In this document: positions 1 to 64,000 of the stretch, piece by piece
Layout of the letters: every line of letters begins with the position of its first letter
How positions within the stretch are numbered: the first letter of the stretch is position 1
IMG/VR virus record: IMGVR_UViG_3300025648_000012
Location: 62,001 to 126,000 of that record
Reading direction: 5' to 3' (one strand)
From: a virus
Length of the DNA: 64,000 nucleotides
Position numbers and translations under genes: made by a program
Notes under the pieces: generated by a model
Seen by the model: only the letters and a program-made list of their open reading frames with translations
What the model was told of the DNA's origin: nothing
Database searches by the model: none

Positions 1-15
1 TCTGGGGGTTACTAA

Positions 16-315
16 ATGATTAAAGACGTCCTAAATGTTTACTCCTCAAACTGCTTAAAATGTTCTCGACTTGAGTCCTCTCAAAAAAGAACATTTCCCT
101 GCTCCTACGAATCAGGAAATACGGATTGTCCAGCACATGAAGTAGAAATAGTAATTACAGGAAAGCTAACAAAAGCTGTTAATTCACTCGGGAGAGCTAG
201 AGCTAACAAGGACTATTTACTTGAGAGCAAAATACTAGCGTGGGTTAGCAAGCAATCTAAATCTTTTCGTGATAAATTCAGGGGACTAGTTGAAAATGGA
301 CACAAAAATAGTTAA
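16..315 (+). CDS. Small cysteine-containing hypothetical protein
   Basis: 99-residue protein of unknown function. The N-terminal half carries four cysteines (a CLKC pair near residues 13-16, then single cysteines near 29 and 38), compatible with a small zinc-binding site. The C-terminal half is basic and probably helical. The ATG at 16 follows a GGGGG run at a usable ribosome-binding distance. It overlaps the next gene by 20 bases, which suggests co-transcription. Coding evidence is the open frame, start signal and tight packing; I recognise no family. Confidence 0.6.
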   Translation: MIKDVLNVYSSNCLKCSRLESSQKRTFPCSYESGNTDCPAHEVEIVITGKLTKAVNSLGRARANKDYLLESKILAWVSKQSKSFRDKFRGLVENGHKNS

Positions 316-1003
316 ATTAGTTCAGGTTGGTACCAGACTGGTTATTCAAGATTTTGAGACCTATAAAGTTCTCAAGCAGGAAGGAATACCAGTTCTATGC
401 TTTGAAAAACAATTTCTTGGCACTTTAGCTACCTTTTTAGATTGCCCGATTGAGATTGTAGAATTCAAAGAGTTGGAGTTACCATTTTTAGAAAAAGTAA
501 TAGAATTTTGGAATAGGCAGCCCAATAGAACAATTGCAGTTTCAAAAGGTTTAGTTAAGACAATAAAATTAACTGCACCAGTTGTAGTTACTAAAGCAAT
601 GAACTCTGTTACTTCTGCCATAATTGAGTTCTACGAACATTATGGTTTCTCAGCGAAAACTATTATTTCTGAAACAAAAAAGGGAGATAGAAATTTAGTA
701 GTCATTTCACTCGAATTTACTGGTGTGCCAAAAATACCAAAAGTTGAAACTCAAGAAGAGGCCGTTTTTGATTTCGGTTATACGAGGTTAACTCTAACTC
801 TTAACTCTAATAAAAGATGGTATTCAAAGGTATCAGTTAAAACTGGAGATAAGTATAGCATAATCCATACTTCTGAATTTCTAACAAGGGATGTTTCCGG
901 TATAGGCAGCATGATTTCCGCCCTAATTGGAATACATAATTCTCAACAAGAAAACCTTGTTAAAACAGCAGGAGTAAAATTTGAGAGTTTCTCTGATGAC
1001 TAA
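296..1003 (+). CDS. Hypothetical protein upstream of topoisomerase genes
   Basis: 235-residue protein that I do not recognise. It has mixed alpha/beta composition, no obvious membrane segment and no catalytic motif. The ATG at 296 is preferred over an upstream in-frame TTG at 290; GGGG at 281-284 lies upstream. Its 3' end overlaps the start of the topoisomerase ATPase subunit, so the two are probably translationally coupled. A replication-associated role is only suggested by position. Confidence 0.65.
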   Translation: MDTKIVKLVQVGTRLVIQDFETYKVLKQEGIPVLCFEKQFLGTLATFLDCPIEIVEFKELELPFLEKVIEFWNRQPNRTIAVSKGLVKTIKLTAPVVVTKAMNSVTSAIIEFYEHYGFSAKTIISETKKGDRNLVVISLEFTGVPKIPKVETQEEAVFDFGYTRLTLTLNSNKRWYSKVSVKTGDKYSIIHTSEFLTRDVSGIGSMISALIGIHNSQQENLVKTAGVKFESFSDD

Positions 1004-3305
1004 CTACAATGAAAAGTCAATCCAAAGGTTTGCTGGACTTCAGGGTATTCGCAAAAAACCTACTCCCTACATTGGTCCTAACGACAGCTCTGGGCTGTTT
1101 ACGATTTTAAGAGAACCTGCGGATAACGCTGTAGACCAAGCATTAGCTGGTAGAAACAATCAAGTTACTATTGCTGTGGATAATGGGTCATATTGGGTTA
1201 TTGATTCTGGAGAAGGTATTCCTGTAGGTGTAAAAGAGTTTGAAAATGAGCATGGTCAAAAAGAAAAACTAAGTACACTGTATGTTGCTACTGGTTTAAC
1301 TCATGGCGGTTCTAACTTTGCAGGTTCTTCTATATCAAGAGGGTGCTTTGCAGGGGATACTAAAGTACGCCTTCTTAATGGTAAAGTGGTTAGTATGGAG
1401 AGGCTTTATTCAAGATGGAATAAAAATCAAACTCCTATAGCCATAATGTCCTATAACCTAAAGTTCAAAAAACTTGAACCGTCCTATATTAGTCATGTTC
1501 AATTAACTAAACATACTCGAAATTTAACTAAGGTTATTTTTGATACTGGAGAATCAGTTTTGGTTACTCCAGATCATCCTTTCTTTGTTAAAAAAGGTGG
1601 AAGCATAGCTAAAGTTAGAGCAGAGAATCTTAATGGAGGAGATTCTCTTGTAACTTATTATTCTTCGGATATTCCTGATATAGTTAAGTATTGGAATCAT
1701 ACTGTTACTGGAGTAGTTAGTATCCACAAAACCAATTCTATTCCAGTCTATGACATAACCGTAGATAATACCCATACGTTTTTTATTGAACCTGGTATTT
1801 TGGTATCAAACACTCATGGCCTCGGCCAGAAGGCAACTAATGCAATGTCTAAAGAGTTTATTGTCTGGACTTGTAGGGAGGGAAAATGGTACTCAATAAA
1901 GTATAGGGATGCTAAATTAGTTGAAAATGTAAAAGAGTGCCAAAAACCTAAGCTTCCCTTTGGGTTAAAGTCTTCAAAAGGAACAGTGGTAAAGTTTATT
2001 CCAGATTTAACCCTATTCCAGAAAGGGTCAATAATGCCAAGTTCCGAGTTAGTTAGCTGGGCTAAACTAACTAGCTATTTGGTTCCTAACTTTTTAATAA
2101 CTTTAGTTTCCAGCAAGGGAACAAAGCAATTCAAAAGCAAAGGACCACAGGAATATATTAAAGATAGGCTGGAAGAGCAGGGAGGAGAGCAACTTGGTAA
2201 AACCTTCCAATACTCTTCTCGAGAATTGGACGTTGCTGTGGCTTTCTGCAACTATGAAGGCTCTGGAGTTAATTCTTACACTAATGGACTACTCAACAAA
2301 GATGGTGGGGACCATTATGAAGCGCTTAAAGATTCATTGTTTAAGAGCTTGGTTAACCTTAAAAAAGTAAAGCAAAAATTTACAAAGGCAGATGTGGTAG
2401 ATGGGTTAATTGGTCTTATAAATTACAAGATTGCAGCCCCCAAGTTTAACAATCAACCGAAGGATAAGCTCATTGATGACCGGGTATATCCTGTAGCTGT
2501 AGAGCAACTAACTAAAGCCTGGTTAGAGTTTTGGAAAACTCATAAATCCATGCTAAATGAGGTTTTGGAAAGAGCGTCTCTCCTTAGGTCTAAGACAGCG
2601 GACTTTTTGAAGGACAAAAAATTAGTTAAGAATGTTAACGCTCAGAAGAAAAAGCAGTCAGCGAAATTTGGAACCATTCAAGGTAAGTGTCCAATAGATA
2701 AACGTGAGCTAATATTGGTAGAGGGAGACTCGGCGGGCGGAGAAGCGAAAAAAGCTAGGGATAAAACTTTCCAAGCTATTTATCCACTCAAAGGTAAACC
2801 GCTAAATGTAATGGAAGTTGGAATAGATAAGATAAATAGCAATGAAGAAATTGTAGGGTTATTAGCAGCATTAGATGTAGACTTATCTGGTAAATCGCAA
2901 GATATTCCCTATGGTAAGATTATTCTTATGAGTGATGCAGATGTAGACGGAAAGCATATTGGCGTTTTATTACTTGGATTCCTATATAAATACTTACCAA
3001 ATCTTTTCAAACTAGGTAAGGTTTATGCGGTAAGGGCGCCATTATTCAAAGGGCACCACAAAGGTAAAACGTTATTTGGTATGACAAAAGAAGAGGTATA
3101 TAAGCAAGCGGGAACAGATAAAGTCCAACTATCTTACCTAAAAGGTTGGGGTGAAATTTCTGGCACTGATTTAGCGTGTGGATTGAAGCCTGGAGTAAGA
3201 AAGTTATACAAACTACAACCTCCTGAAAATGCAGACAAAAAGGACTTTGAAAAGTTGCTTGGTACTTCTCCAGATTTTAGGAAGAAACTTTTGGGAGTGG
3301 CGTAA
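996..3305 (+). CDS. DNA topoisomerase II ATPase/TOPRIM subunit (GyrB/T4 gp39-like), intein-interrupted
   Basis: Large subunit of a type IIA topoisomerase, which hydrolyses ATP to drive strand passage during replication. The N-terminal GHKL ATPase fold shows IRKKPTPYIG near residue 20, the asparagine/glutamate region REPADNAVDQ, and the glycine motif THGLGQKATNAMS, which is split by an intein. The TOPRIM domain follows with EGDSAGGEA (about residue 572) and SDADVDG (about 650). Without the intein the product is about 613 residues, close to phage gyrase-type ATPase subunits. A TTG at 981 has the better Shine-Dalgarno (AGGAG at 970) and may be the true start; ATG 996 is given as the conservative choice. 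The partner subunit starts 3 bases after the stop. Confidence 0.93.
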   Translation: MTNYNEKSIQRFAGLQGIRKKPTPYIGPNDSSGLFTILREPADNAVDQALAGRNNQVTIAVDNGSYWVIDSGEGIPVGVKEFENEHGQKEKLSTLYVATGLTHGGSNFAGSSISRGCFAGDTKVRLLNGKVVSMERLYSRWNKNQTPIAIMSYNLKFKKLEPSYISHVQLTKHTRNLTKVIFDTGESVLVTPDHPFFVKKGGSIAKVRAENLNGGDSLVTYYSSDIPDIVKYWNHTVTGVVSIHKTNSIPVYDITVDNTHTFFIEPGILVSNTHGLGQKATNAMSKEFIVWTCREGKWYSIKYRDAKLVENVKECQKPKLPFGLKSSKGTVVKFIPDLTLFQKGSIMPSSELVSWAKLTSYLVPNFLITLVSSKGTKQFKSKGPQEYIKDRLEEQGGEQLGKTFQYSSRELDVAVAFCNYEGSGVNSYTNGLLNKDGGDHYEALKDSLFKSLVNLKKVKQKFTKADVVDGLIGLINYKIAAPKFNNQPKDKLIDDRVYPVAVEQLTKAWLEFWKTHKSMLNEVLERASLLRSKTADFLKDKKLVKNVNAQKKKQSAKFGTIQGKCPIDKRELILVEGDSAGGEAKKARDKTFQAIYPLKGKPLNVMEVGIDKINSNEEIVGLLAALDVDLSGKSQDIPYGKIILMSDADVDGKHIGVLLLGFLYKYLPNLFKLGKVYAVRAPLFKGHHKGKTLFGMTKEEVYKQAGTDKVQLSYLKGWGEISGTDLACGLKPGVRKLYKLQPPENADKKDFEKLLGTSPDFRKKLLGVA
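1344..1811 (+). other. Mini-intein in the topoisomerase ATPase subunit
   Basis: In-frame protein-splicing element of 156 residues, Cys117 to Asn272 of the host protein. Block A begins CFAGDTKVRLLNG. Block B is seen as VTPDHPFF, with the expected threonine and histidine. Block F is VYDITVDNTHTFF, and the C-terminal junction is GILVSN followed by extein Thr. The flanking exteins join as SSISRG/THGLGQ, restoring the GHKL glycine motif. There is no LAGLIDADG or HNH homing domain, so this is a mini-intein. The usual penultimate histidine is replaced by serine. Confidence 0.92.
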
Positions 3306-3308
3306 ACA

Positions 3309-5237
3309 ATGAAAACTACAACTGAAAAAGTAATAGAGAAATTTATAGAAGCCCCTTTCTTAAAATTCTCCTTACGTAACTACAAAGAATATGGAATTGC
3401 AGTATTAGAAGACCGTGCAGTTCCAGCAATTCAGGATGGTCTAAAACCAGTGCATAGAAGAGCTATTTGGGCAGCACATTCTCTTGGTGCTAATTCTACA
3501 AGTAGGTGGGTTAAATCAGCAAGGGTTGTTGGAGATGTAATTGGTAGATTTCACCCTCACGGTGACTGCCTTCGGGGGGATACTATTGTACCGTTACTAA
3601 ATGGAGAAACCCCAACTATAAAGGAGTTAGCGGAAAATTACTTAAGTAAAAAATGGGTTCTATCTTATGATAGTAAAACTAAAAAATATGTACGAGCTAG
3701 AGCCTATGCTTGGAGATTGGGTCAGATTACTGATACGTTTTATAGAATTACTCTGAATACTGGAGATGTACTTGAGGCCACAGGAAACCACAAGTTTTTT
3801 ACTGAAAGGGGCCAAATAGAGATCAGTAACCTAACTATGGATGATATCTTAATAGGAGGGTACACCTATCATATTTCCAAGGACGCTGTACCTCATTGGA
3901 GAATTTTCGCTATAGAAAAAATAGTCTTAAAACACAAAGAAGAATTTTACGATTTTACAGTCGATGGCTATGCTAACATGATAGTTTGTCCTGCGGGCAA
4001 TCCTTCGACATTTGTCGTAGTACACAACTCATCGGCATACGGAGCTATAGTTGGAATGACCAATGTAGGTAAGTCAATAAATAACATCCCTATTGGTTTG
4101 TTTGAAGGTGGTGGAAACTGGGGCAGTTGGAGTTCTCATACCGCTGCTGCCTACAGATATACTGAATTAAAACTTTCAAAATTTACTGACTCAGTATTGC
4201 TAAACCCTTTTTACTTACCCGTAATTGAGTACGGTCCTAACTTTGATGATTCCACAGTAGAGCCCTTGGTATTGCCTGCTCTACTTCCTATATTATTCCT
4301 TAACGGGTCATCAGGTATGGCTCCTGGTGCTAGATCTGAAATACCTAGTTGTACGCTAAAAAGCGTAATTCAGACACTGAATGAGATATATTCAGGACTG
4401 CCTATAACCCCTGAGTTGCTATATAGGAATCTTAGGTTTAGGTCTTGCTATGGGGCTTTGGAAGACAAACCAATAGGCTCAGAAGTTGAAGAAAGAAAGT
4501 CAATTTTCAAAACTATGAAAGGGTCTGTTCTCCTTCATTCAAACTTTAAGGAAGTTAAACCCAATGTTTGGGAGGCTACAACTTTTGGCCCTGTAGCGGA
4601 TTCCCCTTCCATTATTGACCGAATACGTAACAGAGTTTCGTCTGTAGTATCAGTGGAAGACAGTTCAGATTCAGATTCAAAATTTGGAAAACTTACTGTA
4701 GTGTTTAAGCGGGGAGTAGAAGATTCTGACATTGAAAAAGTTAGAACCATTCTTGATTCTAAAGAAAACTATATTCTAAACCTTACTGACCGCTATGTAG
4801 ACGAAAAAGGCCTACTGGCAGCCCGTTTGTTTAATGCTTCTCTTACAGAAGCTTTTAAGAAATGGATTGAATTTAGAATTGACCTAGAAGTTAAAGCTTG
4901 TTCCTATTGGATTGAAGAGTATAAAATTCAACTAGCTAAAACTAAATTGCTAATGTTAGCAGTTGACAATGTTGATATAATTCTTAAATCCTTAAAGCGT
5001 AAGGAAAAACAATTAGAATTAGAGATATGGCTAGCAAAGGAATTAAAAATATCAGTGGAGGACGCCAAGACAATTTATTCTTTGCAGGTTAGGCAATTGC
5101 GGTCATTAGAAAGAGAACCCCTTGAGGAAAAAGAAAAGTCGTTGCTAGCTAAGTCTAAAAAGTTAGACCAGAGAAGAAAAGATCCATTCCCTTTTATGAA
5201 GTCCCAGTTAAATGAGCTATTTCTGCCAGAAAAATAA
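3309..5237 (+). CDS. DNA topoisomerase II cleavage subunit (GyrA/ParC/T4 gp52-like), intein-interrupted
   Basis: DNA-cleaving and religating subunit of the topoisomerase whose ATPase subunit is encoded just upstream. Family motifs include RAVPAIQDGLKPVHRR (about residues 36-51), SARVVGDVIGRFHPHGD (ending at residue 86), and AAYRYTELKLSK, where the tyrosine of RYTE is the expected catalytic residue. The C-terminal part is rich in charged helices and lacks the GyrA beta-pinwheel, so the enzyme resembles T4-type topoisomerase more than a supercoiling gyrase. Removing the intein leaves about 488 residues, near T4 gp52 size. A promoter lies immediately downstream, which suggests this operon ends here. 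Confidence 0.93.
   Translation: MKTTTEKVIEKFIEAPFLKFSLRNYKEYGIAVLEDRAVPAIQDGLKPVHRRAIWAAHSLGANSTSRWVKSARVVGDVIGRFHPHGDCLRGDTIVPLLNGETPTIKELAENYLSKKWVLSYDSKTKKYVRARAYAWRLGQITDTFYRITLNTGDVLEATGNHKFFTERGQIEISNLTMDDILIGGYTYHISKDAVPHWRIFAIEKIVLKHKEEFYDFTVDGYANMIVCPAGNPSTFVVVHNSSAYGAIVGMTNVGKSINNIPIGLFEGGGNWGSWSSHTAAAYRYTELKLSKFTDSVLLNPFYLPVIEYGPNFDDSTVEPLVLPALLPILFLNGSSGMAPGARSEIPSCTLKSVIQTLNEIYSGLPITPELLYRNLRFRSCYGALEDKPIGSEVEERKSIFKTMKGSVLLHSNFKEVKPNVWEATTFGPVADSPSIIDRIRNRVSSVVSVEDSSDSDSKFGKLTVVFKRGVEDSDIEKVRTILDSKENYILNLTDRYVDEKGLLAARLFNASLTEAFKKWIEFRIDLEVKACSYWIEEYKIQLAKTKLLMLAVDNVDIILKSLKRKEKQLELEIWLAKELKISVEDAKTIYSLQVRQLRSLEREPLEEKEKSLLAKSKKLDQRRKDPFPFMKSQLNELFLPEK
3567..4028 (+). other. Mini-intein in the topoisomerase cleavage subunit
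   Basis: 154-residue in-frame splicing element, Cys87 to Asn240 of the precursor. Block A reads CLRGDTIVPLLNGE. A block B-like segment is TGDVLEATGNHKFF. The block F region EFYDFTVDGYANMIV is followed by a terminal VVVHN and extein Ser. Joining the exteins recreates HPHGD/SSAYG, a conserved topoisomerase segment about 35 residues before the catalytic tyrosine. No homing endonuclease domain is present. It retains the canonical penultimate His-Asn, unlike the intein in the partner gene. Confidence 0.93.
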
Positions 5238-5239
5238 AT

Positions 5240-5268
5240 TTGACAATTTTTCAAAAGCTATTTATAAT
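5240..5268 (+). promoter_or_regulatory. Consensus sigma70 promoter
   Basis: TTGACA at 5240-5245 and TATAAT at 5263-5268 are separated by exactly 17 bases, a perfect match to the bacterial housekeeping promoter. It lies just after the topoisomerase stop codon and about 70 bases upstream of the next start. Transcription would begin near 5275, where a short GTGGT/ACCAC hairpin (5275-5279 with 5288-5292) would form the 5' end of the transcript. It is most likely an early promoter read by host RNA polymerase. Confidence 0.85.
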
Positions 5269-5339
5269 ATAATTGTGGTAGAATAGAACCACGATTTTAA
5301 CTTTGTGAAAAACTTAATCTCAATAAAGGGGAATTAAAA

Positions 5340-5798
5340 ATGAGCACTAAATCAAAAGTACTATTTACTATTCCGGTGGACATTACGGTTGCTATGCTAA
5401 ACAACTTTGTTAATGCTGGGCTAACATATGACGAGAATTGCGTAGACAGTGATACCTACACGCAAAGCGTGGTTAAAAAAGTACTGGGTGGTAAAACTAA
5501 CTTGATGACTAATATAAAAGAAAATACTATGAAGGATGAGTGCAGTCTAACCTATATCAAAAAGTTAGTTGAATACCAACTTAAGTACCAGGTGAGCGAA
5601 GAAGCTATTAAAGATGGGCGTGGCGTAGATTTCTATTTTTCTGAATTACCCAAGGATTCTTACTATCAACGACTAGTGAAAGTGCTGGACAGGGAGCAAG
5701 AAGTTTTTGACAGTCAAAAGGTGATTCCCGATCCCGAGGAGAAAGAAGCTATTGACCTTCTCAAAAACCGTGGGTACCGGTTTACCCGAGGTGATTAG
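5340..5798 (+). CDS. Hypothetical early protein
   Basis: 152-residue protein of unknown function, first gene behind the consensus promoter. AAAGGGGAATT precedes ATG 5340. It is charged, mostly helical in the C-terminal half, with no membrane segment or recognisable catalytic motif. Its position directly behind a strong host-type promoter suggests early expression, perhaps a host-takeover role; that is inference only. A perfect 12-bp inverted repeat follows the gene. Confidence 0.65.
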   Translation: MSTKSKVLFTIPVDITVAMLNNFVNAGLTYDENCVDSDTYTQSVVKKVLGGKTNLMTNIKENTMKDECSLTYIKKLVEYQLKYQVSEEAIKDGRGVDFYFSELPKDSYYQRLVKVLDREQEVFDSQKVIPDPEEKEAIDLLKNRGYRFTRGD

Positions 5799-5823
5799 TA
5801 AGCGATTACAATTACAACTTTGT

Positions 5824-5859
5824 GGAAGGCTAAATATTGAAAAGGGAATTTAGCCTTCC
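5824..5859 (+). terminator. Perfect 12-bp intergenic hairpin
   Basis: GGAAGGCTAAAT (5824-5835) and ATTTAGCCTTCC (5848-5859) form a 12-bp perfect stem with a 12-base loop between two genes. The downstream tract is only weakly T-rich (ATTTCT), so it may be a weak terminator or an RNA processing/stabilising element rather than a strong factor-independent terminator. Confidence 0.5.
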
Positions 5860-5880
5860 ATTTCTAAAAGGATATCAAAA

Positions 5881-6117
5881 ATGAAAGCTAAAACTAAAGA
5901 AATAGAGCCCCCATTTCCGGTCGAAATTTTGGATAAAGAACCAGTATTAGTACGGAATAAATATAGTGGGGAAAGTTGTATGCTAACACCTTTAGCAGTA
6001 GCAGTATATGAGACAATTATTGGGGCTGAATATTTAGGGCATTACGATACAATGAGTATGGGCCTCTATTGGTTTCGGGTAAATTTCCCTGATGAGTATT
6101 ATATTCTTTTGGATTGA
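5881..6117 (+). CDS. Small hypothetical protein
   Basis: 78-residue protein, unrecognised. AAAAGGATATCAAAA precedes ATG 5881. Composition is mixed, with an aromatic C-terminus (YWFRVNFPDEYYILLD). It lies between a strong hairpin and a region of 11-bp tandem repeats. No function can be inferred beyond membership in an accessory, probably early, block. Confidence 0.55.
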   Translation: MKAKTKEIEPPFPVEILDKEPVLVRNKYSGESCMLTPLAVAVYETIIGAEYLGHYDTMSMGLYWFRVNFPDEYYILLD

Positions 6118-6134
6118 AGGTCAAACCAATTTAA

Positions 6135-6178
6135 CTGTATCAAACCTGTATCAAACCTGTATCAAACCTGTATCAAAC
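6135..6178 (+). repeat. Four tandem 11-bp repeats (CTGTATCAAAC)
   Basis: CTGTATCAAAC occurs four times head to tail without interruption (6135-6145, 6146-6156, 6157-6167, 6168-6178). The 11-bp period is close to one DNA helical turn, so a protein could bind all copies on one face. The array sits about 55 bases upstream of the histone-like gene start and could be an operator or an origin-type iteron set. Confidence 0.9.
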
Positions 6179-6209
6179 GGTTATACCGGAAACCGTAATC
6201 AATTCCGGT
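6178..6209 (+). promoter_or_regulatory. Two mutually exclusive hairpins in a leader
   Basis: CGGTT (6178-6182) can pair with AACCG (6191-6195), or ACCGGAA (6185-6191) can pair with TTCCGGT (6203-6209). The two helices overlap and cannot form together. They sit between the 11-bp repeats and the ribosome binding site (TAGGAGAAA) of the histone-like gene. The arrangement could serve attenuation-like control, but no T-run follows, so transcription termination is not supported. Confidence 0.4.
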
Positions 6210-6232
6210 ACTCTAAATTTAGGAGAAACACA

Positions 6233-6589
6233 ATGAGTAATACTCAAGCATCAAAAGCAATTACTAAGTTGGAAAAAGCTGCTGCCAAGCTACAAGCTGC
6301 AGCAAATAAAACAGCTTTGGGATATGAAAAAGCATTTAATGCTAAAGTTCAAAAGTTGGAAACCAAGCTTTCAAAACAACTGAGTAAACTTGAAGCGAAA
6401 AAGAACAAGCTTCTTCAAGTCGAAGCAAAGGAATCTGCTAAAACTGAAAAGAAGATTGCTAAAACGACTGCTAAGGCTGCAGCAAAAGCTCCTGCCAAAG
6501 CAGCAAAGACAGTAGCAAAAGCCCCCATTGTTGCTGCCTCTAAAAAGGCTCCAGCAAAAGCTAAGCCTAAGACTGCTCAAAAGGCGTAA
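6233..6589 (+). CDS. Lys/Ala-rich histone H1-like protein
   Basis: 118-residue basic protein. The N-terminal 60 residues are heptad-rich (KLEKAAAKLQ, KVQKLETKLSKQLSKLEAK) and probably form a coiled coil. The C-terminal half is a low-complexity AKAPAK/KAPAKAKPK tail like bacterial histone H1-like and AlgP-type proteins, which bind DNA non-specifically. ATG 6233 is chosen because TAGGAGAAACACA precedes it; the frame stays open upstream to 6092 only by running through the 11-bp repeats and hairpins. Likely role: nucleoid-like DNA compaction or masking of phage or host DNA. The repeats just upstream may be its regulatory site. Confidence 0.75.
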   Translation: MSNTQASKAITKLEKAAAKLQAAANKTALGYEKAFNAKVQKLETKLSKQLSKLEAKKNKLLQVEAKESAKTEKKIAKTTAKAAAKAPAKAAKTVAKAPIVAASKKAPAKAKPKTAQKA

Positions 6590-6603
6590 GGTAATCGGGC
6601 TAT

Positions 6604-6647
6604 TTAGTGGGTGGTAAAACTGTAAAAAGGGGGTTACCACCCACTAA
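6604..6647 (+). terminator. Perfect 14-bp hairpin between genes
   Basis: TTAGTGGGTGGTAA (6604-6617) pairs exactly with TTACCACCCACTAA (6634-6647) around a 16-base loop, 14 bases after the histone-like gene stop. The stem is strong, but the 3' flank (GTTTAC) is only slightly T-rich. It is probably a transcription terminator or a 3'-end stabilising structure. Confidence 0.6.
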
Positions 6648-6682
6648 GTTTACACAGGCGAAACCATAGAAGGGGAATAAAA

Positions 6683-7636
6683 GTGGATGCTAAAGCTACT
6701 GGTAAAGTAAGTGCAAAAGAAAATTTAGACGTATATGTTGAAAACCCTGTGGTATCAGAGGAAGTACAAAAAGAAATTAAAGCCAATTTTTCGGAAGCAA
6801 AACAAAAGCAATTTACTGCCTTTAAACTTAATGCTTTGGAGTTAGTAGATAGATGTGCTTCTCTAGCCTCGGAATCAATCCCCCGTCAATTACGGGATAT
6901 TACAACTTGTTTGGAAGATTTGATTCCCAAGCTTCGTACATTTTCAGTAATGGGTGGAAAAATTATTTTGGATAAAATTCAAAATGAATTAGTTTCCATT
7001 CAAGAAGGGCTATTGTCAGGGGCCATTAAAGGGGTAACACCTACAACTATTACTGCTCTAACAACCTTGGTTAAATCTGTTGAAGAAAAAATATCATCTC
7101 AGCATGAAAAAGCTAGAGATGATTCCTTTAGCGACGAATCGCTGAATACAGCACAAAAGGTATTTAACACCAAGCACTCTAAACTTCCAGCACTTGGAAA
7201 GGATACCCCATTCAAAATTGCAAAAGGGGCTATTACTTTTACCGCAAAAGGGAAGGTATTTTCTCAACCTACATTTATGGTAAATGTTGAAAAGTTAAAC
7301 CGCTTGGGGTTTAAGTCTTCCATATTTGAAGGATATTGCGTCATTGAAAACCAAACATTACTTGGAATAAGCAATGCTTCCATTCCAACAAAAGAAGTAG
7401 GTAAAAAGGTAGGTGAAGGTAAGACTTTTGTTGAGAAAAAGAAAACAAAAACTTCCTTTGACGTGGCTAAAGAAGTTCTAAAATCCATTATTCAAAAAAC
7501 AGGTAAGCATTGGATGTTTGTATCTTCTGAACCGAATCCAGTTTCAGGAGGAAATTGGTTTTGGATTATACCGGAAGCAGATCTCCAACTTTTACAATCC
7601 GTTAATAGAAAGTTTCCTTCTTGGGGAGTATTTTAA
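6683..7636 (+). CDS. Hypothetical protein, GTG start
   Basis: 317-residue protein starting at GTG 6683 behind AGGGGAATAAAA. The N-terminal two thirds are predicted helical (NFSEAKQKQFTAFKLNALE and similar stretches). The C-terminal part is mixed alpha/beta and ends with aromatic residues (WFWIIPEADLQLLQ). I do not recognise the family. Its stop overlaps the next ATG (TAATG), indicating translational coupling with the following gene. Confidence 0.65.
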   Translation: MDAKATGKVSAKENLDVYVENPVVSEEVQKEIKANFSEAKQKQFTAFKLNALELVDRCASLASESIPRQLRDITTCLEDLIPKLRTFSVMGGKIILDKIQNELVSIQEGLLSGAIKGVTPTTITALTTLVKSVEEKISSQHEKARDDSFSDESLNTAQKVFNTKHSKLPALGKDTPFKIAKGAITFTAKGKVFSQPTFMVNVEKLNRLGFKSSIFEGYCVIENQTLLGISNASIPTKEVGKKVGEGKTFVEKKKTKTSFDVAKEVLKSIIQKTGKHWMFVSSEPNPVSGGNWFWIIPEADLQLLQSVNRKFPSWGVF

Positions 7637-8166
7637 TGTTAAACCATAAGCTTTATAGAAGCAAAGTTTACCCAACAAATGACGTATTGGATTACTTTGT
7701 TGCCCTATTTGCATCAACTCCTTTGGAGGTGGGGTCAGATTTTGGAGTAATTTTAGGGTCATCCTATACAGAGTTTGAGACTTTTCCTACAGAAGTGTAC
7801 GAGTTTAAGCCTGGCTCTTTGGGAGTTTGGTACGATAGTATCTCAAACCATTCTTCACTTATACTTCCATTGCGGGCAGGCCCAAAGGCAATTAGTAGGT
7901 GGCAGCAAATAGGAGATGAACACTTTTCAGTGTTCATACCCTTTGTAGTTTTAGCGGATTACCAAAAAGGTCTTCGCCATAGAAGGAAGGCATTTTTAAA
8001 CTCTATTAGTGATTCACTGATTCAATCTAACTATACTTTAACGTTTCATGGAGAACAGTTAATTGAGTATGATAACTCACTACCTATACATTCAGATTTT
8101 ATTTTTGATATAGTTAATAGGTCAGCGTCTATATTTGCAGAAGAATTGCAAGAAGAAACCGATTGA
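7636..8166 (+). CDS. Hypothetical protein
   Basis: 176-residue protein of unknown function. ATG 7636 overlaps the preceding stop by one base and has GGGGAG upstream, so it is preferred over an in-frame TTG at 7621. The sequence is rich in aromatic and beta-prone segments with one conserved-looking RHRRKAF patch. No domain recognised. Confidence 0.6.
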   Translation: MLNHKLYRSKVYPTNDVLDYFVALFASTPLEVGSDFGVILGSSYTEFETFPTEVYEFKPGSLGVWYDSISNHSSLILPLRAGPKAISRWQQIGDEHFSVFIPFVVLADYQKGLRHRRKAFLNSISDSLIQSNYTLTFHGEQLIEYDNSLPIHSDFIFDIVNRSASIFAEELQEETD

Positions 8167-8175
8167 GGTGACTTT

Positions 8176-8631
8176 ATGGCTTTCAAAAATAAAATTGTAG
8201 GAGATACTGATAAATGCTTTGTGTGTTTTTCACCTTTTAGAGAAAATGGTGGAACTTTGAATTGCGAAATTCACCATATAATTCCAAGAGCATTTGGAGG
8301 CACAAAAGGGCCAGTAGTTTATTTGTGTGAAAACCACCATACTCTAATTCACGAGGTAGCTAAAAAGTTAGTAAAGTCGAAACCCATAAAGAACCTTTTA
8401 CAGAATGAAAAAGTTGGCCTTCGTAAAATTATTTATTTAGCGCAAAGTATAGCAAAAGCAGAGGTAGCTTTTGGAGAAGATGAAAATAAACACCTATTGC
8501 TAGCTTTAAGAGTAAGTAAAACAGTAATGCAAGTATTAGATAAGTATAGGGGTAAGTTAAGCAGACAAGAGTTCGTACTATCTTCTGTAATTGAAAGGCT
8601 AAAAAGAGTGCACGAAAGTAAACAAACTTAA
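8176..8631 (+). CDS. HNH-motif nuclease-like protein
   Basis: 151-residue protein with an N-terminal HNH fold: CFVC at residues 15-18, CEIHHIIPRAFGG with the catalytic His-His pair, then LCENHHTLIH. Cys pairs and histidines are spaced as in small zinc-supported HNH endonucleases. The C-terminal 80 residues are helical and unassigned. GAGGTGACTTT precedes the ATG. It could be a free-standing homing-type nuclease or a repair or host-DNA-degrading enzyme. It is not adjacent to an intron or intein insertion site. Confidence 0.75.
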   Translation: MAFKNKIVGDTDKCFVCFSPFRENGGTLNCEIHHIIPRAFGGTKGPVVYLCENHHTLIHEVAKKLVKSKPIKNLLQNEKVGLRKIIYLAQSIAKAEVAFGEDENKHLLLALRVSKTVMQVLDKYRGKLSRQEFVLSSVIERLKRVHESKQT

Positions 8632-8643
8632 AGGAGAATTAAA

Positions 8644-8871
8644 ATGGACAATGGATTATTAGTTTTGATTGGATTTTTAGTAGTTTTTATTGGCTATTTT
8701 ATTCCAGGTATTATAGCCTCTAAAAGAAAGCACCAAGACGCGGGAGCTATATGGGTTGTAAACATATTTCTTGGGTGGACATTCTTGGGGTGGGTTGCCG
8801 CACTTATTTGGGCAAACACTCGAGTAGTTGCAAATAACAATGGAGTGGTTATTAACAATATTTCAACTTGA
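8644..8871 (+). CDS. imm: Superinfection immunity protein (T4 Imm family)
   Basis: 75-residue membrane protein. Two hydrophobic segments (about residues 4-24 and 38-60) bracket a short polar loop SKRKHQDAGAIWVV, followed by the family signature LGWTFLGWVAALIWA. This matches the small T4 Imm-type superinfection-immunity family, which sits in the inner membrane and blocks DNA entry of related phages. TAAAGGAGAATTAAA precedes the ATG. The C-terminus is a short Asn-rich tail. Expression during infection would exclude superinfecting phage. Confidence 0.85.
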   Translation: MDNGLLVLIGFLVVFIGYFIPGIIASKRKHQDAGAIWVVNIFLGWTFLGWVAALIWANTRVVANNNGVVINNIST

Positions 8872-8892
8872 AATTTAAAAGGAGAATGAAAA

Positions 8893-9108
8893 ATGCTCCA
8901 AGAAATTAATCTAAACAAGCCTTCGTTACCTAAACAATGGAGGCATTGGTGCAAAGAGGTAGGACTTAAACTGATTAGTAAACACGACAAAAATTGGAAT
9001 CGCTTTGCGTATATGAGAGGAAAAGGCCGATATTGGCGAGTAAACGCCTCTGGAGTATTTGAGTGCTCTTGTCCTATTCCTTTTTTGATAGATGGGCAAA
9101 CAGCCTAG
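8893..9108 (+). CDS. Small hypothetical protein
   Basis: 71-residue basic, tryptophan-rich protein (KQWRHWCKEVG, RGKGRYWRVN) with two close cysteines near the C-terminus (ECSCPIPF). It starts behind AAAGGAGAATGAAAA. No family recognised; a nucleic-acid-binding role is possible from composition only. Confidence 0.5.
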   Translation: MLQEINLNKPSLPKQWRHWCKEVGLKLISKHDKNWNRFAYMRGKGRYWRVNASGVFECSCPIPFLIDGQTA

Positions 9109-9135
9109 GTGCAGCAAGTGTGAAGCTTCCAAATA

Positions 9136-9179
9136 CCTTAACTGAGTTTAGATTAACAGTTTCGGATCTGGTGTTAAGG
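9136..9179 (+). other. Intergenic stretch with one short inverted repeat
   Basis: The 118-base gap between genes (9109-9226) holds a 7-bp inverted repeat, CCTTAAC (9136-9142) with GTTAAGG (9173-9179), and no recognisable promoter or RNA family. The loop is long, so the structure is weakly supported. Confidence 0.25.
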
Positions 9180-9226
9180 AGTGCAAGTAGTAGGTAAAGT
9201 GAGTAATTAAAAAAGGGGATTTAGTT

Positions 9227-9913
9227 ATGTTAAAGAAACCAGTTGATGTAGAACATGCCACTCGTGCATCCCTTGAAGCTGCAATGAAGTGTGGAGAGTG
9301 CCTTCATTTTAAAAATCTCCCATTAAGAAAAAATAAAGTACCTTGCCACCTTCTTGGAGTAAGGGCTTTTGCAGTTGCCCCGAAATGTTACACTCCAGAC
9401 GTTTCTCAACTTCAAATAGGGGCAGGTAACTTGGTAAGAATAGCCCTTTTATTTCAGTCAATGAACTCAAAGCAAAAAAGAATTTTAATGGCTACCCTAA
9501 AGCTCACAATGGGGCAATCTAAATTCAAGTTCGGAGAAAGGGTTTATTTAAAACCTGGTAGAGAGTATGTTCAAAATTATTTATCAGCAAACGTCATTGG
9601 AACGACCAGTTCTAAAACTCATGTTATTACCTGCGGAGAGCAGGACTTGGGTAGAACTTGGTTTGGGTACCTGGAGCAAAAAGACCTTTTAACTTTCCAG
9701 ATGTGGAAGGATAGAAGAGCCAAGTTAGTAAAAGAAGGTAAACTTGTGGATCCTAAAGCTCCAAAAAAGAAAGGAATAACAGAAACCAAGTTGGCCTCTG
9801 AAACGTTTGAACCGCCTGTTCCTACTATTGATAGTGGACCTAAAGAGAATAAAGAGAATAAACCAAAAAAGAAAGGAGTAAAAGATACGTATGAAACTTT
9901 AACTATTCGGTGA
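9227..9913 (+). CDS. Zinc-ribbon-like hypothetical protein with basic tail
   Basis: 228-residue protein. The N-terminal 55 residues contain CGEC, then single cysteines 14 and 12 residues apart (PCHLLG, PKCYTPD), consistent with one zinc site. A middle domain (about 95-165) looks beta-rich, with GERVYLKPG and a C-terminal WFGYLE strand. The last 60 residues are a disordered Lys/Pro tail with two PKKKG repeats. AAAGGGGATT precedes the ATG. Function unknown; the tail suggests nucleic-acid contact. Confidence 0.6.
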   Translation: MLKKPVDVEHATRASLEAAMKCGECLHFKNLPLRKNKVPCHLLGVRAFAVAPKCYTPDVSQLQIGAGNLVRIALLFQSMNSKQKRILMATLKLTMGQSKFKFGERVYLKPGREYVQNYLSANVIGTTSSKTHVITCGEQDLGRTWFGYLEQKDLLTFQMWKDRRAKLVKEGKLVDPKAPKKKGITETKLASETFEPPVPTIDSGPKENKENKPKKKGVKDTYETLTIR

Positions 9914-9923
9914 GAGAGTTTTC

Positions 9924-10832
9924 ATGGTACAGGGACTAACATTTGAGGAAGCTCAAGTAGTGTTTGATTACCTTTTTGGTAAAATAAACAAATGGGAAGT
10001 AAGAAAACTCCTACCTTCACATAAAGAAGTTTTTGCTAAGGTTAATCCAAACAAAGGGTATTTTTATAAGAATGCCAAGTTGTATCTTTGGGCATTAGCT
10101 AATTTTAGAAAGGGGGGTCAACAGCATGGGCCAGGTAAATTCCTAATTCAAAAAGAAGATGTTGCAGATTTACGGGCTATTGTACTCCCGTCAATTAGCA
10201 CCAAGTACCCGGTTTTAACTCTAAAGCAGTTTGAATTACTTGCTGATTCTTGCCTAATGAGTATTCTATCCTCTCAATGGATAGGAAAATTTATAAGCAA
10301 AAAATTGGTGTTTCTAAACAGGTTTGGACTTTCAAGAAACGATATAGAGTCCTCTTTAAGGGAAGCAGGATTTATTGCACTTTGTAAAAAGTATCCTTAC
10401 TACGAGTCTGAACTTCATGCAGTAAACGTGTGCAAAGCTGCTATGCACAATCATGCTTATAGATTGGTTGAGTACAACACTTGTCCTAAACGTGCAGTAC
10501 AAACAGTTTCCATGGACGCATTTTTAGGTACTTTTAGTCGAGTATCAACTCCAGCTACAGTAGAAACAGATGAGTGGGTAAATAAGCAAAGTCTGCTTTC
10601 TATTGAAAGTAAGCTTTCTCCAAGAGGAAAGCTATTTTTAGATTTAGCACAGGGAACATATAACGAAGAATTTTCTGCTATACTTGGAAAATCAAACTCA
10701 GATTTAGCTTTAGAGATGCCGTACGATGAATACCTAAGTAGAGTTAGAGCATTTGTGAGAGTATCATATTCTCAACAAGTCAAGTTCTTTAATGAAGTAA
10801 AAAGTAAGATGGTTTACAAAACCTGTAAATAA
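9924..10832 (+). CDS. Possible sigma-factor-like transcription protein
   Basis: 302-residue protein. A central segment (about 130-175: FGLSRNDIESSLREAGFIAL, then HNHAYRLVEYNT) has the spacing of sigma70 region 2 helices. The C-terminal segment (about 225-270: KLSPRGKLFLDLAQGTYNEEF) could be a region 4-type helix-turn-helix. A second sigma-like gene at 40177 has clearer signals. This could instead be an unrelated helical DNA-binding protein. GAGAGAGTTTTC precedes the ATG. Confidence 0.4.
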   Translation: MVQGLTFEEAQVVFDYLFGKINKWEVRKLLPSHKEVFAKVNPNKGYFYKNAKLYLWALANFRKGGQQHGPGKFLIQKEDVADLRAIVLPSISTKYPVLTLKQFELLADSCLMSILSSQWIGKFISKKLVFLNRFGLSRNDIESSLREAGFIALCKKYPYYESELHAVNVCKAAMHNHAYRLVEYNTCPKRAVQTVSMDAFLGTFSRVSTPATVETDEWVNKQSLLSIESKLSPRGKLFLDLAQGTYNEEFSAILGKSNSDLALEMPYDEYLSRVRAFVRVSYSQQVKFFNEVKSKMVYKTCK

Positions 10833-10875
10833 GAGGGTAGCATGTCAAAAGTAGTTAAACTTTAAGGAGAGTAAA

Positions 10876-11673
10876 ATGAAAGAAAATCTTGTAGCGGGAG
10901 CAGTATGGTTTAACAGCAAGGGGAAAGAGCATCTGGTACTTGGAATTTCTAATGCGCATTTGAGTGAGCAACAGCAAGCCAAGCATCCACCATTGGTCGT
11001 ATTCCTTGACCCAGATGGAAATTTGTCAACTCTTTCGGAAGAAAAGTTTACTGCATTTTTGCAATTTGAAAAGGTAAGTGATAATCTCGAAAGTGTCTTT
11101 GACGATCTTCTTAGCATGTTTGTAAGTGGTGAGTACGCACCCACCGAAGAACCAGAGGATTCAAAGGAAAGCACTGAACAGGAGAAAGCACTACTTTCAA
11201 TTCAAACTCAAGCTGAAAATGATGTAGAAATTGAAAACTACGGTGAAAGTAAGTTCTCAGTGGTATCAGACGCAGTTGAAAAGGAAATCAACAATGAGCT
11301 AAATTTGGCTTTTGTTTCCTATGAAGAATCTCCTTATGGAGCTACTGAAAATTCACTGCATACTCTTACTTTTGATGCTTCTGCCGTTGAGTACGCAACC
11401 CTGCTAAAGGTGTTTGCAGACCCAACAAAAGTTTCCAAGTTTTCAGTTAATGAACTTGTTGTTGAGTATGATGCTTATATCGTAGTAAGTAAGTGCGTGT
11501 TTTCTGATGGAGGAGAGGCTTACAAGGTATATTTGGTATCAGAAAACCTTCCCATTCACTCTTACCGCTCTACAGAGCTTTTAGCAGAGCTGATTCATGC
11601 AGAGATCGCTAAGCCAGTGTTTGAAGCCAAAACCACTGTTACCGTACAACCAAAAGTTGTTAACTTGGCATGA
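10876..11673 (+). CDS. Acidic hypothetical protein
   Basis: 265-residue protein. The N-terminal 80 residues resemble a small beta-rich domain (VAGAVWFNSKGKEHLVLGIS). An acidic, probably disordered linker (EEPEDSKESTEQE) and a second folded domain follow. No family recognised. TTAAGGAGAGTAAA precedes the ATG, and the stop overlaps the next ATG by four bases. Confidence 0.6.
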   Translation: MKENLVAGAVWFNSKGKEHLVLGISNAHLSEQQQAKHPPLVVFLDPDGNLSTLSEEKFTAFLQFEKVSDNLESVFDDLLSMFVSGEYAPTEEPEDSKESTEQEKALLSIQTQAENDVEIENYGESKFSVVSDAVEKEINNELNLAFVSYEESPYGATENSLHTLTFDASAVEYATLLKVFADPTKVSKFSVNELVVEYDAYIVVSKCVFSDGGEAYKVYLVSENLPIHSYRSTELLAELIHAEIAKPVFEAKTTVTVQPKVVNLA

Positions 11674-12674
11674 CACAGTTAAAGCTGATTATAGCAAAAG
11701 AAAACGAAGGGAAACCCTTCTTGGGTAGAGTATTAAAAACTACCCAAGAAGGGTATGAGGGTTTGAAAGAGAAAAATCTTCACATGGATGGGCTTCAACA
11801 AGAGTTTTCTATTGCTAAAAAGAATGTAATTGCAATTCTAAACACTAAAGCCCTAATTGAAGGTAACTGTTTTGGGTTGAACCCCAAGGAGGTATTTAGA
11901 AAGAAAACTAACCATGACTTTGGAGACTTGTGCTGGTTTTACACTCCTTCTTCTGAAAAAAAAGAAATAATTTTATCTGCTTTTGATAAGGCTTGGAGAT
12001 TACTCAAAAAGAACAGGTTAGAGTATCCTGTAGATGAAACCGTATGGGAAATTCGGCCCTCTAAAAAAGTAAAGCACTCAGGAATGTACAAAAGCAAGGG
12101 TAAAATAGAACCAGCAATTTTTGAGGTTCGTCCAGAACTCATGGAAAAAGAAAGGGACATGACCTATGTTGTACTTCATGAGGTAGGGCACCACCTGCAT
12201 GATGTATACTTTACTCATGACAAAGGAAACGCAGCATGGATTAAATTGTTTGAAAAAACAGTAATGGCAAGACCCGTTTCAAAAGAAGAGTTGAGCAGAA
12301 TTAAAAATGAATTATTAAATGGAGAAGTATTACCCTCCAAGTTAATAAAGTCAGTAGCGGAAGAAGACCAGCCTGCCATACGGACAATTTTGAGGCATAT
12401 TAGAACAAACAATAACTTGTCACCAAGAGAGTTAGATTTGTTGTTTGTGCATGAGCAAGCCCTGTTTTCTTCAATTTGGCCTGACAAAGGTATAACAGAA
12501 AAAGATTTGAAGCCCATAATTTCTGAATATGCCACCAAGAATTATAAGGAACTGTTTGCTGAAGCCTTTTCTTTTTGGTTAACCGGTAGAATAACAGAGT
12601 CAGGCGAATTTCCATCTGCCGTTGAAAAACTATTAGAAAAGAGTTTGTCTGTAGTTAGAGACAACTTGAAGTAG
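11670..12674 (+). CDS. Putative zincin metallopeptidase
   Basis: 334-residue protein with a zincin active site: VVLHEVGHHLHD near residue 170 supplies the HExxH motif (two zinc histidines and the general-base glutamate). A downstream segment, NYKELFAEAFSFWLTG (about 290-305), contains a glutamate suited as third ligand, as in gluzincin-like phage enzymes. Translationally coupled to the preceding acidic gene by a 4-base overlap. Possible roles are processing of virion or host proteins, or peptidoglycan-associated peptidase activity; substrate unknown. No signal peptide. Confidence 0.7.
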   Translation: MTQLKLIIAKENEGKPFLGRVLKTTQEGYEGLKEKNLHMDGLQQEFSIAKKNVIAILNTKALIEGNCFGLNPKEVFRKKTNHDFGDLCWFYTPSSEKKEIILSAFDKAWRLLKKNRLEYPVDETVWEIRPSKKVKHSGMYKSKGKIEPAIFEVRPELMEKERDMTYVVLHEVGHHLHDVYFTHDKGNAAWIKLFEKTVMARPVSKEELSRIKNELLNGEVLPSKLIKSVAEEDQPAIRTILRHIRTNNNLSPRELDLLFVHEQALFSSIWPDKGITEKDLKPIISEYATKNYKELFAEAFSFWLTGRITESGEFPSAVEKLLEKSLSVVRDNLK

Positions 12675-12705
12675 ACCACACTAGCATTTTAAGGAGAGTA
12701 AACTA

Positions 12706-12912
12706 ATGAACCTAATTCCATTTTTTGGCAAGCATAAATATATTACTCGGGAGAACCGCAAGTTTCGTGTTCGGTATTCACTTAAAGGAGAAACTATAAC
12801 TATTGGTTCCTTTGATAACTTGGACTTGGCTTGTTGGAAAAGAAACGTGCATTTTGCACATAACCTGGAACTACATAATAATGTATCCACTTTAGCATTT
12901 AGAACGGGATGA
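12706..12912 (+). CDS. Small AP2-like DNA-binding protein
   Basis: 68-residue protein. KYITRENRKFRVRYSLKG followed by TITIGSFDNLDLACWKRN has the three-strand-plus-helix pattern of AP2/integrase-type DNA-binding domains (aromatic/basic strands, a GSF turn, then an acidic helix). AAGGAGAGTAAACTA precedes the ATG. It may be a remnant or free-standing version of the DNA-binding domain often fused to phage HNH enzymes. Confidence 0.45.
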   Translation: MNLIPFFGKHKYITRENRKFRVRYSLKGETITIGSFDNLDLACWKRNVHFAHNLELHNNVSTLAFRTG

Positions 12913-12933
12913 ATTTAGAAAAGGAGTAAAGGC

Positions 12934-13422
12934 ATGACTACCAAAAAATCAATCTCTACAGCTGAATTTGTAGAGGAGTGTAAAAAACAAAATAAAATGG
13001 AGAATTTAGATTACTCCAAGGTAGTCTACTCCACTCAAAAAGAAAAAGTAACCGCAACCTGTGCAATACATGGTGATTTTTCGCGTACAGCTATGAGCTT
13101 GAAAAAAGCGCTAATACCCTGTATTAAGTGCAGAAAAACTTTTCAAGTAAGCAAAAAAGAAAAGGAACCACCTAAAGTTTCGATTCCTCAATACCAGAGA
13201 ATTGGTGTTTATTCTAAAGGGTCACAAACGCCAATGTTCGTTGTAACTATGGCAGATAATTCAGAAGAAAAAGTAATGAACTTTGTCAAACTTTATGGTA
13301 TTGATTTGCCTAAATCTTTTGAGATTAGGCCAGTGACTTCTGCGACAGATTATGTCAGTTGGAGTTTTGGGAGAGCAAAATTGCATAGTAAAAACTTTGT
13401 TGAAGAGGAGTTGGCTGCTTAA
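12934..13422 (+). CDS. DUF723-like zinc-ribbon protein
   Basis: 162-residue protein. The first 65 residues follow the pattern of a phage zinc-ribbon repeat often attached to HNH or homing enzymes: EFVEECKKQ, LDYSKVVYSTQKEKV, CAIHGDFSRTA, IPCIKC. The cysteines and histidine would bind zinc. The remaining 95 residues form an unassigned alpha/beta domain. There is no catalytic HNH motif, so DNA binding without cleavage is likely. AAAAGGAGTAAAGGC precedes the ATG. Confidence 0.6.
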   Translation: MTTKKSISTAEFVEECKKQNKMENLDYSKVVYSTQKEKVTATCAIHGDFSRTAMSLKKALIPCIKCRKTFQVSKKEKEPPKVSIPQYQRIGVYSKGSQTPMFVVTMADNSEEKVMNFVKLYGIDLPKSFEIRPVTSATDYVSWSFGRAKLHSKNFVEEELAA

Positions 13423-13426
13423 TTTT

Positions 13427-13503
13427 GTGCCCGTAGCTCAACTGGATAGAGCACCAGCCTTCTAAGCTGGGGGTCGCTGGTTCGAGTCCAGCCGGGCACG
13501 CCA
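13427..13503 (+). tRNA. tRNA-Arg (anticodon UCU)
   Basis: Complete cloverleaf. Acceptor GTGCCCG (13427-13433) pairs with CGGGCAC (13493-13499). The D-arm is GCTC/GAGC. The anticodon stem CCAGC/GCTGG encloses CTTCTAA with anticodon TCT. The T-arm GCTGG/CCAGC encloses TTCGAGT. Discriminator G and an encoded CCA end at 13503. It reads AGA, which is used heavily for arginine in this AT-rich window, so it likely supports phage translation. Confidence 0.96.
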
Positions 13504-13521
13504 TAGTTAATAGGGGTAAAA

Positions 13522-13725
13522 ATGCTAAAGCCAACGGGACAACTAAGGTACTTGAAGCAGTTTCTTCCTATATTTCGTGCGGAAGAACGTTCATCTTTGA
13601 ATACTAATCTTGGTTATACAAAAATAACTTTACAGCGTCTTTGGGTAGATGAACAAAATCCAGAAGGGAGTGAGTGGAGACCAGATGAGGATATTCCAAT
13701 AGTTTACGAGGTAACATTATGCTAA
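13522..13725 (+). CDS. Small hypothetical protein, paralogue of the next gene
   Basis: 67-residue protein beginning MLKPTGQLRYLKQF, with a C-terminal KITLQRLWVDEQNPEGSEWR segment. The following gene has the same start (MLKPTHRLRFIRR) and a matching VKLQQYW...PPEWRD segment, so the two are tandem paralogues. The reading frames overlap by seven bases. AGGGGTAAAA precedes the ATG. Function unknown. Confidence 0.6.
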   Translation: MLKPTGQLRYLKQFLPIFRAEERSSLNTNLGYTKITLQRLWVDEQNPEGSEWRPDEDIPIVYEVTLC

Positions 13726-13928
13726 AACCAACACATAGATTGAGGTTTATTCGGAGGATAGGTACTGAGCAAATCATACAGCCTAATGATAAAAACTATA
13801 GGTTGTTTGCAGGAACTGCTGTTTCTCCATGTGTTAAACTTCAACAATACTGGGAATGCCCACAAAATAGCAAACCTCCAGAATGGAGAGATGCTTATTA
13901 TATAGTTTTAGATACAGTACGTCTGTAA
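13719..13928 (+). CDS. Small hypothetical protein, paralogue of the previous gene
   Basis: 69-residue protein sharing the MLKPT-LR-(Y/F) start and the (I/V)xLQxxW...EWR core with its upstream neighbour, evidence of a local gene duplication. No known domain. It is the last gene before the structured non-coding stretch. Confidence 0.6.
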   Translation: MLKPTHRLRFIRRIGTEQIIQPNDKNYRLFAGTAVSPCVKLQQYWECPQNSKPPEWRDAYYIVLDTVRL

Positions 13929-13945
13929 ATAATAGGTTAGAACAA

Positions 13946-14196
13946 GCGCGCTCCCGCGCGAGTAAGGAGCTCAGTACTGTTTCCCCTTTACAGTACAAAA
14001 CCTTTCGGTAGATTGAGCATAACCGTCCCAATTTGGGTGCAAGGGAAAGTTGAGTGGCAACTCAGCCCCAGCTGCAGGGGATATAACTATCCGGTGGAAA
14101 CAAGCTACGAGTGCGCTCGTAGGGCTATGCCACAGCCTTTACATGACCGCCGGAGGGCTTGTAGGTAGATAGCCCTTAAATGCGTGCAGCACCCAA
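13946..14196 (+). ncRNA. Candidate structured non-coding RNA with pseudoknot
   Basis: A 293-base gene-free gap (13929-14221) packed with complementary segments. Hairpins: GCGCG/CGCGC (13946-13950 with 13955-13959), GTACTGT/ACAGTAC (13974-13980 with 13990-13996), GTTGAGT/ACTCAGC (14049-14055 with 14060-14066), CTACGAG/CTCGTAG (14105-14111 with 14116-14122). Long-range helices: TTGGGTGC (14033-14040) with GCACCCAA (14189-14196), GGGCTAT (14122-14128) with ATAGCCC (14169-14175), and ACAGCC (14132-14137) with GGCTTGT (14156-14162, one bulge). CCGGTGG (14091-14097) with CCGCCGG (14147-14153) crosses the last two, giving a pseudoknot. It matches no RNA family I can name and lies 440 bases after the tRNA. 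Confidence 0.65.
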
Positions 14197-14221
14197 CCTT
14201 TTAACACATAAGGAGTGTAGA

Positions 14222-14803
14222 ATGGAAAAAATAACTGCAACGAAAGTAATTGAACCCTTAGAAACGAATTTGGTTGAGTACGTTAAAGAGCATCTTTCTA
14301 CTAAAATTAGTAAATCTAAACTCGATCCTATCGAAACGTATGAAGGAGGAGACGTTTATAATTTTGGGGATGATGAAACTGGTTACTATGTTCTTGTAGT
14401 AAGAAATGAAGTTGTATACTTTGTTAGGTACAAAAAAATAAAACACAATCAGATGCACTTTGGTAGGCAAGTGTTGGTTTATAGTAATCGAGTTGTACCA
14501 GAAACAGCCGAATTTGCTAGGTACATATTTTTTCAAAAGCTATTGCCTAGATACCACTCACTAATTGCTGACCAATTGCAAACACCTGACGGTAAACGTT
14601 TTTGGCAATATTCTATGATTTATTCTTTTGGAAAACATTATGTATATTTTTTGGATAGAAGGTCTTCTCCAAATAGGTTAATTCAGTTGCATAACCGATC
14701 TGACATGAATTTATATGGAGATCAACTTTGGGGTACTACAGAAGGTCACAAAAGAACTTTTGCTGTAATTAGTGATAGAGCATTAAAATTAGCAACAAAG
14801 TAA
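14222..14803 (+). CDS. Hypothetical phage protein
   Basis: 193-residue alpha/beta protein. ATG 14222 follows ATAAGGAGTGTAGA and is preferred over an in-frame ATG at 14180, which falls inside the structured RNA. A distinctive C-terminal region has LIADQLQTPDGKRFW, then YSFGKHYVYFLDRR, then LWGTTEGHKRTFAVISD. I have the impression of a widespread uncharacterised phage family but cannot name a function. It lies between two RNA-structured regions. Confidence 0.65.
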   Translation: MEKITATKVIEPLETNLVEYVKEHLSTKISKSKLDPIETYEGGDVYNFGDDETGYYVLVVRNEVVYFVRYKKIKHNQMHFGRQVLVYSNRVVPETAEFARYIFFQKLLPRYHSLIADQLQTPDGKRFWQYSMIYSFGKHYVYFLDRRSSPNRLIQLHNRSDMNLYGDQLWGTTEGHKRTFAVISDRALKLATK

Positions 14804-14828
14804 TTAGTGCAGTACACAAAAGGCCTTT

Positions 14829-14891
14829 GCTACGGGCCAATAATTTTAGCCGCCTAAAAGCTGCCATTGCGAAAAGATGGCCCCGTATAGC
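14829..14891 (+). ncRNA. Structured leader upstream of the DNA polymerase gene
   Basis: GCTACGGGCCA (14829-14839) pairs with TGGCCCCGTATAGC (14878-14891) with two small bulges. Inside is a perfect hairpin, TTTTAG/CTAAAA (14844-14849 with 14854-14859), around a CCGC loop. The structure sits 30 bases upstream of the polymerase start and could be a cis-regulatory leader or small RNA. No riboswitch family is recognised. Confidence 0.45.
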
Positions 14892-14921
14892 AGTAAGCGG
14901 GATTAAAAGAAGGAATTTTTC

Positions 14922-17747
14922 ATGCCTCTAGCTCCCTTTCTTCCAAAAGACTGGAACGACCATTCTCAGCGACTCTTAGTAATTTTGGAAAATACTCCAG
15001 AAGAGTGTGCTATTCAAAATACTCTAAATACTAAAATAGTAATGAACCCTGCAATGTACCCAAAGCATGGTTTACCTGTTGCTATATTTCCTTTTTCTGA
15101 TAGGGATTACCACAATCTAAAGCCCAATGCAAAGGGTATTTTGCTTTCTAAATACCGCGCTAAATGCCTAGCTTTCATTGAAAAGTATAAACCAACACAC
15201 GTTATTTTTTCAGGCAATGATAATCCTTGGGACATTCCTTTTAACCAGTTGGGTTGGGTTTATAAGAAAAATGGAGTTAGAGTAACCACTTCTTTAGATT
15301 TAGATAAAATCTACAGCTACAAAGGAGGGGTTTATGCCAACGCAGTTGGTCTTTTTATAGACCACCTTAATACTCTACTTGGAACTTCTAATGGACGCCC
15401 CCTACAGAACATTGAACCATCTCCAGTTTACGTAGATACGTTAGAAAAATTTGAAAAACTTTTAGCTAAACTGGAAGAAAGTAGAGTGATAGCAATAGAT
15501 ACAGAAACAGCTGGATTATCTGTACACACCAACAATGCACTCTATACAGTTCAGTTTAGTGTTTCTTCAACTAAAGCATATATCGTTCCAGTAGACCATC
15601 CTACAACTCCCTTTTCTAAAGAAGACCTTAAGATAGTAAAACAAAAACTACGAAAGTTCTTTGCGAGTACTGGTAAAGAGCTTGTATTCTTTAATGGAAA
15701 ATTTGATTTGAGAATACTCCGTGTCTTTCTAAAAGTGGAGTTCATAAGGCATAAAATATGGGAAATTAGGTCTGGAGAACATGCTTTAGACGAAGGCGTA
15801 CAGCTATTAGTAAATTTTAAGCCTAAAGGAGCAAGTAAACTTTATAACCCAGGTAATTTAGCTAACACAGTATCGAGGTATGGTAACGATTTTTATTACG
15901 GATCAGCTTTCGGAAAGGATGACCGGTCTACAATAGGTCACATTGCTTGTGATAATCCAGATTTCTTAAAGTATGCAGCAATGGATGTTCAAACAATTTT
16001 TGGTGTTAGAGACTGCCAGCTACAAAGAGCAGAAAAACAAGGTAGGTTAAATTCTTTTAGAAAACACATGCTTTACCAGATGGGACCTACTGAACACCAA
16101 CTATCACTGCTTGAGCAAAATGGGTCTTTAGTTTCAATTCCAAAAATTAAAGAATTAGTCTCTAAAAAATCTCCTATAATTAAAATTATTGAGGAATCAA
16201 CTTTAGAACTTTCAATGTACCCCCAAGTAATACAGGCTAACAAGTTAGTTGCTCAAAAATCATCAACTGCAAACCCCTTATTTGGTACACCCTGGGTGTT
16301 TTCTTGGACAAAAGGAGACCATCTAAAAACATTATTTTTTGAAGTCTTGCAGCTTGCACCCTTATCAAAGACTAAGTCGGGTAAAGACGCTATTGACAAA
16401 GAATTTATTGCGTTTTACAAAGATAGGTCTTTTATTGTAGATTTGTATGGTCAATTAGCAGAAGCTAGAACAGTTGCAAGAACTTTCCTAACAGGAGTTT
16501 TGCAGAGGTTAGAATTATCAGAAGATAAAGATTCAAAAATGCGTTCAAGATTTGATGTATTCAATGTTGATACAGGACGCTTAGGTTCTGCTGACCCAAA
16601 CCAGCAGAATTTTCCTTCTCGTGGTAAGTTAGCAAAACTGGTTAAGTCTATATTCATAAGTGCTGAATCTCATATTTTAATCAAGTACGATTATTCAGCA
16701 CATGAAGTTAGATGCTGGGCAATAGCAGCAAACGACGAGGTACTCGGCTCCGTATTTGAAACAGGAAGACAGCTCCGTAGAAAGTTAATTAAAAATCCAA
16801 CAGAAGAAATACGGCAGGAAATAAAGAAAAAAGGTGACTTGCATATTCTTAATGTAAAGAGGTTTTTCAATAAATGGGTGGAAAAATCTGATCCATTGCG
16901 AGAAGCAGTTAAATCGGTTATATTTGGAGCAATCTACTTAATGACAGCAAGAACTCTTGGTAGAAATACGAAAAAACCTGAGATTGTTGAAATACAAGCG
17001 TTAATGCGAAAAGCTCGAGATGAAAAACAACCCATTGAACCGTACATGGAAAGACTTGAGGAGCTTTTAGAAGAGGATAGAACCGAGTATGCAAATAACA
17101 TTCTTAATAAACTATTTTCTGCATTTAAGAAATCTTCAAAATGGTTAGATTCCGTTACAAGAAGTGCCGCAAAAAAGCAACAAGCAGAGTCTCCAATAGG
17201 CCGAGTTAGGCATCTTTGGGCTACTCTTTTTGAAGATAAAAGTCTAACTGCTAAACAAATAAGAAGAGGAGCAAATGCTCCAATTCAGGGTTTTGGCTCT
17301 GAAATAGGTGTAGTTTCTTCCTACTTAATATGCAATACGTGGAATAAACTCTTTCCCAAAGTAAATGTTGAGTTTAGCAGAATAATCCACGATGCGTCTT
17401 ATTTCCATGTTCCAATAGAATACTCTGTAGAGTTTATTCATGTTATGTCATACATGGCAACTACTGGAGTTGCAGATTACTATGAAAGGCATTTTGGACT
17501 AAAAATGGTAGTCAATCCTGAGATAGAAATTGAGCTTGGAGTTTCCGATGACAAGTTTGAAAAATGGAATTGGGAACTGCCGTCTTTGGTTTCTTTAATG
17601 GAAAAAACACTAAAAGACAAGGGGGAAACCCACAGTCTAAAGCACATATTTAGATCTTGGAAGAATAACTCAATGAAAAATTTTCCACTATTGAATGTAG
17701 AGTTATCCAAGGAATTGAGAACTGAATACCAAAAACTTAGAGCATAA
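14922..17747 (+). CDS. DNA polymerase, family A (PolA-like)
   Basis: Replicative or repair DNA polymerase of 941 residues. An N-terminal domain of about 180 residues is unassigned. A 3'-5' exonuclease domain starts with IDTETAG (about 192). The polymerase domain has the TGRLGSADPNQQNFP region (about 550), motif A KYDYSAHEVR (about 590), motif B with R..K...FGAIY (about 660), NAPIQGFGSEIG, and motif C IIHDAS (about 823). Motif A departs from the usual DYSQIELR, and motif C has alanine where family A polymerases usually have glutamate after the catalytic aspartate. AGAAGGAATTTTTC precedes the ATG. It is likely the phage replicase together with the downstream clamp, helicase and primase. Confidence 0.93.
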   Translation: MPLAPFLPKDWNDHSQRLLVILENTPEECAIQNTLNTKIVMNPAMYPKHGLPVAIFPFSDRDYHNLKPNAKGILLSKYRAKCLAFIEKYKPTHVIFSGNDNPWDIPFNQLGWVYKKNGVRVTTSLDLDKIYSYKGGVYANAVGLFIDHLNTLLGTSNGRPLQNIEPSPVYVDTLEKFEKLLAKLEESRVIAIDTETAGLSVHTNNALYTVQFSVSSTKAYIVPVDHPTTPFSKEDLKIVKQKLRKFFASTGKELVFFNGKFDLRILRVFLKVEFIRHKIWEIRSGEHALDEGVQLLVNFKPKGASKLYNPGNLANTVSRYGNDFYYGSAFGKDDRSTIGHIACDNPDFLKYAAMDVQTIFGVRDCQLQRAEKQGRLNSFRKHMLYQMGPTEHQLSLLEQNGSLVSIPKIKELVSKKSPIIKIIEESTLELSMYPQVIQANKLVAQKSSTANPLFGTPWVFSWTKGDHLKTLFFEVLQLAPLSKTKSGKDAIDKEFIAFYKDRSFIVDLYGQLAEARTVARTFLTGVLQRLELSEDKDSKMRSRFDVFNVDTGRLGSADPNQQNFPSRGKLAKLVKSIFISAESHILIKYDYSAHEVRCWAIAANDEVLGSVFETGRQLRRKLIKNPTEEIRQEIKKKGDLHILNVKRFFNKWVEKSDPLREAVKSVIFGAIYLMTARTLGRNTKKPEIVEIQALMRKARDEKQPIEPYMERLEELLEEDRTEYANNILNKLFSAFKKSSKWLDSVTRSAAKKQQAESPIGRVRHLWATLFEDKSLTAKQIRRGANAPIQGFGSEIGVVSSYLICNTWNKLFPKVNVEFSRIIHDASYFHVPIEYSVEFIHVMSYMATTGVADYYERHFGLKMVVNPEIEIELGVSDDKFEKWNWELPSLVSLMEKTLKDKGETHSLKHIFRSWKNNSMKNFPLLNVELSKELRTEYQKLRA

Positions 17748-17750
17748 ACT

Positions 17751-18128
17751 ATGGTTGAAAGAAGAATCCAATACCTAACAGGTTTAGAATCGCTAATTAC
17801 TTTTGAAGATCCTCCTGGAACTTCACACATCTTTCTAATTGAAGCCTACCCTCTAAAGTTTAATATGTTTTGGGTAAGACTAGTAGAGTTAGAAAGGTTA
17901 GAAAAATCTAGAGCAATGAAATCGTATTTAAGAGAATGTTGGTCTAACCGCATTTACTGTTCTTCTATTTTAAGTTTTATGCCAGCATTAGTATTATCAG
18001 TAGCAGAAAGAGTGGATTTAAGTAATCCAGAATTACTTCACCTAAATTTTGGCGGCTCTCTACTCAATGAGTATCCCAAGTTAAATTTAGAACAGTTAAC
18101 GGGCAACCCAAACACTGTAGTTCATTAG
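17751..18128 (+). CDS. Hypothetical protein
   Basis: 125-residue protein starting three bases after the polymerase stop. It contains a helical, arginine-rich centre and a hydrophobic stretch (ILSFMPALVLSVAE) too polar at its edges to be a clear membrane segment. No family recognised. Confidence 0.55.
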   Translation: MVERRIQYLTGLESLITFEDPPGTSHIFLIEAYPLKFNMFWVRLVELERLEKSRAMKSYLRECWSNRIYCSSILSFMPALVLSVAERVDLSNPELLHLNFGGSLLNEYPKLNLEQLTGNPNTVVH

Positions 18129-18137
18129 GAGATTTTA

Positions 18138-18812
18138 ATGACACTTCAAACACTAATACCTTGTTTAACTCCTCAAGGAATACTCTTAGGAGCTTTTTTA
18201 ATTACTCCAACAGATTTAACTAATGTTGGAGTTTTTAATTTTTCAGAAGGGTCAGTTTCACTAACTTGGATTACATATCCAGTGGATGCAACAAACCCTT
18301 CGGGACTTAGATCCTTTTACGCCTATGTTACAAATAACCCTTCGCAATTACCAGGATTTTCTTCTTTTGTCCCTGCGGATATAACCAACTATCAGAGATG
18401 GAATGCTCCTCAAGTGGGAGGTGGGTTATCATCTCAACAAAACAATCTTCTTGAAGTTATACGGGGTGGCTTTTACTCCAATAGGAATTTGTTAGTAGTA
18501 CCCTCGTCAAGCGGAACTACGCCTACTCAACCCAATACTTGGGAAATAACTTTAGCTGCTTCTTCATTAGAAGGAATTACATTTGTTGACTTTGATTGGA
18601 CACTTTTAATTGCTGGAACTTCCATACTTCCAACCTCAAATCCGACTGGTATGAAAGCTATAGTTGTAGGTACATCCAATCAAAACAACTTGTTCAATAC
18701 GGTAAGAATACTGCTTCTTACGAGCCCTACTCCTGGTACATATAGCTTTGGATTTTTAGTAACCCAGGTTAGCGGAACTGTAACTGCAACTCTTAATTTA
18801 ATCATTGACTAG
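18138..18812 (+). CDS. Beta-rich, Ser/Thr-rich protein, possibly a virion surface protein
   Basis: 224-residue protein with very few charged residues, many Ser/Thr/Asn/Pro and repeated beta-strand patterns. The C-terminus (PGTYSFGFLVTQVSGTVTATLNLIID) resembles the last strands of an Ig-like or decoration-protein domain. Composition is unlike the charged replication proteins around it and like the tail proteins at the far end of the window. TAGGAGATTTTA precedes the ATG. Function unknown. Confidence 0.55.
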   Translation: MTLQTLIPCLTPQGILLGAFLITPTDLTNVGVFNFSEGSVSLTWITYPVDATNPSGLRSFYAYVTNNPSQLPGFSSFVPADITNYQRWNAPQVGGGLSSQQNNLLEVIRGGFYSNRNLLVVPSSSGTTPTQPNTWEITLAASSLEGITFVDFDWTLLIAGTSILPTSNPTGMKAIVVGTSNQNNLFNTVRILLLTSPTPGTYSFGFLVTQVSGTVTATLNLIID

Positions 18813-18826
18813 CTTACAATTAAAAA

Positions 18827-19186
18827 ATGAAAATTTACATCTCAGGTCCTATGACAGGTATAGAAGACCTTAATTTTCCAGCCTTTCATTTTGCAGAAAA
18901 GGTACTAAAATCTGTTGCTCAGCAATTTAGCACTCATATAGAAGTAGAAAACCCTGCCAGTTGGGGGTTGCCAGCCGAACCCTATGAGGATTGCATAAAA
19001 TTTGCTATTACTAAACTTATGGACAACTGTAAATATGTAATTGCATTAGAAGGCTGGGAAAACTCTAAAGGGGCTAACGCAGAAATAGCAGTGGCTATAG
19101 CCCTTGGAATTCCTGTTCTATCTTTAGAGGACGTAACCTCAATTTTTGGAGAAAAGAATGAACAAACCCCAAATGAGTCTATCTGA
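18827..19186 (+). CDS. DUF4406 / nucleoside deoxyribosyltransferase-like protein
   Basis: 119-residue protein starting MKIYISGPMTG, with NFPAFHFAEKVL, an ENPASWG segment, and ALEGWENSKGANAEIAVAIALGIPV. These match the DUF4406 family, related to nucleoside 2-deoxyribosyltransferases and common in phages. A nucleotide-salvage or nucleotide-hydrolysing role is plausible beside thyX. The C-terminal 10 residues overlap the next gene. Confidence 0.8.
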   Translation: MKIYISGPMTGIEDLNFPAFHFAEKVLKSVAQQFSTHIEVENPASWGLPAEPYEDCIKFAITKLMDNCKYVIALEGWENSKGANAEIAVAIALGIPVLSLEDVTSIFGEKNEQTPNESI

Positions 19187-19562
19187 CGTAATCACTGAAC
19201 TTGAACTATCCTATAAGCAGGCACTTAGTAATCACGAACCCTATCTAAGGATAAGCTTTAGTGGGTTATTAAACACTTTAATACATCTTTATAACCAAAA
19301 AACACAACTAGAGAGGGAAAATGCACTTGGAGGGAGTGCAGAACCTTTTATCTGGAAACCTATAGAAACTGCTCCTAAAGATGGAACTACCATACTTGGT
19401 GCGATTATCATTAGATGTACCCGCAAAGAAATTTCTTATATGTTTGCTGGAGCAGTAAATTACTTGGAAGGAGAGTGGTGCAGTGAGTATAGAGTTTCTA
19501 GAAAGAGCACTCATAATTTAACTCATTGGATGACCCTTCCAAAAACACTTGAAGGAGAATAG
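19158..19562 (+). CDS. DUF551-like protein
   Basis: 134-residue protein. The N-terminal half is helical. The C-terminal half has the DUF551 pattern: WKPIETAPKDGTTIL, a beta-rich middle with GEWCSEY, and a closing HWMTLPK. The family is widespread in phages with no assigned biochemical role. ATG 19158 is chosen because GGAGAAAAG precedes it; an in-frame TTG lies at 19146. It overlaps the upstream gene. Confidence 0.75.
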   Translation: MNKPQMSLSDVITELELSYKQALSNHEPYLRISFSGLLNTLIHLYNQKTQLERENALGGSAEPFIWKPIETAPKDGTTILGAIIIRCTRKEISYMFAGAVNYLEGEWCSEYRVSRKSTHNLTHWMTLPKTLEGE

Positions 19563-19563
19563 A

Positions 19564-20352
19564 ATGGAGAATAGTTTTGAAGTTTTAGGGAAAGGTTACG
19601 TAAAACTCATTGAACATTGGGGTTCAGACGAGAGAATAATTGAAGCTGCTAGAATGTCTACTTCAAAGGGGTTTAATGGGTGGGGCGAACCTTGTAAGAA
19701 TTGTGAAGGTAAAGGAAACTATTATATTGAACTTGTTTTAACACATTGCAAGGAATGTGATGGACAGGGGCATATTACTGGAGATGAAAAGCTACTCAAA
19801 TTTCTATACACTAACAACCACTCGACCCCCTTTGAGATGGCAGGTTTAATCATTGAAGTTAAAGCCCCTATCTTTGTATTTAGAGAATGGCATAGGCATA
19901 GGACACAGAGTTACAACGAAATGTCGGCTAGGTATATTCCATTACCCAATGAAAACTACACTCCAACTCTTACTAGATTAATTTTAGGGTCTAAATTTAC
20001 AGCAAATAAGCAAGCTACAGGTACAGCGGAAATAAACATTGCAAAGGCGGATCTTTGGCTATCTGAATTGGCAGCTTTGTATGCTTACGCTCAAGAAGTC
20101 TATGAGAAGGGACTGGAAGCTGGAGTTCCTAAAGAATTAGCAAGACTTTCTGTACCCGTTGCTAGGTTTAGTAGAATGCGCGCATCGGCTAATCTTCTAA
20201 ATTGGCTAAAATTCTTAACATTAAGAATGGATAGCAAAGCTCAATGGGAAATTAGAGAATACGCAAAAGCGGTTGGAAATTTAATTTCTCAGAAATTTCC
20301 AAAAACTTGGGAGCTTTTTGTAGAACATACGTTAAGGAGTGAGCAACAATGA
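19564..20352 (+). CDS. thyX: Flavin-dependent thymidylate synthase (ThyX)
   Basis: 262-residue ThyX, which makes dTMP from dUMP using methylenetetrahydrofolate, FAD and NADPH. The signature RHRTQSYNEMSARY (RHRxxSxNExSxRY) is intact, preceded by HSTPFEMAGLIIEVKAPIFVFREW. A zinc-ribbon-like insert with CKNCEGKG and CKECDGQG (about residues 43-68) lies between ARMSTSKG and the LLKFLYTNNHSTPFE segment. The C-terminal LNWLKFLTLRMDSKAQWEIREYA is typical of the family. ATG 19564 has GGAGAATAGA upstream. Its stop overlaps the next start by four bases. It works with the phage dUTPase (44434) in thymidine supply. Confidence 0.96.
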   Translation: MENSFEVLGKGYVKLIEHWGSDERIIEAARMSTSKGFNGWGEPCKNCEGKGNYYIELVLTHCKECDGQGHITGDEKLLKFLYTNNHSTPFEMAGLIIEVKAPIFVFREWHRHRTQSYNEMSARYIPLPNENYTPTLTRLILGSKFTANKQATGTAEINIAKADLWLSELAALYAYAQEVYEKGLEAGVPKELARLSVPVARFSRMRASANLLNWLKFLTLRMDSKAQWEIREYAKAVGNLISQKFPKTWELFVEHTLRSEQQ

Positions 20353-20633
20353 AACAAGATCCTAAGGTTTTATCTTCGTATAAGAGCATGGAAAATGAAG
20401 TAATGAACTTTTTCTTCGACCCTTCCAGAAATTCAAGTACAGTATTGCATGGACTTAATGCTTTGCAGTCTAAGATAGATAGTTTGATTTTAATTCTGGA
20501 AAAAGAAGTTGCTAATGAACAGGACATTGCTCAAGAAAAGGAAAACGCCTCAAGTGAAGAAAACTCGTCTTATTTGGATGCTTATGGAATTGGAAAAATA
20601 CTAAAAAACTCTTTTTTAGGAAGGAGAACTTAA
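20349..20633 (+). CDS. Small hypothetical protein
   Basis: 94-residue protein, mainly helical, with an acidic middle (EKEVANEQDIAQEKENASSEEN). Coupled to thyX by an ATGA overlap and to the next gene by a TAATG overlap. No family recognised. Confidence 0.55.
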   Translation: MKQDPKVLSSYKSMENEVMNFFFDPSRNSSTVLHGLNALQSKIDSLILILEKEVANEQDIAQEKENASSEENSSYLDAYGIGKILKNSFLGRRT

Positions 20634-20857
20634 TGTTTCCTTTTAGTAGGAGAAACCTGGTGTTTCCTGCAATTATGACTAATCCTAAAGTTTGCATTCC
20701 TTTAAGTAGTCCAGTAGTAATTACTGGAGAGGTACTAAACCAAGGATTGCACTTTGATGAAGTGATTGTTAGAAACGGCAAAATCAAAAGCAAGTTAAAT
20801 GGATTAAAGGGCAAGCCCCTTAACGGAAAGTTTAAGGTAATTTTAATTCCTGAGTGA
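20633..20857 (+). CDS. Small hypothetical protein
   Basis: 74-residue basic, beta-prone protein with a SSPVVITGEVLNQGLHFDEVIVRNGKIKSKLNGLKGKP core. GGAAGGAGAACTTA provides the ribosome binding site. Function unknown. Confidence 0.5.
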   Translation: MFPFSRRNLVFPAIMTNPKVCIPLSSPVVITGEVLNQGLHFDEVIVRNGKIKSKLNGLKGKPLNGKFKVILIPE

Positions 20858-20863
20858 GCTAAA

Positions 20864-21358
20864 ATGGAAACTAATCAAAGTAAAAAGATCCTTTTATCCG
20901 AATCTACTTTTTTAGATATTGTAAAAGGATTGGCAAAAAAGATTCGGGAATCTGAAGAGTATTCTGTTTCTACGCTTAAATACATTGTTGCACCAAGCCG
21001 AGGAGGGTTAATTCCTGCGGTTCATCTGTCTCATTTGCTCAATCTCCCTTTAATTGTTTTAGAAAAACACGAGTTAACCTCCCTTAAATCTAAGGTAGAA
21101 TTTAGGTACAGTTTAGACAATGATGAAGCGGAGCAGTTTGAAAACATTAAAATTATTCTAGTAGAAGATATTTCTGATACAGGTAAAACCTTTCAGACCA
21201 TGCTTAGCGGGCTGAACTCTACAAAAAACGTAATAACAGCTAGCCTTGTTTGTAGAGGCACTACCTCATTTTCCCCTGACTTTTTCGGTAATTACTACAT
21301 AGGTAACTCTTGGGTAGTATTTCCTTGGGAGCACAAACCCATAATCAATAAAAAATGA
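20864..21358 (+). CDS. Phosphoribosyltransferase
   Basis: 164-residue type I phosphoribosyltransferase. The PRPP-binding loop is seen as IILVEDISDTGKTFQTM (about residues 103-120). An upstream IVAPSRGGLIPAVHLSHLL supplies the flexible catalytic region typical of purine/xanthine-type enzymes. Likely role: salvage of a purine base, or glycosidic exchange using PRPP. A link to 7-deazaguanine metabolism encoded 11 kb downstream is conceivable but not shown. Overlaps the next gene by four bases. Confidence 0.85.
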   Translation: METNQSKKILLSESTFLDIVKGLAKKIRESEEYSVSTLKYIVAPSRGGLIPAVHLSHLLNLPLIVLEKHELTSLKSKVEFRYSLDNDEAEQFENIKIILVEDISDTGKTFQTMLSGLNSTKNVITASLVCRGTTSFSPDFFGNYYIGNSWVVFPWEHKPIINKK

Positions 21359-23403
21359 TTAACATTAAGAAATTTGGCGTTTCTGGAGTATTGTTTAATA
21401 AGCAAAAGCTAAAGGTTGAGCCAGGAGTAACTTACATATATGGCAAGTCTACTCAAGAAAATGGCAATGGAAATGCAGTAGGTAAATCTCTGTTTGCAAC
21501 CTCTATAGCTGAAATTCTGTACGATACTCCAATAGTCGGTACTCGCCAAGACAAGTCTACTGCTACGTATTTGCTCGAATTTGATTCTCACAGAGTAGTT
21601 TCTAAAAATAAAAAACTCTCCGTTACTGAAAATGGAAAGGCAATAAAATTTAGAACAAAACAACTAGCTTCAGAATGGCTTAAGAAGCATTTTCCAGTTT
21701 CCGAAGAAGAGTACAGAACATACTGTTTCTTAGATTCAATAACTCCACATCCTTTAGTTAGAGGAACTTCTTCACAGCGCAAGGAGTTCTTTACTAACTT
21801 CTTTAGAATATCCTCAATAGATACCGCCCGTCGAGAAGTAAATTCTAAGCTAAACTACTTAAAAGTAGAAAGAGCAAAACTAAATGAGGTTGTAGCTCAA
21901 CTAAAGGAATGTAGTACTCTGTCTAAACAAGAGTTTATCTCAAAACAATCTAGATATAAACACTTGCAAGAGGAGCTTGAAAAACTCTCAAAAAGCTACG
22001 AAGAGTACCAAAAAGCAACTCGAAATAATGAACTAAGAGCGTTGTATAGAAGCGACTTAGAAATAGCTGGAAATCTTTCCTACAAACGGTTAGAAAAACT
22101 AGAATTACTACTAACACAAAGACAAAGTACAAATGATAAAGCGAAGGAATACTCGCAATATCTCAAAAGAAAAGAAAACTTTGAAGAGTTGGCTAAAGGG
22201 ATAGACTTCTCTGTACCAATTGAAGAACTAGTCAAAGCCAACGATAAATACCAAAGACTTTTAGGCAAGTTGGTGGAACCAACAAAACCAAAGAAAGTAA
22301 CTTTGCTAAAAAAGGTGGAATTTTCTCAAGAACAGCTAGATGCCCTATCAATAGTTAATCAAAAAATAGCGTATGCAACTAAATTTTCTAAGGGCAAGTG
22401 CTTTGCTTGCGGTCAACCTGTAAAAGTAGAAGATTTGAGTAAGCTGCAAGAAAAAAAGAATGAGTTAACAAAGCTAAAACAGCAATCTGAAGACTATAAG
22501 AATTCAGTAGCTGAGTATAAGCTTTATAAAGAAAAAATAGTACTGTATAGAGAAGAGGTAGAGCAGTTTAGAAAAAACGAGGAAGAGTTGAAAAGACTAA
22601 AACCCTTTGTTAGGCTCTACAATGCCAGAATAGAACTAGAAGAACCTAAACACGTAAAAAAGGTTAATTCTGTACCCACTAAAAAATTAGAAAAGTGCAT
22701 TGCGGCTTTGAAAAGATGCTTACCTAATAAAGATATTTTAGATCTTCCAGAAAGTAAAGTTGTAGAGTTTAATATGGAAGCTTTACTAAAATTACAAGAA
22801 GAATTTGCTCAGTTACGGGTCGAGCTTAAAGCTAACAAACTCAATAGGGAGAAAAGGATCACTCTGCTTGAGAGGAAAGACAAATTAGAAACTATTCTTA
22901 AAAATGAAAAAGCTCTTCAGTTGCTCTCAAAAGCGTATTCTGATAAGGAATTAAAACACCTTATAGTTAAGTCAATTTCTGAAAAATTAGTTGAGCTTGT
23001 TAACTTTTACAGTAAAGCAGTTCTTCCCTCCTCTACTTTTGATATTAAGTGGGGTACGCAACTTTCTATTTTGGCTACACGTAAATCTGGAACCACAGAT
23101 GTTAGAAAGTTATCCGCAGCAGAAGCTAAGCTGTTTACTTTAGCTTTAGTATTGGCATTACTGCACTTTGTTCCTTTACATAAGAGGTGCAACTTGCTAA
23201 TACTTGATGAGCCTTGCTCTTCATTTTCTCCTCATACTCGAGAAAAATTTTATTCATTTTTACCAATTTTACTAACTATTATACCCTCTATAATCGTGGT
23301 TACTCCAGACCCAGATGAAAGAATGCCTGGGGCTAGGGAATACACCATAGTAAGAAATAAAAAGGAGTCTAAACTTGTCTCGGGACACCCAACTGAAGCG
23401 TAA
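21355..23403 (+). CDS. SbcC/Rad50-like recombination ATPase (T4 gp46-like)
   Basis: 682-residue SMC-type ATPase. Walker A is GNGNAVGKS (residues 37-45). Two long coiled coils flank a zinc-hook-like CFACG (Cys349 and Cys352). The ABC signature KLSAAEAKL is near residue 585, and Walker B LILDEPCSSF near 617. This is the architecture of SbcC/Rad50/gp46, which processes DNA ends for recombination-dependent replication. The usual nuclease partner (SbcD/Mre11/gp47) is not seen in this window. The following gene overlaps by 29 bases. Confidence 0.88.
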   Translation: MINIKKFGVSGVLFNKQKLKVEPGVTYIYGKSTQENGNGNAVGKSLFATSIAEILYDTPIVGTRQDKSTATYLLEFDSHRVVSKNKKLSVTENGKAIKFRTKQLASEWLKKHFPVSEEEYRTYCFLDSITPHPLVRGTSSQRKEFFTNFFRISSIDTARREVNSKLNYLKVERAKLNEVVAQLKECSTLSKQEFISKQSRYKHLQEELEKLSKSYEEYQKATRNNELRALYRSDLEIAGNLSYKRLEKLELLLTQRQSTNDKAKEYSQYLKRKENFEELAKGIDFSVPIEELVKANDKYQRLLGKLVEPTKPKKVTLLKKVEFSQEQLDALSIVNQKIAYATKFSKGKCFACGQPVKVEDLSKLQEKKNELTKLKQQSEDYKNSVAEYKLYKEKIVLYREEVEQFRKNEEELKRLKPFVRLYNARIELEEPKHVKKVNSVPTKKLEKCIAALKRCLPNKDILDLPESKVVEFNMEALLKLQEEFAQLRVELKANKLNREKRITLLERKDKLETILKNEKALQLLSKAYSDKELKHLIVKSISEKLVELVNFYSKAVLPSSTFDIKWGTQLSILATRKSGTTDVRKLSAAEAKLFTLALVLALLHFVPLHKRCNLLILDEPCSSFSPHTREKFYSFLPILLTIIPSIIVVTPDPDERMPGAREYTIVRNKKESKLVSGHPTEA

Positions 23404-24034
23404 TCTTTACGCAACAAATTACTGGGCTCCACTTGATGTGCACGTTTATTTACGAAGGCACAAAATAGGGCACACTTTTGATAAAAAAATGTTCGGAGTA
23501 CCTACTCTTGAATTACTAACCGACCTTCGTGGAGTTGACTCTCTTCTTCCTAAAATCTTCTTTGGAGCAACAAGTTCCATTCTATCCTATGGAATACCTT
23601 GCCTTGACTATACTCGTGGAATGAAGGTCTGTATTGATTACGTCCTTAAAACTCCAAACTCAATAACTGTAAATAGAGGTTACAAGACGGTTATGGAGTA
23701 TGTTAATAGTTGTTGTTATTCGTCTGCCTTATCAGAAGCAGAAACTGTAATTTTATCCATAAAGGATACTTCATTTAGAAAAAGGATTAGCCTAGAACTA
23801 ATGAAGTACTTAAAAGGGGAATTGACTGTAGTAAAATTACAAACTATTTGTGGCTTACATGAATATAGTAATGAACTATTGAGTGTTCTACCCAAACTAG
23901 ATACTTTAAGGTTAGCAATTCAACATTCTAAGATTTCATCTGTTAAGGAAGCTTCCTCTAAATTTAGAGTGTCTGAGTTTGATATAAATTTTGTATTAGC
24001 GGAGAGAAAAAATGAGCATGAAGTTTCGGTTTGA
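23375..24034 (+). CDS. Hypothetical protein, TTG start
   Basis: 219-residue protein of unknown function. TTG 23375 has a good AAAGGAG site eight bases upstream and is inside the end of the SbcC-like gene. The C-terminal third is helical, with a possible helix-turn-helix (SSVKEASSKFRVSEFDINFVLAE). Position between recombination ATPase and sliding clamp suggests a replication or recombination accessory. Confidence 0.6.
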   Translation: MSRDTQLKRNLYATNYWAPLDVHVYLRRHKIGHTFDKKMFGVPTLELLTDLRGVDSLLPKIFFGATSSILSYGIPCLDYTRGMKVCIDYVLKTPNSITVNRGYKTVMEYVNSCCYSSALSEAETVILSIKDTSFRKRISLELMKYLKGELTVVKLQTICGLHEYSNELLSVLPKLDTLRLAIQHSKISSVKEASSKFRVSEFDINFVLAERKNEHEVSV

Positions 24035-25043
24035 AGTACCCTCAGTAAATGCTGTTCTTGATATAGTTACAGCACTAGCCCCACCTTCTGGAGGTTCCGT
24101 TAGCTTAAATGCTACCAATGGAAAATTGGTAGTAACTTCTAAATCTGAGTTGGATTTAGTAGTGGCTAAAATTCCTTGTGAGGTCGAAGGTTCTGCTCAT
24201 TTTGCTATTACCTTAGATACATTTAAGCAAGCAGTTAAGGGCAAATCTGCAATGCAAGGGGAGTTTCTTAACGACCAAGGTTTGGTATTAACCAGTAAAA
24301 ACTATAAAGCAGTTTTGGCTACTTCTGATGCAGATTCAGTTGAGTATCCAAAAATTGAACCAGATGAGGTTCTAACTATTACTCCTGAGATGGGGAAATT
24401 TCTACTCAAAGCTGTGAGTAAAGTAGCGCTATCCCCATTGGGTGAAACTTGGATTCCTCTATCTATTGTTAGTACGGAAAAAGGAACAACTGTTATATGC
24501 TATGACCCCTACAAAGTTTTGTGGATGAAAAATTCTAAACTTGTTGGTAATTTTAGAGTAACCCTTCCAGTAACCACAATTAAAAATATACTATCTTCGC
24601 TATCTGGTAGAGAAATAACTCTAAATTTGACTAAACAATTAGTTGAAGTTAAAGCAGGCTTAGTTAAGGCAGCTGTTGCACTTCCTGGAGAAAGTACAAT
24701 TCCTTTAGACTCTGTTCTTGAGATTATTAAAAAGAAGAATACAAGTGAGTTAAATGAGTTGGATAAAGAAGAAGTCTCTAGTTTTTTAGAAAATGCTAAA
24801 GCAATAGCAGTTGGAAAATTATCTGAAATATCTGCCAAGGAAAATGTATGGAAAGTATCTTCGGATAGTGGCTCCATTTCTGCCAAGTTAAAAAATGCAA
24901 ACTTGACCTTCAAGATGGATTGCACAGTATTGAGCGACTTAGTTGGAAAATCCTCGAAGGTAGTGTTGATGGGGGTAAATGAGAGTGCGTATTTCTTTTC
25001 ATTAGGGGATAACGCCTTTGCTTATGGTTCACAAAATCAGTAA
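24012..25043 (+). CDS. DnaN-like sliding clamp (putative)
   Basis: 343-residue protein with the repeated beta-alpha-beta composition of the bacterial beta clamp, including VSLNATNGKLVVTSKSELDLVVAKIPCEVEG and FAITLDTFKQAVKG in the first repeat and similar strand/helix units later. Length is close to bacterial DnaN (about 370) rather than T4 gp45 (about 230). It would tether the family A polymerase. No clamp-loader genes are recognisable in the window, so a host loader may serve. The fold is judged by pattern only. Confidence 0.6.
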   Translation: MSMKFRFEVPSVNAVLDIVTALAPPSGGSVSLNATNGKLVVTSKSELDLVVAKIPCEVEGSAHFAITLDTFKQAVKGKSAMQGEFLNDQGLVLTSKNYKAVLATSDADSVEYPKIEPDEVLTITPEMGKFLLKAVSKVALSPLGETWIPLSIVSTEKGTTVICYDPYKVLWMKNSKLVGNFRVTLPVTTIKNILSSLSGREITLNLTKQLVEVKAGLVKAAVALPGESTIPLDSVLEIIKKKNTSELNELDKEEVSSFLENAKAIAVGKLSEISAKENVWKVSSDSGSISAKLKNANLTFKMDCTVLSDLVGKSSKVVLMGVNESAYFFSLGDNAFAYGSQNQ

Positions 25044-25052
25044 AAAATAGCA

Positions 25053-25442
25053 ATGACTTACTCCAGTATAATTACTACCTATAGTGACCTTCCTAAAAAT
25101 TACTTTTGGAAAAAAGAAAATGGGACTCTTTTTCCAACAGTTGACCTTAACAAAGGAATTTACACAGTAGGCGCCCCTTTGGACTTATCACTGTTTAGCT
25201 CTGTTTTTGTGCTTAACCAAGGCAACAAAGAAGTAGGATATTACTTTCAATCCCCTTATAAGGAAAAAGTAAGTAAATTTTTTTACTTAACTTGGTTTAG
25301 AAGTAATGAAGGAAAGGCAGAATCCTACAGAGCGTCATTAAAAACCGAAAATTTACTCATTCTTAATTTTGAAAACCATGGCTTATTAGCAATATCCCCT
25401 CAATGGAATTTTAGACTGTCCCAAATATTTGAGAACCAATGA
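25053..25442 (+). CDS. Hypothetical protein
   Basis: 129-residue protein rich in aromatic residues and beta-prone segments; no domain recognised. It ends in an ATGA overlap with the next gene. Located in the replication operon between clamp and helicase genes. Confidence 0.55.
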   Translation: MTYSSIITTYSDLPKNYFWKKENGTLFPTVDLNKGIYTVGAPLDLSLFSSVFVLNQGNKEVGYYFQSPYKEKVSKFFYLTWFRSNEGKAESYRASLKTENLLILNFENHGLLAISPQWNFRLSQIFENQ

Positions 25443-25948
25443 AACTTATGTTCACCTCATCCAAAGAATTCCAAAAATTTAAGCAAGAATTTGCAAATAG
25501 AGTCGAGATAGACCAGGACACTCTTATAGCTGAAATTCTTACTCTTCATAAATCTAGGTTATCACGAAACATAGTTGGAGAAAAACGGTACTCTCCTAAA
25601 ACGCTCATTGATGCTTCCCTTAGTGACTTATCTACTCGAGCTAGATTTACTGAGTTATTTGTGAGATTAGATATCAATGTGTCCAAGATGGAGCTTTTAA
25701 TTAAAGTAATAACTAACTATATAGTTTCAGAGTATGGGGAAGAGTTAAAAGCTGAGTACAAAACAGTAGGAGAAAGAAACGCCTATATTGACCGTAAACT
25801 GGCTAAATACAAACGACAGATAAAAGAGGGGCAACAAGTAATGGAGATGCTTCAAGCAGTAATAAAAGACATAGACATGGGAGGGTATTTGCTAAAAACT
25901 TGTATTGAATCCCTAAAACTTATTGACCCTAAAAACAATGTGGTCTAA
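25439..25948 (+). CDS. Helical hypothetical protein
   Basis: 169-residue, almost entirely helical and charged protein (for example YKTVGERNAYIDRKLAKYKRQIKEGQQ). Overlaps both neighbours. Position just upstream of a UvsW-like helicase could fit a recombination mediator or single-strand-DNA accessory protein, but there is no diagnostic motif. Confidence 0.55.
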   Translation: MKLMFTSSKEFQKFKQEFANRVEIDQDTLIAEILTLHKSRLSRNIVGEKRYSPKTLIDASLSDLSTRARFTELFVRLDINVSKMELLIKVITNYIVSEYGEELKAEYKTVGERNAYIDRKLAKYKRQIKEGQQVMEMLQAVIKDIDMGGYLLKTCIESLKLIDPKNNVV

Positions 25949-27446
25949 AAATCCGATACGTATTGTTCAAAGGGAATCTTTATTTTTGCCCTACAAAGAA
26001 GTTAAAAACAATGCTAAGTCAATAATTCAAAAATACACTCATTCTTTTTTTCAAGAAAAGGTGTGTTCCAAGTGTGAGTGGTTACCTGAAAGACATGCGG
26101 AATTTGATGTCTGCCAAAGGTGTCCAGCGTTCATAGGCTCTTATCAGCTGGCCAAAAAGGTAAAAGTAGGGAAGAATACATACCTTAAAGTTCCAGTAGG
26201 GGCTACGAAATACATACAGTCTAAATTCCCTAATGCAAAATGGGTACATAAATCTCCAACTACAAAAATTTCTCCCTTTGAAGTAACGGAAAAACTGCAC
26301 GACTTTCAAACTATTGCCGTTAAGGAAATGATTAGGGCAAAAAGAGGAGTTTTACAATCTCCTCCAAGGTCGGGCAAGACCGTTATGGCAGCAGCAATAA
26401 TACAAAAATTGCAGTGCAAAACACTAATACTTGCTTCTCAAAGAGAGTGGCTTCTTGGGTTTCAGGAGACTTTTATTGGTTCAAGTACTCAAAAAGGGTT
26501 TACAAACATCTCAAAAAACCGAATAGGGTTTTGCAAAAAACTTGAAGACTTCGAAAAGTTTGATATTTGCTTAGCTACAATTCAATCTTTTTATTCTTCT
26601 AAAGGTGCAAAACTTTTATCTGCTATAAAGTCATTGTTTCCTGTTATAGTAGTAGATGAAGTTCATTATGGAGCAGCAGACAAATTCATTGGAATTTTAG
26701 GAAAGTTAAACGCAAGGTACATTTTTGGTCTATCTGGTACTCCAGAACGAAAAGACGAAAAATTCTCCTTAATTAACTCTGTAATTTCTCCAGTAGCCCA
26801 TAAGACGAATGTTGAAGTATTGAGACCAACAGTAAAATTAGTTAGAACGAAATTAACAAAGTCTTATGCTCCTAATACACCTTTTCACCGCATTATCTCT
26901 GGAGTAGAAGGAAACCCTAAAAGAATTAAGCTAATTGCAAAACACGCTATCGAAGATATGGAGAAAGGTCATTCAGTTTTAATTCCAGTAAGGCTAATTA
27001 GAACAGTTCATAAAATAATCTCAGAAATAAATAAACAGGCAGGTAGAAAAGTAGCATTTCCTTTTTACGGCGGAATGAAAAAGGAAGAACGGGATATTAC
27101 GATTCAACGAGCTCGCCTATATAAAAGAAAAATAATAGTAGGTCAGATATCAATGGTATCCACTGGCATAAATATTCCTAGGTTAAGTTGCCTTTATGAA
27201 GTAGCAATTAGTTCAAACATTCCAAAATGCACTCAGCGAGTTTCCCGCATACTTACAAAAATAGAAGACAAACCTTCTCCCATTCTCAAGTTGTTTTTAG
27301 ATAATGTAGCAGTAAGAAAGCGGTGCTTAGCAAATGAGTGGTTCCGCGGAATAGTTGCAAGGTTTAAGCCAATAATATCAGAAAAAGATTCTGAAATTTT
27401 GCATGAGTATTTTAAGGAAAAAGACTTTTCTAGGCTAGAACTTTAG
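25938..27446 (+). CDS. SF2 DNA helicase (UvsW-like)
   Basis: 502-residue superfamily 2 helicase. The N-terminal zinc motif CSKCEWLP...CQRCPAF lies around residues 35-60. Q-motif-like HDFQTIAVKEM is followed by Walker A SPPRSGKTVMAAA (about 135), LILASQREW (motif Ia), DEVH (motif II, about 240), and GLSGTPERKD (motif III). Motif VI lies near SRILTKIED. It resembles T4 UvsW, which remodels branched DNA and removes R-loops. ATG 25938 is preferred over TTG 25923, though neither has a strong ribosome binding site. Confidence 0.88.
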   Translation: MWSKNPIRIVQRESLFLPYKEVKNNAKSIIQKYTHSFFQEKVCSKCEWLPERHAEFDVCQRCPAFIGSYQLAKKVKVGKNTYLKVPVGATKYIQSKFPNAKWVHKSPTTKISPFEVTEKLHDFQTIAVKEMIRAKRGVLQSPPRSGKTVMAAAIIQKLQCKTLILASQREWLLGFQETFIGSSTQKGFTNISKNRIGFCKKLEDFEKFDICLATIQSFYSSKGAKLLSAIKSLFPVIVVDEVHYGAADKFIGILGKLNARYIFGLSGTPERKDEKFSLINSVISPVAHKTNVEVLRPTVKLVRTKLTKSYAPNTPFHRIISGVEGNPKRIKLIAKHAIEDMEKGHSVLIPVRLIRTVHKIISEINKQAGRKVAFPFYGGMKKEERDITIQRARLYKRKIIVGQISMVSTGINIPRLSCLYEVAISSNIPKCTQRVSRILTKIEDKPSPILKLFLDNVAVRKRCLANEWFRGIVARFKPIISEKDSEILHEYFKEKDFSRLEL

Positions 27447-27464
27447 GGGCTATCAGGAGGTTTT

Positions 27465-28037
27465 ATGAGGATAAAAAAGAAGTACGAAAACGATAGAGTA
27501 AAAATTACAAAGATGTGTGAAGCAACCCCAGGATGGGTTAGACCCATTCCAAGTTTTACGTTTGCTCCCAAGGACTTTGTTATTGGTCATTCTGAACTTA
27601 ATCAAACCATTGTATCTGTAAATAGACAGTATGCTTCTTTTAATTCGTTTAATGAGAATTCAAAAGCTCCTGTGTTTTACCTATGTTCGGGTGCAGTTGA
27701 CGATACATTGGCAGCAAGGTTTGCTTCTTACTTGGGGTGGATTCACGAGCAGGAGGGAGGAGAGCCAGCATGGGTTCCTTTGTATGGAAATTTTTCTAAA
27801 ATTGAATTTGTAGAAGAACCCACTCTACTCATATTATCTGGTTTAACTGCTACCTCCACCTCAGTTAAAGTTGAAAAATGCCGAGATGCCCTAATTAAAT
27901 GGTCTCACTTACCACGAATTGTTGTAGCATCAGGCGATGACCCAATATCTTTGGGTTATAGATTAAACTTGATTCCAAATAGCTTCGCCTATTTTGGAAG
28001 TAATTTGTTGAAAAGTGGTGGGTCAGAGGTAGTATAA
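27465..28037 (+). CDS. Possible helicase loader, degenerate ATPase
   Basis: 190-residue protein directly upstream of the DnaB-like helicase. The C-terminal half reads PTLLILSGLTATSTSVKVEKCRDALIKW, then LPRIVVASGDDPISLGYRLNL. This resembles the Walker B to sensor portion of DnaC-type AAA+ loaders, with the expected acidic residues weak and no clear Walker A. TCAGGAGGTTTT gives a strong start. Assignment rests on gene order plus this pattern. Confidence 0.45.
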   Translation: MRIKKKYENDRVKITKMCEATPGWVRPIPSFTFAPKDFVIGHSELNQTIVSVNRQYASFNSFNENSKAPVFYLCSGAVDDTLAARFASYLGWIHEQEGGEPAWVPLYGNFSKIEFVEEPTLLILSGLTATSTSVKVEKCRDALIKWSHLPRIVVASGDDPISLGYRLNLIPNSFAYFGSNLLKSGGSEVV

Positions 28038-28039
28038 AA

Positions 28040-29350
28040 ATGGCTATTAAATTAGCGTCACCTCGCGCAGAATTAACTGTTCTACGAGGGTTAGTCCACT
28101 CCAAAAAAGTTAGTGGTGCTTTACTTAATTTAGTTGATAAATCCTACTTTTCTTCAAACGAAGCGAAAACGATTTATGAGTATGTTAATGACCATGTAGC
28201 AACACATGGTGATTTACCTTCATTTAGACTAATGGTAGAAGATCCTTCCATAAGTAGAAAAGCTCGTGAGTTTTTTAGAGATTCTATACCTACAATAACT
28301 TCCGTAGAAGACGCTGTTAGAGCTGCCAAGGTACTCAACAGGTATAGACAGTCTCGCGGGGTGCATGCCATAGGAACTCACATTGCTAATAAATTTGGCG
28401 GGGATGCTGTAGATGTTCCTAAAATAATAGAAGAAATTAGTGAGGCCATAGTAACAGTTGGGGGGAGTAAAAATAATGCAGCATTAGTAGGTCATATAGG
28501 CAGGTCATCGAATACCGCAGAGGATATTGAAGACATACTTAATGGGGAATCTTCTGAATTAGTAATCCCCACGGGAATACGTGACTTTGACGAAGACAAT
28601 GGCGGCTGGCTTCGTGGCTCTCTTGTATCCATGGGCGCTAATAGTGGCGCAGGGAAATCAGCAGTTGCGCTTAACGTGGCTCTAAATCAAGCATATAAGG
28701 GGTATAGAGTAATGTTTGTTCCCTTAGAAATGTCAAGGCAAGAGTTAGAGTGCAGAGCATTAGCTGCCATATCAGGAATTGATAACACAAGAATTTTACA
28801 GAGAAAACTAACTGAAAATGAAAAAACTTACGTTAAAGACAGATGGACTGAGTGGGAATATAAAGTAAAAAAGAGAAAAGGAAGACTGTCAATCTATAAA
28901 CCAGACGACGAAGTATCTGTAAATGATATATTCAATGTAGCTAATGTGTATAGACCTGACGTTCTTTATATTGATTATGCTTCACTTCTAAAGGAAGCAG
29001 ACGAAGACGATGCGTGGAAAGCCTTAGGTAGAGTGAGTAGAAAAAGTAAGTTAAATGCAGAAGCAACCAATAGGGTTAATGTGTTGTTAGTACAAATAAA
29101 TGACGAAGGAAAGATTCGTTATGCTCGTAAAATTGGAGAAGACTCTTCGTCTTGTTGGATATGGAATGCTCCACATTCAGAAAGAGCTAAAAATGTAGGA
29201 AAAATTAAGATTGAGCAATTTAAGTCAAGAAACAATAATAGCAAACCTTTTTTCATTGGAATGAATTGGTCTCACATGAAAGTAGTAAAAGCATCATCTG
29301 TTCAAGAAGAAAAAGTTGGAGAGGTTCCCCATCATGCGTCAGATATTTAG
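28040..29350 (+). CDS. Replicative DNA helicase (DnaB-like)
   Basis: 436-residue hexameric helicase. An N-terminal helical domain (about 1-130) is followed by a RecA-fold motor with Walker A GANSGAGKSAVALN (about 196-210), MFVPLEMSRQELECRALA (motif H1a region), VLYIDYASLL (Walker B, about 305-315), and VNVLLVQIN (motif H3). Unwinds DNA at the fork with the downstream primase and PolA. GAGGTAGTATAAAA precedes the ATG. Confidence 0.92.
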   Translation: MAIKLASPRAELTVLRGLVHSKKVSGALLNLVDKSYFSSNEAKTIYEYVNDHVATHGDLPSFRLMVEDPSISRKAREFFRDSIPTITSVEDAVRAAKVLNRYRQSRGVHAIGTHIANKFGGDAVDVPKIIEEISEAIVTVGGSKNNAALVGHIGRSSNTAEDIEDILNGESSELVIPTGIRDFDEDNGGWLRGSLVSMGANSGAGKSAVALNVALNQAYKGYRVMFVPLEMSRQELECRALAAISGIDNTRILQRKLTENEKTYVKDRWTEWEYKVKKRKGRLSIYKPDDEVSVNDIFNVANVYRPDVLYIDYASLLKEADEDDAWKALGRVSRKSKLNAEATNRVNVLLVQINDEGKIRYARKIGEDSSSCWIWNAPHSERAKNVGKIKIEQFKSRNNNSKPFFIGMNWSHMKVVKASSVQEEKVGEVPHHASDI

Positions 29351-29360
29351 GAGATAAAAA

Positions 29361-29820
29361 TGAAATTTGAAGTAAAAGAAAACGAAGGATTTGCAGCTTT
29401 GCTGGTCAGCGAATTACCGTATTTTGTGCAGTCTACATTTATACAGGCGACCTTGTAGGTATAAGTGAAACCTGTATTAAACTAGAAAATCCAAAGATTG
29501 TTTACGAAACTGGGGCCTTTAACGAAAAAGAATGGAAAGATGCTCAATCCCTACCTAATGAGCTATATATTCAAACTGGGATGATTGAATCTTTTGAAGT
29601 GAGCATTCCCATTAAAAATATTCGCAGGTTTTGGTTATATCCAAAGTTGCTGTCAGGAATACACTCTATGTCATGGTCGTACACTGGGAAAAATTCGTAT
29701 AGTGAGTCCGGTTCTGGAAATAGATCCCGTTGTAGGTGTAGGTCAGGAAACTGGAGTTGGGCGTGGTCAGAGTCAGGATCAAAATCAAGGGCAAATTCCA
29801 AGACTAGGTCTACCTCATAG
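29361..29820 (+). pseudogene. Frame-disrupted gene of a phage family with Ser/Gly-rich tail
   Basis: ATG 29361 has a good TAGGAGATAAAA site, but its frame stops after 32 residues at 29457-29459. The +1 frame is open from 29371 to 29820 with no start codon near its beginning. It encodes QRITVFCAVYIYTGDLVG, then IVYETGAFNEKEWKDAQSLP and IESFEVSIP, ending in a Ser/Gly/Arg/Trp tail (SESGSGNRSRCRCRSG). This pattern resembles a widespread phage family ending in glycine/serine repeats. A +1 shift between 29371 and about 29401 would restore one protein of about 153 residues. Either an indel mutation, a sequencing error or recoding explains it. Confidence 0.5.
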
Positions 29821-29891
29821 CACAAAAGAGAGAAAAGTTCTGAATAAATCTTAGGAAGCTATTAGGAAACTAAAACAGGAGATTAGACTAA

Positions 29892-30197
29892 ATGGCTGTC
29901 TACCACAAACCCAATGCACTTTTATCGTATTCTTTGGAGAATTCAAAAATGAAACCTTTTGACTATGTAAAAATGAAACCTTTTAACTTGGAAGCCGCCC
30001 TTGCTGGTGCGCCAGTTGTAACTAGAGACGGTAGGCCAGTGAAAATAGCAGGGTATAACCCGGATGCTCATGCAAGCGGTACCCTGACTGGTTGGATTGA
30101 GAAATCAATAGCTGGGTGGAATAAAAAAAAGGGGGGGAGGGCTGAAATGAAGGCTCTTAAATGTACGCAGCGCCCAAACCTTTTATCCATACATTAG
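29892..30197 (+). CDS. Small phage protein with VVTRDGRPV motif
   Basis: 101-residue protein. The core FNLEAALAGAPVVTRDGRPVKI, followed by LTGWIEKSIAGWNKKGG, is a pattern I associate with many uncharacterised phage proteins. An in-frame 24-base duplication gives MKPFDYVK then MKPFNLEA. The last 15 codons share strong DNA similarity with the end of the structured RNA at 14.15-14.21 kb. ACAGGAGATTAGACTAA precedes the ATG. Confidence 0.6.
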   Translation: MAVYHKPNALLSYSLENSKMKPFDYVKMKPFNLEAALAGAPVVTRDGRPVKIAGYNPDAHASGTLTGWIEKSIAGWNKKKGGRAEMKALKCTQRPNLLSIH

Positions 30198-30236
30198 AGT
30201 TTGCAGTTTTCAATTAAGGAGGCTAAGATAAAGCCA

Positions 30237-30647
30237 ATGGTAGAAAGATTGCAAGTATCAGTAGGAAAACACATAGTATTTTGCTATGACGGTAATCCAT
30301 GCTGGGTTATTCCAAAAGGTATATTTACTCACATAGAAGTTATAAGAAATTTTCCACCTGGAATTTTTATAAAATTGCCGTTTTTTGGTTACATTAAAGG
30401 AGCAGGGTGGACTTGTCCAAATACTACTCCAATTCCAAATGAAACTAGAGTTTGGCTTCCAAACTTTGTTCGTTTTGATATTGATGATTTCTACCATAGA
30501 ACCTCTATAACATCAAGGAAAAAAGTTCTATCTTATGTACCAGAGGTAGCCAAGGCGGTAACTGTAAATAGAAAGACCAATGAGTTTTACTATAAAGTAT
30601 TAGTTAAGGGAGTAGCAATAATTTCTTCGATAGAGGTACTAAAATGA
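30237..30647 (+). CDS. Hypothetical protein
   Basis: 136-residue beta-rich protein of unknown function. A perfect AAGGAGG (30216-30222) lies 14 bases upstream of ATG 30237, longer than usual; an ATA at 30228 would be at ideal spacing, so the true start is uncertain. An in-frame TTG at 30201 lies upstream of the ribosome site and is unlikely. Stop overlaps the next ATG. Confidence 0.5.
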   Translation: MVERLQVSVGKHIVFCYDGNPCWVIPKGIFTHIEVIRNFPPGIFIKLPFFGYIKGAGWTCPNTTPIPNETRVWLPNFVRFDIDDFYHRTSITSRKKVLSYVPEVAKAVTVNRKTNEFYYKVLVKGVAIISSIEVLK

Positions 30648-30847
30648 AAGAAAGAAAAGCGCAACTACTTAAAGTTGCTAATTTACTATTGTCTGAATCT
30701 AACTATGCTGTTGATATTGCTTCGTTAAGAGGATTTTGTTTAGGAGCAAACATTGAAGCAAAAGATCTAAAACAATACTTAATGGAGCATCTTGGAGAGT
30801 TTCCTAAGTGTATTCCAGAAAATTTTATTTACGCCGCTGGACTGTAA
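30644..30847 (+). CDS. Small hypothetical protein
   Basis: 67-residue helical protein (LLKVANLLLSESNYAVDIASLRG), coupled to the preceding gene by an ATGA overlap and placed directly before the primase. No family recognised. Confidence 0.5.
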   Translation: MKERKAQLLKVANLLLSESNYAVDIASLRGFCLGANIEAKDLKQYLMEHLGEFPKCIPENFIYAAGL

Positions 30848-30864
30848 AACAAAAGGAGGCCTAA

Positions 30865-31806
30865 ATGCTTGCCAGTACATCTTTAGAGGTGGAAGCAGCC
30901 TTAGCCGCATATTCAGGTGTTAAGAATAGAGTAAGTAATTCCGTATTTATTTTATGTCCATACCATTCTGAAAAAACTCCGTCAGGTAGGATATTTTTGG
31001 ATAATGGTTATTTTACTTGCTATGGCTGTGGACACAAAGCCCCGTGGAGTTCAATTAAAGAAAAACTAGGCATTGGAGATAAACCTTCCGATATTTATGC
31101 TGGTAAAATATCTATACCCGTAGAGTATGAAGAAGTAGAAAAATTGGAATTAAAAGAGTTACCAAAAGGAAAATCTTGGAGAGGATTTTCAACCTCATTT
31201 TTATCTTCCCTAGGAGCCAAACTACAAGTCTATAAGGGCAAAACTTGGGTGTGGTTTCCTGTGGAGGTATTAGGAATTCAAAGAGGGTACATTCGTGCCT
31301 TTATCAAAAAACCAAAGACTAACCTACCTTCATATTTTAATAGCTATGGCACTTGGTCTAAAGAATATGGATTGTTTTTATTTGACCAATCTGTAAATAT
31401 AATGGACAAAGCAAAAAAGAAAACTCTAGTAGTAGTCGAGGGTCCTCGGGATGCCCTAAGACTGGTTAGAGCTAACATTCCAGCAGTTGCTCTATTAGGA
31501 GCTACAAACTTTACAGAGAAAAAGGCATCCCTATTGGAAATTGCTGGAGTTACAAAAATAATTTCCTGTTTAGACGGAGATTCGGCAGGTATAGCCGGAA
31601 CTAAAAACATAGAGCATATTTTAAGTAGGGGTAATGGGTTAAGTCTAGAAGTATTTAGCTTGTCAGGGAAGGACTCTCCTTATTGGAAATTTAAGGATTT
31701 TGACTTTCCAAAAAAGGAAGCAGGGAAAGAAGGCGTGGAATTGTGGGACCCTTACTCTATGCCCAAAGCGAAATTAAACGAACTAAAGCAACTTTACTGG
31801 GAGTAA
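30865..31806 (+). CDS. DNA primase (CHC2 zinc finger plus TOPRIM)
   Basis: 313-residue DnaG/T4 gp61-type primase that synthesises RNA primers. The zinc-binding module is Cys31-Pro-Tyr-His34 with Cys52-Tyr-Gly-Cys55. The TOPRIM core has VVVEGPRDALRL (about 190) and CLDGDSAG (about 235). It is shorter than DnaG because the C-terminal helicase-interaction domain is missing, as in many phage primases. AAAAGGAGGCCTAA gives a strong start. Confidence 0.9.
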   Translation: MLASTSLEVEAALAAYSGVKNRVSNSVFILCPYHSEKTPSGRIFLDNGYFTCYGCGHKAPWSSIKEKLGIGDKPSDIYAGKISIPVEYEEVEKLELKELPKGKSWRGFSTSFLSSLGAKLQVYKGKTWVWFPVEVLGIQRGYIRAFIKKPKTNLPSYFNSYGTWSKEYGLFLFDQSVNIMDKAKKKTLVVVEGPRDALRLVRANIPAVALLGATNFTEKKASLLEIAGVTKIISCLDGDSAGIAGTKNIEHILSRGNGLSLEVFSLSGKDSPYWKFKDFDFPKKEAGKEGVELWDPYSMPKAKLNELKQLYWE

Positions 31807-31809
31807 ATT

Positions 31810-32373
31810 ATGTCAAACCGCGTAATAAAAGAACCAAAGTTTACTATTACAAAAGATATACACCTATCTTATGGTCATAGGGTATGGACTCAGGAATTAG
31901 ACCCAGAGTTTGCTTTAGATAACTCGTGCGTATGTAAGCATTTGCATGGACATTCTGGAACTATAACGGTTGGACTTAGTTCAGAAAAAGTAACAGATGG
32001 CTTTGTAACTGACTTTAAGCACTTAAACTGGTTAAAGCAGGCTGTGGATACTCACCTTGACCACAAGTTTATTATTGATAAAAACGACCCACTATATATG
32101 TATTTAGTAGGCTGTGCTGGCTATGAAAAGCAACCCTGTATGTTAAACGAAAAAGAATTTTTTGGAGGCGCATATTCCTTAGTCTCTCCTTTTGCCTTAA
32201 ACAATTCACTTACAGAATTCGTTGAGAGCTTTACCGTTGTGAACTTTGTTCCTACATCTGAAAATTTAGCTAAATGGATTTTTGAAATAGTGGAAAAGAA
32301 AATGGAAAGATTAGCTACAGTAGATTTTGTTACATGGAAAGAAACAGAAAAAACTTCTGCAACTTATAGTTAA
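31810..32373 (+). CDS. queD: 6-carboxy-tetrahydropterin synthase (QueD/PTPS family)
   Basis: 187-residue T-fold enzyme of the 7-deazaguanine pathway, converting dihydroneopterin triphosphate to 6-carboxy-5,6,7,8-tetrahydropterin. Zinc ligands are visible as His23 (YGHR) and His46/His48 (HLHGHSG), with catalytic cysteine candidates Cys40/Cys42. GFVTDFKHL and the TSENLAKWIFEIV helix are typical. The C-terminal TVDFVTWKETEKTSATYS matches the family end, including the ETxxxxAxY pattern. First gene of the deazaguanine cluster. Confidence 0.93.
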   Translation: MSNRVIKEPKFTITKDIHLSYGHRVWTQELDPEFALDNSCVCKHLHGHSGTITVGLSSEKVTDGFVTDFKHLNWLKQAVDTHLDHKFIIDKNDPLYMYLVGCAGYEKQPCMLNEKEFFGGAYSLVSPFALNNSLTEFVESFTVVNFVPTSENLAKWIFEIVEKKMERLATVDFVTWKETEKTSATYS

Positions 32374-32390
32374 ATATATTATAGATTAAA

Positions 32391-32771
32391 ATGAAAAAAA
32401 TCTGGATTACATTTAGTAAGCATGGATTACATAAATACCCAAATGCTCCGGTTGAGGTTGGATATTTAGCTAATGAGCATAGACACCTATTCAAGTTCAA
32501 AGTAACAATTGAAGTTTCTCACTTAGATAGAGAATTAGAATTTCACATGGTACAAAACTATTGTGAAGGCATGTACAGTTGTGGGGTTTTAGAACTGAGT
32601 AATAAATCCTGCGAAATGCTAGCAGTCGAGCTTTTAGACAAGCTTCACAAAAAGTATACGTATTTTCCTAATTCAGAGGATTTTAGATATCTCGAGGTTG
32701 AAGTTTCGGAAGATGGAGAATGCGGGGCCATTTGCGATGTAACTGATTTACTTAGGAAAACTTTAGAATGA
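32391..32771 (+). CDS. QueD-like T-fold paralogue, probably degenerate
   Basis: 126-residue protein directly after queD. NEHRHLFKFKVTIEVSHLDRELEF, then SCEMLAVELLDKL, then YLEVEVSEDGECGAI follows the strand-helix-strand order of a pterin-synthase T-fold. The HGH zinc motif is reduced to HRH, and an EDGE motif closes the protein. It may form a hetero-oligomer with QueD or bind a pathway intermediate. No ribosome binding site is obvious. Confidence 0.5.
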   Translation: MKKIWITFSKHGLHKYPNAPVEVGYLANEHRHLFKFKVTIEVSHLDRELEFHMVQNYCEGMYSCGVLELSNKSCEMLAVELLDKLHKKYTYFPNSEDFRYLEVEVSEDGECGAICDVTDLLRKTLE

Positions 32772-33802
32772 ACATTCTTGTAACCGGTGGGTTTGGGTAC
32801 ATTGGATCTAACACTGTTGTAAAATTAATCCAATCAGGTCATAAGGTAGTTATTCTAGATAACTTAGTTAATAGTTTTTTAACTACAATCTCAAAAATTG
32901 AATCTATAACTAAAAAAGGGGTGCCTTTCTTTCTTGAGGATTGCGGTAATACTTCCGTTGTCATATCCATTCTAAAAGAATATTCTATTGATACCGTAAT
33001 CCATTTTGCTGGTCTAAAATCAGTAACAGAGTCTGTGCTTAAACCCATTGAATACTATAATAACAATGTTGCCGGTACCCTATCGGTGCTTTTAGCCATG
33101 AAAAATACTGGTGTAACTAGGTTAGTATTTAGCTCTTCAGCTGCGGTTTACGGAATTACAGAAGAATCACCAATAACAGAGTTGCATAGTTGCAACCCAG
33201 TAAATTCATACGGTCAATCTAAATACTTAGTTGAAAAAATTCTTAAGGATGTTTGTACAAGCTCTCCCATGTGGAAAGTATTGTGTTTACGGTATTTTAA
33301 TCCCATTGGATCTGATACTACAGCTAGTTTGGGAGATAATCCAAAAAGCCAAACTAAAAATTTAATTCCATTGCTATGTAGAGTAGCTCAAGGTGAAATT
33401 CCCCATGTAGACGTATACGGAGATAACTTTAATACTCGGGATGGTACTGGAGTTAGAGACTATATTCATGTTGAGGATGTAGCTCAAGGCCACTTGGCTG
33501 CTCTTACTGCCCTTAATAACGTTGCTGGGTTTGATGTAGTTAATTTAGGAACTAGTAAAGGCTACACAGTATTAGAAGTAATAAAAACCATGGAAAAAGT
33601 TTCTAAAAAGTCAATACCATTTCAAATTTGCTCAGCTAGGCGAGGGGAGATAGATTGTTATTATGCGGATGTTACAAAAGCAAATAACCTTTTGGGGTGG
33701 AAAGCAACGCATGATTTAGAATCAATGTGTAGCTCAGCTTGGCATTTTGCAAACAATAAGGGATTAACTCATGCAAACAATAGTTCACTCCAGTATTCCT
33801 AA
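32768..33802 (+). CDS. galE: UDP-glucose 4-epimerase (GalE-like)
   Basis: 344-residue extended short-chain dehydrogenase. NAD-binding GGFGYIG is at residues 7-13, with SSSAAVYG and SYGQSKYLVEK supplying the catalytic serine, tyrosine and lysine. The family signature LRYFNPIGSDTTASLG is followed by VYGDNFNTRDGTGVRDYIHVEDVAQGHLAAL, diagnostic of GalE. Interconverts UDP-glucose and UDP-galactose (or N-acetyl forms). Embedded between QueD and DpdA genes with overlapping starts, it probably supplies a sugar nucleotide to the glycosyltransferase at 36440. Confidence 0.93.
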   Translation: MNILVTGGFGYIGSNTVVKLIQSGHKVVILDNLVNSFLTTISKIESITKKGVPFFLEDCGNTSVVISILKEYSIDTVIHFAGLKSVTESVLKPIEYYNNNVAGTLSVLLAMKNTGVTRLVFSSSAAVYGITEESPITELHSCNPVNSYGQSKYLVEKILKDVCTSSPMWKVLCLRYFNPIGSDTTASLGDNPKSQTKNLIPLLCRVAQGEIPHVDVYGDNFNTRDGTGVRDYIHVEDVAQGHLAALTALNNVAGFDVVNLGTSKGYTVLEVIKTMEKVSKKSIPFQICSARRGEIDCYYADVTKANNLLGWKATHDLESMCSSAWHFANNKGLTHANNSSLQYS

Positions 33803-34640
33803 ATATGCAGTAATTGGTACTAATAGCGCTGGAAAATCTACAGCTACGTATTTAGCCTGTGGTATTCTAAAACAACAAGGAATAAACGTTGATGGAATTT
33901 TTCAACAGGATAGGCGCAGACCATTTCCTACAGAGTTAATGGGAAAGTACTTAGAAGCTCATTATTGGCAGTTAGCTAATTTAATTTCTGTTGAGTCTTA
34001 CTTTTCTCTAATACAGTCTGGTACAGACGTTATTTTATCCGATCGTTCAGTATTTGACTTATTTGAGTACGCTAAATTTCAATGGCCTCAATCTATTGGG
34101 GCTCTCGAGCAATTTATTTTGACCTATACTGCTACTTATACCAAGTTATTTTATTTGAAACCTATAGAGTATGTTGATGATGGTCAAAGACCTCCCAAAG
34201 ATTTTGTTAATGCTGTTGACGTTTTAATTGAAAAAGACTTACCGGTTAATACAATAAGAATCCCTTTACAAAGAAATTCTGGAGTAAACCCTGGTGAGTT
34301 CATAGCTCAAAGAATAGCTTACGATTTGAAGTTAGCTAAATTAGGTTTAAACTCTATAAATTCTCGCCTTATTGGCAGTAGAGGGTGTATGACTCACCGC
34401 ATAGATTCTGATTGGGATATTGTAACTACAGTAGGTGAAATTGAAAAGAATCCTTTGCTAAACTCTATTGAAAAAAGAAAAGATAGTGGAAAAAATTCTA
34501 ATTCAAGAGGTCTGCTTGGAAAAGCTCCAACTCCCTGTTATATAGTAAAGAGTTCAACTTTTGACATTATAGTTCATGAGACCATTGAAGAAGTTATACT
34601 GTACGACTCAATAACTCCTTATACGGAAATTTTTCTATGA
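33771..34640 (+). CDS. P-loop kinase fused to a minimal nucleotidyltransferase-like domain
   Basis: 289-residue two-domain protein. Residues 1-185 form a nucleoside-kinase/AAA_28-like domain: GTNSAGKST at 16-24, QQDRRRPFP, and LSDRSVFDLFEYAKF (DRS lid-type motif). Residues about 195-289 carry a nucleotidyltransferase signature: G202-Ser...SDWDI (GSRGCMTHRIDSDWDI) and a later FDIIV that could give the third aspartate. The fusion lies inside the deazaguanine cluster, overlapping galE by 32 bases and dpdA by 4. It may activate a nucleotide or sugar for base decoration; substrate unknown. Confidence 0.65.
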   Translation: MQTIVHSSIPKYAVIGTNSAGKSTATYLACGILKQQGINVDGIFQQDRRRPFPTELMGKYLEAHYWQLANLISVESYFSLIQSGTDVILSDRSVFDLFEYAKFQWPQSIGALEQFILTYTATYTKLFYLKPIEYVDDGQRPPKDFVNAVDVLIEKDLPVNTIRIPLQRNSGVNPGEFIAQRIAYDLKLAKLGLNSINSRLIGSRGCMTHRIDSDWDIVTTVGEIEKNPLLNSIEKRKDSGKNSNSRGLLGKAPTPCYIVKSSTFDIIVHETIEEVILYDSITPYTEIFL

Positions 34641-35974
34641 AACTTTCTAGGGATACAACTTTAGATAAAAAACTTCCTACTATTGGATATCATTATGCTC
34701 CAGCTGGGGCAGATAAGATATCCACCACAAACTTAAAATGTACTCCATATAATGAATATGCTCCAAAAATTAAAAAAATTAAAAAGGGGAGTACCATTAT
34801 AACTGTTTGTTATGGGTTTAATAAGAAACTAACATTAAGTAGAGTTTTGCCCCTCAAAGATGCACAAATTACAGGAATAACCATACTCAAAAAAGCAAAG
34901 GTTAGCCTGTATAATGCCACCATGTTAACGGTAAACGAAACAACCCATACTCGACTAAATAACATAAGAAAGGCAAGTTACACTATTCAAGATAGCGGTG
35001 GGTTTCAGCTGTGGTCTGGAGTTGAGGACTTTTTAGACCCAAAATTGATAAAGAATAAACACACTCTTTGGGCAGATTCCGGCGTAGGATTAGACTTACC
35101 CCTTAGTGGCTGTTCAGATGAAAAGGTATTTTTAGCCGGAGCTAAAATGCTAGCGGCAAACAACCAAGTAATGAAAAGCAATAAGTACAACTTGATGAAC
35201 GTTTCTCACGGAGGAACCTTAAAGGGTCGAGAAAAATGGCTAAACATTGTGCTTGAGGACCCTCAAACTTCAATGTGCATTGCTGGTCTACGGGCTACAG
35301 CGATGCAACAAAATATCTCGGGAGTAGGGGACAGAATATCTCCAGTAGCATTTATTTCTCACGTTCTTTTTACAATTCTTAAAACTCAAAAATACTATCA
35401 GCATTATCACGTATTAGGTGTAGCTACAGGATGGCAAATGTTTCTACTTTCATTGGTAGCCCATAACTTAGGTAAAACTATAACCTCAGATTCCGCTACA
35501 GCTCAACTTTCTGCTAAATCTGGATTCTTTTTAGAAAGCGACTCCCTAAAACCCCTTGGAAGAATACCGAAATCTGTAAGACAATCATATTGCAACTGTG
35601 AAGCTTGTAACTTAGTTGGTAACAAATACTGGTTTTATGTTGTAGACCAGCTTACTATGCTCCATAACTTGTATAGTTTAATAGATTGCGCTGAAACTGC
35701 TAACCGCTATGCTGAATATGCTATAAAAAATAATGTTTCTTTTTCTGACATAACTACTGTGGTTTTAGGATCTACCTCATCAACCAAGCACACTGATAAG
35801 GCTATTTTTGAGGCGGTTAAATTAGTAAAAACTACAGATTATAAAAAGTTAAAGGAAGTTTCAGTTTTTACTACTCCTACAACTCTGTTTACTCAAAAAG
35901 ACGAGCTAATTCAGACGCGTAAAGTCCTTAAAAAATATGGAGAATATTATGGAACCTCCTTTTTTACTCCGTAG
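34637..35974 (+). CDS. dpdA: DpdA-like DNA guanine transglycosylase (TGT superfamily)
   Basis: 445-residue TIM-barrel transglycosylase. TIQDSGGFQLW (Asp119-Ser-Gly-Gly-Phe-Gln) is the tRNA-guanine transglycosylase base-binding motif with its catalytic aspartate. A second acidic region, WADSGVGLDLPLSG, matches the family's FDxP area. NVSHGGT and IAGLRA fit further barrel strands, and a CNCEAC cluster (about 322-327) suggests zinc. Co-location with folE/queD/queE indicates DpdA, which exchanges guanine for a 7-deazaguanine base in DNA, rather than tRNA-acting Tgt. Overlaps its neighbours. Confidence 0.85.
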   Translation: MKLSRDTTLDKKLPTIGYHYAPAGADKISTTNLKCTPYNEYAPKIKKIKKGSTIITVCYGFNKKLTLSRVLPLKDAQITGITILKKAKVSLYNATMLTVNETTHTRLNNIRKASYTIQDSGGFQLWSGVEDFLDPKLIKNKHTLWADSGVGLDLPLSGCSDEKVFLAGAKMLAANNQVMKSNKYNLMNVSHGGTLKGREKWLNIVLEDPQTSMCIAGLRATAMQQNISGVGDRISPVAFISHVLFTILKTQKYYQHYHVLGVATGWQMFLLSLVAHNLGKTITSDSATAQLSAKSGFFLESDSLKPLGRIPKSVRQSYCNCEACNLVGNKYWFYVVDQLTMLHNLYSLIDCAETANRYAEYAIKNNVSFSDITTVVLGSTSSTKHTDKAIFEAVKLVKTTDYKKLKEVSVFTTPTTLFTQKDELIQTRKVLKKYGEYYGTSFFTP

Positions 35975-36443
35975 TCAAGAACCACATTTATTTACTGGAA
36001 TAGAAGTCGAGCATTCCCCGTATTTTGGAGAAAAAACTCTTTTTGTAGTTGGAACCGTTGAAAAAGAAAAAATAGAAAAAGCTCTAAAAATAGAAAACTG
36101 TACGCATTTATATTTGGGAGCTAATCAACACTTTTCAGATTACGTAATTGAGTTAGCAAAAGAATTTAGTAACTTAATTCACGTAACTGTTGATATTCCT
36201 TATTTGCTATATATAGATGAAGTGTTTAGTAATGAGCTACTTCACCCAAGTCTTAAAAAAGTACACTTTATGCTCAGTGCCCCACTTGTAGTTTCACACA
36301 GATTACTTTCCATTAAAGTTGATGATTCTGTAAATAATAGGCGTAATCCAGGAGTGTGGGTGTTTCCTATTACGTCAAATACTAAAAATTTTACACCTTG
36401 GTCAGCTTATAAAAATGATGTACTTTTAGGAGAAAAGTTTTGA
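35949..36443 (+). CDS. Conserved-looking protein of the deazaguanine cluster
   Basis: 164-residue alpha/beta protein. Notable segments are GIEVEHSPYFGEKTLFVVG, CTHLYLGANQHFSDYVI and HVTVDIPYLLYIDEVF. It starts inside the 3' end of dpdA; ATG 35949 is chosen because TGGAG lies six bases upstream, rather than ATG 35937. It also overlaps the glycosyltransferase start. Tight coupling on both sides suggests a dedicated partner of DpdA or of base decoration. Family not recognised. Confidence 0.6.
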   Translation: MEPPFLLRSQEPHLFTGIEVEHSPYFGEKTLFVVGTVEKEKIEKALKIENCTHLYLGANQHFSDYVIELAKEFSNLIHVTVDIPYLLYIDEVFSNELLHPSLKKVHFMLSAPLVVSHRLLSIKVDDSVNNRRNPGVWVFPITSNTKNFTPWSAYKNDVLLGEKF

Positions 36444-37618
36444 AAGTATTTTATATGGGGTTAGAATCAATAGTCTCAAGATACACCTACCAATTAACTA
36501 ATTGGAATACTCGAGTATTTGAGGAGCTTGGAGTTAATTACGAGATAGTTACTGGGGAAGAAATTCCAGAGGCTAAAGGACATATTTTAGTAGGTTCAGT
36601 TTTGGATGCGCATAACCGAGGATACTACTCTTTAACGCAAACAGCTAATTTGGTAAAACTACACCAACAAGGTAATATAACCAGTACAGATGTAATTTTT
36701 TATGAGGATATGTTTACTCCAGGAATAGAAATTCTTCCTTATATTTTTGCTCAAGTTCCTATGAATAAACGACCTAAAGTTTTTGTTAGGTGTTTAGCGC
36801 AAACTATTGACCCAGACGATTTTACTAACCGGGAAGGTATGTTTGGTTTCATGAGAAGGTACGAACAGTTAGTAGATTCTTTCGTTACTGGCATTCTATG
36901 CGCTTCGGAAGAGATGGTGGCTAACTTAAAAATTGCTGGATTTAAGTCTGACTTGTATGTAACTGGTTTACCCTTTGGTAAAGCTGAAGTTCAAGAGAGA
37001 GTTACACCTACTCCTTTTGAAAACCGTCCGAAAACTGTAGTATTTGCTGCTCGGTGGGATAGTGAAAAACAACCTAAATTTTTTATAGAGGTTGCAAAAT
37101 TAGTAAAGAAAAAACTTGGAAATTCAGTAAAATTTGTAGTCTTGAGTGGAAGAAAAGGAATAAACTCAAATGATTTAGACTTGAAGACTGCTGCTATTGA
37201 GGCTATTCAAGACTCAACTATTGAGTGGAAAGATGGGCTTTCCAAAAATGAATACTACACGTGGCTAAATAACAGTAGAGTTCTTTTTAATTGTGCATTG
37301 CAAGATTGGGTTAGTAATACGGTAAGTGAAGCCGATGCTTTAGGCTGCAATACTGTTTTTCCTGCGTATAGATCTTTTCCAGAGGTTTTCAAAAGTAGCC
37401 GAGAACATTTGTATATACCGTTTAATGTGGAAGACGCAGCACTCCTCATTGAAAAAAATATAGAACAACCACAATCTGATTTAGGAGAAGTTTCTAGTAA
37501 TCAGAATCTTTCCATATATAAAACAGTCAAAATTTTTCAGGGAGTAGGTAAAGAGTACCTACGGTCAAATTTAGACTATAGAGGAAAGTTGTACGGAGCA
37601 ATTTCAAAAGGAGATTAA
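36440..37618 (+). CDS. GT4-type glycosyltransferase
   Basis: 392-residue GT-B glycosyltransferase. The C-terminal Rossmann domain shows VVFAARWDSEKQPKFFIEVAKLV (about 195-217), WKDGLSKNEYYTWL, and the donor-binding NTVSEADALGCNTVFPAYRSFPEVF, where the EAxAxG/E-type sequence is typical of GT4. TTG 36440 has AGGAG seven bases upstream and overlaps the previous stop (TTGA). It sits between DpdA and QueE, so it may glycosylate phage DNA, possibly the 7-deazaguanine base. A capsid or host surface target is possible but less consistent with context. Confidence 0.82.
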   Translation: MKVFYMGLESIVSRYTYQLTNWNTRVFEELGVNYEIVTGEEIPEAKGHILVGSVLDAHNRGYYSLTQTANLVKLHQQGNITSTDVIFYEDMFTPGIEILPYIFAQVPMNKRPKVFVRCLAQTIDPDDFTNREGMFGFMRRYEQLVDSFVTGILCASEEMVANLKIAGFKSDLYVTGLPFGKAEVQERVTPTPFENRPKTVVFAARWDSEKQPKFFIEVAKLVKKKLGNSVKFVVLSGRKGINSNDLDLKTAAIEAIQDSTIEWKDGLSKNEYYTWLNNSRVLFNCALQDWVSNTVSEADALGCNTVFPAYRSFPEVFKSSREHLYIPFNVEDAALLIEKNIEQPQSDLGEVSSNQNLSIYKTVKIFQGVGKEYLRSNLDYRGKLYGAISKGD

Positions 37619-37619
37619 A

Positions 37620-37811
37620 ATGTTAGTACGGTTTAGTTTAGCAAATGGAGGAGATTTTGCAGTTACTCCCTCCAATGTTGTAGCAGTGTATTGGGGCAAA
37701 AAAGAAAACTCTGTTGACTGTATTCCAACTACAATCGTTCTTGGGACTGGTGAGGAATTCAATACAGAAGAAAGCTTTGACGAAGTATTAGAAAAACTTG
37801 GTTCCATTTAG
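37620..37811 (+). CDS. Small hypothetical protein
   Basis: 63-residue beta-rich protein starting one base after the glycosyltransferase stop, behind GGAGATTAAA. The sequence SNVVAVYWGK, then TIVLGTGEEFNTEESFDEVLEKL has a weak FlbD-like pattern (strand, turn, then regulatory helix). Function unknown. Confidence 0.5.
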   Translation: MLVRFSLANGGDFAVTPSNVVAVYWGKKENSVDCIPTTIVLGTGEEFNTEESFDEVLEKLGSI

Positions 37812-37820
37812 GCTTATTCC

Positions 37821-38621
37821 ATGTTTAATTATACTGAACTTTTTTATTCATTGCAGGGCGAAGGGGAAAGAGCTGGCGTACCCTCTGTTTTCCTCCGTTT
37901 GTTTGGCTGCAATTTGAGATGTCCTGGCTTCTACGGTAAACAAAAGGTAGACTCTATTGACCCTTCCCAATACTCCAAGTTTGAAGATTTGCCCCTCATG
38001 GACGGTGGATGTGACACCTACGCTTCTATTTACCCCCAATTTTCTAAATTTGCTCAAAAGATTACAGTAGAAGAACTTGTTAAAAAGCTGTCTAGTTTTG
38101 ATTGCCGAGACCTGGTTATTACCGGTGGAGAGCCACTGTTACCGGGGAATCAACGTAGGTTAGTAGAGCTACTTACTAACTTTGAGTTTAGCAGCTTACC
38201 TTTTGATGTAATTACGTTTGAAACGAATGGTACGCAAGAACTAATTCCTGAGATGGTAAAAGCAGTGGAGGACACAGGATTTACATACTTATTTTCTGTT
38301 TCTCCAAAATTGTCTAATTCAGGTGAAACAGAAGAAGCAAGAAAAGTAAGACTACAGTTAGATTTTAAGCAGGAACCGGAATGTTCAAATACTCAATACC
38401 TTAAGTTTGTTATAGCAACAAGAAAGGATGCGGAGGAAGCATTGCAGCTAGCCATGGAACTAGGAGCTACTCCTTTGAGTATTTATTTTATGCCGATGGG
38501 TGGAATTGTATCCACCTATGAATTACACAAAACTGCTGTAGCTAACTTGGCTTTGGAGTATGGAGTTAGGTACTCTGATAGATTGCAAGTTCCACTATTT
38601 AAGAACGATTGGGGCACCTAA
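37821..38621 (+). CDS. queE: 7-carboxy-7-deazaguanine synthase (QueE, radical SAM)
   Basis: 266-residue radical SAM enzyme making CDG from 6-carboxytetrahydropterin. The start YTELFYSLQGEGERAGVPSVFLRLFGCNLRC matches QueE. Iron-sulfur cysteines are Cys30 and Cys34, with the third, normally three residues on, displaced to Cys64 (GGCDTYASIYP) by a 29-residue spacer. VITGGEPLLP supplies the SAM-binding GGEP, and TFETNGTQ and FSVSPKLSNSG follow the family order. The displaced cysteine appears to define a phage-type QueE variant. Confidence 0.93.
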   Translation: MFNYTELFYSLQGEGERAGVPSVFLRLFGCNLRCPGFYGKQKVDSIDPSQYSKFEDLPLMDGGCDTYASIYPQFSKFAQKITVEELVKKLSSFDCRDLVITGGEPLLPGNQRRLVELLTNFEFSSLPFDVITFETNGTQELIPEMVKAVEDTGFTYLFSVSPKLSNSGETEEARKVRLQLDFKQEPECSNTQYLKFVIATRKDAEEALQLAMELGATPLSIYFMPMGGIVSTYELHKTAVANLALEYGVRYSDRLQVPLFKNDWGT

Positions 38622-38622
38622 T

Positions 38623-38856
38623 ATGAAAACACAAAAATTTAGTCACAGAGAATTAGTAAAGTCCAAGTTAGAGCAATTAGGTCGAGTTGATACCGCTTTA
38701 GCCAAATCTTTAGGAATTTCAAGGCTACCTGTTCAGATTGAAAGGTTAAGAAAACAAGGTATGAAAATTAACTTGATCCGTGAGTATACAGGGTCAATGT
38801 ACTATATGTTAGAAAACTATACGCTCAAAAAAGGTGCTCAAAATGACTTACAGTGA
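38623..38856 (+). CDS. Small helix-turn-helix protein
   Basis: 77-residue protein. GRVDTALAKSLGISRLPVQIERLRKQGMKI is a helix-turn-helix followed by a wing strand, like the HTH_55-type domain common in phages. ATG 38623 is just after the queE stop, with GGGG upstream; the frame is open further upstream inside queE. It may regulate the surrounding operon. Confidence 0.65.
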   Translation: MKTQKFSHRELVKSKLEQLGRVDTALAKSLGISRLPVQIERLRKQGMKINLIREYTGSMYYMLENYTLKKGAQNDLQ

Positions 38857-39064
38857 AAATAACAAGTACATAGATGTTCTGAATTCCTACATTAAGGAAG
38901 ACACTGCATTAGTTAATTACTATAATAAAACTTTGAAGTTGCCTTCTGGAGAAATAGGAAATAGATTACTTTTAGTGGAAACTAGACTACTTAATTTGTC
39001 AAAACTTGTTTGTGAGCTTATTACAGAGCTAGGAACAAATAAACAGTTACCAAAATACTACTGA
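38843..39064 (+). CDS. Small hypothetical protein
   Basis: 73-residue helical protein overlapping the previous gene by 14 bases. ATG 38843 has AAAAAGGTG upstream. A GTG at 38834 is an alternative start. The sequence is leucine-rich in the second half (LLLVETRLLNLSKLVCELITELG). No family recognised. Confidence 0.5.
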   Translation: MTYSENNKYIDVLNSYIKEDTALVNYYNKTLKLPSGEIGNRLLLVETRLLNLSKLVCELITELGTNKQLPKYY

Positions 39065-39073
39065 GGAATAAAA

Positions 39074-39748
39074 GTGGCTAATACTGACGAAGCATTAGGA
39101 GCGGAAATAGGAACAATTTTAAGAAACAAGGGAATAGAAACTCCCATGTTTGGATCGAACTACCTGGACAACTTTTCAAAAATAGAAACACTGGCTCCAT
39201 TAGTTGAGTCCATTCTAACAATTCTTGGAATGGACTTGAAAGATGATTCTCTTAGGGATACGCCAAAACGTGTTTCTAAGATGTTTATTGAAGAATTGTT
39301 CTATGGGCTTGACTACAGCAACTTTCCGGCATGTACAGCCGTGGATAATAAGATGCACTATGACGAAATGCTACTTGAGGGAGGTATAACGGTAAACTCT
39401 CAGTGTGAGCACCACCTTGTACCGTTCAAAGGACATGCGTACGTTGCATATTTACCAGCCAATAAAGTATTGGGGTTATCCAAGTTTAACCGAATAGTAG
39501 ATTTCTTTAGCAGAAGGCCACAAGTTCAGGAGAGGCTAACAGTACAGATTGGTACCTCCATACAGCATATTGTAGAAACGCCAAATGTTGCGGTTGTACT
39601 AGAATGTTCTCATTTTTGTGTTCAATGCCGTGGAGTAAAAGATTCTGATAGTTGGACTGCAACGTCAATGCTCGGGGGTATTTTTAAGGAACAAGCGGTT
39701 AGAGTTGAGTTGTTTTCTCTAATAAACGGTAGACGAGGGAGGCATTAG
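39074..39748 (+). CDS. folE: GTP cyclohydrolase I (FolE)
   Basis: 224-residue enzyme converting GTP to dihydroneopterin triphosphate, first step of the 7-deazaguanine (and folate) pathway. Diagnostic segments are DTPKRVSKMFIEELFYGLD, VNSQCEHHLVPFKGHAYVAYLP (zinc Cys and His), LGLSKFNRIVDFFSRRPQVQERLTVQI and LECSHFCVQCRGVKDSDSWTATS (second zinc Cys). It starts at GTG 39074 behind TGAGGAATAAAA. With queD and queE it gives a complete route from GTP to CDG. Confidence 0.96.
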   Translation: MANTDEALGAEIGTILRNKGIETPMFGSNYLDNFSKIETLAPLVESILTILGMDLKDDSLRDTPKRVSKMFIEELFYGLDYSNFPACTAVDNKMHYDEMLLEGGITVNSQCEHHLVPFKGHAYVAYLPANKVLGLSKFNRIVDFFSRRPQVQERLTVQIGTSIQHIVETPNVAVVLECSHFCVQCRGVKDSDSWTATSMLGGIFKEQAVRVELFSLINGRRGRH

Positions 39749-39754
39749 TAATCC

Positions 39755-40177
39755 ATGTCAATGACTTTAGACGATATTATTAAAAAATGCAAACCATTAC
39801 AAAAGGATCTTGCTCTGTATGTAAAATTTAGGTCTATAAAAACAGGGAAGCAAGATGACGTGTATCCATTTATTGCTGCAAAAGCTTATTCAACTAAGCG
39901 TAGATTACCGGACGGACGTATGGTAACCAATGTAAATCCGGAAACTTACATTGCAGTAATTATGGTTATTGACAATAAAAAACACGTCAAGGTATCCTGT
40001 AGCTGTCCTTCCTTCAACTATGGAGGTTTTGAGTATTCTTTAGCTAAAAAAGGGGCTGCAGATATACAATATGGAGACGGGTCTGCACCGGATATAAAAA
40101 ATCCAAAAAGAATTCCAGGAATGTGCAAGCACCTTGTTGCTTTAAGAAGTTATGTTAAGACAAAGTACAAGTTCTAA
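39755..40177 (+). CDS. SWIM zinc-finger protein
   Basis: 140-residue protein with a C-terminal SWIM-type zinc site: VSCSCPSFNYGG (CxC) and IPGMCKHLVALRSYV (CxH), separated by about 40 residues. SWIM domains bind nucleic acid or proteins, and related small proteins recur in phages. The stop overlaps the ATG of the sigma-like gene (TAATG). Confidence 0.75.
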   Translation: MSMTLDDIIKKCKPLQKDLALYVKFRSIKTGKQDDVYPFIAAKAYSTKRRLPDGRMVTNVNPETYIAVIMVIDNKKHVKVSCSCPSFNYGGFEYSLAKKGAADIQYGDGSAPDIKNPKRIPGMCKHLVALRSYVKTKYKF

Positions 40178-41073
40178 TGGCAAAAACTTACCGTAAAAGT
40201 GAATCCTTTGAAGTTCTAAAAACAGTAAAAGACTACAAAGATAATCTCACAACTTACCAATGGCTTAATACTCTTGATTTCTTTATTGAGGAGGCCGTTA
40301 AACCTTTGGCGTTCGCGCTACCTACACTCACAAAAAACTTTTTAGCATTAGTTGCTGCTAAACAGGTCATAAATTCCCATACTCGTTATTGCCGAGGAGA
40401 AAAACAATCGTTAGTAATAAACATTTTTAATTTCCTGTGTACGGAAAAAGTAGAGTACCTAAGTGCAATAACTGTAAATAGGGGGATATGGTTTGGATTC
40501 TTTTCCTTAGCCCAGGGAACAGTAGAACCCTATATGTCAGTTATGAGTAATCCAGCCCAGTACTCCCAGTACCTAGTAGCCAAGGATTGGGAGCAAAAAA
40601 GACCTATTTGGCAATTCATTAAACAATCACAATACTGGCAGGACAAGGCATCATGGTTCAAGTCAATAATAGTTCAAAAATTTACAAGGTTGGCGTTAAA
40701 CCGAGCAAAAGCATCGTATACTGCAATCGGTCATATAGTTGACTTAGATGATATTATCTCAGTTAATTTGCAATTTGTAAATAAAGCAGTAGAGAGGTGT
40801 GATACAAACAAGGGTACGTTAGCCACCTTTGTAAACACTTGGTTGTACTCTGCCAATGCAGAAGTTAAAAAGTTAATTTCAAAGAATGAAATGTCTTTGA
40901 ATGACGAATTGTTAGTTGCGGATCAATCTGTCTCATGGGAAATGGAACGCTCTATGTCTGCAATAGCTAAAGAAGTAGACAAAGAAGGGTATGTTAGAGC
41001 CGTTCTTGGCATACCTGAGTATTTTACAGCAGTAGATTACCAAGTGCTTCAAAAAGCAGCAAAAGTAAGTTAA
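40177..41073 (+). CDS. Sigma-70-like factor, probable late-transcription sigma
   Basis: 298-residue protein. Residues about 165-230 show a region 2 pattern: FTRLALNRAKA, HIVDLDDIISVNLQFVNKAVERCDTNKGTLATFVNTWLYSANAEV split over several helices, equivalent to the DLIQEG...AVxRFDxxKGxxFxTYAxxWI of sigma70. A short C-terminal region may be a reduced region 4. It immediately precedes the late SSB/RecA/packaging genes, so a T4 gp55-like role in late gene expression is plausible. The N-terminal 160 residues are unassigned. Confidence 0.65.
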   Translation: MAKTYRKSESFEVLKTVKDYKDNLTTYQWLNTLDFFIEEAVKPLAFALPTLTKNFLALVAAKQVINSHTRYCRGEKQSLVINIFNFLCTEKVEYLSAITVNRGIWFGFFSLAQGTVEPYMSVMSNPAQYSQYLVAKDWEQKRPIWQFIKQSQYWQDKASWFKSIIVQKFTRLALNRAKASYTAIGHIVDLDDIISVNLQFVNKAVERCDTNKGTLATFVNTWLYSANAEVKKLISKNEMSLNDELLVADQSVSWEMERSMSAIAKEVDKEGYVRAVLGIPEYFTAVDYQVLQKAAKVS

Positions 41074-41091
41074 ATTTAAGGAGAAATAAGA

Positions 41092-42609
41092 ATGTCAATA
41101 GATTTAGAAGACACAAAAACTGGTGGATTTTCGGACTCACCAAAAATTCCAAGTATTGAAAAAGTATTACCGGTAGTTAAATGGAAAGCTGGAAAATATA
41201 CCAAAATTCGTTTAATTGGTAAAGTTACTCCAACTGCCAAGTTTTGGGTTAAAGTTAAAAAGAAGGATGGGGGCATAACTAAATTTCCTGCCCCTTGCAT
41301 TTCTTACGACCCATTAACTCAGGAACACGATGAGACAATAAAAGATCCTTGGTGGGAATATTATAAGCAGGAACGAGCTGCAATTAAAGACGGCTCGTTG
41401 GACAAAGAGGATGCTTTAGTACAGTACTCAACTGATTGTTATTGTAACGTAATAGTTAGAAGTAAGCAGCAAAAGGGTGGGGATTTTGAAACTCGCACTA
41501 AAGCAGAAGCAAGGACAGGATTCAAAGATCCGGAATCTGAGTCTGATACTCCTGTAGAAGTTGCACGTTTTACTTCCTCTGTTTTACGTAAAATAAAGGA
41601 GAAGAAAGAGCTAAATGAGGTAGAAACAAAAGAAGGTGTTACGTGTTACCCCTGCAATGACCCTCGTTATGGTTTTGATATTCTTGTTAAGTATAATGAG
41701 AATTCTGCGTCACCAAGCGAAACCTATTCGGTAGAGAAGGGTGAAGGTAGAACAAAACTTACTGAGGAAGAGAAGCTGTATCTTGTGTATGACATTGACA
41801 GTGTTGCAAAACTTCCTGAAAATGTTACAGAAGAATCAGTTATTAGTGATTTTAATTCATGGAGAGAAAGAATGGGAATTAAGAAACCTAGCAAAACAAC
41901 TGTTTCAAAGAAAGGCAAAGGGCGTACAGAAGAAGACGAAGATGAGGATGACTTGGAAGAGGAAGAGGAGGATGAAGCGCCTAAATCCAAGGCAAAGAAA
42001 CCCGTCAAGAAGTCTAAGAAAGTTGAGGACGATGATGACGAGGATTTTGATGACGAAGATGAAGAGGACGAAGCTCCCAAATCTAAATCAAAAAAGGCAG
42101 TGAAAAAGTCTAAAGTCGAAGATGAAGACGATGATGAAGACGATGATGAAGATGATGACTTCGGCGACGATAACGAAGACGAGGAAGAGTCCCCTAAATC
42201 TAAAAAGTCAGTTAAAAAGCCTGTCAAGAAGTCTAAGAAAGTAGAAGATGACGAAGACGAGGATTTTGATGACGACAGTGATGAGGATGAGGATGAAGAC
42301 GACGAACCCAAGTCAAAGAAACCTGTCAAAAAGTCAAAGAAGGTAGAAGATGAGGACGATGATGATGACGACTTTGGTGACGATGACGATGACGATGAAG
42401 ATGAAGATGAAGCTCCCAAGTCTAAGTCAAAGAAACCTGTAAAGAAATCAAAGAAAGTAGAAGATGACGACTTTGATGATGACAGTGACGACGATGACGG
42501 TGACGACGAGGATGATTCCCCCAAGTCAAAAAAATCTGTCAAAAAGCCAGCTAAGAAGCCTGTCAAGAAGTCAAAGAAGGTAGAAGATGATGACGATGAT
42601 GATTTTTGA
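41092..42609 (+). CDS. Probable single-stranded DNA-binding protein with repetitive acidic tail
   Basis: 505-residue protein. The N-terminal 280 residues look like a gp32-type ssDNA-binding domain: VKWKAGKYTKIRLIG, KFWVKVKKKDGG, FPAPCISYDP, with a CYCN/CYPC cysteine pair that could hold zinc. The rest is six imperfect repeats of a Lys-rich PKSKxxKPVKKSKKVE unit followed by Asp/Glu runs, ending VEDDDDDDF. The acidic terminal phenylalanine resembles the partner-binding tips of E. coli SSB and T7 gp2.5. AAGGAGAAATAAGA precedes the ATG, and recA follows. Confidence 0.7.
   Translation: MSIDLEDTKTGGFSDSPKIPSIEKVLPVVKWKAGKYTKIRLIGKVTPTAKFWVKVKKKDGGITKFPAPCISYDPLTQEHDETIKDPWWEYYKQERAAIKDGSLDKEDALVQYSTDCYCNVIVRSKQQKGGDFETRTKAEARTGFKDPESESDTPVEVARFTSSVLRKIKEKKELNEVETKEGVTCYPCNDPRYGFDILVKYNENSASPSETYSVEKGEGRTKLTEEEKLYLVYDIDSVAKLPENVTEESVISDFNSWRERMGIKKPSKTTVSKKGKGRTEEDEDEDDLEEEEEDEAPKSKAKKPVKKSKKVEDDDDEDFDDEDEEDEAPKSKSKKAVKKSKVEDEDDDEDDDEDDDFGDDNEDEEESPKSKKSVKKPVKKSKKVEDDEDEDFDDDSDEDEDEDDEPKSKKPVKKSKKVEDEDDDDDDFGDDDDDDEDEDEAPKSKSKKPVKKSKKVEDDDFDDDSDDDDGDDEDDSPKSKKSVKKPAKKPVKKSKKVEDDDDDDF
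41980..42606 (+). repeat. Six-unit Lys-block/acidic-block coding repeat
   Basis: Six in-frame copies of a PKSK(S/A)KKPVKKSKKVED module, each followed by a run of Asp and Glu containing a DF dipeptide, fill the end of the SSB-like gene. Units vary from about 29 to 39 residues. The DNA is biased to GAT/GAC/GAG/GAA and AAG/AAA, and an antisense serine-rich open frame results from it. Confidence 0.9.
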
Positions 42610-42628
42610 TCTTTAGATTGTAAATTAT

Positions 42629-42672
42629 GGGTACTCAGCTACCTTAGTGAGTTCCCAATTTTCCTTTTTAAG
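42629..42672 (+). terminator. Factor-independent terminator after the SSB-like gene
   Basis: GGGTACTCA (42629-42637) pairs with TGAGTTCCC (42648-42656) with one internal mismatch and a 10-base loop, followed by AATTTTCCTTTTTAAG. Stem plus T-rich tail 20 bases after the stop codon fits an intrinsic terminator, which would separate high-level SSB expression from recA. Confidence 0.65.
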
Positions 42673-42682
42673 AGAAAAACCA

Positions 42683-44086
42683 ATGGCAAAAAGAAAAGAA
42701 GAACAGGAACAGTTTGATATTAGATTAGCGCTTTCAGACTCAGTTGATGATGTTTCAAGAAGGCTAAGTTATGAGGAATCCTCTCTAGAGGCGGTGCCTC
42801 CCATGAGTACAGGTATGCTGGCAATGGACTTGGTTTATGGTGGTGGGTTACGTCCAGGTATGCTTACACACGCAGGGGAAGAACAAACTGCTAAGACTAC
42901 TGCGCAACTTACAATCATGGCTTCGGCGATTAAGCATGACATACCTTTAATTGCTTTTTCTGACTATGAAGGGAGCACTCGTTCAAGCAAAAATTATGTC
43001 CATGAGATTCTAAAAAATGTTGGTGTTAAAATGAACATGGACGAAGTATTTGGTAAAAAAGACGACCAGGGTAAGTGGGTTGTAACTCCAAGGGTTCGTT
43101 ATAGAGCTGAAGCAATTTTAGAAAAATTTTACGATTGGCTGCACTCTATACTACAAATTCTGCCGGATAAACGGTTGGTTGGAAAAAATTGGTGGCTAAT
43201 CTACGAGGATACCAAAGAAAACAAAGCAAAGTATGGGGAGTTTAGTGACCCATCCATGCCAAAAAAGTATGGTAAAGGTATATGGATTCCAGCACAAGAT
43301 TCTAAACTACAGGCAGTAATTTGTGTGGATAGCTATGCGGCCATGAACCCCTTAGCCCAAGATGAAGACGAATCCTCCAATGCTTTAGCTGTTGCTGCAA
43401 GAGCCTTTGCTAAACAATTACCTAGAGTTAAAGGGAGAATGCTTCAAAAAATGGTAGCAGTCATAGGCACTAACTTGTTAGGTGATATTCCTATGGCTAT
43501 GTATGGCCCTACTCAAAACGAAAAAGGAGGTAAAGCCCTAAAGGGATTTTCTGATGTACGAGTTTGGTTTACAAAAAGATCCTTATCCGCTCCACCTTTC
43601 AATCCAAAACCGGGTAAGAAAATATCCAGTGAGATTGAAGCTTCTGTAACTGGAGAAGGAACTGATAGGTATAGGTACATTCATATAAAGGCGGTCAAGA
43701 ATAAGCTATCTATGCCAAACAGAGAAGCGTACCTTAGAATATGGGAAGAGGATGGAGAGGGAGTAGCCCGTGGATTAGACCCAGTATTTGATACTATATT
43801 TTACCTACGGGAAACAGGGCAATTAACCGGTAAGCGTTCCAAGTTCGAGCTGAACCTAGATGGAATTCCAACAAAGAAGTTCGTTACTTGGGAGCAGTTA
43901 AAAGGGTGGATACTAAAGGACAAAGCGTACAAAGTTGCTCTTTGTAAGCACCTTGGTATTAAAAAGCCTTTTGACATTCGTATATTTTGCTTTAGGCAAA
44001 TGGAAAAAGGAATTGGAGAAAAGTTATACATTGCTGCCAATATTGACAAGCATTCAATCAAAAAAGGTGAAGAAGATGACGAATAA
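42683..44086 (+). CDS. RecA/UvsX-like recombinase
   Basis: 467-residue strand-exchange ATPase. MSTGMLAMDLVYGGGLRPGMLTHAGEEQTAKTTAQL gives the RecA core, with a Walker A of GEEQTAKTT, in which the fifth-position glycine is alanine; T4 UvsX also departs there. VICVDSYAAMNP is Walker B, and VAVIGTNLLGD (L2-adjacent region) and a following disordered loop fit DNA-binding loops. ATG 42683 is chosen over GTG 42647, which lies in the terminator hairpin. Works with SSB, SbcC and UvsW in recombination-dependent replication. Confidence 0.88.
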   Translation: MAKRKEEQEQFDIRLALSDSVDDVSRRLSYEESSLEAVPPMSTGMLAMDLVYGGGLRPGMLTHAGEEQTAKTTAQLTIMASAIKHDIPLIAFSDYEGSTRSSKNYVHEILKNVGVKMNMDEVFGKKDDQGKWVVTPRVRYRAEAILEKFYDWLHSILQILPDKRLVGKNWWLIYEDTKENKAKYGEFSDPSMPKKYGKGIWIPAQDSKLQAVICVDSYAAMNPLAQDEDESSNALAVAARAFAKQLPRVKGRMLQKMVAVIGTNLLGDIPMAMYGPTQNEKGGKALKGFSDVRVWFTKRSLSAPPFNPKPGKKISSEIEASVTGEGTDRYRYIHIKAVKNKLSMPNREAYLRIWEEDGEGVARGLDPVFDTIFYLRETGQLTGKRSKFELNLDGIPTKKFVTWEQLKGWILKDKAYKVALCKHLGIKKPFDIRIFCFRQMEKGIGEKLYIAANIDKHSIKKGEEDDE

Positions 44087-44456
44087 CCCTTCAAAGGAAG
44101 CAGTAGGCGTTCTAATACCGTGCTCCACTTTACTTTCAGTACTTCATGTAGATTGGCAAAATGAACTACCTCAAGATAGAGCGGGGTATAAACTATTCAA
44201 GGAAAATCTTTTATCCTATGTACTATATTCAACTTCCTGCAAGTTGTTTGATAAAGATGGAAACGAATTCAATGTACGGGAAGACCAGTGGCTACAAGTT
44301 ATTAGAGGTGAGTACAAAGTCCTAAGTAGGTTAGATAAGATTAAAAAATACGGAGACTTTTCTTCTGCTCGACTTGTGTACTATAATGAGGAAGATAATG
44401 AATCTTTTATCCTTAAAGAAGGAGATGAAAAGAATGGTACTCAACATTTACTCTAA
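44076..44456 (+). CDS. Hypothetical protein
   Basis: 126-residue protein overlapping recA by 11 bases and the dUTPase gene by 23. ATG 44076 has GGTGAAG upstream. The frame is open further upstream inside recA, but that part is a shadow. Mixed alpha/beta; unrecognised. Confidence 0.55.
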   Translation: MTNNPSKEAVGVLIPCSTLLSVLHVDWQNELPQDRAGYKLFKENLLSYVLYSTSCKLFDKDGNEFNVREDQWLQVIRGEYKVLSRLDKIKKYGDFSSARLVYYNEEDNESFILKEGDEKNGTQHLL

Positions 44457-44898
44457 ATCTGGAGAAATTCCTACCTACGCTCATGCAACTGATTCTGGAA
44501 TGGACTTAAAAGCCTTTTCCAGTACTGAAAACTCATGGACTATTCACCCTAACCAAGTAACTATAATTCCAACTGGAGTTTTTATTGCATTACCTCCAGG
44601 CTACGAAGCTCAAATTAGGTCTAGATCAGGACTTGCTGCAAAGTATGGAGTATTTGTTGTAAACAGTCCTGGTACAATAGACGAAGGGTACAGAGGGGAA
44701 CTACAAGTCATACTGACTAAGGTAGGTAATGCAAACTTTGAGGAAGAGTATGTAGTGAATACCGGAGATAAAATTGCTCAATTAGTAATTGCTCCTGTCT
44801 CTAAACTTGGAGTAGTCCTTATGAAAAACCAGCACGAGTTTGAAAAACTACCTCAAACAACAAGAATGGCTGGTGGATTAGGTTCTACTGGAAGATGA
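44434..44898 (+). CDS. dut: dUTP diphosphatase (trimeric dUTPase)
   Basis: 154-residue dUTPase, hydrolysing dUTP to dUMP and so feeding ThyX and keeping uracil out of DNA. Family motifs are ATDSGMDLKA (motif 1), RSRSGLAAKYGV (motif 2), SPGTIDEGYRGEL (motif 3, catalytic aspartate), GDKIAQLVIAP (motif 4) and GGLGSTGR (motif 5, incomplete C-terminal arm). ATG 44434 follows AAGGAGATGAAAAGA; the upstream open frame is a shadow of the previous gene. Confidence 0.96.
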   Translation: MVLNIYSKSGEIPTYAHATDSGMDLKAFSSTENSWTIHPNQVTIIPTGVFIALPPGYEAQIRSRSGLAAKYGVFVVNSPGTIDEGYRGELQVILTKVGNANFEEEYVVNTGDKIAQLVIAPVSKLGVVLMKNQHEFEKLPQTTRMAGGLGSTGR

Positions 44899-44902
44899 AA
44901 CT

Positions 44903-45544
44903 ATGGACCTTAATTTAACATACGCGACTGCTGCAAATAGTAGCGTTGTTCCTACTCCAAGCACGCCTTCTCTAGAAAGGATAGCTAAACGTAAAAACAG
45001 AACTTCTAGATTTTGGGATACAGTTGATTACTGGGAGCCTAATAAAGAAATTTCAAAAAAGGCTGCGCTCATTACTATTGACAAGTTAGTTGTCGATTTG
45101 TTACCCAAGTATAAGGGAATTACAAAACTAGCTAAGGATAATTCCCTTGTTATTACGAATTTTATCTTAACGGAGCTTGCACCTTTAACTTTAGCAATTA
45201 GCCCAGCAGTAACTCAGTGCAAAGAAATTCTTAACCGTACTCTTAAAACAGACGAGGATAACTCTCCTTCCCTTGATACCTCCGTTTTAGATCAAGTATA
45301 CTTCATGTCGAACGAAGCAGTTAAAATTCGTTTAAGAAGGTTTATTGCTAAGTTGTATTCTCTTAAAGAGTTTGACTTGGTTAAAGAACCTGACGTACTT
45401 GATAAACTTTCAAGGTCAATAAGTAAACCAATAGTTGAGGCTATTACAAATAAAACCTCAGGTAAAAATGAACTCAAAGAAGCATTAGATCATTTAGAAA
45501 AAATGCAAGGAGTAAACAAACAGAGGAAGACTCATGCTAGGTAA
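44903..45544 (+). CDS. Possible small terminase subunit
   Basis: 213-residue, predominantly helical protein immediately upstream of the large terminase and overlapping it by 11 bases. The N-terminus is Ser/Thr/Pro-rich and the C-terminus basic (KMQGVNKQRKTHAR). Gene position and helical content fit a small terminase, but no helix-turn-helix is clear. Confidence 0.4.
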   Translation: MDLNLTYATAANSSVVPTPSTPSLERIAKRKNRTSRFWDTVDYWEPNKEISKKAALITIDKLVVDLLPKYKGITKLAKDNSLVITNFILTELAPLTLAISPAVTQCKEILNRTLKTDEDNSPSLDTSVLDQVYFMSNEAVKIRLRRFIAKLYSLKEFDLVKEPDVLDKLSRSISKPIVEAITNKTSGKNELKEALDHLEKMQGVNKQRKTHAR

Positions 45545-47633
45545 ACAAAGAGATAAAAAACTAAAGGGCAAATCTGACTCCAGATTGGCCCTTTTCTCCT
45601 TTATTGACTCAGAAGCTCTACAGCCTCATGTTGAAGAAAAAAGTAGAGATTTACCCAAACTTGTTAAAAACAACGAAAATTTTGATGTTCGCGCCTACAT
45701 GGATAGTCTAGTAGACGAGAATACAGGTATAATTCGTGACTTAAAAATTGACGATAGAGATTTCCCTTCTGCTAAAAACTTTTTTGACTACTCAACTACC
45801 ATAATTGGGAATGATGCTAACCCTCCTTGGATTGCACAGATGTGGATGTGCGTATTTGCCCTGGGAGAAGTATGCCCAATCTGCAGCTCCAAAAAATGGT
45901 CTAACTTTAGATACATTATAGAGGAAGTAGGTAAACACGTTCCAGCAGAAGCATTAAAAGAACACCTTGTATTCTTGGAGTATGGAATATGTCCTAAGTG
46001 CAAAACACATAAGTGGGAACTCATTAAAAACCACGGACTTAAAAACTATGCTGAATTAGTAGCTGTGTTTGGTCAACGGTCAGGTAAGAGTAGCAGTCTT
46101 GCGTTAATGTCGACCTACATAACTCATAGATACCTTAAACTACCTCCACTCGGCACCCTAACTAAAGCAATACAGAGGTCTACTCCAATTACTTCCACAT
46201 TTGTCTCCCTTAATTTTGCTAAGGCGTATAAGCTTTTGTGGACACCTTATTTACGCATATTGCAGGATTCAAAATGGTGGAATGACTACCATGAATTTCT
46301 AAAATACACTTCAAATAGATTAGGAGTTGAGCTAATAAAGGATAAGGATGTATTTTTGAAATACTTACACCGCAACATGGAATTATACCCAGCTGGGCCT
46401 AAAGGCGAAACTCTCCGTGGAGAAACTAGATTTCAGGCTTCAATAGATGAGTTGGCGTTGTTTCCTCAACCTGCGGGAGATTCAGAAGAAGATGAGGATA
46501 CAGATAGAGCCAATGCTGATAAAACTCATACATCCTTAAGTACAAGTCTATCTACTATTCAAGGAGTACACTTAGAACTGTTAAAAAGACACATTGATAT
46601 TCCTCCTGCTCTCATGTGCGGAATATCTTCTCCCATGGCTGAAAGAGATAAAGTGTGGAGATTGTTTCAAGATTCACAAACTATTGAAGGTTCAAAAACC
46701 ATACTTGGAGTAAATGCTGCAACTTGGGAAATTAACCCAAACATGGATAGAGAAACATCTCCCATGATAATAAACGCATTTAGACGAAACTCAGTCAATG
46801 CAATGCGAGACTATGGTGCAGTCCCTCCAAAAGTAAACTCTCCGTTTTTAAGCCCAACTAACTTTCCTTACAAACTGTGGACACAACCTCCAACGCACGA
46901 GTTAATTCCCATGCTCGATGAGCCTGGAGTAACTTATGCGAAAGTCCGTAAACTCAATAATGTTTCTTTTCCATCCGTACTTTGTTTAGACGCAGGCAGA
47001 ACAAACAACTCTTTTGCAGTTGTAGCTGGTCACTTTGATTTGCATGCTCAAAAGGTCGTTGTAACAACTCTATTAGAGATAAAACCAGTAGAAGGTCGTC
47101 CAATTGACTTTAATTTGGTCTATAAGAATGTTATACTTCCAATAGCTAAAGATGTCCATGCTACTGCTTGTTTTGCTGACCAATGGCAGGGTGTAGAATT
47201 GTTAGATAGACTAAAAGATGATATGGGTAAGTATGGAAATGGAAAACCTAAGTGTGGTGTACGAACTTACTCTCCAAAGAGGTTTGACTTTGATACTTTA
47301 ACAAGTTTACTGACTAACAGCAACATAAGACTACCCTTCATTAAAAAGGAAGTATACGACGAGACAATACAGTCATTGCACAATATAAAAGTGGAGACAG
47401 CATTTCCTTCTCAGCATCTATTACTGCAAATGCTAACTATTCGGGATGTAGGTGATACACGTTGCCCAGAAAAAGGTGTTGGTTATACGGATGACTTGTA
47501 CCGAGCACTTGTGCTGCTAACCCGTATATTTGATGAAAAAGTAATGGAACGTTTGAAGACAATTAAAGTAGAATCAACAAGTAATGAGCAGTTAACAGTA
47601 AAGCCTATCTATGTTTCTCGTGGTGGATTATAA
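45534..47633 (+). CDS. Terminase large subunit
   Basis: 699-residue DNA-packaging motor. Walker A is FGQRSGKSS (Gly180-Ser186). Walker B is ASIDELALF (about 301-309). The nuclease domain begins VLCLDAGRTNNSFAVVAG (about 484), with a second acidic motif, CFADQWQG. A zinc-finger-like insert, CPIC and CPKC about 40 residues apart (about 115-160), precedes the ATPase core. Translocates DNA into proheads through the portal at 50999. Overlaps the preceding gene. Confidence 0.92.
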   Translation: MLGKQRDKKLKGKSDSRLALFSFIDSEALQPHVEEKSRDLPKLVKNNENFDVRAYMDSLVDENTGIIRDLKIDDRDFPSAKNFFDYSTTIIGNDANPPWIAQMWMCVFALGEVCPICSSKKWSNFRYIIEEVGKHVPAEALKEHLVFLEYGICPKCKTHKWELIKNHGLKNYAELVAVFGQRSGKSSSLALMSTYITHRYLKLPPLGTLTKAIQRSTPITSTFVSLNFAKAYKLLWTPYLRILQDSKWWNDYHEFLKYTSNRLGVELIKDKDVFLKYLHRNMELYPAGPKGETLRGETRFQASIDELALFPQPAGDSEEDEDTDRANADKTHTSLSTSLSTIQGVHLELLKRHIDIPPALMCGISSPMAERDKVWRLFQDSQTIEGSKTILGVNAATWEINPNMDRETSPMIINAFRRNSVNAMRDYGAVPPKVNSPFLSPTNFPYKLWTQPPTHELIPMLDEPGVTYAKVRKLNNVSFPSVLCLDAGRTNNSFAVVAGHFDLHAQKVVVTTLLEIKPVEGRPIDFNLVYKNVILPIAKDVHATACFADQWQGVELLDRLKDDMGKYGNGKPKCGVRTYSPKRFDFDTLTSLLTNSNIRLPFIKKEVYDETIQSLHNIKVETAFPSQHLLLQMLTIRDVGDTRCPEKGVGYTDDLYRALVLLTRIFDEKVMERLKTIKVESTSNEQLTVKPIYVSRGGL

Positions 47634-47669
47634 ATTTGAGAACAATTTTAGGTTGAGAGGATTTAACTC

Positions 47670-47900
47670 ATGAAAAGAGAAACTTACAACTCAACCTATT
47701 ACAAACTTCGTAACTCCATTACTAAAAGAGATAAAAACTGTGTTCAATGCGGTGAGAAAGCGAACCACAGGCATCACATCATACCCTTATCACGTGGCGG
47801 TACTAACTCTATGGCAAACTTGATGTTCTTGTGTGAAACTTGCCACCAATCTAAACATAGACACAAGTTTACTAATAAGCGAAAGGTAAAGGCATGTTAG
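47670..47900 (+). CDS. HNH endonuclease
   Basis: 76-residue compact HNH nuclease: CVQCGEKANHRHHIIPLSRGGTNSMANLMFLCETCHQSKH. Two CxxC zinc pairs frame the catalytic His. HNH proteins beside the large terminase are known cofactors of packaging cleavage in some phages, and the location here fits that. The leader contains AACAATTTTAGGTTGAG, repeated exactly at 61161. The gene overlaps the RuvC-like gene by seven bases. Confidence 0.88.
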   Translation: MKRETYNSTYYKLRNSITKRDKNCVQCGEKANHRHHIIPLSRGGTNSMANLMFLCETCHQSKHRHKFTNKRKVKAC

Positions 47901-48358
47901 TATTAGGATTAGATCCAGGAACTAAGAACTTTGGTTTTTCCTTAGTTGAGTTTAAAGGAAAGCCAAATGTGGTTACTACTGGAATGCTCAATTATCCAAT
48001 TTCTGACTTGGTAAATTACCAAGAAGGTAAGGAGCTGTTTAAGAAAGAGGTAAAAGCCCTAAGTAAAAATTCAAGTTTAATTGCTGTTGAGCGGTTTCAA
48101 TCTCGAGGTGGTAAAGCTGGAAAAACTATTGAGTGTGTTAACATAATGATAGGTTTATTGGATCAGTGCAATAAACCTTTATCCATGTTTTTACCTGCTA
48201 CTTGGAAAATGGACTTTACTCGAAGGTTTGGATTCAAGGTTGTAGAAACTTATTCGCATTTTGATTGCAAAAATCACGAAGTTGATGCCTCACTAATTGC
48301 AATCTATGCTTACTCCAAGTTTGTTAAACCGATAGAGTACAACTGGAAGAAAATTTAA
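47894..48358 (+). CDS. RuvC-like Holliday junction resolvase
   Basis: 154-residue RNase H-fold nuclease. MLVLGLDPGTKNFGFSLVE carries the first catalytic aspartate (Asp7), IAVERFQSRGGKAGKT the catalytic glutamate, and NHEVDASLIAIYAY the C-terminal aspartate. It resembles phage RuvC/poxvirus A22-type resolvases, which trim branched DNA before packaging; position right after terminase supports this. Confidence 0.85.
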   Translation: MLVLGLDPGTKNFGFSLVEFKGKPNVVTTGMLNYPISDLVNYQEGKELFKKEVKALSKNSSLIAVERFQSRGGKAGKTIECVNIMIGLLDQCNKPLSMFLPATWKMDFTRRFGFKVVETYSHFDCKNHEVDASLIAIYAYSKFVKPIEYNWKKI

Positions 48359-48364
48359 TTAAAC

Positions 48365-48390
48365 ATGGGGATTGAAAATGGGGATTGAAA
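48365..48390 (+). repeat. Tandem 13-bp duplication at a gene start
   Basis: ATGGGGATTGAAA occurs twice in tandem (48365-48377, 48378-48390) and is followed by the start ATG of the next gene. Each copy supplies a GGGGA ribosome-binding-like stretch, and the first ATGs are followed by short frames only. Confidence 0.85.
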
Positions 48391-49362
48391 ATGGCTAATG
48401 CAACATTACTTCCAATAGACTTTATTACCGCAGGAATTTCACCAACTCTTTCTGTAACTTCTAAAGATGAACCAGAATACCTTAAAGGGTGGGTGGATTC
48501 AAACTTGGTAGTTGCAGCCAATGAAGTTGCAGGCGGTGGCGGCCTTCCAACTTGGTGGACTAAGCTTAGCGACGAAGAGCAAGAATCCTATTTGGAAGAA
48601 CATCCTAATTCCAAATATGCGGATGCAGCGAAATCTCATATTGAGCGACGTAAAGCTGCATCCGTAGTAGCTCCATTAACTCCAGAGCAAAAGTCAGAAG
48701 GTAATAGAGTAGTTAAGTTTCTAAAGACTAAAAAGCAGCATTTGGTTATAGCGGCTAAAGCTCATGCTCTAGAATGGAAACATGCGGGTGGTGCTGTTTC
48801 TAGACTAACTACTGGTAAGCCTTTAGAAGACCACCACAAGGAAGCATTAACTGCAGTCGGTACTGATTTAGCACGCCTTATTATGGCAACAGCTAGCGGT
48901 GGAAAGTCAGAAGTGGCTAAGCTTTTGGGTGAAGGACTGGCTGATCTATGTAAGGACACCTTTATTAAAGTAGCGTTGGGAACTGCAGTTGGACTCAATC
49001 CTTCTTCGCATAGAACAACTTCTGGCTACTTAATGTTAACGTCAAGAGAAAATAAAAACTCAATGGAATCCATTAGCAAAGAACAACTTGAAAGAATAAC
49101 AGAAAAAACAATTCTTCTTGTCTTAGAAGAGTTAGAAAAGAAATTTAAGGAGGATACTCCTAAGGAAGTTAAGAAAGCTTTAGAAAAAACAACCAATAAG
49201 GCTTTAGTGGTTAAGGCTAAGATTGATATGAGCGAAGAAGTTGCAGGTGCTGGTCTTTGTCCTGAGTGCCGTAAGCCAATGGGGACAACACTGGTTGGAG
49301 GGCATGAAATGCTGGTTTGCTATACGGATAGAATTACGTTACCTAAACCAGACGGGTGTTAA
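48391..49362 (+). CDS. Hypothetical late/packaging-region protein
   Basis: 323-residue protein. Residues about 54-78 contain a WWTKLSDEEQESYLEEHPNSK-type motif, also present in the protein at 49945. A helical middle region follows, and the C-terminus has a zinc-like CPECRKPMG...C. The acidic/basic helical segment KFKEDTPKEVKKALEKTTNKAL may be coiled. Located between resolvase and portal genes. No family name can be given. Confidence 0.6.
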   Translation: MANATLLPIDFITAGISPTLSVTSKDEPEYLKGWVDSNLVVAANEVAGGGGLPTWWTKLSDEEQESYLEEHPNSKYADAAKSHIERRKAASVVAPLTPEQKSEGNRVVKFLKTKKQHLVIAAKAHALEWKHAGGAVSRLTTGKPLEDHHKEALTAVGTDLARLIMATASGGKSEVAKLLGEGLADLCKDTFIKVALGTAVGLNPSSHRTTSGYLMLTSRENKNSMESISKEQLERITEKTILLVLEELEKKFKEDTPKEVKKALEKTTNKALVVKAKIDMSEEVAGAGLCPECRKPMGTTLVGGHEMLVCYTDRITLPKPDGC

Positions 49363-49363
49363 G

Positions 49364-49936
49364 TTGGGAATTAAAAAAACAAAACCCAGTAGAGCTTTAG
49401 TTAAGGTTAGTAAACGAGAACCTAAAAAGTTAAGCAAAAAGCTATCTAAAGTTAGTGAAAAGTTATCTTCTATATTGGGGGATAGCTCGGAAAACATATT
49501 AGGTTTGCTTGAAGCTAACAATTCTGAGTCGGCATCAAACTTAATACTAACAAAACTGATGCAGTCTTTAGTTGATACAATCCCCTATGCTGAAAATAAT
49601 GTAAGAAAAACTCGGGGTCAAAAGGGAGTTTATCAGTTAAATTCGTTAGTTCAATCCTTGCGAGAACTAATGATTGATATGCAAGCAGTGAGGGACAAGG
49701 GACTACTTGGTGAACGCCTAGTTGAAAAAATTATTAGACCAGCTTTTATGGACATAGGTAAAACTTTGGTTGAAGAAGATGATAGAATGTACCGAGAATT
49801 AAGAGACCAGTTTGATTCAGAAGCAGTAACAGCAATTCGTAAACTTCAAAAAGAGTCGATTGCAAGAATTGCTGAGTTTATGAACCGTCAATATAGTGAA
49901 GTTAAAGAAGGTACTATTGCCTTCATTCAAAACTAA
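49364..49936 (+). CDS. Helical hypothetical protein
   Basis: 190-residue protein. TTG 49364, one base after the preceding stop, is the most plausible start; the longer open frame from 49241 overlaps the upstream gene out of frame. It is basic at the N-terminus (KTKPSRALVKVSKREPKKLSKK) and then helical throughout. No ribosome binding site is clear. Possibly a virion-assembly or scaffolding component, by position only. Confidence 0.5.
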   Translation: MGIKKTKPSRALVKVSKREPKKLSKKLSKVSEKLSSILGDSSENILGLLEANNSESASNLILTKLMQSLVDTIPYAENNVRKTRGQKGVYQLNSLVQSLRELMIDMQAVRDKGLLGERLVEKIIRPAFMDIGKTLVEEDDRMYRELRDQFDSEAVTAIRKLQKESIARIAEFMNRQYSEVKEGTIAFIQN

Positions 49937-49944
49937 GGCGTAAA

Positions 49945-50544
49945 ATGAAGTTAACTCATTGGCTTAAAAGTTCAAAAATAGCAGAAGAAAAAGTTTCAGA
50001 TAATTCTCCAATCTATGTATACCGAGAATTGCTTAATGTGGATCAATTGTCGGTGTGGGCTAAACAGCAAGGATTCTCTACTCTCTGTCAAAACTTGCAC
50101 ACTACAGTTGCTTGCTCTAAGACTCCAGTTTCTTGGAAAAGTATTAAGTTAGACAAAGACCAGGTATGGGTTACGTCTTCCATTGTTTCTCAATCTCTTA
50201 ATTGTTCTCTAGTTATTTTAGACGACTTAGTATTAGAGGAAAGACAAAAGGAGTTTGCGAAACTTGGAGTAGAAGACTACGGGACTTCCATGACACTGTC
50301 CTTAGAGACAAAAGCACAAGGAGCAGTTCTTCCATTTGCCTTAAAATTTGGAGGAGAAAAAGTTCGCTCATATACTATTGTACCTGCAGAACACCTTAAT
50401 GCTTTTACTGAATTAGTTGGAGTTAAGCCTAGATTAAGTCATTGGTTCAAAACTTTAACCCAAGAACAAAAAGATGAATACTTAAAAACCCATCCAAACT
50501 CGAAGCTTTCTGTTTGGAACTTGCACTCCAAAGATGCAAAGTAA
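49945..50544 (+). CDS. 2H phosphoesterase-like (Acb1-type) protein, second motif degenerate
   Basis: 199-residue protein. YVYRELLNVDQLSVWAKQQGF followed by NLHTTVACSKTPVSW gives the first HxT motif (His52, Thr54) of the 2H family that includes the T4 anti-CBASS enzyme Acb1. The expected second HxT site is YGTSMTLSLE, where histidine is replaced by Ser115. A C-terminal LSHWFKTL...YLKTHPNSK motif (about 168-191) is shared with the protein at 48391. Might bind rather than cleave cyclic nucleotides. Confidence 0.55.
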   Translation: MKLTHWLKSSKIAEEKVSDNSPIYVYRELLNVDQLSVWAKQQGFSTLCQNLHTTVACSKTPVSWKSIKLDKDQVWVTSSIVSQSLNCSLVILDDLVLEERQKEFAKLGVEDYGTSMTLSLETKAQGAVLPFALKFGGEKVRSYTIVPAEHLNAFTELVGVKPRLSHWFKTLTQEQKDEYLKTHPNSKLSVWNLHSKDAK

Positions 50545-50986
50545 ACGGCTAGTAAGAGCAGAAGTTGCACCGTTTATTGTTAACCGGTTAAAGAAACAAT
50601 TCACTAAAAAGAAAATGGCTGTTTTTAGTGAATTGGGATTAAACAAAAGGGGTAGATTACGGGCAGATATACTTGCGTTATCCATGTCCTCAATCATAAC
50701 AATAGTGGAAGTAAAAAGTAGTGAAGCTGACTTTAAGGCGGATAATAAATGGGAACTCTACTTACCATTTTGTAACCGTTTTTACTTTGCTGTACCAGAA
50801 GGCCTTAAACTTAATGTACCCAAGGGAATTGGAATAATTGCGGTGAATACTACTGGGAAAATGAGAGTAATTCAAAAATGCAAGTTTCGCTCAATAAAGA
50901 GCGAAGAAGTCAAGCAAAACATCTTAGTTAGATGTGCATTTAGAAACTCAGATAACAACACGAGAAAAAATAAAGGCAATAGTTAA
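50534..50986 (+). CDS. MmcB-like PD-(D/E)XK nuclease
   Basis: 150-residue protein. RGRLRADILALSMSS, then IITIVEVKSSEADFKADNKWELYLPFCNRFYFAVP matches the MmcB family of putative repair nucleases: D...EVK catalytic triad, then a DKWELY segment. Basic termini suggest DNA binding. It overlaps the preceding gene by 11 bases. Likely role: DNA repair or end processing before packaging. Confidence 0.75.
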   Translation: MQSKRLVRAEVAPFIVNRLKKQFTKKKMAVFSELGLNKRGRLRADILALSMSSIITIVEVKSSEADFKADNKWELYLPFCNRFYFAVPEGLKLNVPKGIGIIAVNTTGKMRVIQKCKFRSIKSEEVKQNILVRCAFRNSDNNTRKNKGNS

Positions 50987-50998
50987 TAGGAAAATACA

Positions 50999-52642
50999 AT
51001 GTTCCTTTCAGCAAATACAGTATTCAAAAGTTCAGGTCAACCTGCCAAGTTAAATTCTAAAATAAATGCTTCTGTCTTTGCTCAGCCGTTTATGGGCAAT
51101 CCTTACCAGTATTTTCTTACTGGTATTATAAACCAGCAGCCTGACATAGATGATACTTTGCAAACTATGCTGTTGCTACGGGATATTTATCAAAATGATA
51201 ATATCGCTGGGTCTGCAGTTGATATGATATCGTCCTTTCCTTTTTCTGATTATGAATTGCGTGGATTAAAGGATAGTGAATTAGAGATTTTTAAGCAGTC
51301 ATTAGCGCAGATTGATATAGTAGGGTTGTTAGCTAAAGTTAGCTTAGCCTATATGGTTGATGGATTTTACTGTGGAACCTTATTACTCTCTAAAGATCAA
51401 AAACTGGTTCAGGATATTATGACGCATGATGCTCTTCAATGCAACATACGGGCAAACATGCTTCAAGCTTCTGACCCAGTTATTCACGTTACAACAAACC
51501 AAGATATTCTTGCTTTTTTAAATGCAAATACGGAGTACTCAAAGGCCGTAACGGAAAGGTGGCCCTTAACTCTTAAAAATGCCTTGCTATCGGGTCAAAT
51601 GATTCTTGACCCATTATCTACTGTGTATGTACCTAGGTCAGGCTTAACCAACAAACCCTTTCAGTCTTTTTTACAAAGAATTTTACCAATGTATTTATTG
51701 GAAAAAGCACTTTATAAAGGTACCTATACTGAAGCGGTAAGAAGACAAAGGTCTACTACGCATATTCAAATGGGAGATGATATTTGGACTCCAACTGATG
51801 CAGAACTAGCAGCAACTGTTAATTTGTTTATGGAGTCAGAAAGAGACCCGCTTGGTGGTTGGGTAGTTACACGGAATGGGGTTAACGTTTCTGAAATAAA
51901 GCCAGGTGGAGAATTTTGGAAATGGACGGAATTAAGTGACACTTTAACTCCCTACAAACTTCGAGCTTTAGGAATTTCAGAAGCCTTCCTATCTGGTGAC
52001 GCTTCCTTTGCTTCGGCTGAAAGTGCATTTTCCGTTTTTCTCGAGACATGCAATTCGCATAGAATGGAAATGACTCGCAATGTAATTACAAATAAAATTT
52101 TTCCTCTAATAGCGTTAACTAATGATTTAGTTAAAGATGGCAAGCATTTGAACACCTCAAAGGTATCCGCAGTAGAGCTACTAACAGACGTACGGGTTAA
52201 AGGACAATTAAAAATACCAGAAATTCATTGGCATAAACAGTTAACCTCAAAATCAGAAGAGTCGTCTTTTGATATGCTAGAAAAGCTGAGCGAAAAAGGT
52301 GTACCAATAGCCATTAAAACTTGGGCGGCAGCTGCTGGGTATGATATAGACACCCTTATAAAAGATTCAATTGACAATCAAGAATATAAAGCTAGATTTG
52401 CAAAACTTGGAATTGGAAACAATAACGAAGAGGAGCCACTTTCGACAGAGGCTTCCTTGAAAAAAGTGGGAGTACTAAATAGAGATTGGAATGTAGAAGA
52501 GTCAAAAACTCCTAAGAATTTCGATGTGATGCTATCCTCCATTGCATCAAAAATGAACGGGGACCCTGAATATAGGGCTAAAGTAAGAAAATCAAATATG
52601 GAAAAGTTTGGATACTTCAAACTTAATTCAACCAATGTTTAG
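50999..52642 (+). CDS. Portal protein
   Basis: 547-residue portal, the dodecameric channel through which terminase packages DNA. The fold is suggested by LLLRDIYQNDNIAGSAVDMISSFPFSDYEL, a long central domain with VYVPRSGLTN, MYLLEKALYKGTYTEAVRRQRSTTHIQMG (stem/wing region), and the late KLRALGISEAFLSGDASFASAESAFSVF, typical of phage portals. The C-terminal 100 residues are charged. Order terminase-portal supports the call. Confidence 0.82.
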   Translation: MFLSANTVFKSSGQPAKLNSKINASVFAQPFMGNPYQYFLTGIINQQPDIDDTLQTMLLLRDIYQNDNIAGSAVDMISSFPFSDYELRGLKDSELEIFKQSLAQIDIVGLLAKVSLAYMVDGFYCGTLLLSKDQKLVQDIMTHDALQCNIRANMLQASDPVIHVTTNQDILAFLNANTEYSKAVTERWPLTLKNALLSGQMILDPLSTVYVPRSGLTNKPFQSFLQRILPMYLLEKALYKGTYTEAVRRQRSTTHIQMGDDIWTPTDAELAATVNLFMESERDPLGGWVVTRNGVNVSEIKPGGEFWKWTELSDTLTPYKLRALGISEAFLSGDASFASAESAFSVFLETCNSHRMEMTRNVITNKIFPLIALTNDLVKDGKHLNTSKVSAVELLTDVRVKGQLKIPEIHWHKQLTSKSEESSFDMLEKLSEKGVPIAIKTWAAAAGYDIDTLIKDSIDNQEYKARFAKLGIGNNNEEEPLSTEASLKKVGVLNRDWNVEESKTPKNFDVMLSSIASKMNGDPEYRAKVRKSNMEKFGYFKLNSTNV

Positions 52643-53141
52643 TGTAACTGCAAAGCCTTGTGAGTTTTGGGTTTACAAAGGAAAAACACCAATAGTAGTT
52701 TCCTCAATGGAAATCACTCAAGGAACAGTATTTGGACTACTTACCGAGGATTTCGGTAAGATGGTTTTTCCTTCAAATATGAACAAGGAGTATTTAGTTA
52801 GTGCTGACACAATTAAAAACCTTCTAAAAGGAAACACGAAAATGGCTAAGGGCAAGTTAACAGCTCATTACGTATCAACTGAAAAAGAAAGAGTGGAATC
52901 TCTAATTAAAGATGAGCAGTTTTACAAGTTTTGGATTTACACTGGTAAAAAGCCTATGAGTTTTAATTACCGTGGAACTAACTACAGACTAGAACCAGGT
53001 GACCAGTTTGGTGTTAGAGAGTCCGCAGATAAAAAGAAGATTCGTTTTATACTTGGAGAAGATGTAAATAGAGTATTTACCATTGAACATTCAGCTCTAG
53101 TTACACTTTCTAAAAACTCTAAACCGGCAAGAAGGGTTTAA
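52635..53141 (+). CDS. Protein with two internal repeats, late region
   Basis: 168-residue protein with an internal duplication: CEFWVYKGKTPIVV...GTVFGL and YKFWIYTGKKPMSFN...GDQFGVR. Each unit is a short beta domain. ATG 52635 overlaps the portal stop; a TTG at 52608 is an alternative. No ribosome binding site is strong. Possibly a small structural or head-completion component. Confidence 0.55.
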   Translation: MFSVTAKPCEFWVYKGKTPIVVSSMEITQGTVFGLLTEDFGKMVFPSNMNKEYLVSADTIKNLLKGNTKMAKGKLTAHYVSTEKERVESLIKDEQFYKFWIYTGKKPMSFNYRGTNYRLEPGDQFGVRESADKKKIRFILGEDVNRVFTIEHSALVTLSKNSKPARRV

Positions 53142-53170
53142 TAGCACAGTTAAAAGCAACAGGAGGAGTA

Positions 53171-53626
53171 ATGTTTGACTCGATGAGTAACGAAGACGAA
53201 GATACTCGAGATTATCCAGTAGTTGCCTTTGGGTTTAAGGGGGATATTCCAATAGGAGCTATTTCTCAAGACATGCTTATACTTCATAATGAATATAAAA
53301 ATATGAAGTGCGCGCAGGACGATGCCGTAGACCATCTTGCTTCCGCTACGGGCATTCCTATTGTTGATGAAAAACCAAACGTAATACTATTCTACAAAAC
53401 AGAAAAGGGTCAAGAAATTCCTAAGTATGCGACTCCTTGCGAAGTAATTGTACGGGAATTAGTAACAGAAGACCCTCCTCAAGGGGTTGTACCTCCTGAT
53501 ATGAAAACTTTAAATCCAAATAGACATTCCTGGAGGTGGGGTCCTAACCTTACGGAAATGTACTTAAACAGAAAAGCTCCTACAGGAGCTCCAATAATTG
53601 ACCCGAGGTTGTACCACTTGTATTAA
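53171..53626 (+). CDS. Hypothetical virion-region protein
   Basis: 151-residue acidic protein starting behind a strong AGGAGGAGTA. The C-terminus contains PNRHSWRWGPNLTEMYLNRKAPTGAPIIDPRLYHLY, which is proline- and aromatic-rich. No family recognised; probably a structural or assembly protein by position. Confidence 0.55.
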   Translation: MFDSMSNEDEDTRDYPVVAFGFKGDIPIGAISQDMLILHNEYKNMKCAQDDAVDHLASATGIPIVDEKPNVILFYKTEKGQEIPKYATPCEVIVRELVTEDPPQGVVPPDMKTLNPNRHSWRWGPNLTEMYLNRKAPTGAPIIDPRLYHLY

Positions 53627-53642
53627 GTTTAGGAGAACATTC

Positions 53643-54527
53643 ATGGCCTTAAAAAGACCCACCATTAAAAATCTACAAACAACTAATAAACCGTTAGTCC
53701 ATAGCGAAATTGTTAATCCTCTTAGAAAGAAAGAGGCTAAACTAGAAGCAGTTCCATTACCTCACCCAAAGAATACTAGCGAACCTTTGGCAATAGGTAT
53801 AGGAATGCCTTCTAGGTTTTACTTCTATGAGTTTAAGGACTTATTCATTACACCCTTCAAAACCAAGCATTTAGCCAAACTTAACCATGTAAATGAAACT
53901 GGTGATTTACGGTCATTGTGTGAGACAATTTCTTCAATTTTGTCTACATCCTCTGGAGAGCAAAATTTAGGCTTTAAGCTAAACCTTGGAGACTTTGCGT
54001 ATGTTCTTCATAGACAGTATCAAGATCATTTTAAGGGAACCCCATTAACTGTAACTGCATATTGTGAAAATGAAGATCATATTGCAGAAGTAGAAGCTTT
54101 ACGCAAACCTAAGGATTCTTTGGTAAACAAAGTTACTTACGCTTCATCTGCTATTAAAATCGTTGAGTTGCTAGAAGCACCACCTCCCCTCTTAATAAAG
54201 GGGAACCGGGTTAGACCACCGACTCTATCAGATATGCTTTGGATGTCTGATGACCCAACGTTACTCACTAATAATGAATTTTTGTACTTGGTAGGAATTG
54301 CAAGCTACCTTGAAGTTTTAAGCCCGGGAAGTAAAGAAGAAATCCCAATTATGGATAAGGTTAAGTACGTAGAAGAAACACTGGAAGATGTGGACGTATA
54401 CGCTATTGACGCTTACCGGGAAAATGCTCCAAAATTTGGAGTTGAAGAATCTGTCAAAACTAACTGTGTAGGGTGCGGCGCATCAATGGAGATTAACTTT
54501 TCCATTGATGCGTCCACGTTTTTGTAA
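53643..54527 (+). CDS. T4 gp26-like baseplate hub assembly protein (putative)
   Basis: 294-residue protein. The C-terminus ends CVGCGASMEINFSIDASTFL, the zinc-like Cys pair followed by a terminal strand and phenylalanine typical of the T4-baseplate (gp26) family. The upstream body (FKLNLGDFAYVLHRQYQDHFKG) is consistent. ATG 53643 follows TAGGAGAACATTC. It precedes a small gene in another frame and the tape measure, matching the usual location of tail-assembly chaperones. Confidence 0.55.
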   Translation: MALKRPTIKNLQTTNKPLVHSEIVNPLRKKEAKLEAVPLPHPKNTSEPLAIGIGMPSRFYFYEFKDLFITPFKTKHLAKLNHVNETGDLRSLCETISSILSTSSGEQNLGFKLNLGDFAYVLHRQYQDHFKGTPLTVTAYCENEDHIAEVEALRKPKDSLVNKVTYASSAIKIVELLEAPPPLLIKGNRVRPPTLSDMLWMSDDPTLLTNNEFLYLVGIASYLEVLSPGSKEEIPIMDKVKYVEETLEDVDVYAIDAYRENAPKFGVEESVKTNCVGCGASMEINFSIDASTFL

Positions 54528-54708
54528 GAGGTTTATTCCACCGTTTCCTTTAGAATCAAGATTACAAGCAAAGCAGGCAATAATGACATATTACCAATGG
54601 TCAGAAGAAATGCCTCTACAAGAAATGTATTTTCACCTTACTACTATTTCAAAAATTCGGGAAACAAAGAGAAAGGCTTTAGCTGAAGGTAATGTTTTCA
54701 TTGAGTGA
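54508..54708 (+). CDS. Small tail-assembly-region protein
   Basis: 66-residue basic protein in the +1 frame relative to the preceding gene, overlapping its last 20 bases. MTYYQWSEEMPLQEMYFHLTTISKIRETKRK resembles small helical proteins encoded just before tape measures. Start could be ATG 54508 or ATG 54583. Its stop codon region lies in a cluster of direct repeats. Confidence 0.45.
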   Translation: MRPRFCKRFIPPFPLESRLQAKQAIMTYYQWSEEMPLQEMYFHLTTISKIRETKRKALAEGNVFIE

Positions 54709-54749
54709 TATTCCATTCATTGAGTGATATTCATTGAGTAATTGAGTAA
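54697..54749 (+). repeat. Direct repeats TTCATTGAGTGATATTC
   Basis: TTCATTGAGTGATATTC occurs at 54697-54713 and 54716-54732, followed by a partial copy TTCATTGAGTAA (54730-54741) and ATTGAGTAA (54741-54749). They cover the stop of the small gene and the leader of the tape-measure gene. Confidence 0.85.
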
Positions 54750-54764
54750 ACTATCAAAGGAAAA

Positions 54765-57014
54765 ATGAAAGTAAAAAAGAGAGTTGGCGTTAAATCTAAA
54801 TTTACTACAAGTAATGCTTTAGTAAGAGCAAAGCAGAAGCAAGCTATGGCAAAATTTGATGCTATAGAGAGCACTGCTCAACTTAAAGTTCTAAACTCCA
54901 GCCTGCTCAATGCAGGCATTGCTACACCTTCGATTGCTATTTCTGAGGCCAACTTAAGAGCGCAAATCGCAGTAAAACGAAAAGTCATAACAAATAAAAG
55001 CATTTTAGAGAACAAGAAGGCTAAGATTGAGTCCATTGAGCATGCAAAAGAGCAGGAAAAGGTAGCTAAAAATGAGACTTTAAGGCTCAAGCAAAATTCT
55101 GTGAATAGTCTAAAGGACAGGCTTATTCAACAGAAAGAAAAAGAAGTAGAGAGCCTTGAGTCTAATCTTTTACTACCAAAGTTTTCGGAATTTGTCGAGG
55201 AAACTCAAGAGAACGCTAAAGTCGCAAGTGCCTTAGTAGCTTCAAAAAATGTCCATTCAGAAATACACGATACTAAACTCAAAATAAAGAGAAAGAAAAA
55301 AGAGGGAGTTGAAGCAAGGGAGCGAGCTGCTGGCACTGCAATGGTAGTGGCTACTCCTTTAAGTACAGATACTTTCGGTGAATTTCTATTAAAGAAAAAG
55401 AGAGAAGGAATTTCAAGCCAAATAGCTGATATTCTAAATAAGGCTAAGGATAGAATTCTTACTAAAAAAGAAGCAGAAAAAGTAGAAGAACTATCTGAAA
55501 ACGTAGAATTATCAGACTCTATGGAAAAGGCAGTGATGTCTGCCTTAAGAAAGTTCCATAAAAAACAAAAGCATAAAGTAGAAGGAGCGGGTAAAGCAGG
55601 AGTTGATTATGCCGCTAATTTAATTACACGTAAAGTCAAGAGTGTAGCAGGTACTGTTGCCAACATTGCGGGAACTATGGTTCCTGTTGGTAAAGTTTTC
55701 GATGCTTGGCAGTTTGCCCATAACAAAGTAGGCGATTTTTCAAGCACAAAATACGGTAAATTTATTGATAAGCGGCTTTCGAACCCAAATAGAAGCGACA
55801 TAAGTAGAGCAGCTTGGCACTCCATAGATAATGCACTTAGAACCTTTGGAAACACTGTTAAAACTTTACCAACTACCATAAAAAATGCGTTAATGAATTT
55901 GCCTTCACTGCTATTTAAGGGAATAGCTAAAACTCTTGGAGGTATGTTCAAAGGTATTACTAAACTTGGAAGTTTTGCATTTTCAAAAATACGGGGAGCT
56001 CTATCGTTTCTTGGAAGTAGCTCAGGTTTGCAAGATTTAGCAGCAATGGCTCTACTTTGGCCTACATTTATTAGCCCGTTAATCTCCACCATTAAAAAGC
56101 AATTAGAAGATACTTATGGGGAACATTGGATAAGTGATTTTCTAAGTAAAACTTGGTATTCTGGTATGGACTTTCTTGTTGATAAAGTTCGAGATGCTTT
56201 TGGCCTAAGTTCCTTAGCGGATGCCAAGAAAAATGACCTAAACGATCTGTACGAAAGAGTTTCTACTAAGCCTCTAAGAAAAGGAGCTGGTGGAACTGTA
56301 GACATGCAAAATGCAGTTAGGGATTATGAAGAATATTCTGGAGAAAAAGCTGCAGGCAACACTCTCAAAGAAAAGTACAACTATATTTTAGAAAAAGCCA
56401 AGCAGAGTACTTGGAAACCAGGTAAAGCTGGTGGAGTGGAAGAACCTTTAAGAAACCCACTTGGTTACACGGACACCGTTCCTTCAACTGACTTAGACTC
56501 TACTCTACCTACTTCTTTAACAGGGGATGTTACTAAAGGCCCGTTAAACCCATCCTCCTTCTTTTCAGATTTATTCTCAAAGGGTACAGTAAAAGGTGGA
56601 GGTAAGGGGCTAATTGGAAACTCAAAATATCCTGTACTAAATGTCTCACCCCCGGGAACTGCCCCTGTTCCTTTAGTAAAGACTGCACCAGAAAGTTTAC
56701 AACCCTCTACTCCAGGGTCCGTACCTGTATCCTCTTATACTTCGTCTACTCCTCCATCTCTAAACGTTTACCCAAGTGGAGTGGCTACAGTACCAGTTAA
56801 TAAAGTAATGGCTCAACCAATGAGTGGAGCAGGAGGAGTTGGGGCTACGGGAGATATGAATAGCATGAACCCGGAACTGATGACGTCTCCGATTGCTCCT
56901 TTAGAAAAGCAGCAGTATTCAGCAAAGCCTTTAACTGCAGGAGGAATTAAAACTTTTGACTGTAGTCCAGAATACCACATGCTAAATGCCTGCTTAATTG
57001 GTCAACATCTATGA
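54765..57014 (+). CDS. Probable tail tape-measure protein
   Basis: 749-residue protein. The first 270 residues are long, charged coiled coil. A hydrophobic, glycine-rich region with helices (about 290-460, e.g. VAGTVANIAGTMVPVGKVF, ALLWPTFISPLISTIKK) resembles the membrane-active part of tape measures. The C-terminal 200 residues are Pro/Ser/Thr-rich. Position between chaperone-like genes and baseplate genes supports the call. TCAAAGGAAAA precedes the ATG. Confidence 0.65.
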   Translation: MKVKKRVGVKSKFTTSNALVRAKQKQAMAKFDAIESTAQLKVLNSSLLNAGIATPSIAISEANLRAQIAVKRKVITNKSILENKKAKIESIEHAKEQEKVAKNETLRLKQNSVNSLKDRLIQQKEKEVESLESNLLLPKFSEFVEETQENAKVASALVASKNVHSEIHDTKLKIKRKKKEGVEARERAAGTAMVVATPLSTDTFGEFLLKKKREGISSQIADILNKAKDRILTKKEAEKVEELSENVELSDSMEKAVMSALRKFHKKQKHKVEGAGKAGVDYAANLITRKVKSVAGTVANIAGTMVPVGKVFDAWQFAHNKVGDFSSTKYGKFIDKRLSNPNRSDISRAAWHSIDNALRTFGNTVKTLPTTIKNALMNLPSLLFKGIAKTLGGMFKGITKLGSFAFSKIRGALSFLGSSSGLQDLAAMALLWPTFISPLISTIKKQLEDTYGEHWISDFLSKTWYSGMDFLVDKVRDAFGLSSLADAKKNDLNDLYERVSTKPLRKGAGGTVDMQNAVRDYEEYSGEKAAGNTLKEKYNYILEKAKQSTWKPGKAGGVEEPLRNPLGYTDTVPSTDLDSTLPTSLTGDVTKGPLNPSSFFSDLFSKGTVKGGGKGLIGNSKYPVLNVSPPGTAPVPLVKTAPESLQPSTPGSVPVSSYTSSTPPSLNVYPSGVATVPVNKVMAQPMSGAGGVGATGDMNSMNPELMTSPIAPLEKQQYSAKPLTAGGIKTFDCSPEYHMLNACLIGQHL

Positions 57015-58432
57015 TATCTAAAGAGTTAATTGAAAAGGGAACAAAAACAGCGGAATACACAGTTAATTCCCTCGTTACCTTTGGATTCATTCAAGAATGC
57101 AAAGACGTGTTAACTGGAAAAAAGCCAAATGTACTTAATTATTCTAATCTTATTACCTCAACAGTAACCAAGTATAAAAGGTTTATTGAGAATTCCAAAG
57201 AGGTAGAAACTTCAGTATTTAAGGAAATGTCAAAAGCTGTAAAAACCGTTCTTACTAACCTATTTGGAAATATGATAACTAGAATATGGTCTTTTATTCG
57301 AGACGTTATATTTGATGTGGGGTCAGTTTTTGTAACGAGTTTTTTTAAAATATCAAGGTTTTTAGTAGAAACTGCAATAAAAGTAAGCAGACATTTGCTG
57401 GTACTTTTAGTAGAGAACCCTATAGCAGCTGGAGCATTAGCCGCAGCTTTGGGAGTTGCCTACCTTCTGTATAAAAAACCTTGGAGAATGAAAAAAGAAG
57501 AAACTGTTGAAGCGCAACAGCCCGTAGAAAGTGAAATAAAAAACTGGGAACAGGCAGCAAAACCTACAACGAAAGAAGGAACCAAAAAATTTGGTATTGA
57601 GTATGAAGAAGCTCATAAATCTTGGAAAGAATCTTTAGAAACTAAAGGTCAACAAGAAAGAGACATAGTATGGGCAGCTAAAGTAGTTGGAGTGGATAAA
57701 GGTTTGCTTTTAAGAATAGCAAAAGCAGAATCATTGGGAACAACTGGAACTAACGCTAAAAACCCATTATCATCTGCGCGTGGCTTATTCCAATTTTTAA
57801 CTTCTGACTTTACTGATAAAGATGGAAAATACCACGAATCTACATGGACTACAGTAGTTAAAAAATACGGTAAAGACTTTAAGAAGTATGGGGGCTATGA
57901 GATAACTATGGAGAATCAAAATCCATACGATCCCAAACAGTCGTCTTTTCTTGCTGCTCACTTATTAAAAGAATGCAAAGAAAAATACCCATCATTAAAA
58001 AGCTCAACTGATTTTTATATGGTTTGGTTTTTAGGCCCTAGAGCAGAGCAATTCTTAAAACTGTTCCGTAAAAATCCAAATACTCCAAACGAAAGCTTTT
58101 TTAAGCCCCTTGAATTTGAGCAGAATCCTAGCATAATAAAGTATAAAGAAACATTGTGGCATGTCTACCACAAAATGCTCTTAAAGGTATCCGATGCCAA
58201 AGATACTCAATACGATAGGCAGGACTACGCTGAGGTAGAAGCACCCCTAGTTGTAACTCCAAAACCAGTAGCCTTAGTTACTACTCCAGCAGTAGCGCAA
58301 AATGAAAAAGTTGTTGCTTTTAATAGCAAAGAAACAACAAAGAAACAGTACTCATCACCTCCATCTGGTTCTGCTTCAATTTCACAGCCAGAAGTGTACC
58401 GAACTCAATTTGGCTTGTACTCCACCGGCTAA
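57011..58432 (+). CDS. Virion-associated lytic transglycosylase
   Basis: 473-residue protein. The N-terminal 150 residues are helical, with a membrane-like segment (ENPIAAGALAAALGVAYLLYK, split here as about 137-155). A lysozyme-like SLT domain follows: DKGLLLRIAKAESLGTTGTNA, with the catalytic glutamate in AKAES, and SSARGLFQFLTSDF. It probably cleaves peptidoglycan during DNA entry. Starts within the tape-measure stop (ATGA). Confidence 0.8.
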   Translation: MISKELIEKGTKTAEYTVNSLVTFGFIQECKDVLTGKKPNVLNYSNLITSTVTKYKRFIENSKEVETSVFKEMSKAVKTVLTNLFGNMITRIWSFIRDVIFDVGSVFVTSFFKISRFLVETAIKVSRHLLVLLVENPIAAGALAAALGVAYLLYKKPWRMKKEETVEAQQPVESEIKNWEQAAKPTTKEGTKKFGIEYEEAHKSWKESLETKGQQERDIVWAAKVVGVDKGLLLRIAKAESLGTTGTNAKNPLSSARGLFQFLTSDFTDKDGKYHESTWTTVVKKYGKDFKKYGGYEITMENQNPYDPKQSSFLAAHLLKECKEKYPSLKSSTDFYMVWFLGPRAEQFLKLFRKNPNTPNESFFKPLEFEQNPSIIKYKETLWHVYHKMLLKVSDAKDTQYDRQDYAEVEAPLVVTPKPVALVTTPAVAQNEKVVAFNSKETTKKQYSSPPSGSASISQPEVYRTQFGLYSTG

Positions 58433-58447
58433 AAGGATTGAAAAACC

Positions 58448-59659
58448 ATGCCATTATCATTGCCTAGCATAAATGTAGCAAATGGGTTACAAGGTTTAGT
58501 AGGAAATCAACCTTTGTCCGCTACAAGTCTTTTGCCGAATCTATCTATTCCCCCTATCGGTGGAGTATCTTCGTTGTCAGCTGCGCTTCCAGGGTCTGCT
58601 GGAGCTCAATCGTTATCAAGTGTAGGAGGTGGGCTTTTAGAATCTCAATCTTCTGGACGAGTATACGGTACTACGGATGAGGATTTAGCTAAGAATCCTA
58701 ACTACTCCATTACTTTTATTCAGTACGATGATGCAGGAAATCCAGCAATAACTGTAAAGGCGTTTGCTCCAACCTCTTTTCAAGCCTCTTTTGATTCTCA
58801 ATTTCAAGCCCCTTTTGCTGGGGGATTACTTGGTGGTGGCTTTCTTGGAAATTTGGCTGCAGCGTTGACTGGAACGAGGTTAACAGCACAGGCTTTAACC
58901 ATGCAGGTATGGCAAGGAGGAGCAGACCACCAATTTACGGTAGATTTGGACCTTACTGCCTGGAGTAATTCTGATGATGTACGTGGGCCTTTAGCTGGGT
59001 TAATAGAGATGGGAGTTGCAGGAGTAGACAACGGATTGTTTGTTGCTCCTGGCCCGAGATTAGATCCCGAAGAAACAGGTAAAATACTTGCTGGGCTTTT
59101 TACACAAACTGCGTCTGTAGCTTCTCAAGTTATATCAGCAAGCAACCCTCCTACGAGTTCTTCTCAGGCAAATACCTCTGGAAGTTCCGTAAATGCCATA
59201 GCTTCCGCCGCAAATGATCAAGCTACAGTAGCGGGTAATTCTCAATCCATAGCATCCGCATTAACAAATAACGGAGCAGTTGCGCAAGAGAAAAAGATAA
59301 TAGGGCAGTCAAGTACGGATTTAATGAAGAAAGCGGTTAAAAAGAAAATATCTGTGCAGATAGGACAGTGGTTTACATTACCAAATATAGTTATTACGAA
59401 TTTAACTCCAGTTTTTGCTTCAAACATTCTTGATAGCAATGGATTTCCAATTAAAACCTCAGTACAGGTTACCTTTATTCCCTTTTTTCAGTTATCCAAG
59501 GAAGACGTTCTAAATATGTTCGTAAATACCAACTCAAGTCCTGGGGTTGGGGTTGCAAATACTGCAGCCACACTTTCATTAGCGACTGGGCTAACTGGTG
59601 GAGTAAAGGGTATAATTCCGACTTCTACAGTTAGTAGCGGATTGTCTTTGCTTGGTTAG
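58448..59659 (+). CDS. Baseplate/tail-tube initiator-like structural protein (putative)
   Basis: 403-residue Ser/Gly/Ala-rich protein. The C-terminal domain, ISVQIGQWFTLPNIVITNLTPVFAS...GFPIKTSVQVTFIPFFQLSKEDVL, resembles the T4 gp48/gp54-type tube-initiator fold at the centre of the baseplate. The middle region is low complexity. It precedes gp53- and gp27-like genes, as expected. Confidence 0.55.
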   Translation: MPLSLPSINVANGLQGLVGNQPLSATSLLPNLSIPPIGGVSSLSAALPGSAGAQSLSSVGGGLLESQSSGRVYGTTDEDLAKNPNYSITFIQYDDAGNPAITVKAFAPTSFQASFDSQFQAPFAGGLLGGGFLGNLAAALTGTRLTAQALTMQVWQGGADHQFTVDLDLTAWSNSDDVRGPLAGLIEMGVAGVDNGLFVAPGPRLDPEETGKILAGLFTQTASVASQVISASNPPTSSSQANTSGSSVNAIASAANDQATVAGNSQSIASALTNNGAVAQEKKIIGQSSTDLMKKAVKKKISVQIGQWFTLPNIVITNLTPVFASNILDSNGFPIKTSVQVTFIPFFQLSKEDVLNMFVNTNSSPGVGVANTAATLSLATGLTGGVKGIIPTSTVSSGLSLLG

Positions 59660-59672
59660 GGGCTAAATAATA

Positions 59673-60011
59673 ATGAAGACTTTATCACAAACAACAAAGG
59701 TAGTTAAAGACAATGATGGTACAATTCAACCTGACTTGTTAAACTCCTTGTATGTAAACATGCAATATGAGGTAGTAATTCAAGAAATTTTGCAAGTTAC
59801 AAGTGCTCACGAAGCTAATTTACCTGGCTTAGCTTATTCCTATTACGGCGATGTGGATATGTGGCGTGCAATTTTAGTAGTTAATGGACTAATTGACCCA
59901 ATATCGGACGTAGTTGCAGGAATGTATTTAGTTATGCCAACCCGCGATTCTGTATCAAAATACTTAACTGCAAATAATGCAACGACTTCAATAGCAAAAA
60001 TAACAATCTAA
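59673..60011 (+). CDS. Baseplate wedge protein (gp53-like)
   Basis: 112-residue protein. LAYSYYGDVDMWRAILVVNGLIDPISDVVAGMYLVMP is the LysM-like tail/baseplate pattern of gp53-type wedge proteins (YGD..LW..I...N...DP...AG..L.IP). Links inner wedge subunits. Confidence 0.75.
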   Translation: MKTLSQTTKVVKDNDGTIQPDLLNSLYVNMQYEVVIQEILQVTSAHEANLPGLAYSYYGDVDMWRAILVVNGLIDPISDVVAGMYLVMPTRDSVSKYLTANNATTSIAKITI

Positions 60012-60026
60012 ATAAGGTACTACTCA

Positions 60027-61139
60027 ATGGCGTTTACTGTTGGGCCAACTTGCCGCATAGAACAGATTCTAATAGAAAAGAATAAATTACCGGATACTTT
60101 TGGCATTACTTACCTACATATTGTATCCTCAGCGGAGGTGTCTCTGCCTACCTGTACTCTGTCCTTCATAGACCCAATAGGGTTTATGGAAAAAATAGGA
60201 ATAGGGGATGGAACTATAGTTTCTATTACAATAACCACTTCAGTTACAAAAACGTATGAATTTAGAGTTTGCAAAGTGCCTTTAAGACTGCAAGCTGGTC
60301 TTGGGTATACTTATACTTTAGAAATGTACTTAAATTACCCGCTATATTTGGCTCAAACAGATGAAAACTCTCAAACTGGCCCATCATCTGCCGCCATGAC
60401 CTACATAGCCAATTCGGTAGGGTTAAATGGTTCTCAAAATAACATAGTAACTACAGCGGATTCTATGGTGTGGTCTCCAGGAGGAAGAGTTTATTCAGTA
60501 TGGGCTAGATCTATAGCCTTAAGAGGGTACAAAAGTTCTACTTCTTTAATGGTGGTTGCAGTTTCAGAAGATGGCGATTTACTCTACAAAGATATATCCT
60601 TAGCAAAAATTGCGGTGAACGTCTCTACAATCTTAACTCCAGGATTTGTATTTTGCCAAGAGTTTAAGCCAACAATAACTCCTGGTGTAAGCAATTTAAC
60701 TCTTAATTATGACCACACAAGGTACGCTCAAGATCTAACGCCAATCGCCTACGATAGCATAGATGTTTTTCCTCATAATAATTCCATACTTTTATCCTCA
60801 ACTGTAGATTCTATTATAACAAATGGAGGTTGCAGTTTTGGTCCTGTATTGTTTGGAACAACGCACGAGAACTATGACAACGCAGTAGCACAAAATGTTA
60901 GAGCGGATGCGACCTATTCAGTACAGGGAGAATTTTTATTTCCAACATCTAGCGGGTTATCTCTGCTAGACGCTTTTACTTTTGAGTTAAAAACACAGGC
61001 GCTAGATAGTCAACAAAATAATTCAGAGTTAAAGATAGATTTTTCTGGTAAATGGATAGTTAAAACCAAAATGATCCATATTGAGGGTCCACACTTTGCT
61101 GAAAAAATAATTGCTGTCAAACAAACACTATCCAATTAG
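60027..61139 (+). CDS. Baseplate hub protein (gp27/gpD-like, putative)
   Basis: 370-residue beta-rich protein immediately upstream of the spike. ISSAEVSLPTCTLSFIDP, then GDGTIVSITI and YTYTLEMYLNYPLY are typical of gp27/gpD/VgrG tube-domain hubs. Identification depends on position and beta-domain pattern. Forms the trimeric base for the spike encoded next. Confidence 0.65.
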   Translation: MAFTVGPTCRIEQILIEKNKLPDTFGITYLHIVSSAEVSLPTCTLSFIDPIGFMEKIGIGDGTIVSITITTSVTKTYEFRVCKVPLRLQAGLGYTYTLEMYLNYPLYLAQTDENSQTGPSSAAMTYIANSVGLNGSQNNIVTTADSMVWSPGGRVYSVWARSIALRGYKSSTSLMVVAVSEDGDLLYKDISLAKIAVNVSTILTPGFVFCQEFKPTITPGVSNLTLNYDHTRYAQDLTPIAYDSIDVFPHNNSILLSSTVDSIITNGGCSFGPVLFGTTHENYDNAVAQNVRADATYSVQGEFLFPTSSGLSLLDAFTFELKTQALDSQQNNSELKIDFSGKWIVKTKMIHIEGPHFAEKIIAVKQTLSN

Positions 61140-61160
61140 CCATCAGAACAATTTTAACAA

Positions 61161-61177
61161 AACAATTTTAGGTTGAG
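61161..61177 (+). repeat. 17-base element AACAATTTTAGGTTGAG, second copy
   Basis: AACAATTTTAGGTTGAG lies in the leader of the spike gene and is identical to 47641-47657 in the leader of the HNH gene. Its 10-base core AACAATTTTA also occurs just upstream at 61147-61156. It may be a regulatory site or a mobile duplication. Confidence 0.7.
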
Positions 61178-61179
61178 CC

Positions 61180-61758
61180 ATGATTTTTTCAAATCAGCAT
61201 CAATTATCCTTATTTCCAAACGAATCTCAAAGATACATAGGAATAGTTACTTCCATTACTGACCCTAAAAATTTAGGAAGAGTTCAGATAAAATGTCCAG
61301 GAGTTTACCCAAAAGGTTCAGATTGGATAGGGATTCAAAGGGATTGCATTGTTGGAGCTTCCCCTTCAAACGCTACGTCTTATGGAACTTTTGGAGTTCC
61401 GCCAGTTGGTGCGGAAGTAATCTTTGAATTACAAAATAATGACCCTAATTCTGCTATTATAGTGGGTACAAGGCAAACTGCTGCTTTACCAAATGGCTGG
61501 AGTACAACTGCATGGGGTTGGTTAGATATAGATGGAAATTACATACAAGTAGATAAAAAGACATTTAAGCTATTTGTTGCAGCCTCTGGAACTTACCTTG
61601 CAGTAGATTCTTCTGGAAACATAACAATTTATACTCCTGGAACCATAACTACTAATTGCACAACTGCAACAGTTAACGCATCATCTGGAGTCAATATAAA
61701 TACTCCAACAGCTACGTTCAGTACTAATGTAGTTGTAAACGGCACTTTAACAGTATAA
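61180..61758 (+). CDS. Baseplate central spike (gp5-like, OB-fold plus beta-helix)
   Basis: 192-residue protein. YIGIVTSITDPKNLGRVQIKCPG and YGTFGVPPVGAEVIFELQNNDPNSAIIVG form the OB-fold of gp5/VgrG-like spikes. The C-terminal 70 residues are strand-rich with DSSGNITIYTPGTITTNCTTATVNASSG repeats, forming a trimeric beta-helix. No lysozyme domain is present; the transglycosylase at 57011 may do that job. The PAAR tip gene is 41 bases downstream. Confidence 0.88.
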   Translation: MIFSNQHQLSLFPNESQRYIGIVTSITDPKNLGRVQIKCPGVYPKGSDWIGIQRDCIVGASPSNATSYGTFGVPPVGAEVIFELQNNDPNSAIIVGTRQTAALPNGWSTTAWGWLDIDGNYIQVDKKTFKLFVAASGTYLAVDSSGNITIYTPGTITTNCTTATVNASSGVNINTPTATFSTNVVVNGTLTV

Positions 61759-61799
61759 AACAACAGTATAAGAAAACAACAACCCATGAGTAACAGTCC

Positions 61800-62072
61800 A
61801 TGAGTAAACCTGTAGCAGTTGTTGGTAGTACATCAAGCCATGGTGGTTCCATGATAACAGCATCTGGCTCAAAAGTTATAACGCCTCAAGGCCCAGTTTG
61901 TATTACAGGCGATTCTCATTCCTGCCCCATTTCTGGACACGGAGTAACTTCAGTAACAGGTAACTCTACTCGAGCTACTACTTCTGGTAAAGCAATAGTA
62001 CTTCAAGGAGCAGTAGCAGGATGCGGGGCTAGTATAGTGGGTAACTTTGCGACGAGAGTAGCGTTGGATTAA
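61800..62072 (+). CDS. PAAR spike-tip protein
   Basis: 90-residue PAAR protein capping the spike. KPVAVVGSTSSHGGSMITASG, then ITGDSHSCPISGHGVTSVTGNS and GKAIVLQGAVAGCGASIVG show the three repeats and the His/Cys metal ligands. A 14-base tandem duplication upstream creates a decoy ATG at 61786 (5-codon frame). Confidence 0.9.
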   Translation: MSKPVAVVGSTSSHGGSMITASGSKVITPQGPVCITGDSHSCPISGHGVTSVTGNSTRATTSGKAIVLQGAVAGCGASIVGNFATRVALD

Positions 62073-62081
62073 GGAGGAAAA

Positions 62082-62465
62082 TTGGCAACTTATCAGGATG
62101 TAAATTCAAATATAGGAATTGACTTTAATTCACCGGTATTATCGGATATTAACTGTATTCAAAACGGTTTAACCAATATGTTTTCTACGGTTCCAGGTCA
62201 ACGAGGTAGAATTTTTCAACCTACCTACGGTTCTGCCTGGGCTTATCTTTTGCAAGAGCAAATAAGTACTACTAATGCTACAAAGATAATTAAAACCATG
62301 ATAAACGATATTAAAACATGGCAACCCTGGATTACAGTAATTGAAGGTCAGTGCACTATTTTAGTGGATTACACTTTGCCTGGGTACTCTGTAACTCTAG
62401 CTTGGCAGTTAGCTTCCTCAACCAGCACAAATTTTACTTCTTTTGCACTTCAAACAAATGGCTAA
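62082..62465 (+). CDS. Baseplate wedge protein (gp25-like)
   Basis: 127-residue gp25/W-type wedge protein. IGIDFNSPVLSDINCIQNGLTNMFSTVPGQRGRIFQPTYGSAWAYLLQE carries the family pattern (N..TxxGxR.....GxxL). It starts at TTG 62082 with a strong AAGGAGGAAAA five bases upstream. It joins the gp6-like ring in the baseplate. Confidence 0.85.
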   Translation: MATYQDVNSNIGIDFNSPVLSDINCIQNGLTNMFSTVPGQRGRIFQPTYGSAWAYLLQEQISTTNATKIIKTMINDIKTWQPWITVIEGQCTILVDYTLPGYSVTLAWQLASSTSTNFTSFALQTNG

Positions 62466-62468
62466 ACT

Positions 62469-64000
62469 ATGAACATACTGCAACTACTGCTACCTACAGT
62501 ACCTTTTGGTCAACCCTATTCAACTAATATATCCATTGACCCCAATTCTTTGCCTTCCGGTGGACTACTCACAACTGGAAGCTCTCAAATAAAATCTTTT
62601 ACTGTAACTATTCCAACAAATTTACCACCTGGAATAGGTTATACTGTCGGGGGCTATTCTTTAAGTCAGCTCAATGTTACAGTAAATTCAACTGGCCCCT
62701 ACACGTTGAATGGTTCTCCTAATAATACTCTATCAGGGAATTCCTATGTAATTCCTGTTTCTATAGTGGGCGGTTTCATAGTTCCTCCAACTATTACTTT
62801 AACTGGAGTGTGCAATACTACTGGACTGTATACTGGTAATCAATTTATAATTACTGCAAATACTACCGCAGGTGGTTCAGTTGACTTATATGGTAATGCT
62901 ACAATTCCTACTGCTTCTACATATTCTTCAACTCAAACTTATACTTTAACCTGTATTCAGCAGATAAATTTATCAAATTTAACTGTGGATCAGGGGGATT
63001 TTGTAACTCAGTTGCAAACAGCTTTAGCCAACAAGCAATCTTGGGCTGGAAACCTAACTACAGAAACTTCTGAAACAATAATTGAATTAGTTGCGACCAT
63101 TGCTGCGTTTGACTCTACTCGAGTAATTAGAGCAACAGAAAACGCATTTCCGCAATTAGCTCAAAATGATGCTGCAATACTTGCTGGGGCAATTCTTTCA
63201 GGAGTTAGATTAGCCAGAAAGTTACCTGCTCAAGCTTTGGTAAATTTAAGCAATACTGCATCAACTTCAATTACTATTTTGCCTTATACTCAATTCTCAG
63301 GTGCAGGTGCACAGTGGTTTAATACTCAAACAATAACCATTCCAGCGTTAGGAAGTATTGCTAATGTTGCGCTTTATGAAGGTACAATAAACATTACTTA
63401 TGGCACTGGAACTGGTAAACCCAACCAAATGTGGATATCTAATGAGGATTCATTCACAATTTCTGACCAAGATGTAGTAATTAAAGTAAATGGAACTGTT
63501 TTAGAAAAAACGTTTGGTGGATTATGGAATGCTGCAGGAACAAGTGCGTATGGAGAATTTACACTAAAAGATGGAAGAGCAATTGCACAGTTTGGTACCG
63601 CTAGTTATGGATATTCCCCTGCTACTTCTGATACTATTGCAATTCAATACTGCGTTACTTCTGGATCTTTAGGAAATACACTTTCTACTATTGGTTCTTC
63701 AGTAGTGACCGTAGCTTTGGTTGGGGCAGCCTCTCAAGCTGTGCCTTATCCTACCATATCTGGTACTTTTGTAACAAATCCATCGGGTGGAGCGGATGAA
63801 CTCCCAGCATCAACTTACAAAACTATTAGCGCTGGCTCTTTTGGAACTTATGGTTCAGCAGTAACTAAACCACAGTTACAAAGTATAGCCAAAAACTATC
63901 CCGGAATAGCAGACGTTATAGTAAAAGTTCAAAGAGACATAGATCCCTCCTCTTTATACTTGATGAACACTGCTCAAGTATCCCTACTGCCTACTGGAGG
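62469..64000 (+). CDS. Baseplate wedge protein (gp6/gpJ-like), truncated by window end
   Basis: Open frame of 510 codons from ATG 62469 to the right edge with no stop. The N-terminal 150 residues are beta-rich and Ser/Thr-rich. The later part has ETIIELVATIAAFDSTRVIRATENAFPQLA, ILAGAILSGVRLARKLPA, and near the end PSGGADELPASTYKTISAG followed by YPGIADVIVKVQRDIDPSSLYLMN, typical of gp6/gpJ baseplate proteins. It follows gp25 as in many myophages. Confidence 0.8.
   Translation, partial: MNILQLLLPTVPFGQPYSTNISIDPNSLPSGGLLTTGSSQIKSFTVTIPTNLPPGIGYTVGGYSLSQLNVTVNSTGPYTLNGSPNNTLSGNSYVIPVSIVGGFIVPPTITLTGVCNTTGLYTGNQFIITANTTAGGSVDLYGNATIPTASTYSSTQTYTLTCIQQINLSNLTVDQGDFVTQLQTALANKQSWAGNLTTETSETIIELVATIAAFDSTRVIRATENAFPQLAQNDAAILAGAILSGVRLARKLPAQALVNLSNTASTSITILPYTQFSGAGAQWFNTQTITIPALGSIANVALYEGTINITYGTGTGKPNQMWISNEDSFTISDQDVVIKVNGTVLEKTFGGLWNAAGTSAYGEFTLKDGRAIAQFGTASYGYSPATSDTIAIQYCVTSGSLGNTLSTIGSSVVTVALVGAASQAVPYPTISGTFVTNPSGGADELPASTYKTISAGSFGTYGSAVTKPQLQSIAKNYPGIADVIVKVQRDIDPSSLYLMNTAQVSLLPTG

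Follow-up and report, generated by a model that had tools for sequence, protein, structure and literature searches.

A stretch of 275 nt upstream of the DNA polymerase gene of a large, poorly known, jumbo-type bacteriophage (13930-14204) is non-coding and GC-rich, folds better than shuffled sequence and is without a relative in the collections searched. It is most likely an orphan phage RNA belonging to the tRNA-Arg operon, analogous to rnaC and rnaD of phage T4. The stretch is probably some kind of folded functional RNA, whether free or a leader, and it may plausibly act in trans as a stable phage RNA, a reading that we hold tentatively. Phage RNAs other than tRNA or mRNA are few; if the reading is true, a structured RNA next to tRNA-Arg would be present in a second phage unrelated to T4, and the tRNA operon would become a testable place to seek phage RNAs acting on host translation. 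Should the stretch be a mere GC-rich spacer, it would serve as a useful warning that helix counts made by eye do not exceed chance.

The window analyzed here is a stretch of 64,000 nucleotides, corresponding to bases 62001-126000 of the 142,721-base IMG/VR virus record IMGVR_UViG_3300025648_000012. The phage DNA polymerase is nearest to those of jumbo phages, such as Burkholderia phage BcepSauron and Achromobacter phage Motura (34-39% identity), and searches of IMG/VR, the named phages and GTDB genomes found no close relative. The + strand carries, in this order, tRNA-Arg(UCU), an ORF of 67 aa, an ORF of 69 aa, the gap 13929-14221, an ORF of 193 aa, the gap 14804-14921 and the DNA polymerase (Table 1). 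The tRNA-Arg is the only standard tRNA found across the 142.7-kb record. The two small ORFs that follow it begin alike (MLKP...), have codon biases of 0.32 (13522-13725) and 0.19 (13719-13928), and gave no PHROG or significant Pfam family. Elsewhere in the window, the phage DNA gyrase subunits B (981-3305) and A (3309-5237) are each split by their own small intein, with Pfam PF14890 above cut-off in both.

Table 1. Features of the candidate RNA and its surroundings, in window coordinates.
Feature	Position	Strand	Remarks
tRNA-Arg (anticodon UCU)	13427-13503	+	ARAGORN; Rfam RF00005, 70.7 bits
Two small ORFs, 67 and 69 aa	13522-13725, 13719-13928	+	From the ORF list; between tRNA-Arg and RNA
Candidate structured RNA, whole, ~275 nt	13930-14204	+	GC 0.51 vs genome 0.37-0.40; non-coding; z -2.94
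Possible global closing helix	13934-13938 (AGGUU)/14195-14199 (AACCU)	+	Pair probabilities 0.4-0.6, nested ensemble
Competing helix closing domain I alone	13935-13939/14020-14024 (GGUUA/UAACC)	+	Pair probability 0.04, nested ensemble
Domain I	13935-14024	+	13930-14024 alone z -2.81
Domain I hairpin	13946-13950/13955-13959	+	
Domain I helix	13969-13973/14014-14018	+	Encloses hairpins 13974-13980/13990-13996 and 14000-14002/14007-14009
Domain II	14033-14196	+	Closed by 8-bp helix 14033-14040/14189-14196, pair probability ~0.75
Domain II hairpin	14049-14055/14060-14066	+	Stacks on 14043-14045/14067-14069
Crossing helix	14090-14097/14147-14154 (UCCGGUGG/CCGCCGGA)	+	8 bp; second most stable helix of the region
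Domain II second hairpin	14105-14111/14116-14122	+	
Pseudoknot partner helix	14121-14128/14169-14176 (AGGGCUAU/AUAGCCCU)	+	Pair probability ~0.9 without pseudoknots
Alternative hairpin	14153-14159/14171-14177 (GAGGGCU/AGCCCUU)	+	Incompatible with helix 14121-14128/14169-14176
Shine-Dalgarno AAGGAG	14210-14215	+	Serves ORF 14222-14803
ORF 14222-14803, 193 aa		+	PHROG 1349, function unknown; directly downstream of candidate RNA
DNA polymerase	14922-17747	+	Next-but-one to candidate RNA
Partial second copy of the last 60 nt of the RNA (14151-14210)	30136-30191	+	Overlaps end of ORF 29892-30197

Composition is the strongest evidence for a structured RNA. Structured RNAs in AT-rich genomes sit in long, GC-rich intergenic regions (PMC8632094), and a structured RNA is favored here because a GC-rich intergenic region in an AT-rich genome is that published signature. 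The stretch has a GC content of 51-54%, against 37-40% for the phage, and no other 250 bases in the window are as rich in GC. When genes were called by codon bias in stretches covering nearly the whole record, 39 intergenic regions of 50 nt or more remained, and among these the tRNA-Arg region ranks first in GC (0.545) and the region of the candidate RNA second (0.514); intergenic regions of at least 80 nt average 0.36 (sd 0.07). The sequence-only reading had described the stretch as gene-free, and this holds in all six frames, none of which contains an ORF with the codon bias of the phage; that bias is present in the neighboring small ORFs. The same reading had set the borders at 13946-14196. 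The stretch it delimited is real, but 13930-14204, set by the closing helices, fits better, beginning just past the stop of ORF 13719-13928 and ending just ahead of the Shine-Dalgarno of ORF 14222. The gap between stop and Shine-Dalgarno that the candidate RNA occupies is unusually long. No terminator-like site was found on the + strand between tRNA-Arg and the RNA or from the RNA to the next gene, and the only promoter-like match inside the RNA is weak. A 3' motif of the RNA was considered as a promoter and rejected, having just two copies in the record.

Folding gives moderate support to the stretch. Against shuffles that preserve dinucleotide composition, the MFE z value is -1.96 for the whole gap (13929-14221) and -2.94 for 13930-14204, the latter matched by 1 of 200 shuffles. 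When the domains are folded alone, 13930-14024 (z -2.81) and domain II (z -3.03) are likewise matched by 1 of 200 shuffles each, but these borders and domains were picked after the structure had been seen, and the true significance is lower than the z values imply. Ranked against windows of equal length, 256 in all, the stretch comes first by raw MFE and 19th by z, a rank at which energy alone is not unusual in this phage; its reverse strand folds nearly as well (z -1.9). The complementary segments listed earlier are real and lie where they had been placed, and the 8-bp helix closing domain II is perfect. Their number is ordinary for the base composition, however, with 63 helices at or below -8 kcal/mol against a shuffle mean of 63.4, and 7 helices of at least 8 bp against 7.3. 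Since the number of helices shows no excess over dinucleotide shuffles, a count of complementary segments made by eye is not evidence, and of the description "strongly structured" what stands is an energy moderately beyond chance. Under the same measure, T4 rnaC has a z of -4.2 and rnaD of -1.0; these values straddle that of the candidate RNA, which thus lies in the range of real phage RNAs.

The pseudoknot is a separate question. The pairing first noticed as 7 bp (14091-14097 with 14147-14153) exists and is really 8 bp long, 14090-14097/14147-14154, with one G-U. As had been claimed, it crosses two helices, 14121-14128/14169-14176 (8 bp) and 14100-14106/14156-14162. The strongest crossing pair, formed by the crossing helix and its partner 14121-14128/14169-14176, has a summed energy of -34.7, which 5 of 150 shuffles reach. 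If a generic 7 kcal/mol is charged for the knot, the knotted fold scores -100.7 against -97.9 for the nested one, so that the knot is 2.8 kcal/mol better. The crossing helix also forms unknotted, in a nested fold at -92.7 against an optimum of -95.4. Because the same helix thus forms only 2.7 kcal/mol above the optimum without a knot, the crossing geometry is present and the knot itself is one possibility. Furthermore, the crossing helix minus its outer two pairs can coexist with the alternative hairpin 14153-14159/14171-14177, and the pseudoknot competes with several other folds lying within about 3-5 kcal/mol. On these energy models, formation of the named pseudoknot is rather doubtful.

The claim that the RNA belongs to no known family (tmRNA, RNase P, group I intron or ribozymes) was borne out. 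In a covariance search with 4227 Rfam models, the gathering score was reached in the window by tRNA-Arg alone, and nothing matched within 13850-14300 at E<=10, which covers tmRNA, RNase P RNA, 6S, SRP RNA, group I and II introns, the known riboswitches and ribozymes. Signatures of a group I core, a T-box and RNase P were also looked for by eye in the RNA and were absent. A blastn search against named phages and plasmids returned a sole match of 41 nt, inside the downstream ORF, and none in the RNA. The exact patterns CCGGTGGAAACAAGC, GCAGGGGATATAACTA, GGGTGCAAGGGAAAG, GACCGCCGGAGGGCTTG and CTTAAATGNNNGCAGCNCCCAA gave in IMG/VR no matches, or matches without flanking similarity, and CTTAAATGNNNGCAGCNCCCAA gave two chance matches in GTDB genomes with nothing alike beyond the motif; these patterns specify 15-19 bases, and relatives at 70-80% identity could escape them. 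A single-sequence covariance model of the RNA found nothing in 19 records picked by DNA polymerase, namely 13 related IMG/VR loci (34-39% identity) and 6 named jumbo phages (BcepSauron, Motura, Lu11 and others). Using the DNA polymerase as a handle in GTDB genomes, or the downstream ORF 14222-14803 as a handle for relatives, likewise yielded none. There is consequently no covariation support, as no homologue was found in Rfam, the named phages, the plasmids, IMG/VR, the GTDB genomes or the 19 jumbo-phage records. Regarding partner proteins, TROVE, TnpB-like proteins and reverse transcriptase were not found in the record, a negative that covers these three, the search for IscB having had no working control.

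The only internal likeness is between the 3' end of the RNA and 30136-30191. With permissive scores, the two are 73% identical over 60 columns (blastn E 0.002); under strict scoring of the whole record, 0 of 60 shuffles reach the match, the best scoring 35 against 36. The similarity appears borderline significant. The second copy precedes another gene at about 30238 and lies at the 3' end of ORF 29892-30197, which is GC-rich and has about 60 nt in common with the RNA 3' end. Short peptide echoes of the end of this ORF occur in frames 0 and 2 of the stretch, and no convincing similarity between the RNA and the ORF was found beyond the last 60 nt. The ORF is small, and its MKPFNLEAALAGAPVVTRDG domain has relatives in several unrelated phages. 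The alternative hairpin 14153-14159/14171-14177 is the only hairpin of the RNA also present in the second copy, and it is predicted in both sequences when they are folded alone. The stem of the second copy differs by two substitutions, both of which retain pairing as G-U. In a comparison resting on one sequence pair, this hairpin would weakly favor the unknotted alternative.

An operon-embedded, processed RNA fits the anatomy best because a stop codon lies directly before the stretch, a Shine-Dalgarno directly after it, and no terminator-like site is found. Under this proposal, 13930-14204 would be transcribed within the tRNA-Arg operon as a non-coding RNA of ~275 nt and would be freed by nucleases trimming the adjoining tRNA and mRNA, with the closing helices marking its borders. 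The freed RNA would then persist as a stable phage RNA and act in trans; its simplest role would be to bind a protein or the translation machinery during infection. We infer transcription, processing, stability and action in trans from this arrangement. The earlier view of a gene-free structured RNA outside the known families is thus retained on its GC content, lack of coding bias, low-energy fold and long gap; nothing points to self-cleavage.

The stretch might instead act in cis, as a riboswitch-like or protein-binding leader through which ORF 14222-14803, and perhaps also the DNA polymerase gene after it, is controlled. It stops 5 nt ahead of the Shine-Dalgarno of ORF 14222, which is on the same strand; CCUU at 14198-14201 has two possible partners, the 5' closing strand or the Shine-Dalgarno; and the partial copy of its 3' end also precedes a gene. 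This reading is weakened because the predicted access of the Shine-Dalgarno is unchanged by the RNA: AAGGAG is predicted to be unpaired (0.92 or more) with or without the upstream RNA. Moreover, no intrinsic terminator lies between the RNA and ORF 14222, no riboswitch family of Rfam matches, and, with a same-strand ORF and a tRNA just upstream, the element would probably be an internal leader; we consider a leader unlikely. Another possibility is GC-rich DNA that is foreign or has decayed, left over from a gene or mobile segment of a phage with higher GC, in which case the helices would merely reflect composition. This would account for helix counts that equal those of shuffles, for a partial copy at the end of a GC-rich ORF that itself has relatives in several phages, and for the peptide echoes in two frames. 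Clear sharing is nonetheless limited to the last 60 nt, the folding energy is below that of dinucleotide-preserving shuffles, and no frame has coding bias, which makes such an origin unlikely.

A self-cleaving or self-splicing RNA of a new type, with an HDV-like double pseudoknot or a group I-like core, would agree with the order of the helix strands (14090/14121/14147/14169), which is that of HDV-type pseudoknots, and with the lower energy of the knotted fold under the 7 kcal/mol penalty. Against it, no HDV, group I or other ribozyme family matches at E<=10, neither a catalytic C before the last strand nor a 3-bp P3 is present, and a nested fold can accommodate the crossing helix as well; there is also no exon pair for splicing, since the flanking gene is uninterrupted. 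Judged from these models, a ribozyme is very improbable. The stretch could also work as DNA, for example as an origin of replication or a packaging site close to the DNA polymerase gene; it is the most GC-rich of the window, gene-free and next-but-one to that gene. However, it is GC-rich and not AT-rich, has no iterons or other direct repeats and coincides with no turn in GC skew; such an element is very unlikely. Finally, the stretch could represent a novel class of phage RNA with a pseudoknot, either catalytic or forming a ribonucleoprotein, in a poorly sampled lineage with its own set of large RNAs, the phage also having a 1.3-kb structured-RNA candidate; this more ambitious view seems improbable.

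Several other sites in the record were recorded alongside the candidate RNA. Outside the window, a gene-free stretch of 1.29 kb (L062:14806-16095; record about 140806-142095) has 45% GC in a phage of 38-40% GC. On the + strand it beats 40 of 40 shuffles (z -2.3), with z -0.8 on the - strand, and neither Rfam nor a blastn search of phages gave a match. It is a candidate giant phage RNA of GOLLD/ROOL size and is possibly more interesting than 13930-14204. A tRNA-like gene at record 3533-3611 (L058:3533-3611), with the anticodon-loop UGU (Thr) and a very long 3' helix, is missed by ARAGORN and falls below the Rfam tRNA cut-off (22.9 vs 29 bits), with z -5.1. Within the window, the gap 14804-14921 just before the DNA polymerase is a second GC-rich one (44%), with a possible three-way junction (GCUACGGG/CCCGUAUAGC) and a loop CCGC complementary to a downstream GCGG; a twister ribozyme was considered there and rejected (no Rfam match, z -0.1). 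A 93-nt gap at 6590-6682 carries a long near-perfect hairpin (UUAGUGGGUGGUAA...UUACCACCCACUAA; z -4.8), and the record end (L062:16470-16721) consists of tandem repeats with GGTTATAGGTAATAGT and TGCTATGTGCTAAGTACCAT units.

Among the known systems, HDV-like ribozymes have a similar order of crossing helices. They differ from the candidate RNA, which has no Rfam match, no short P3 and an extra hairpin between the first two strands; the sequence before 14169 is GUAGGUAG, without a C, whereas HDV has its catalytic C just before the last P2 strand. Phage 5'-UTR motifs (manA, wcaG and other riboswitch-like leaders) place a structured RNA directly before a phage gene (PMC2864571); unlike them, the candidate RNA has no family match, no sequestered Shine-Dalgarno and no terminator, and the gene family downstream is uncharacterized. 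Phages and prophages also encode ROOL and GOLLD, which are large, elaborate RNAs with pseudoknots, frequently located close to tRNA genes and of unknown function (PMC12286853). They measure about 600-800 nt, and their Rfam models match the candidate RNA at no threshold tried (gathering, E<=10).

The closest likeness is to T4 rnaC (species 1) and rnaD (species 2), RNAs still described as having no known role (PMC3014915, PMC9697503). Like the candidate, they are phage-encoded, gene-free, downstream of tRNA-Arg, GC-richer than their genome and structured. They are shorter, at 139 and 119 nt vs ~275 nt here, and rnaC ends in a T-arm-like GGGUUCGAAUCCC, an end that the candidate RNA lacks. In the T4 gene order, rnaD and rnaC lie immediately downstream of tRNA-Arg. 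The location downstream of tRNA-Arg noted at the outset is correct, on the same strand and with no terminator-like site between, although in the present phage two small ORFs intervene. The relation is one of analogy and not of membership because the candidate has no sequence similarity to rnaC or rnaD (98 and 115 of 300 shuffles score as high), and it is in gene order, composition and structure that the phage RNA proposed here would resemble those of T4.

Follow-up and report, generated by a model that had tools for sequence, protein, structure and literature searches.

Why would a virus keep a glycosyltransferase (GT) and a UDP-glucose 4-epimerase among genes for making and inserting 7-deazaguanines? 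To our knowledge, the glycosylated bases of phage DNA are pyrimidines, and our searches of an open-licence library turned up no description of a 7-deazaguanine that is glycosylated in phage DNA. The 7-deazaguanines described in the available parts of our sources bear small groups only. We analyzed a 64,000-nucleotide stretch, referred to as the window, of a 142,721-base virus record that may be a fragment. Our analysis suggests that the cluster is probably a phage DNA-hypermodification operon, in which a 7-deazaguanine would replace some guanines and a sugar would then be added. From a module joining a DpdA-like enzyme to a glycosyltransferase, one would expect bulky purines with sugars attached; these should have consequences for restriction, CRISPR, sequencing and phage engineering.

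Gene content of the cluster

The first-pass annotation of this DNA had described a unidirectional run of overlapping genes from queD to folE. The ORFs lie where it placed them, all on the plus strand, in the order queD, T-fold-like gene, galE, P-loop kinase, TGT/DpdA-like gene, a conserved gene, GT4 gene, queE and folE (Table 1). Overlaps join the T-fold-like gene to galE (4 bases), galE to the kinase (32), the kinase to the TGT-like gene (4), the TGT-like gene to the conserved gene (38) and the conserved gene to the GT (4). Three small ORFs that the annotation had omitted sit between the GT and folE.

Table 1. Features of the cluster and one gene outside it, in window coordinates
Feature	Position	Strand	Evidence
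queD, 6-carboxytetrahydropterin synthase	31810..32373	+	PF01242 85.3 bits; phrog_2389 2.4e-32
T-fold-like protein	32391..32771	+	phrog_17812 1.6e-29
galE, UDP-glucose 4-epimerase	32768..33802	+	TIGR01179 389.7 bits, cut-off 262.3
P-loop kinase-like ORF, NTase-like motif in C-terminal half	33771..34640	+	AAA_28 under cut-off; phrog_2107 2.8e-6
TGT/DpdA-like transglycosylase	34637..35974	+	tied to TGT via relatives; DSGGFQ, CxCxxC
conserved protein, function unknown	35937..36443	+	relatives in 52/81 GT loci
GT4-type retaining glycosyltransferase, TTG start	36440..37618	+	PF00534 34.9 bits, cut-off 26.4
small ORF, 63 aa	37620..37811	+	ORF call
queE, 7-carboxy-7-deazaguanine synthase	37821..38621	+	phrog_2076 1.2e-40
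small HTH-like ORF, cluster membership uncertain	38560..38856	+	HTH_39 below cut-off
small ORF, 76 aa	38834..39064	+	ORF call
folE, GTP cyclohydrolase I, GTG start	39074..39748	+	NF006824 270.9 bits, cut-off 202
purine-type phosphoribosyltransferase, outside cluster	20864..21358	+	PF00156 43.5 bits

Family searches found the CDG/preQ0 precursor genes folE, queD and queE all present in the window. The window QueD and QueE scored under the NCBIfam cut-offs, yet their best-matching models were QueD and QueE. Residues C42, H46, D84 and H85 of QueD were invariant in 10 aligned sequences, the window QueD included, and C30, C34 and C64 of QueE were kept in 68, 68 and 64 of 70 aligned sequences. As members of these families, FolE, QueD and QueE would convert GTP to CDG.

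Linkage of the glycosyltransferase, TGT-like, T-fold and queE genes

The first-pass annotation had looked to co-occurrence of this GT with dpdA in phages for support, and held that GT homologues lying always outside deazaguanine clusters would speak against it. At the loci we examined, GT relatives are nearly always inside such clusters, near a TGT/DpdA-like gene. Relatives considered were the best 80 of 82 for the GT, of 304 for the TGT set TGTa and of at least 572 for the T-fold protein; the GT and TGTa lists consist of close relatives, and contigs recur between sets. Loci with enough flank by the cut-offs of each set are called full-context, and others are counted only where stated. All 39 full-context GT loci contain TGT and queE genes, while T-fold, galE and folE genes occur at 38, 35 and 32 of them, folE being missing from 7. 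After merging of these loci at 85% GT identity, TGT and queE were each found in 16 of 16 groups. Across all 81 GT loci, a TGT-like gene was present at 77, the remaining 4 being truncated by contig ends near the GT, and T-fold relatives were present at 76 (phmmer).

Searches from the other genes gave a similar picture. From the TGTa side, a GT was found at 41 of 42 loci (best 80 of 304 relatives). The 30 full loci found from the T-fold side comprised 25 with GT and TGT, 2 with GT only, 3 with neither and none with TGT but no GT; for all 80 T-fold loci, truncated ones included, these counts were 54, 8, 17 and 1. An unrelated GT (PhiXhv), intended as a negative control, had no relatives in viral contigs and hence yielded no loci. 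These data show that the GT, TGT-like, T-fold and queE genes are linked.

The module also occurs in cultured phages. BUCT-ZZ01, X1, ACP17 and PA5oct each carry TGT, T-fold, glycosyltransferase and queE genes, and 15 of 19 cultured-phage GT records (an overlap counted by hand from listings) had a T-fold match, versus 0.01 expected. The ACP17 GT used as query returned one locus, ACP17 itself (100% identity), and the PA5oct GT returned none. Because its carriers include the PA5oct group (Pseudomonas aeruginosa) and the cyanophage BUCT-ZZ01, the module is directly testable.

Could these genes be metabolic neighbors by chance in a single phage lineage? The kinase and the three small ORFs (63 aa, HTH-like and 76 aa), which had no phmmer relative in the 81 GT loci, are what such an explanation would predict. 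It is contradicted by the recurrence of the same partners in divergent viruses, in several shuffled gene orders among the GT loci, and in at least four cultured phage lineages, and we regard it as extremely unlikely.

The kinase/NTase fusion had been counted as a cluster member in the earlier interpretation. Its kinase half reached 23.4 bits against the AAA_28 cut-off of 27 and matched the thymidylate kinase family phrog_2107; its NTase half had no Pfam match and was assigned from a motif read by eye. No match was found in 50,697 phage records; viral contigs gave 6 candidate stretches, none of them a relative. Therefore, we rejected the fusion as part of the module, whereas the placement of the GT in a deazaguanine cluster stands.

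A T-fold gene accompanies the loss of QueC

No match to the QueC family (PF06508) was found across the virus record, itself possibly a fragment, and we therefore do not class the locus as a preQ0 system. A QueC profile matched none of 80 T-fold loci (best 80 of at least 572 relatives). Among 18 phages picked by hand, non-randomly, from earlier matches, several of them related, QueC scored above the cut-off in 8 of 8 without a T-fold gene versus 1 of 10 with one. The T-fold gene, which the first-pass annotation had listed without assigning it a role, is among the most constant partners in these loci and accompanies QueC loss.

The T-fold protein scored 17.2 bits against PTPS (E 0.005), below the cut-off of 22.4, and its family, phrog_17812, is annotated as of unknown function. 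Residues H14, H30, H32, C74 and E75 were invariant in 26 sequences; in the alignment, read by eye, no Cys of the QueD-type CxxxHGH motif stands four residues ahead of HRH. Direct comparison of the QueD and T-fold family profiles gave a weak C-terminal match only (14%). None of the 33 full TGTa loci had a queD nearby. That the T-fold protein is the QueD of TGTa clusters is disfavored, since PA5oct and Phosso, both of which carry TGTa relatives, have a separate PTPS gene elsewhere, and X1 does too. All 10 T-fold phages compared had a PTPS place distinct from the T-fold gene, above cut-off in 9. The T-fold gene was present without any GT or TGTa/TGTb profile match in 5 of 10 phage records, and Campylobacter phage CP220 had no T-fold gene.

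From this co-occurrence, we infer that the T-fold protein takes the place of QueC and tailors CDG, at which the route seems to exit the preQ0 pathway. DpdL is reportedly a CDG decarboxylase. The module also offers testable roles for phrog_17812 and a number of hypothetical proteins.

The TGT-like transglycosylase and its proposed substrate

The window TGT-like ORF is divergent and had no Pfam, PHROG or NCBIfam match in direct scans, and a single-sequence search of viral contigs yielded no confirmed relative. It matched a protein of phage Peetri (tblastn 2e-15) that itself exceeds the PF01702 cut-off of 26.3, with 28.6 bits summed over frame stretches. Comparison of the window TGT group with two other TGT groups by hhalign gave 97.7 and 98.1%, and the translation contains the motifs listed in Table 1. 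These indirect ties place the protein in the TGT superfamily. As a member, it may swap guanine in DNA for the tailored base after replication.

By profile similarity, the TGTb subgroup of relatives groups with DpdA2 of Vibrio phage nt-1 (8.8e-70), and the window TGT is no more than distantly related (hhalign of its group, 98.1%). The nt-1 system, which extends to the schizotequatroviruses phi-ST2 and 6E351A, has FolE, QueD, QueE and a TGT-like enzyme in common with our module, and phrog_10773 is common to TGTb and phi-ST2. phi-ST2 has QueC and QueF genes, and nt-1 has QueC and ArcS according to the accessible part of its description (PMC6884629), whereas the module here shows no QueC. Unlike nt-1 and phi-ST2, which are absent from the GT and T-fold match listings, it includes the T-fold gene and a GT, joined by GalE where the GT is a close one.

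Phage 9g, whose DpdA/Gat-QueC system places archaeosine in DNA, likewise has the CDG pathway and a transglycosylase, but also a QueC-type gene and no T-fold or GT match. Neither the TGTb profile nor PF01702 hit its genome. Individual proteins of 9g and CP220, compared without prior assignment of the DpdA among them, gave no match to the TGT groups. In Achromobacter phage Motura, a TGT related to that of the window (3e-14) lies beside queE and folE, but with queC and an asparagine-synthetase-like gene and no T-fold or GT match.

Could the TGT act on tRNA instead, with the GT adding a sugar to a queuosine-like base in the manner of animal QTMAN? QTMAN is a GT4 member. Like the proposed phage enzyme, QTMAN and QTGAL are glycosyltransferases acting on a 7-deazaguanine in nucleic acid, but they are animal enzymes with an RNA substrate. 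Mannosyl- and galactosyl-queuosine occur in animal tRNA, as stated in the available portion of PMC12518689, and this, with the TGT family itself, favors a tRNA target. However, TGTb falls in the DpdA2 family of nt-1, whose DNA contains dPreQ0, dADG and dG+, and 9g DpdA failed to complement a tgt mutant (PMC6884629, in the part available). Vibrio phage 6E351A, which we take to be the TGTb-matched record 6E35.1a, has 15% of its dG modified, with a mass that fits dPreQ1 (PMC12028318, excerpt). No QueC was found in our virus record, which also argues against tRNA modification, and we consider that explanation very unlikely.

The glycosyltransferase and GalE

A structure model of the GT (pLDDT 77, pTM 0.77) matched BshA in Foldseek at 6.6e-11, and R205, K210 and E297, which we take to be donor-site residues of GT4 enzymes, were kept in 81, 81 and 79 of 82 aligned sequences. 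The window GT is thus predicted to be a GT4 enzyme of GT-B fold with conserved donor-site residues. Its structural neighbors include the tetrahydrobiopterin glucosyltransferases 5ze7 and 9v0w (Z 21.8 each; rmsd 3.6 and 3.4 over 310 and 314 residues), and the best row had Z 22.9. Their presence among the best matches would fit a GT that makes a pterin glycoside from a FolE/QueD-branch intermediate, as in cyanobacteria. However, the scores of many further GT4 enzymes differ from those of these two by no more than 1, and such a glycoside would need neither QueE nor TGT, the most constant neighbors, so that we judge this most improbable.

Of 62 GT ORFs at T-fold loci (best 80 of at least 572 relatives), 24 showed 20-29% identity to the GT of the window, and for another 20 blastp gave no match to it. 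galE was present at 35 of 39 full-context GT loci versus 8 of 30 full T-fold loci. At the latter, hand counts from listings placed it at 4 of 5 loci whose GT shared 40% identity or more with that of the window and at 4 of 22 with a more distant GT. GalE is constant only alongside close relatives of the window GT. In the probable scheme, the GT4 enzyme would finally add a hexose to the modified base, most likely galactose provided by way of GalE.

The acceptors of the T4 alpha- and beta-GTs are 5-hydroxymethylcytosines. As in the proposed system, a base of T4 DNA is glycosylated after replication (PMC13216743, in the part available). No thymidylate-synthase family gene was found in the virus record, itself perhaps only a fragment, making a hydroxymethyl-pyrimidine acceptor less likely.

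The same absence bears on whether the cluster makes a plain 7-deazaguanine (for example, dCDG or the T-fold product) while the GT works elsewhere: on a different base in the DNA, a protein of the virion or a sugar on the host surface. Several targets are known for phage glycosyltransferases (PMC12619734, available part). In Xanthomonas phage PhiXhv-15, some 93 kb separate the TGT from a weak GT relative that adjoins sugar genes. Against this, the record gives no sign of hydroxymethyl-pyrimidines, and at most loci by far, in several gene orders, the GT occurs together with TGT, T-fold and queE genes. We consider a separate GT target unlikely, though deserving some weight.

If the GT does modify the deazaguanine, where is the sugar attached? 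CDG is without a hydroxyl, so the attachment point must come from the T-fold product or from an acyl or C-C link. One doubtful version, to which we give little credence, is that the T-fold protein replaces QueC as the CDG tailor and the GT joins the sugar directly at C7. The product would be a C-glycoside, formed with or after carboxyl loss, or a glycosyl ester of the carboxyl. If this were true, DNA would contain a sugar-bearing purine, and different phage GTs might add different sugars. For the hypermodification operon as a whole, the likely benefit would be protection from restriction and other DNA-targeting defenses, as known for 7-deazaguanines.

Other proteins of the window

The model of the conserved protein between the TGT-like gene and the GT was weak (pLDDT 68), with no PDB fold match at E <= 0.001. 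Sequence searches of the PDB with profiles A1 to A5 produced no usable result. The phosphoribosyltransferase outside the cluster is xanthine PRTase-like, below cut-off, and matched the profile of a PRTase common in many related loci at 1.9e-21. This Gpt-like enzyme may salvage the guanine released by the transglycosylase.

Organization of the cluster and its genome

The window comprises bases 62001-126000 of an IMG/VR virus record of 142,721 bases, identified as a tailed-phage genome by its genes for topoisomerase II, DNA polymerase, terminase and portal. The first-pass annotation had described a 7-deazaguanine DNA-modification cluster read from one strand, with short overlaps between its genes, and our analysis bears this out. 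Three more small ORFs lie within it.

Features of the window
Feature	Position	Observation
Cluster	31810-39748 (+)	queD, T-fold-like gene, galE, P-loop kinase-like ORF, TGT-like ORF, conserved unknown gene, GT4 glycosyltransferase, queE, folE, in this order
T-fold gene	32391-32771	phrog_17812
TGT-like ORF	34637-35974	TGT/DpdA-like transglycosylase
Unknown gene	35937-36443	
Glycosyltransferase (GT)	36440-37618	GT4 type
Stretch 5' of cluster	29351-29891	541 bases with no clear gene; both strands have low-complexity ORFs
Acidic-tail ORF	41092-42609	long Asp/Glu/Lys repeat tail; between cluster and a RecA-like ORF (named by eye); by eye, possibly a single-strand DNA-binding protein
Tandem repeats	41928-42515	within acidic-tail ORF
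Tandem repeat	6135-6178	11-base unit, four exact copies
tRNA-Arg (TCT)	13427-13503	lone gene

The enzymes retain residues whose roles we take from their families. QueD C42, H46, D84 and H85 are invariant across 10 aligned sequences, and the QueE cysteines C30, C34 and C64 are kept in 68/70, 68/70 and 64/70. GalE passes its equivalog model, with Y148 and K152 in 73/73 aligned sequences, and GT residues R205, K210 and E297 are kept in 81/82, 81/82 and 79/82.

The glycosyltransferase is linked to the deazaguanine module

We collected the best 80 of 82 viral-contig relatives of the GT (48-66% identity) and added phage BUCT-ZZ01, giving 81 loci. Searched with phmmer, these loci held no match to the window's own TGT, kinase or three small ORFs. 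Clustering of neighbour genes showed that the window TGT is replaced by either of two divergent TGT-like families, TGTa (53 loci) or TGTb (24 loci). At the other four, the contig ends close to the GT. When the analysis was confined to full-context loci (at least 8 kb before and at least 9.2 kb after the GT start), all 39 had a TGT, confirming the co-occurrence with a TGT/DpdA-like gene that the first-pass annotation had proposed as a check. The four commonest gene orders occurred in 21, 15, 15 and 7 loci; because order varies, the linkage is not merely one stretch inherited whole.

Genes found at GT and TGTa loci (number of loci or groups)
Gene	81 GT loci, phmmer with window proteins	39 full-context GT loci	16 groups of the 39, merged at 85% GT identity	42 full TGTa loci
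TGT		39	16	
queE	69	39	16	33
T-fold	76	38	15	42
galE	72	35	13	34
unknown gene	52	33		42
folE	60	32	11	22
purine-type phosphoribosyltransferase		31		
queD	23	6		
GT				41

The TGTa loci, the best 80 of 304 relatives, share some contigs with the GT set; those counted as full extend at least 11 kb downstream. The gene directly 5' of TGTa (L174:7532-8272; neighbour cluster c8, 49/53 TGTa loci) matches a Phosso gene annotated as a sliding clamp (1.7e-63), so TGTa often adjoins a replication gene.

Approached from the T-fold gene (best 80 of at least 572 profile relatives, TGT called by profile or DSGG-type motif), the 30 loci complete for 7 kb on both sides comprised 25 with GT and TGT, 2 with GT only, 3 with neither and none with TGT but no GT (Fisher p = 0.002, related loci counted singly). 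The corresponding counts for all 80, cut loci included, were 54, 8, 17 and 1. Of the 62 GT ORFs in these loci, 20 had no blastp match to the window GT and 42 did, with identity of 20-29% in 24 of the latter, indicating that diverse GT4-like enzymes accompany the module.

In bacterial and archaeal genome contigs, GT patterns occurred in 54 stretches, and a relative was confirmed on five MAG contigs, four of which also carried T-fold and TGTa matches (one TGTa match partial). These five contigs (L188-L192), binned as Phycisphaerae, Syntrophomonadaceae, Rickettsiales, Rhodobacteraceae and Chloroflexi, may be phage contigs put in bacterial bins. Judged from sequence, the linkage of GT with the deazaguanine module is strong and general.

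Cultured phages

Among 50,697 phage records, 19 matched the GT and 27 the T-fold gene; 15 matched both, versus 0.01 expected, and fall into four lineages by our own count. ACP17, X1 and BUCT-ZZ01 (TGTb) and PA5oct (TGTa) carry TGT-like genes with the DSGG motif, T-fold, GT and queE. Sinorhizobium phage Phosso groups T-fold, GT (profile match only), folE and queE, with its TGTa relative ~170 kb away. Four records matched the GT but not the T-fold gene, namely Ep032 and three PhiXhv phages; the PhiXhv-15 GT lies outside any deazaguanine cluster.

Ten T-fold phages were examined; those matched by a TGTa or TGTb profile were exactly the five with a GT. In RHph_I1_18, Ahp1, Bakedbeans, D479 and phiST (L173, L175-L178), folE accompanies the T-fold gene and the record also contains queE; the GT and TGTa/TGTb profiles matched none of these phages. 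A nucleotide-level route or another transglycosylase is possible in such phages. A kinase-like gene lies near in D479 and phiST (deoxynucleotide monophosphate kinase; AAA_18).

Identity of the TGT-like ORF

No family model matched the window TGT-like ORF. At E 0.01, tblastn linked it to 18 phage records, of which four carry a TGT annotation. Summing its stretches brings one of the 18 records, Peetri, over the PF01702 cut-off (28.6 vs 26.3 bits); across 16 records searched with PF01702, only three gave any match at E 0.1. The Motura relative is located in a queC-queE-folE cluster. Profile comparison related the window TGT group to both TGTa (97.7%, 1.6e-12) and TGTb (98.1%, 8.6e-14).

The TGTb profile matched phage nt-1 (8.8e-70), and phrog_10773 is common to TGTb and phi-ST2. 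Published studies report dPreQ0, dADG and dG+ in nt-1 DNA (PMC6884629) and, for phage 6E351A, modification of 15% of dG with a mass that fits dPreQ1 (PMC12028318).

QueC and the T-fold protein

A search of the window's 142,721-base record, which may be incomplete, found no QueC. In a hand-picked sample of 18 deazaguanine phages, QueC exceeded the cut-off in 8/8 without the T-fold gene vs 1/10 with it (Fisher p 0.0004), phi-ST2 and Moby being scored T-fold-negative by their absence among the T-fold matches listed in the phage-record search. The single positive, D479, is a partial match, and X1 fell under the cut-off. We built a QueC profile from three phage proteins; its one match in the first locus set was an ORF of L051 lying outside the cluster, and the TGTa set and the 80 T-fold loci gave no match.

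Because all 10 T-fold phages have a separate PTPS place, 9 over cut-off, the T-fold protein cannot simply be equated with their QueD. In none of 33 full loci was a queD found near TGTa. By eye, the His pattern of the T-fold protein resembles the PTPS metal site, without the Cys before HxH. We infer that this protein acts on CDG, the product of FolE, QueD and QueE; it could be DpdL, a CDG decarboxylase.

Predicted product and sugar

On balance, we favor the reading that the cluster makes a glycosylated 7-deazaguanine DNA base, a product deduced from its gene content. Search listings of the open-licence literature gave no report of such a base in phage DNA, and Hutinet 2019 (PMC6884629) has no word starting "glycosyl".

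The predicted GT structure (pLDDT 77, pTM 0.77) is modelled as a GT4 fold. Its top Foldseek match is BshA (6.6e-11). VIA-align gave 7qsg at Z 22.9 (rmsd 3.8, 325 aligned), closely followed by many other entries, two tetrahydrobiopterin glucosyltransferases at Z 21.8 among them. Structural matches to this model leave the acceptor unfixed.

A GT is present in 27 of the full T-fold loci. Among these, galE occurs in 4 of the 5 whose GT shares 40% or more identity with that of the window and in 4 of the other 22. Small as these numbers are, this concentration suggests that GalE serves the window's GT clade and that the sugar is probably galactose.
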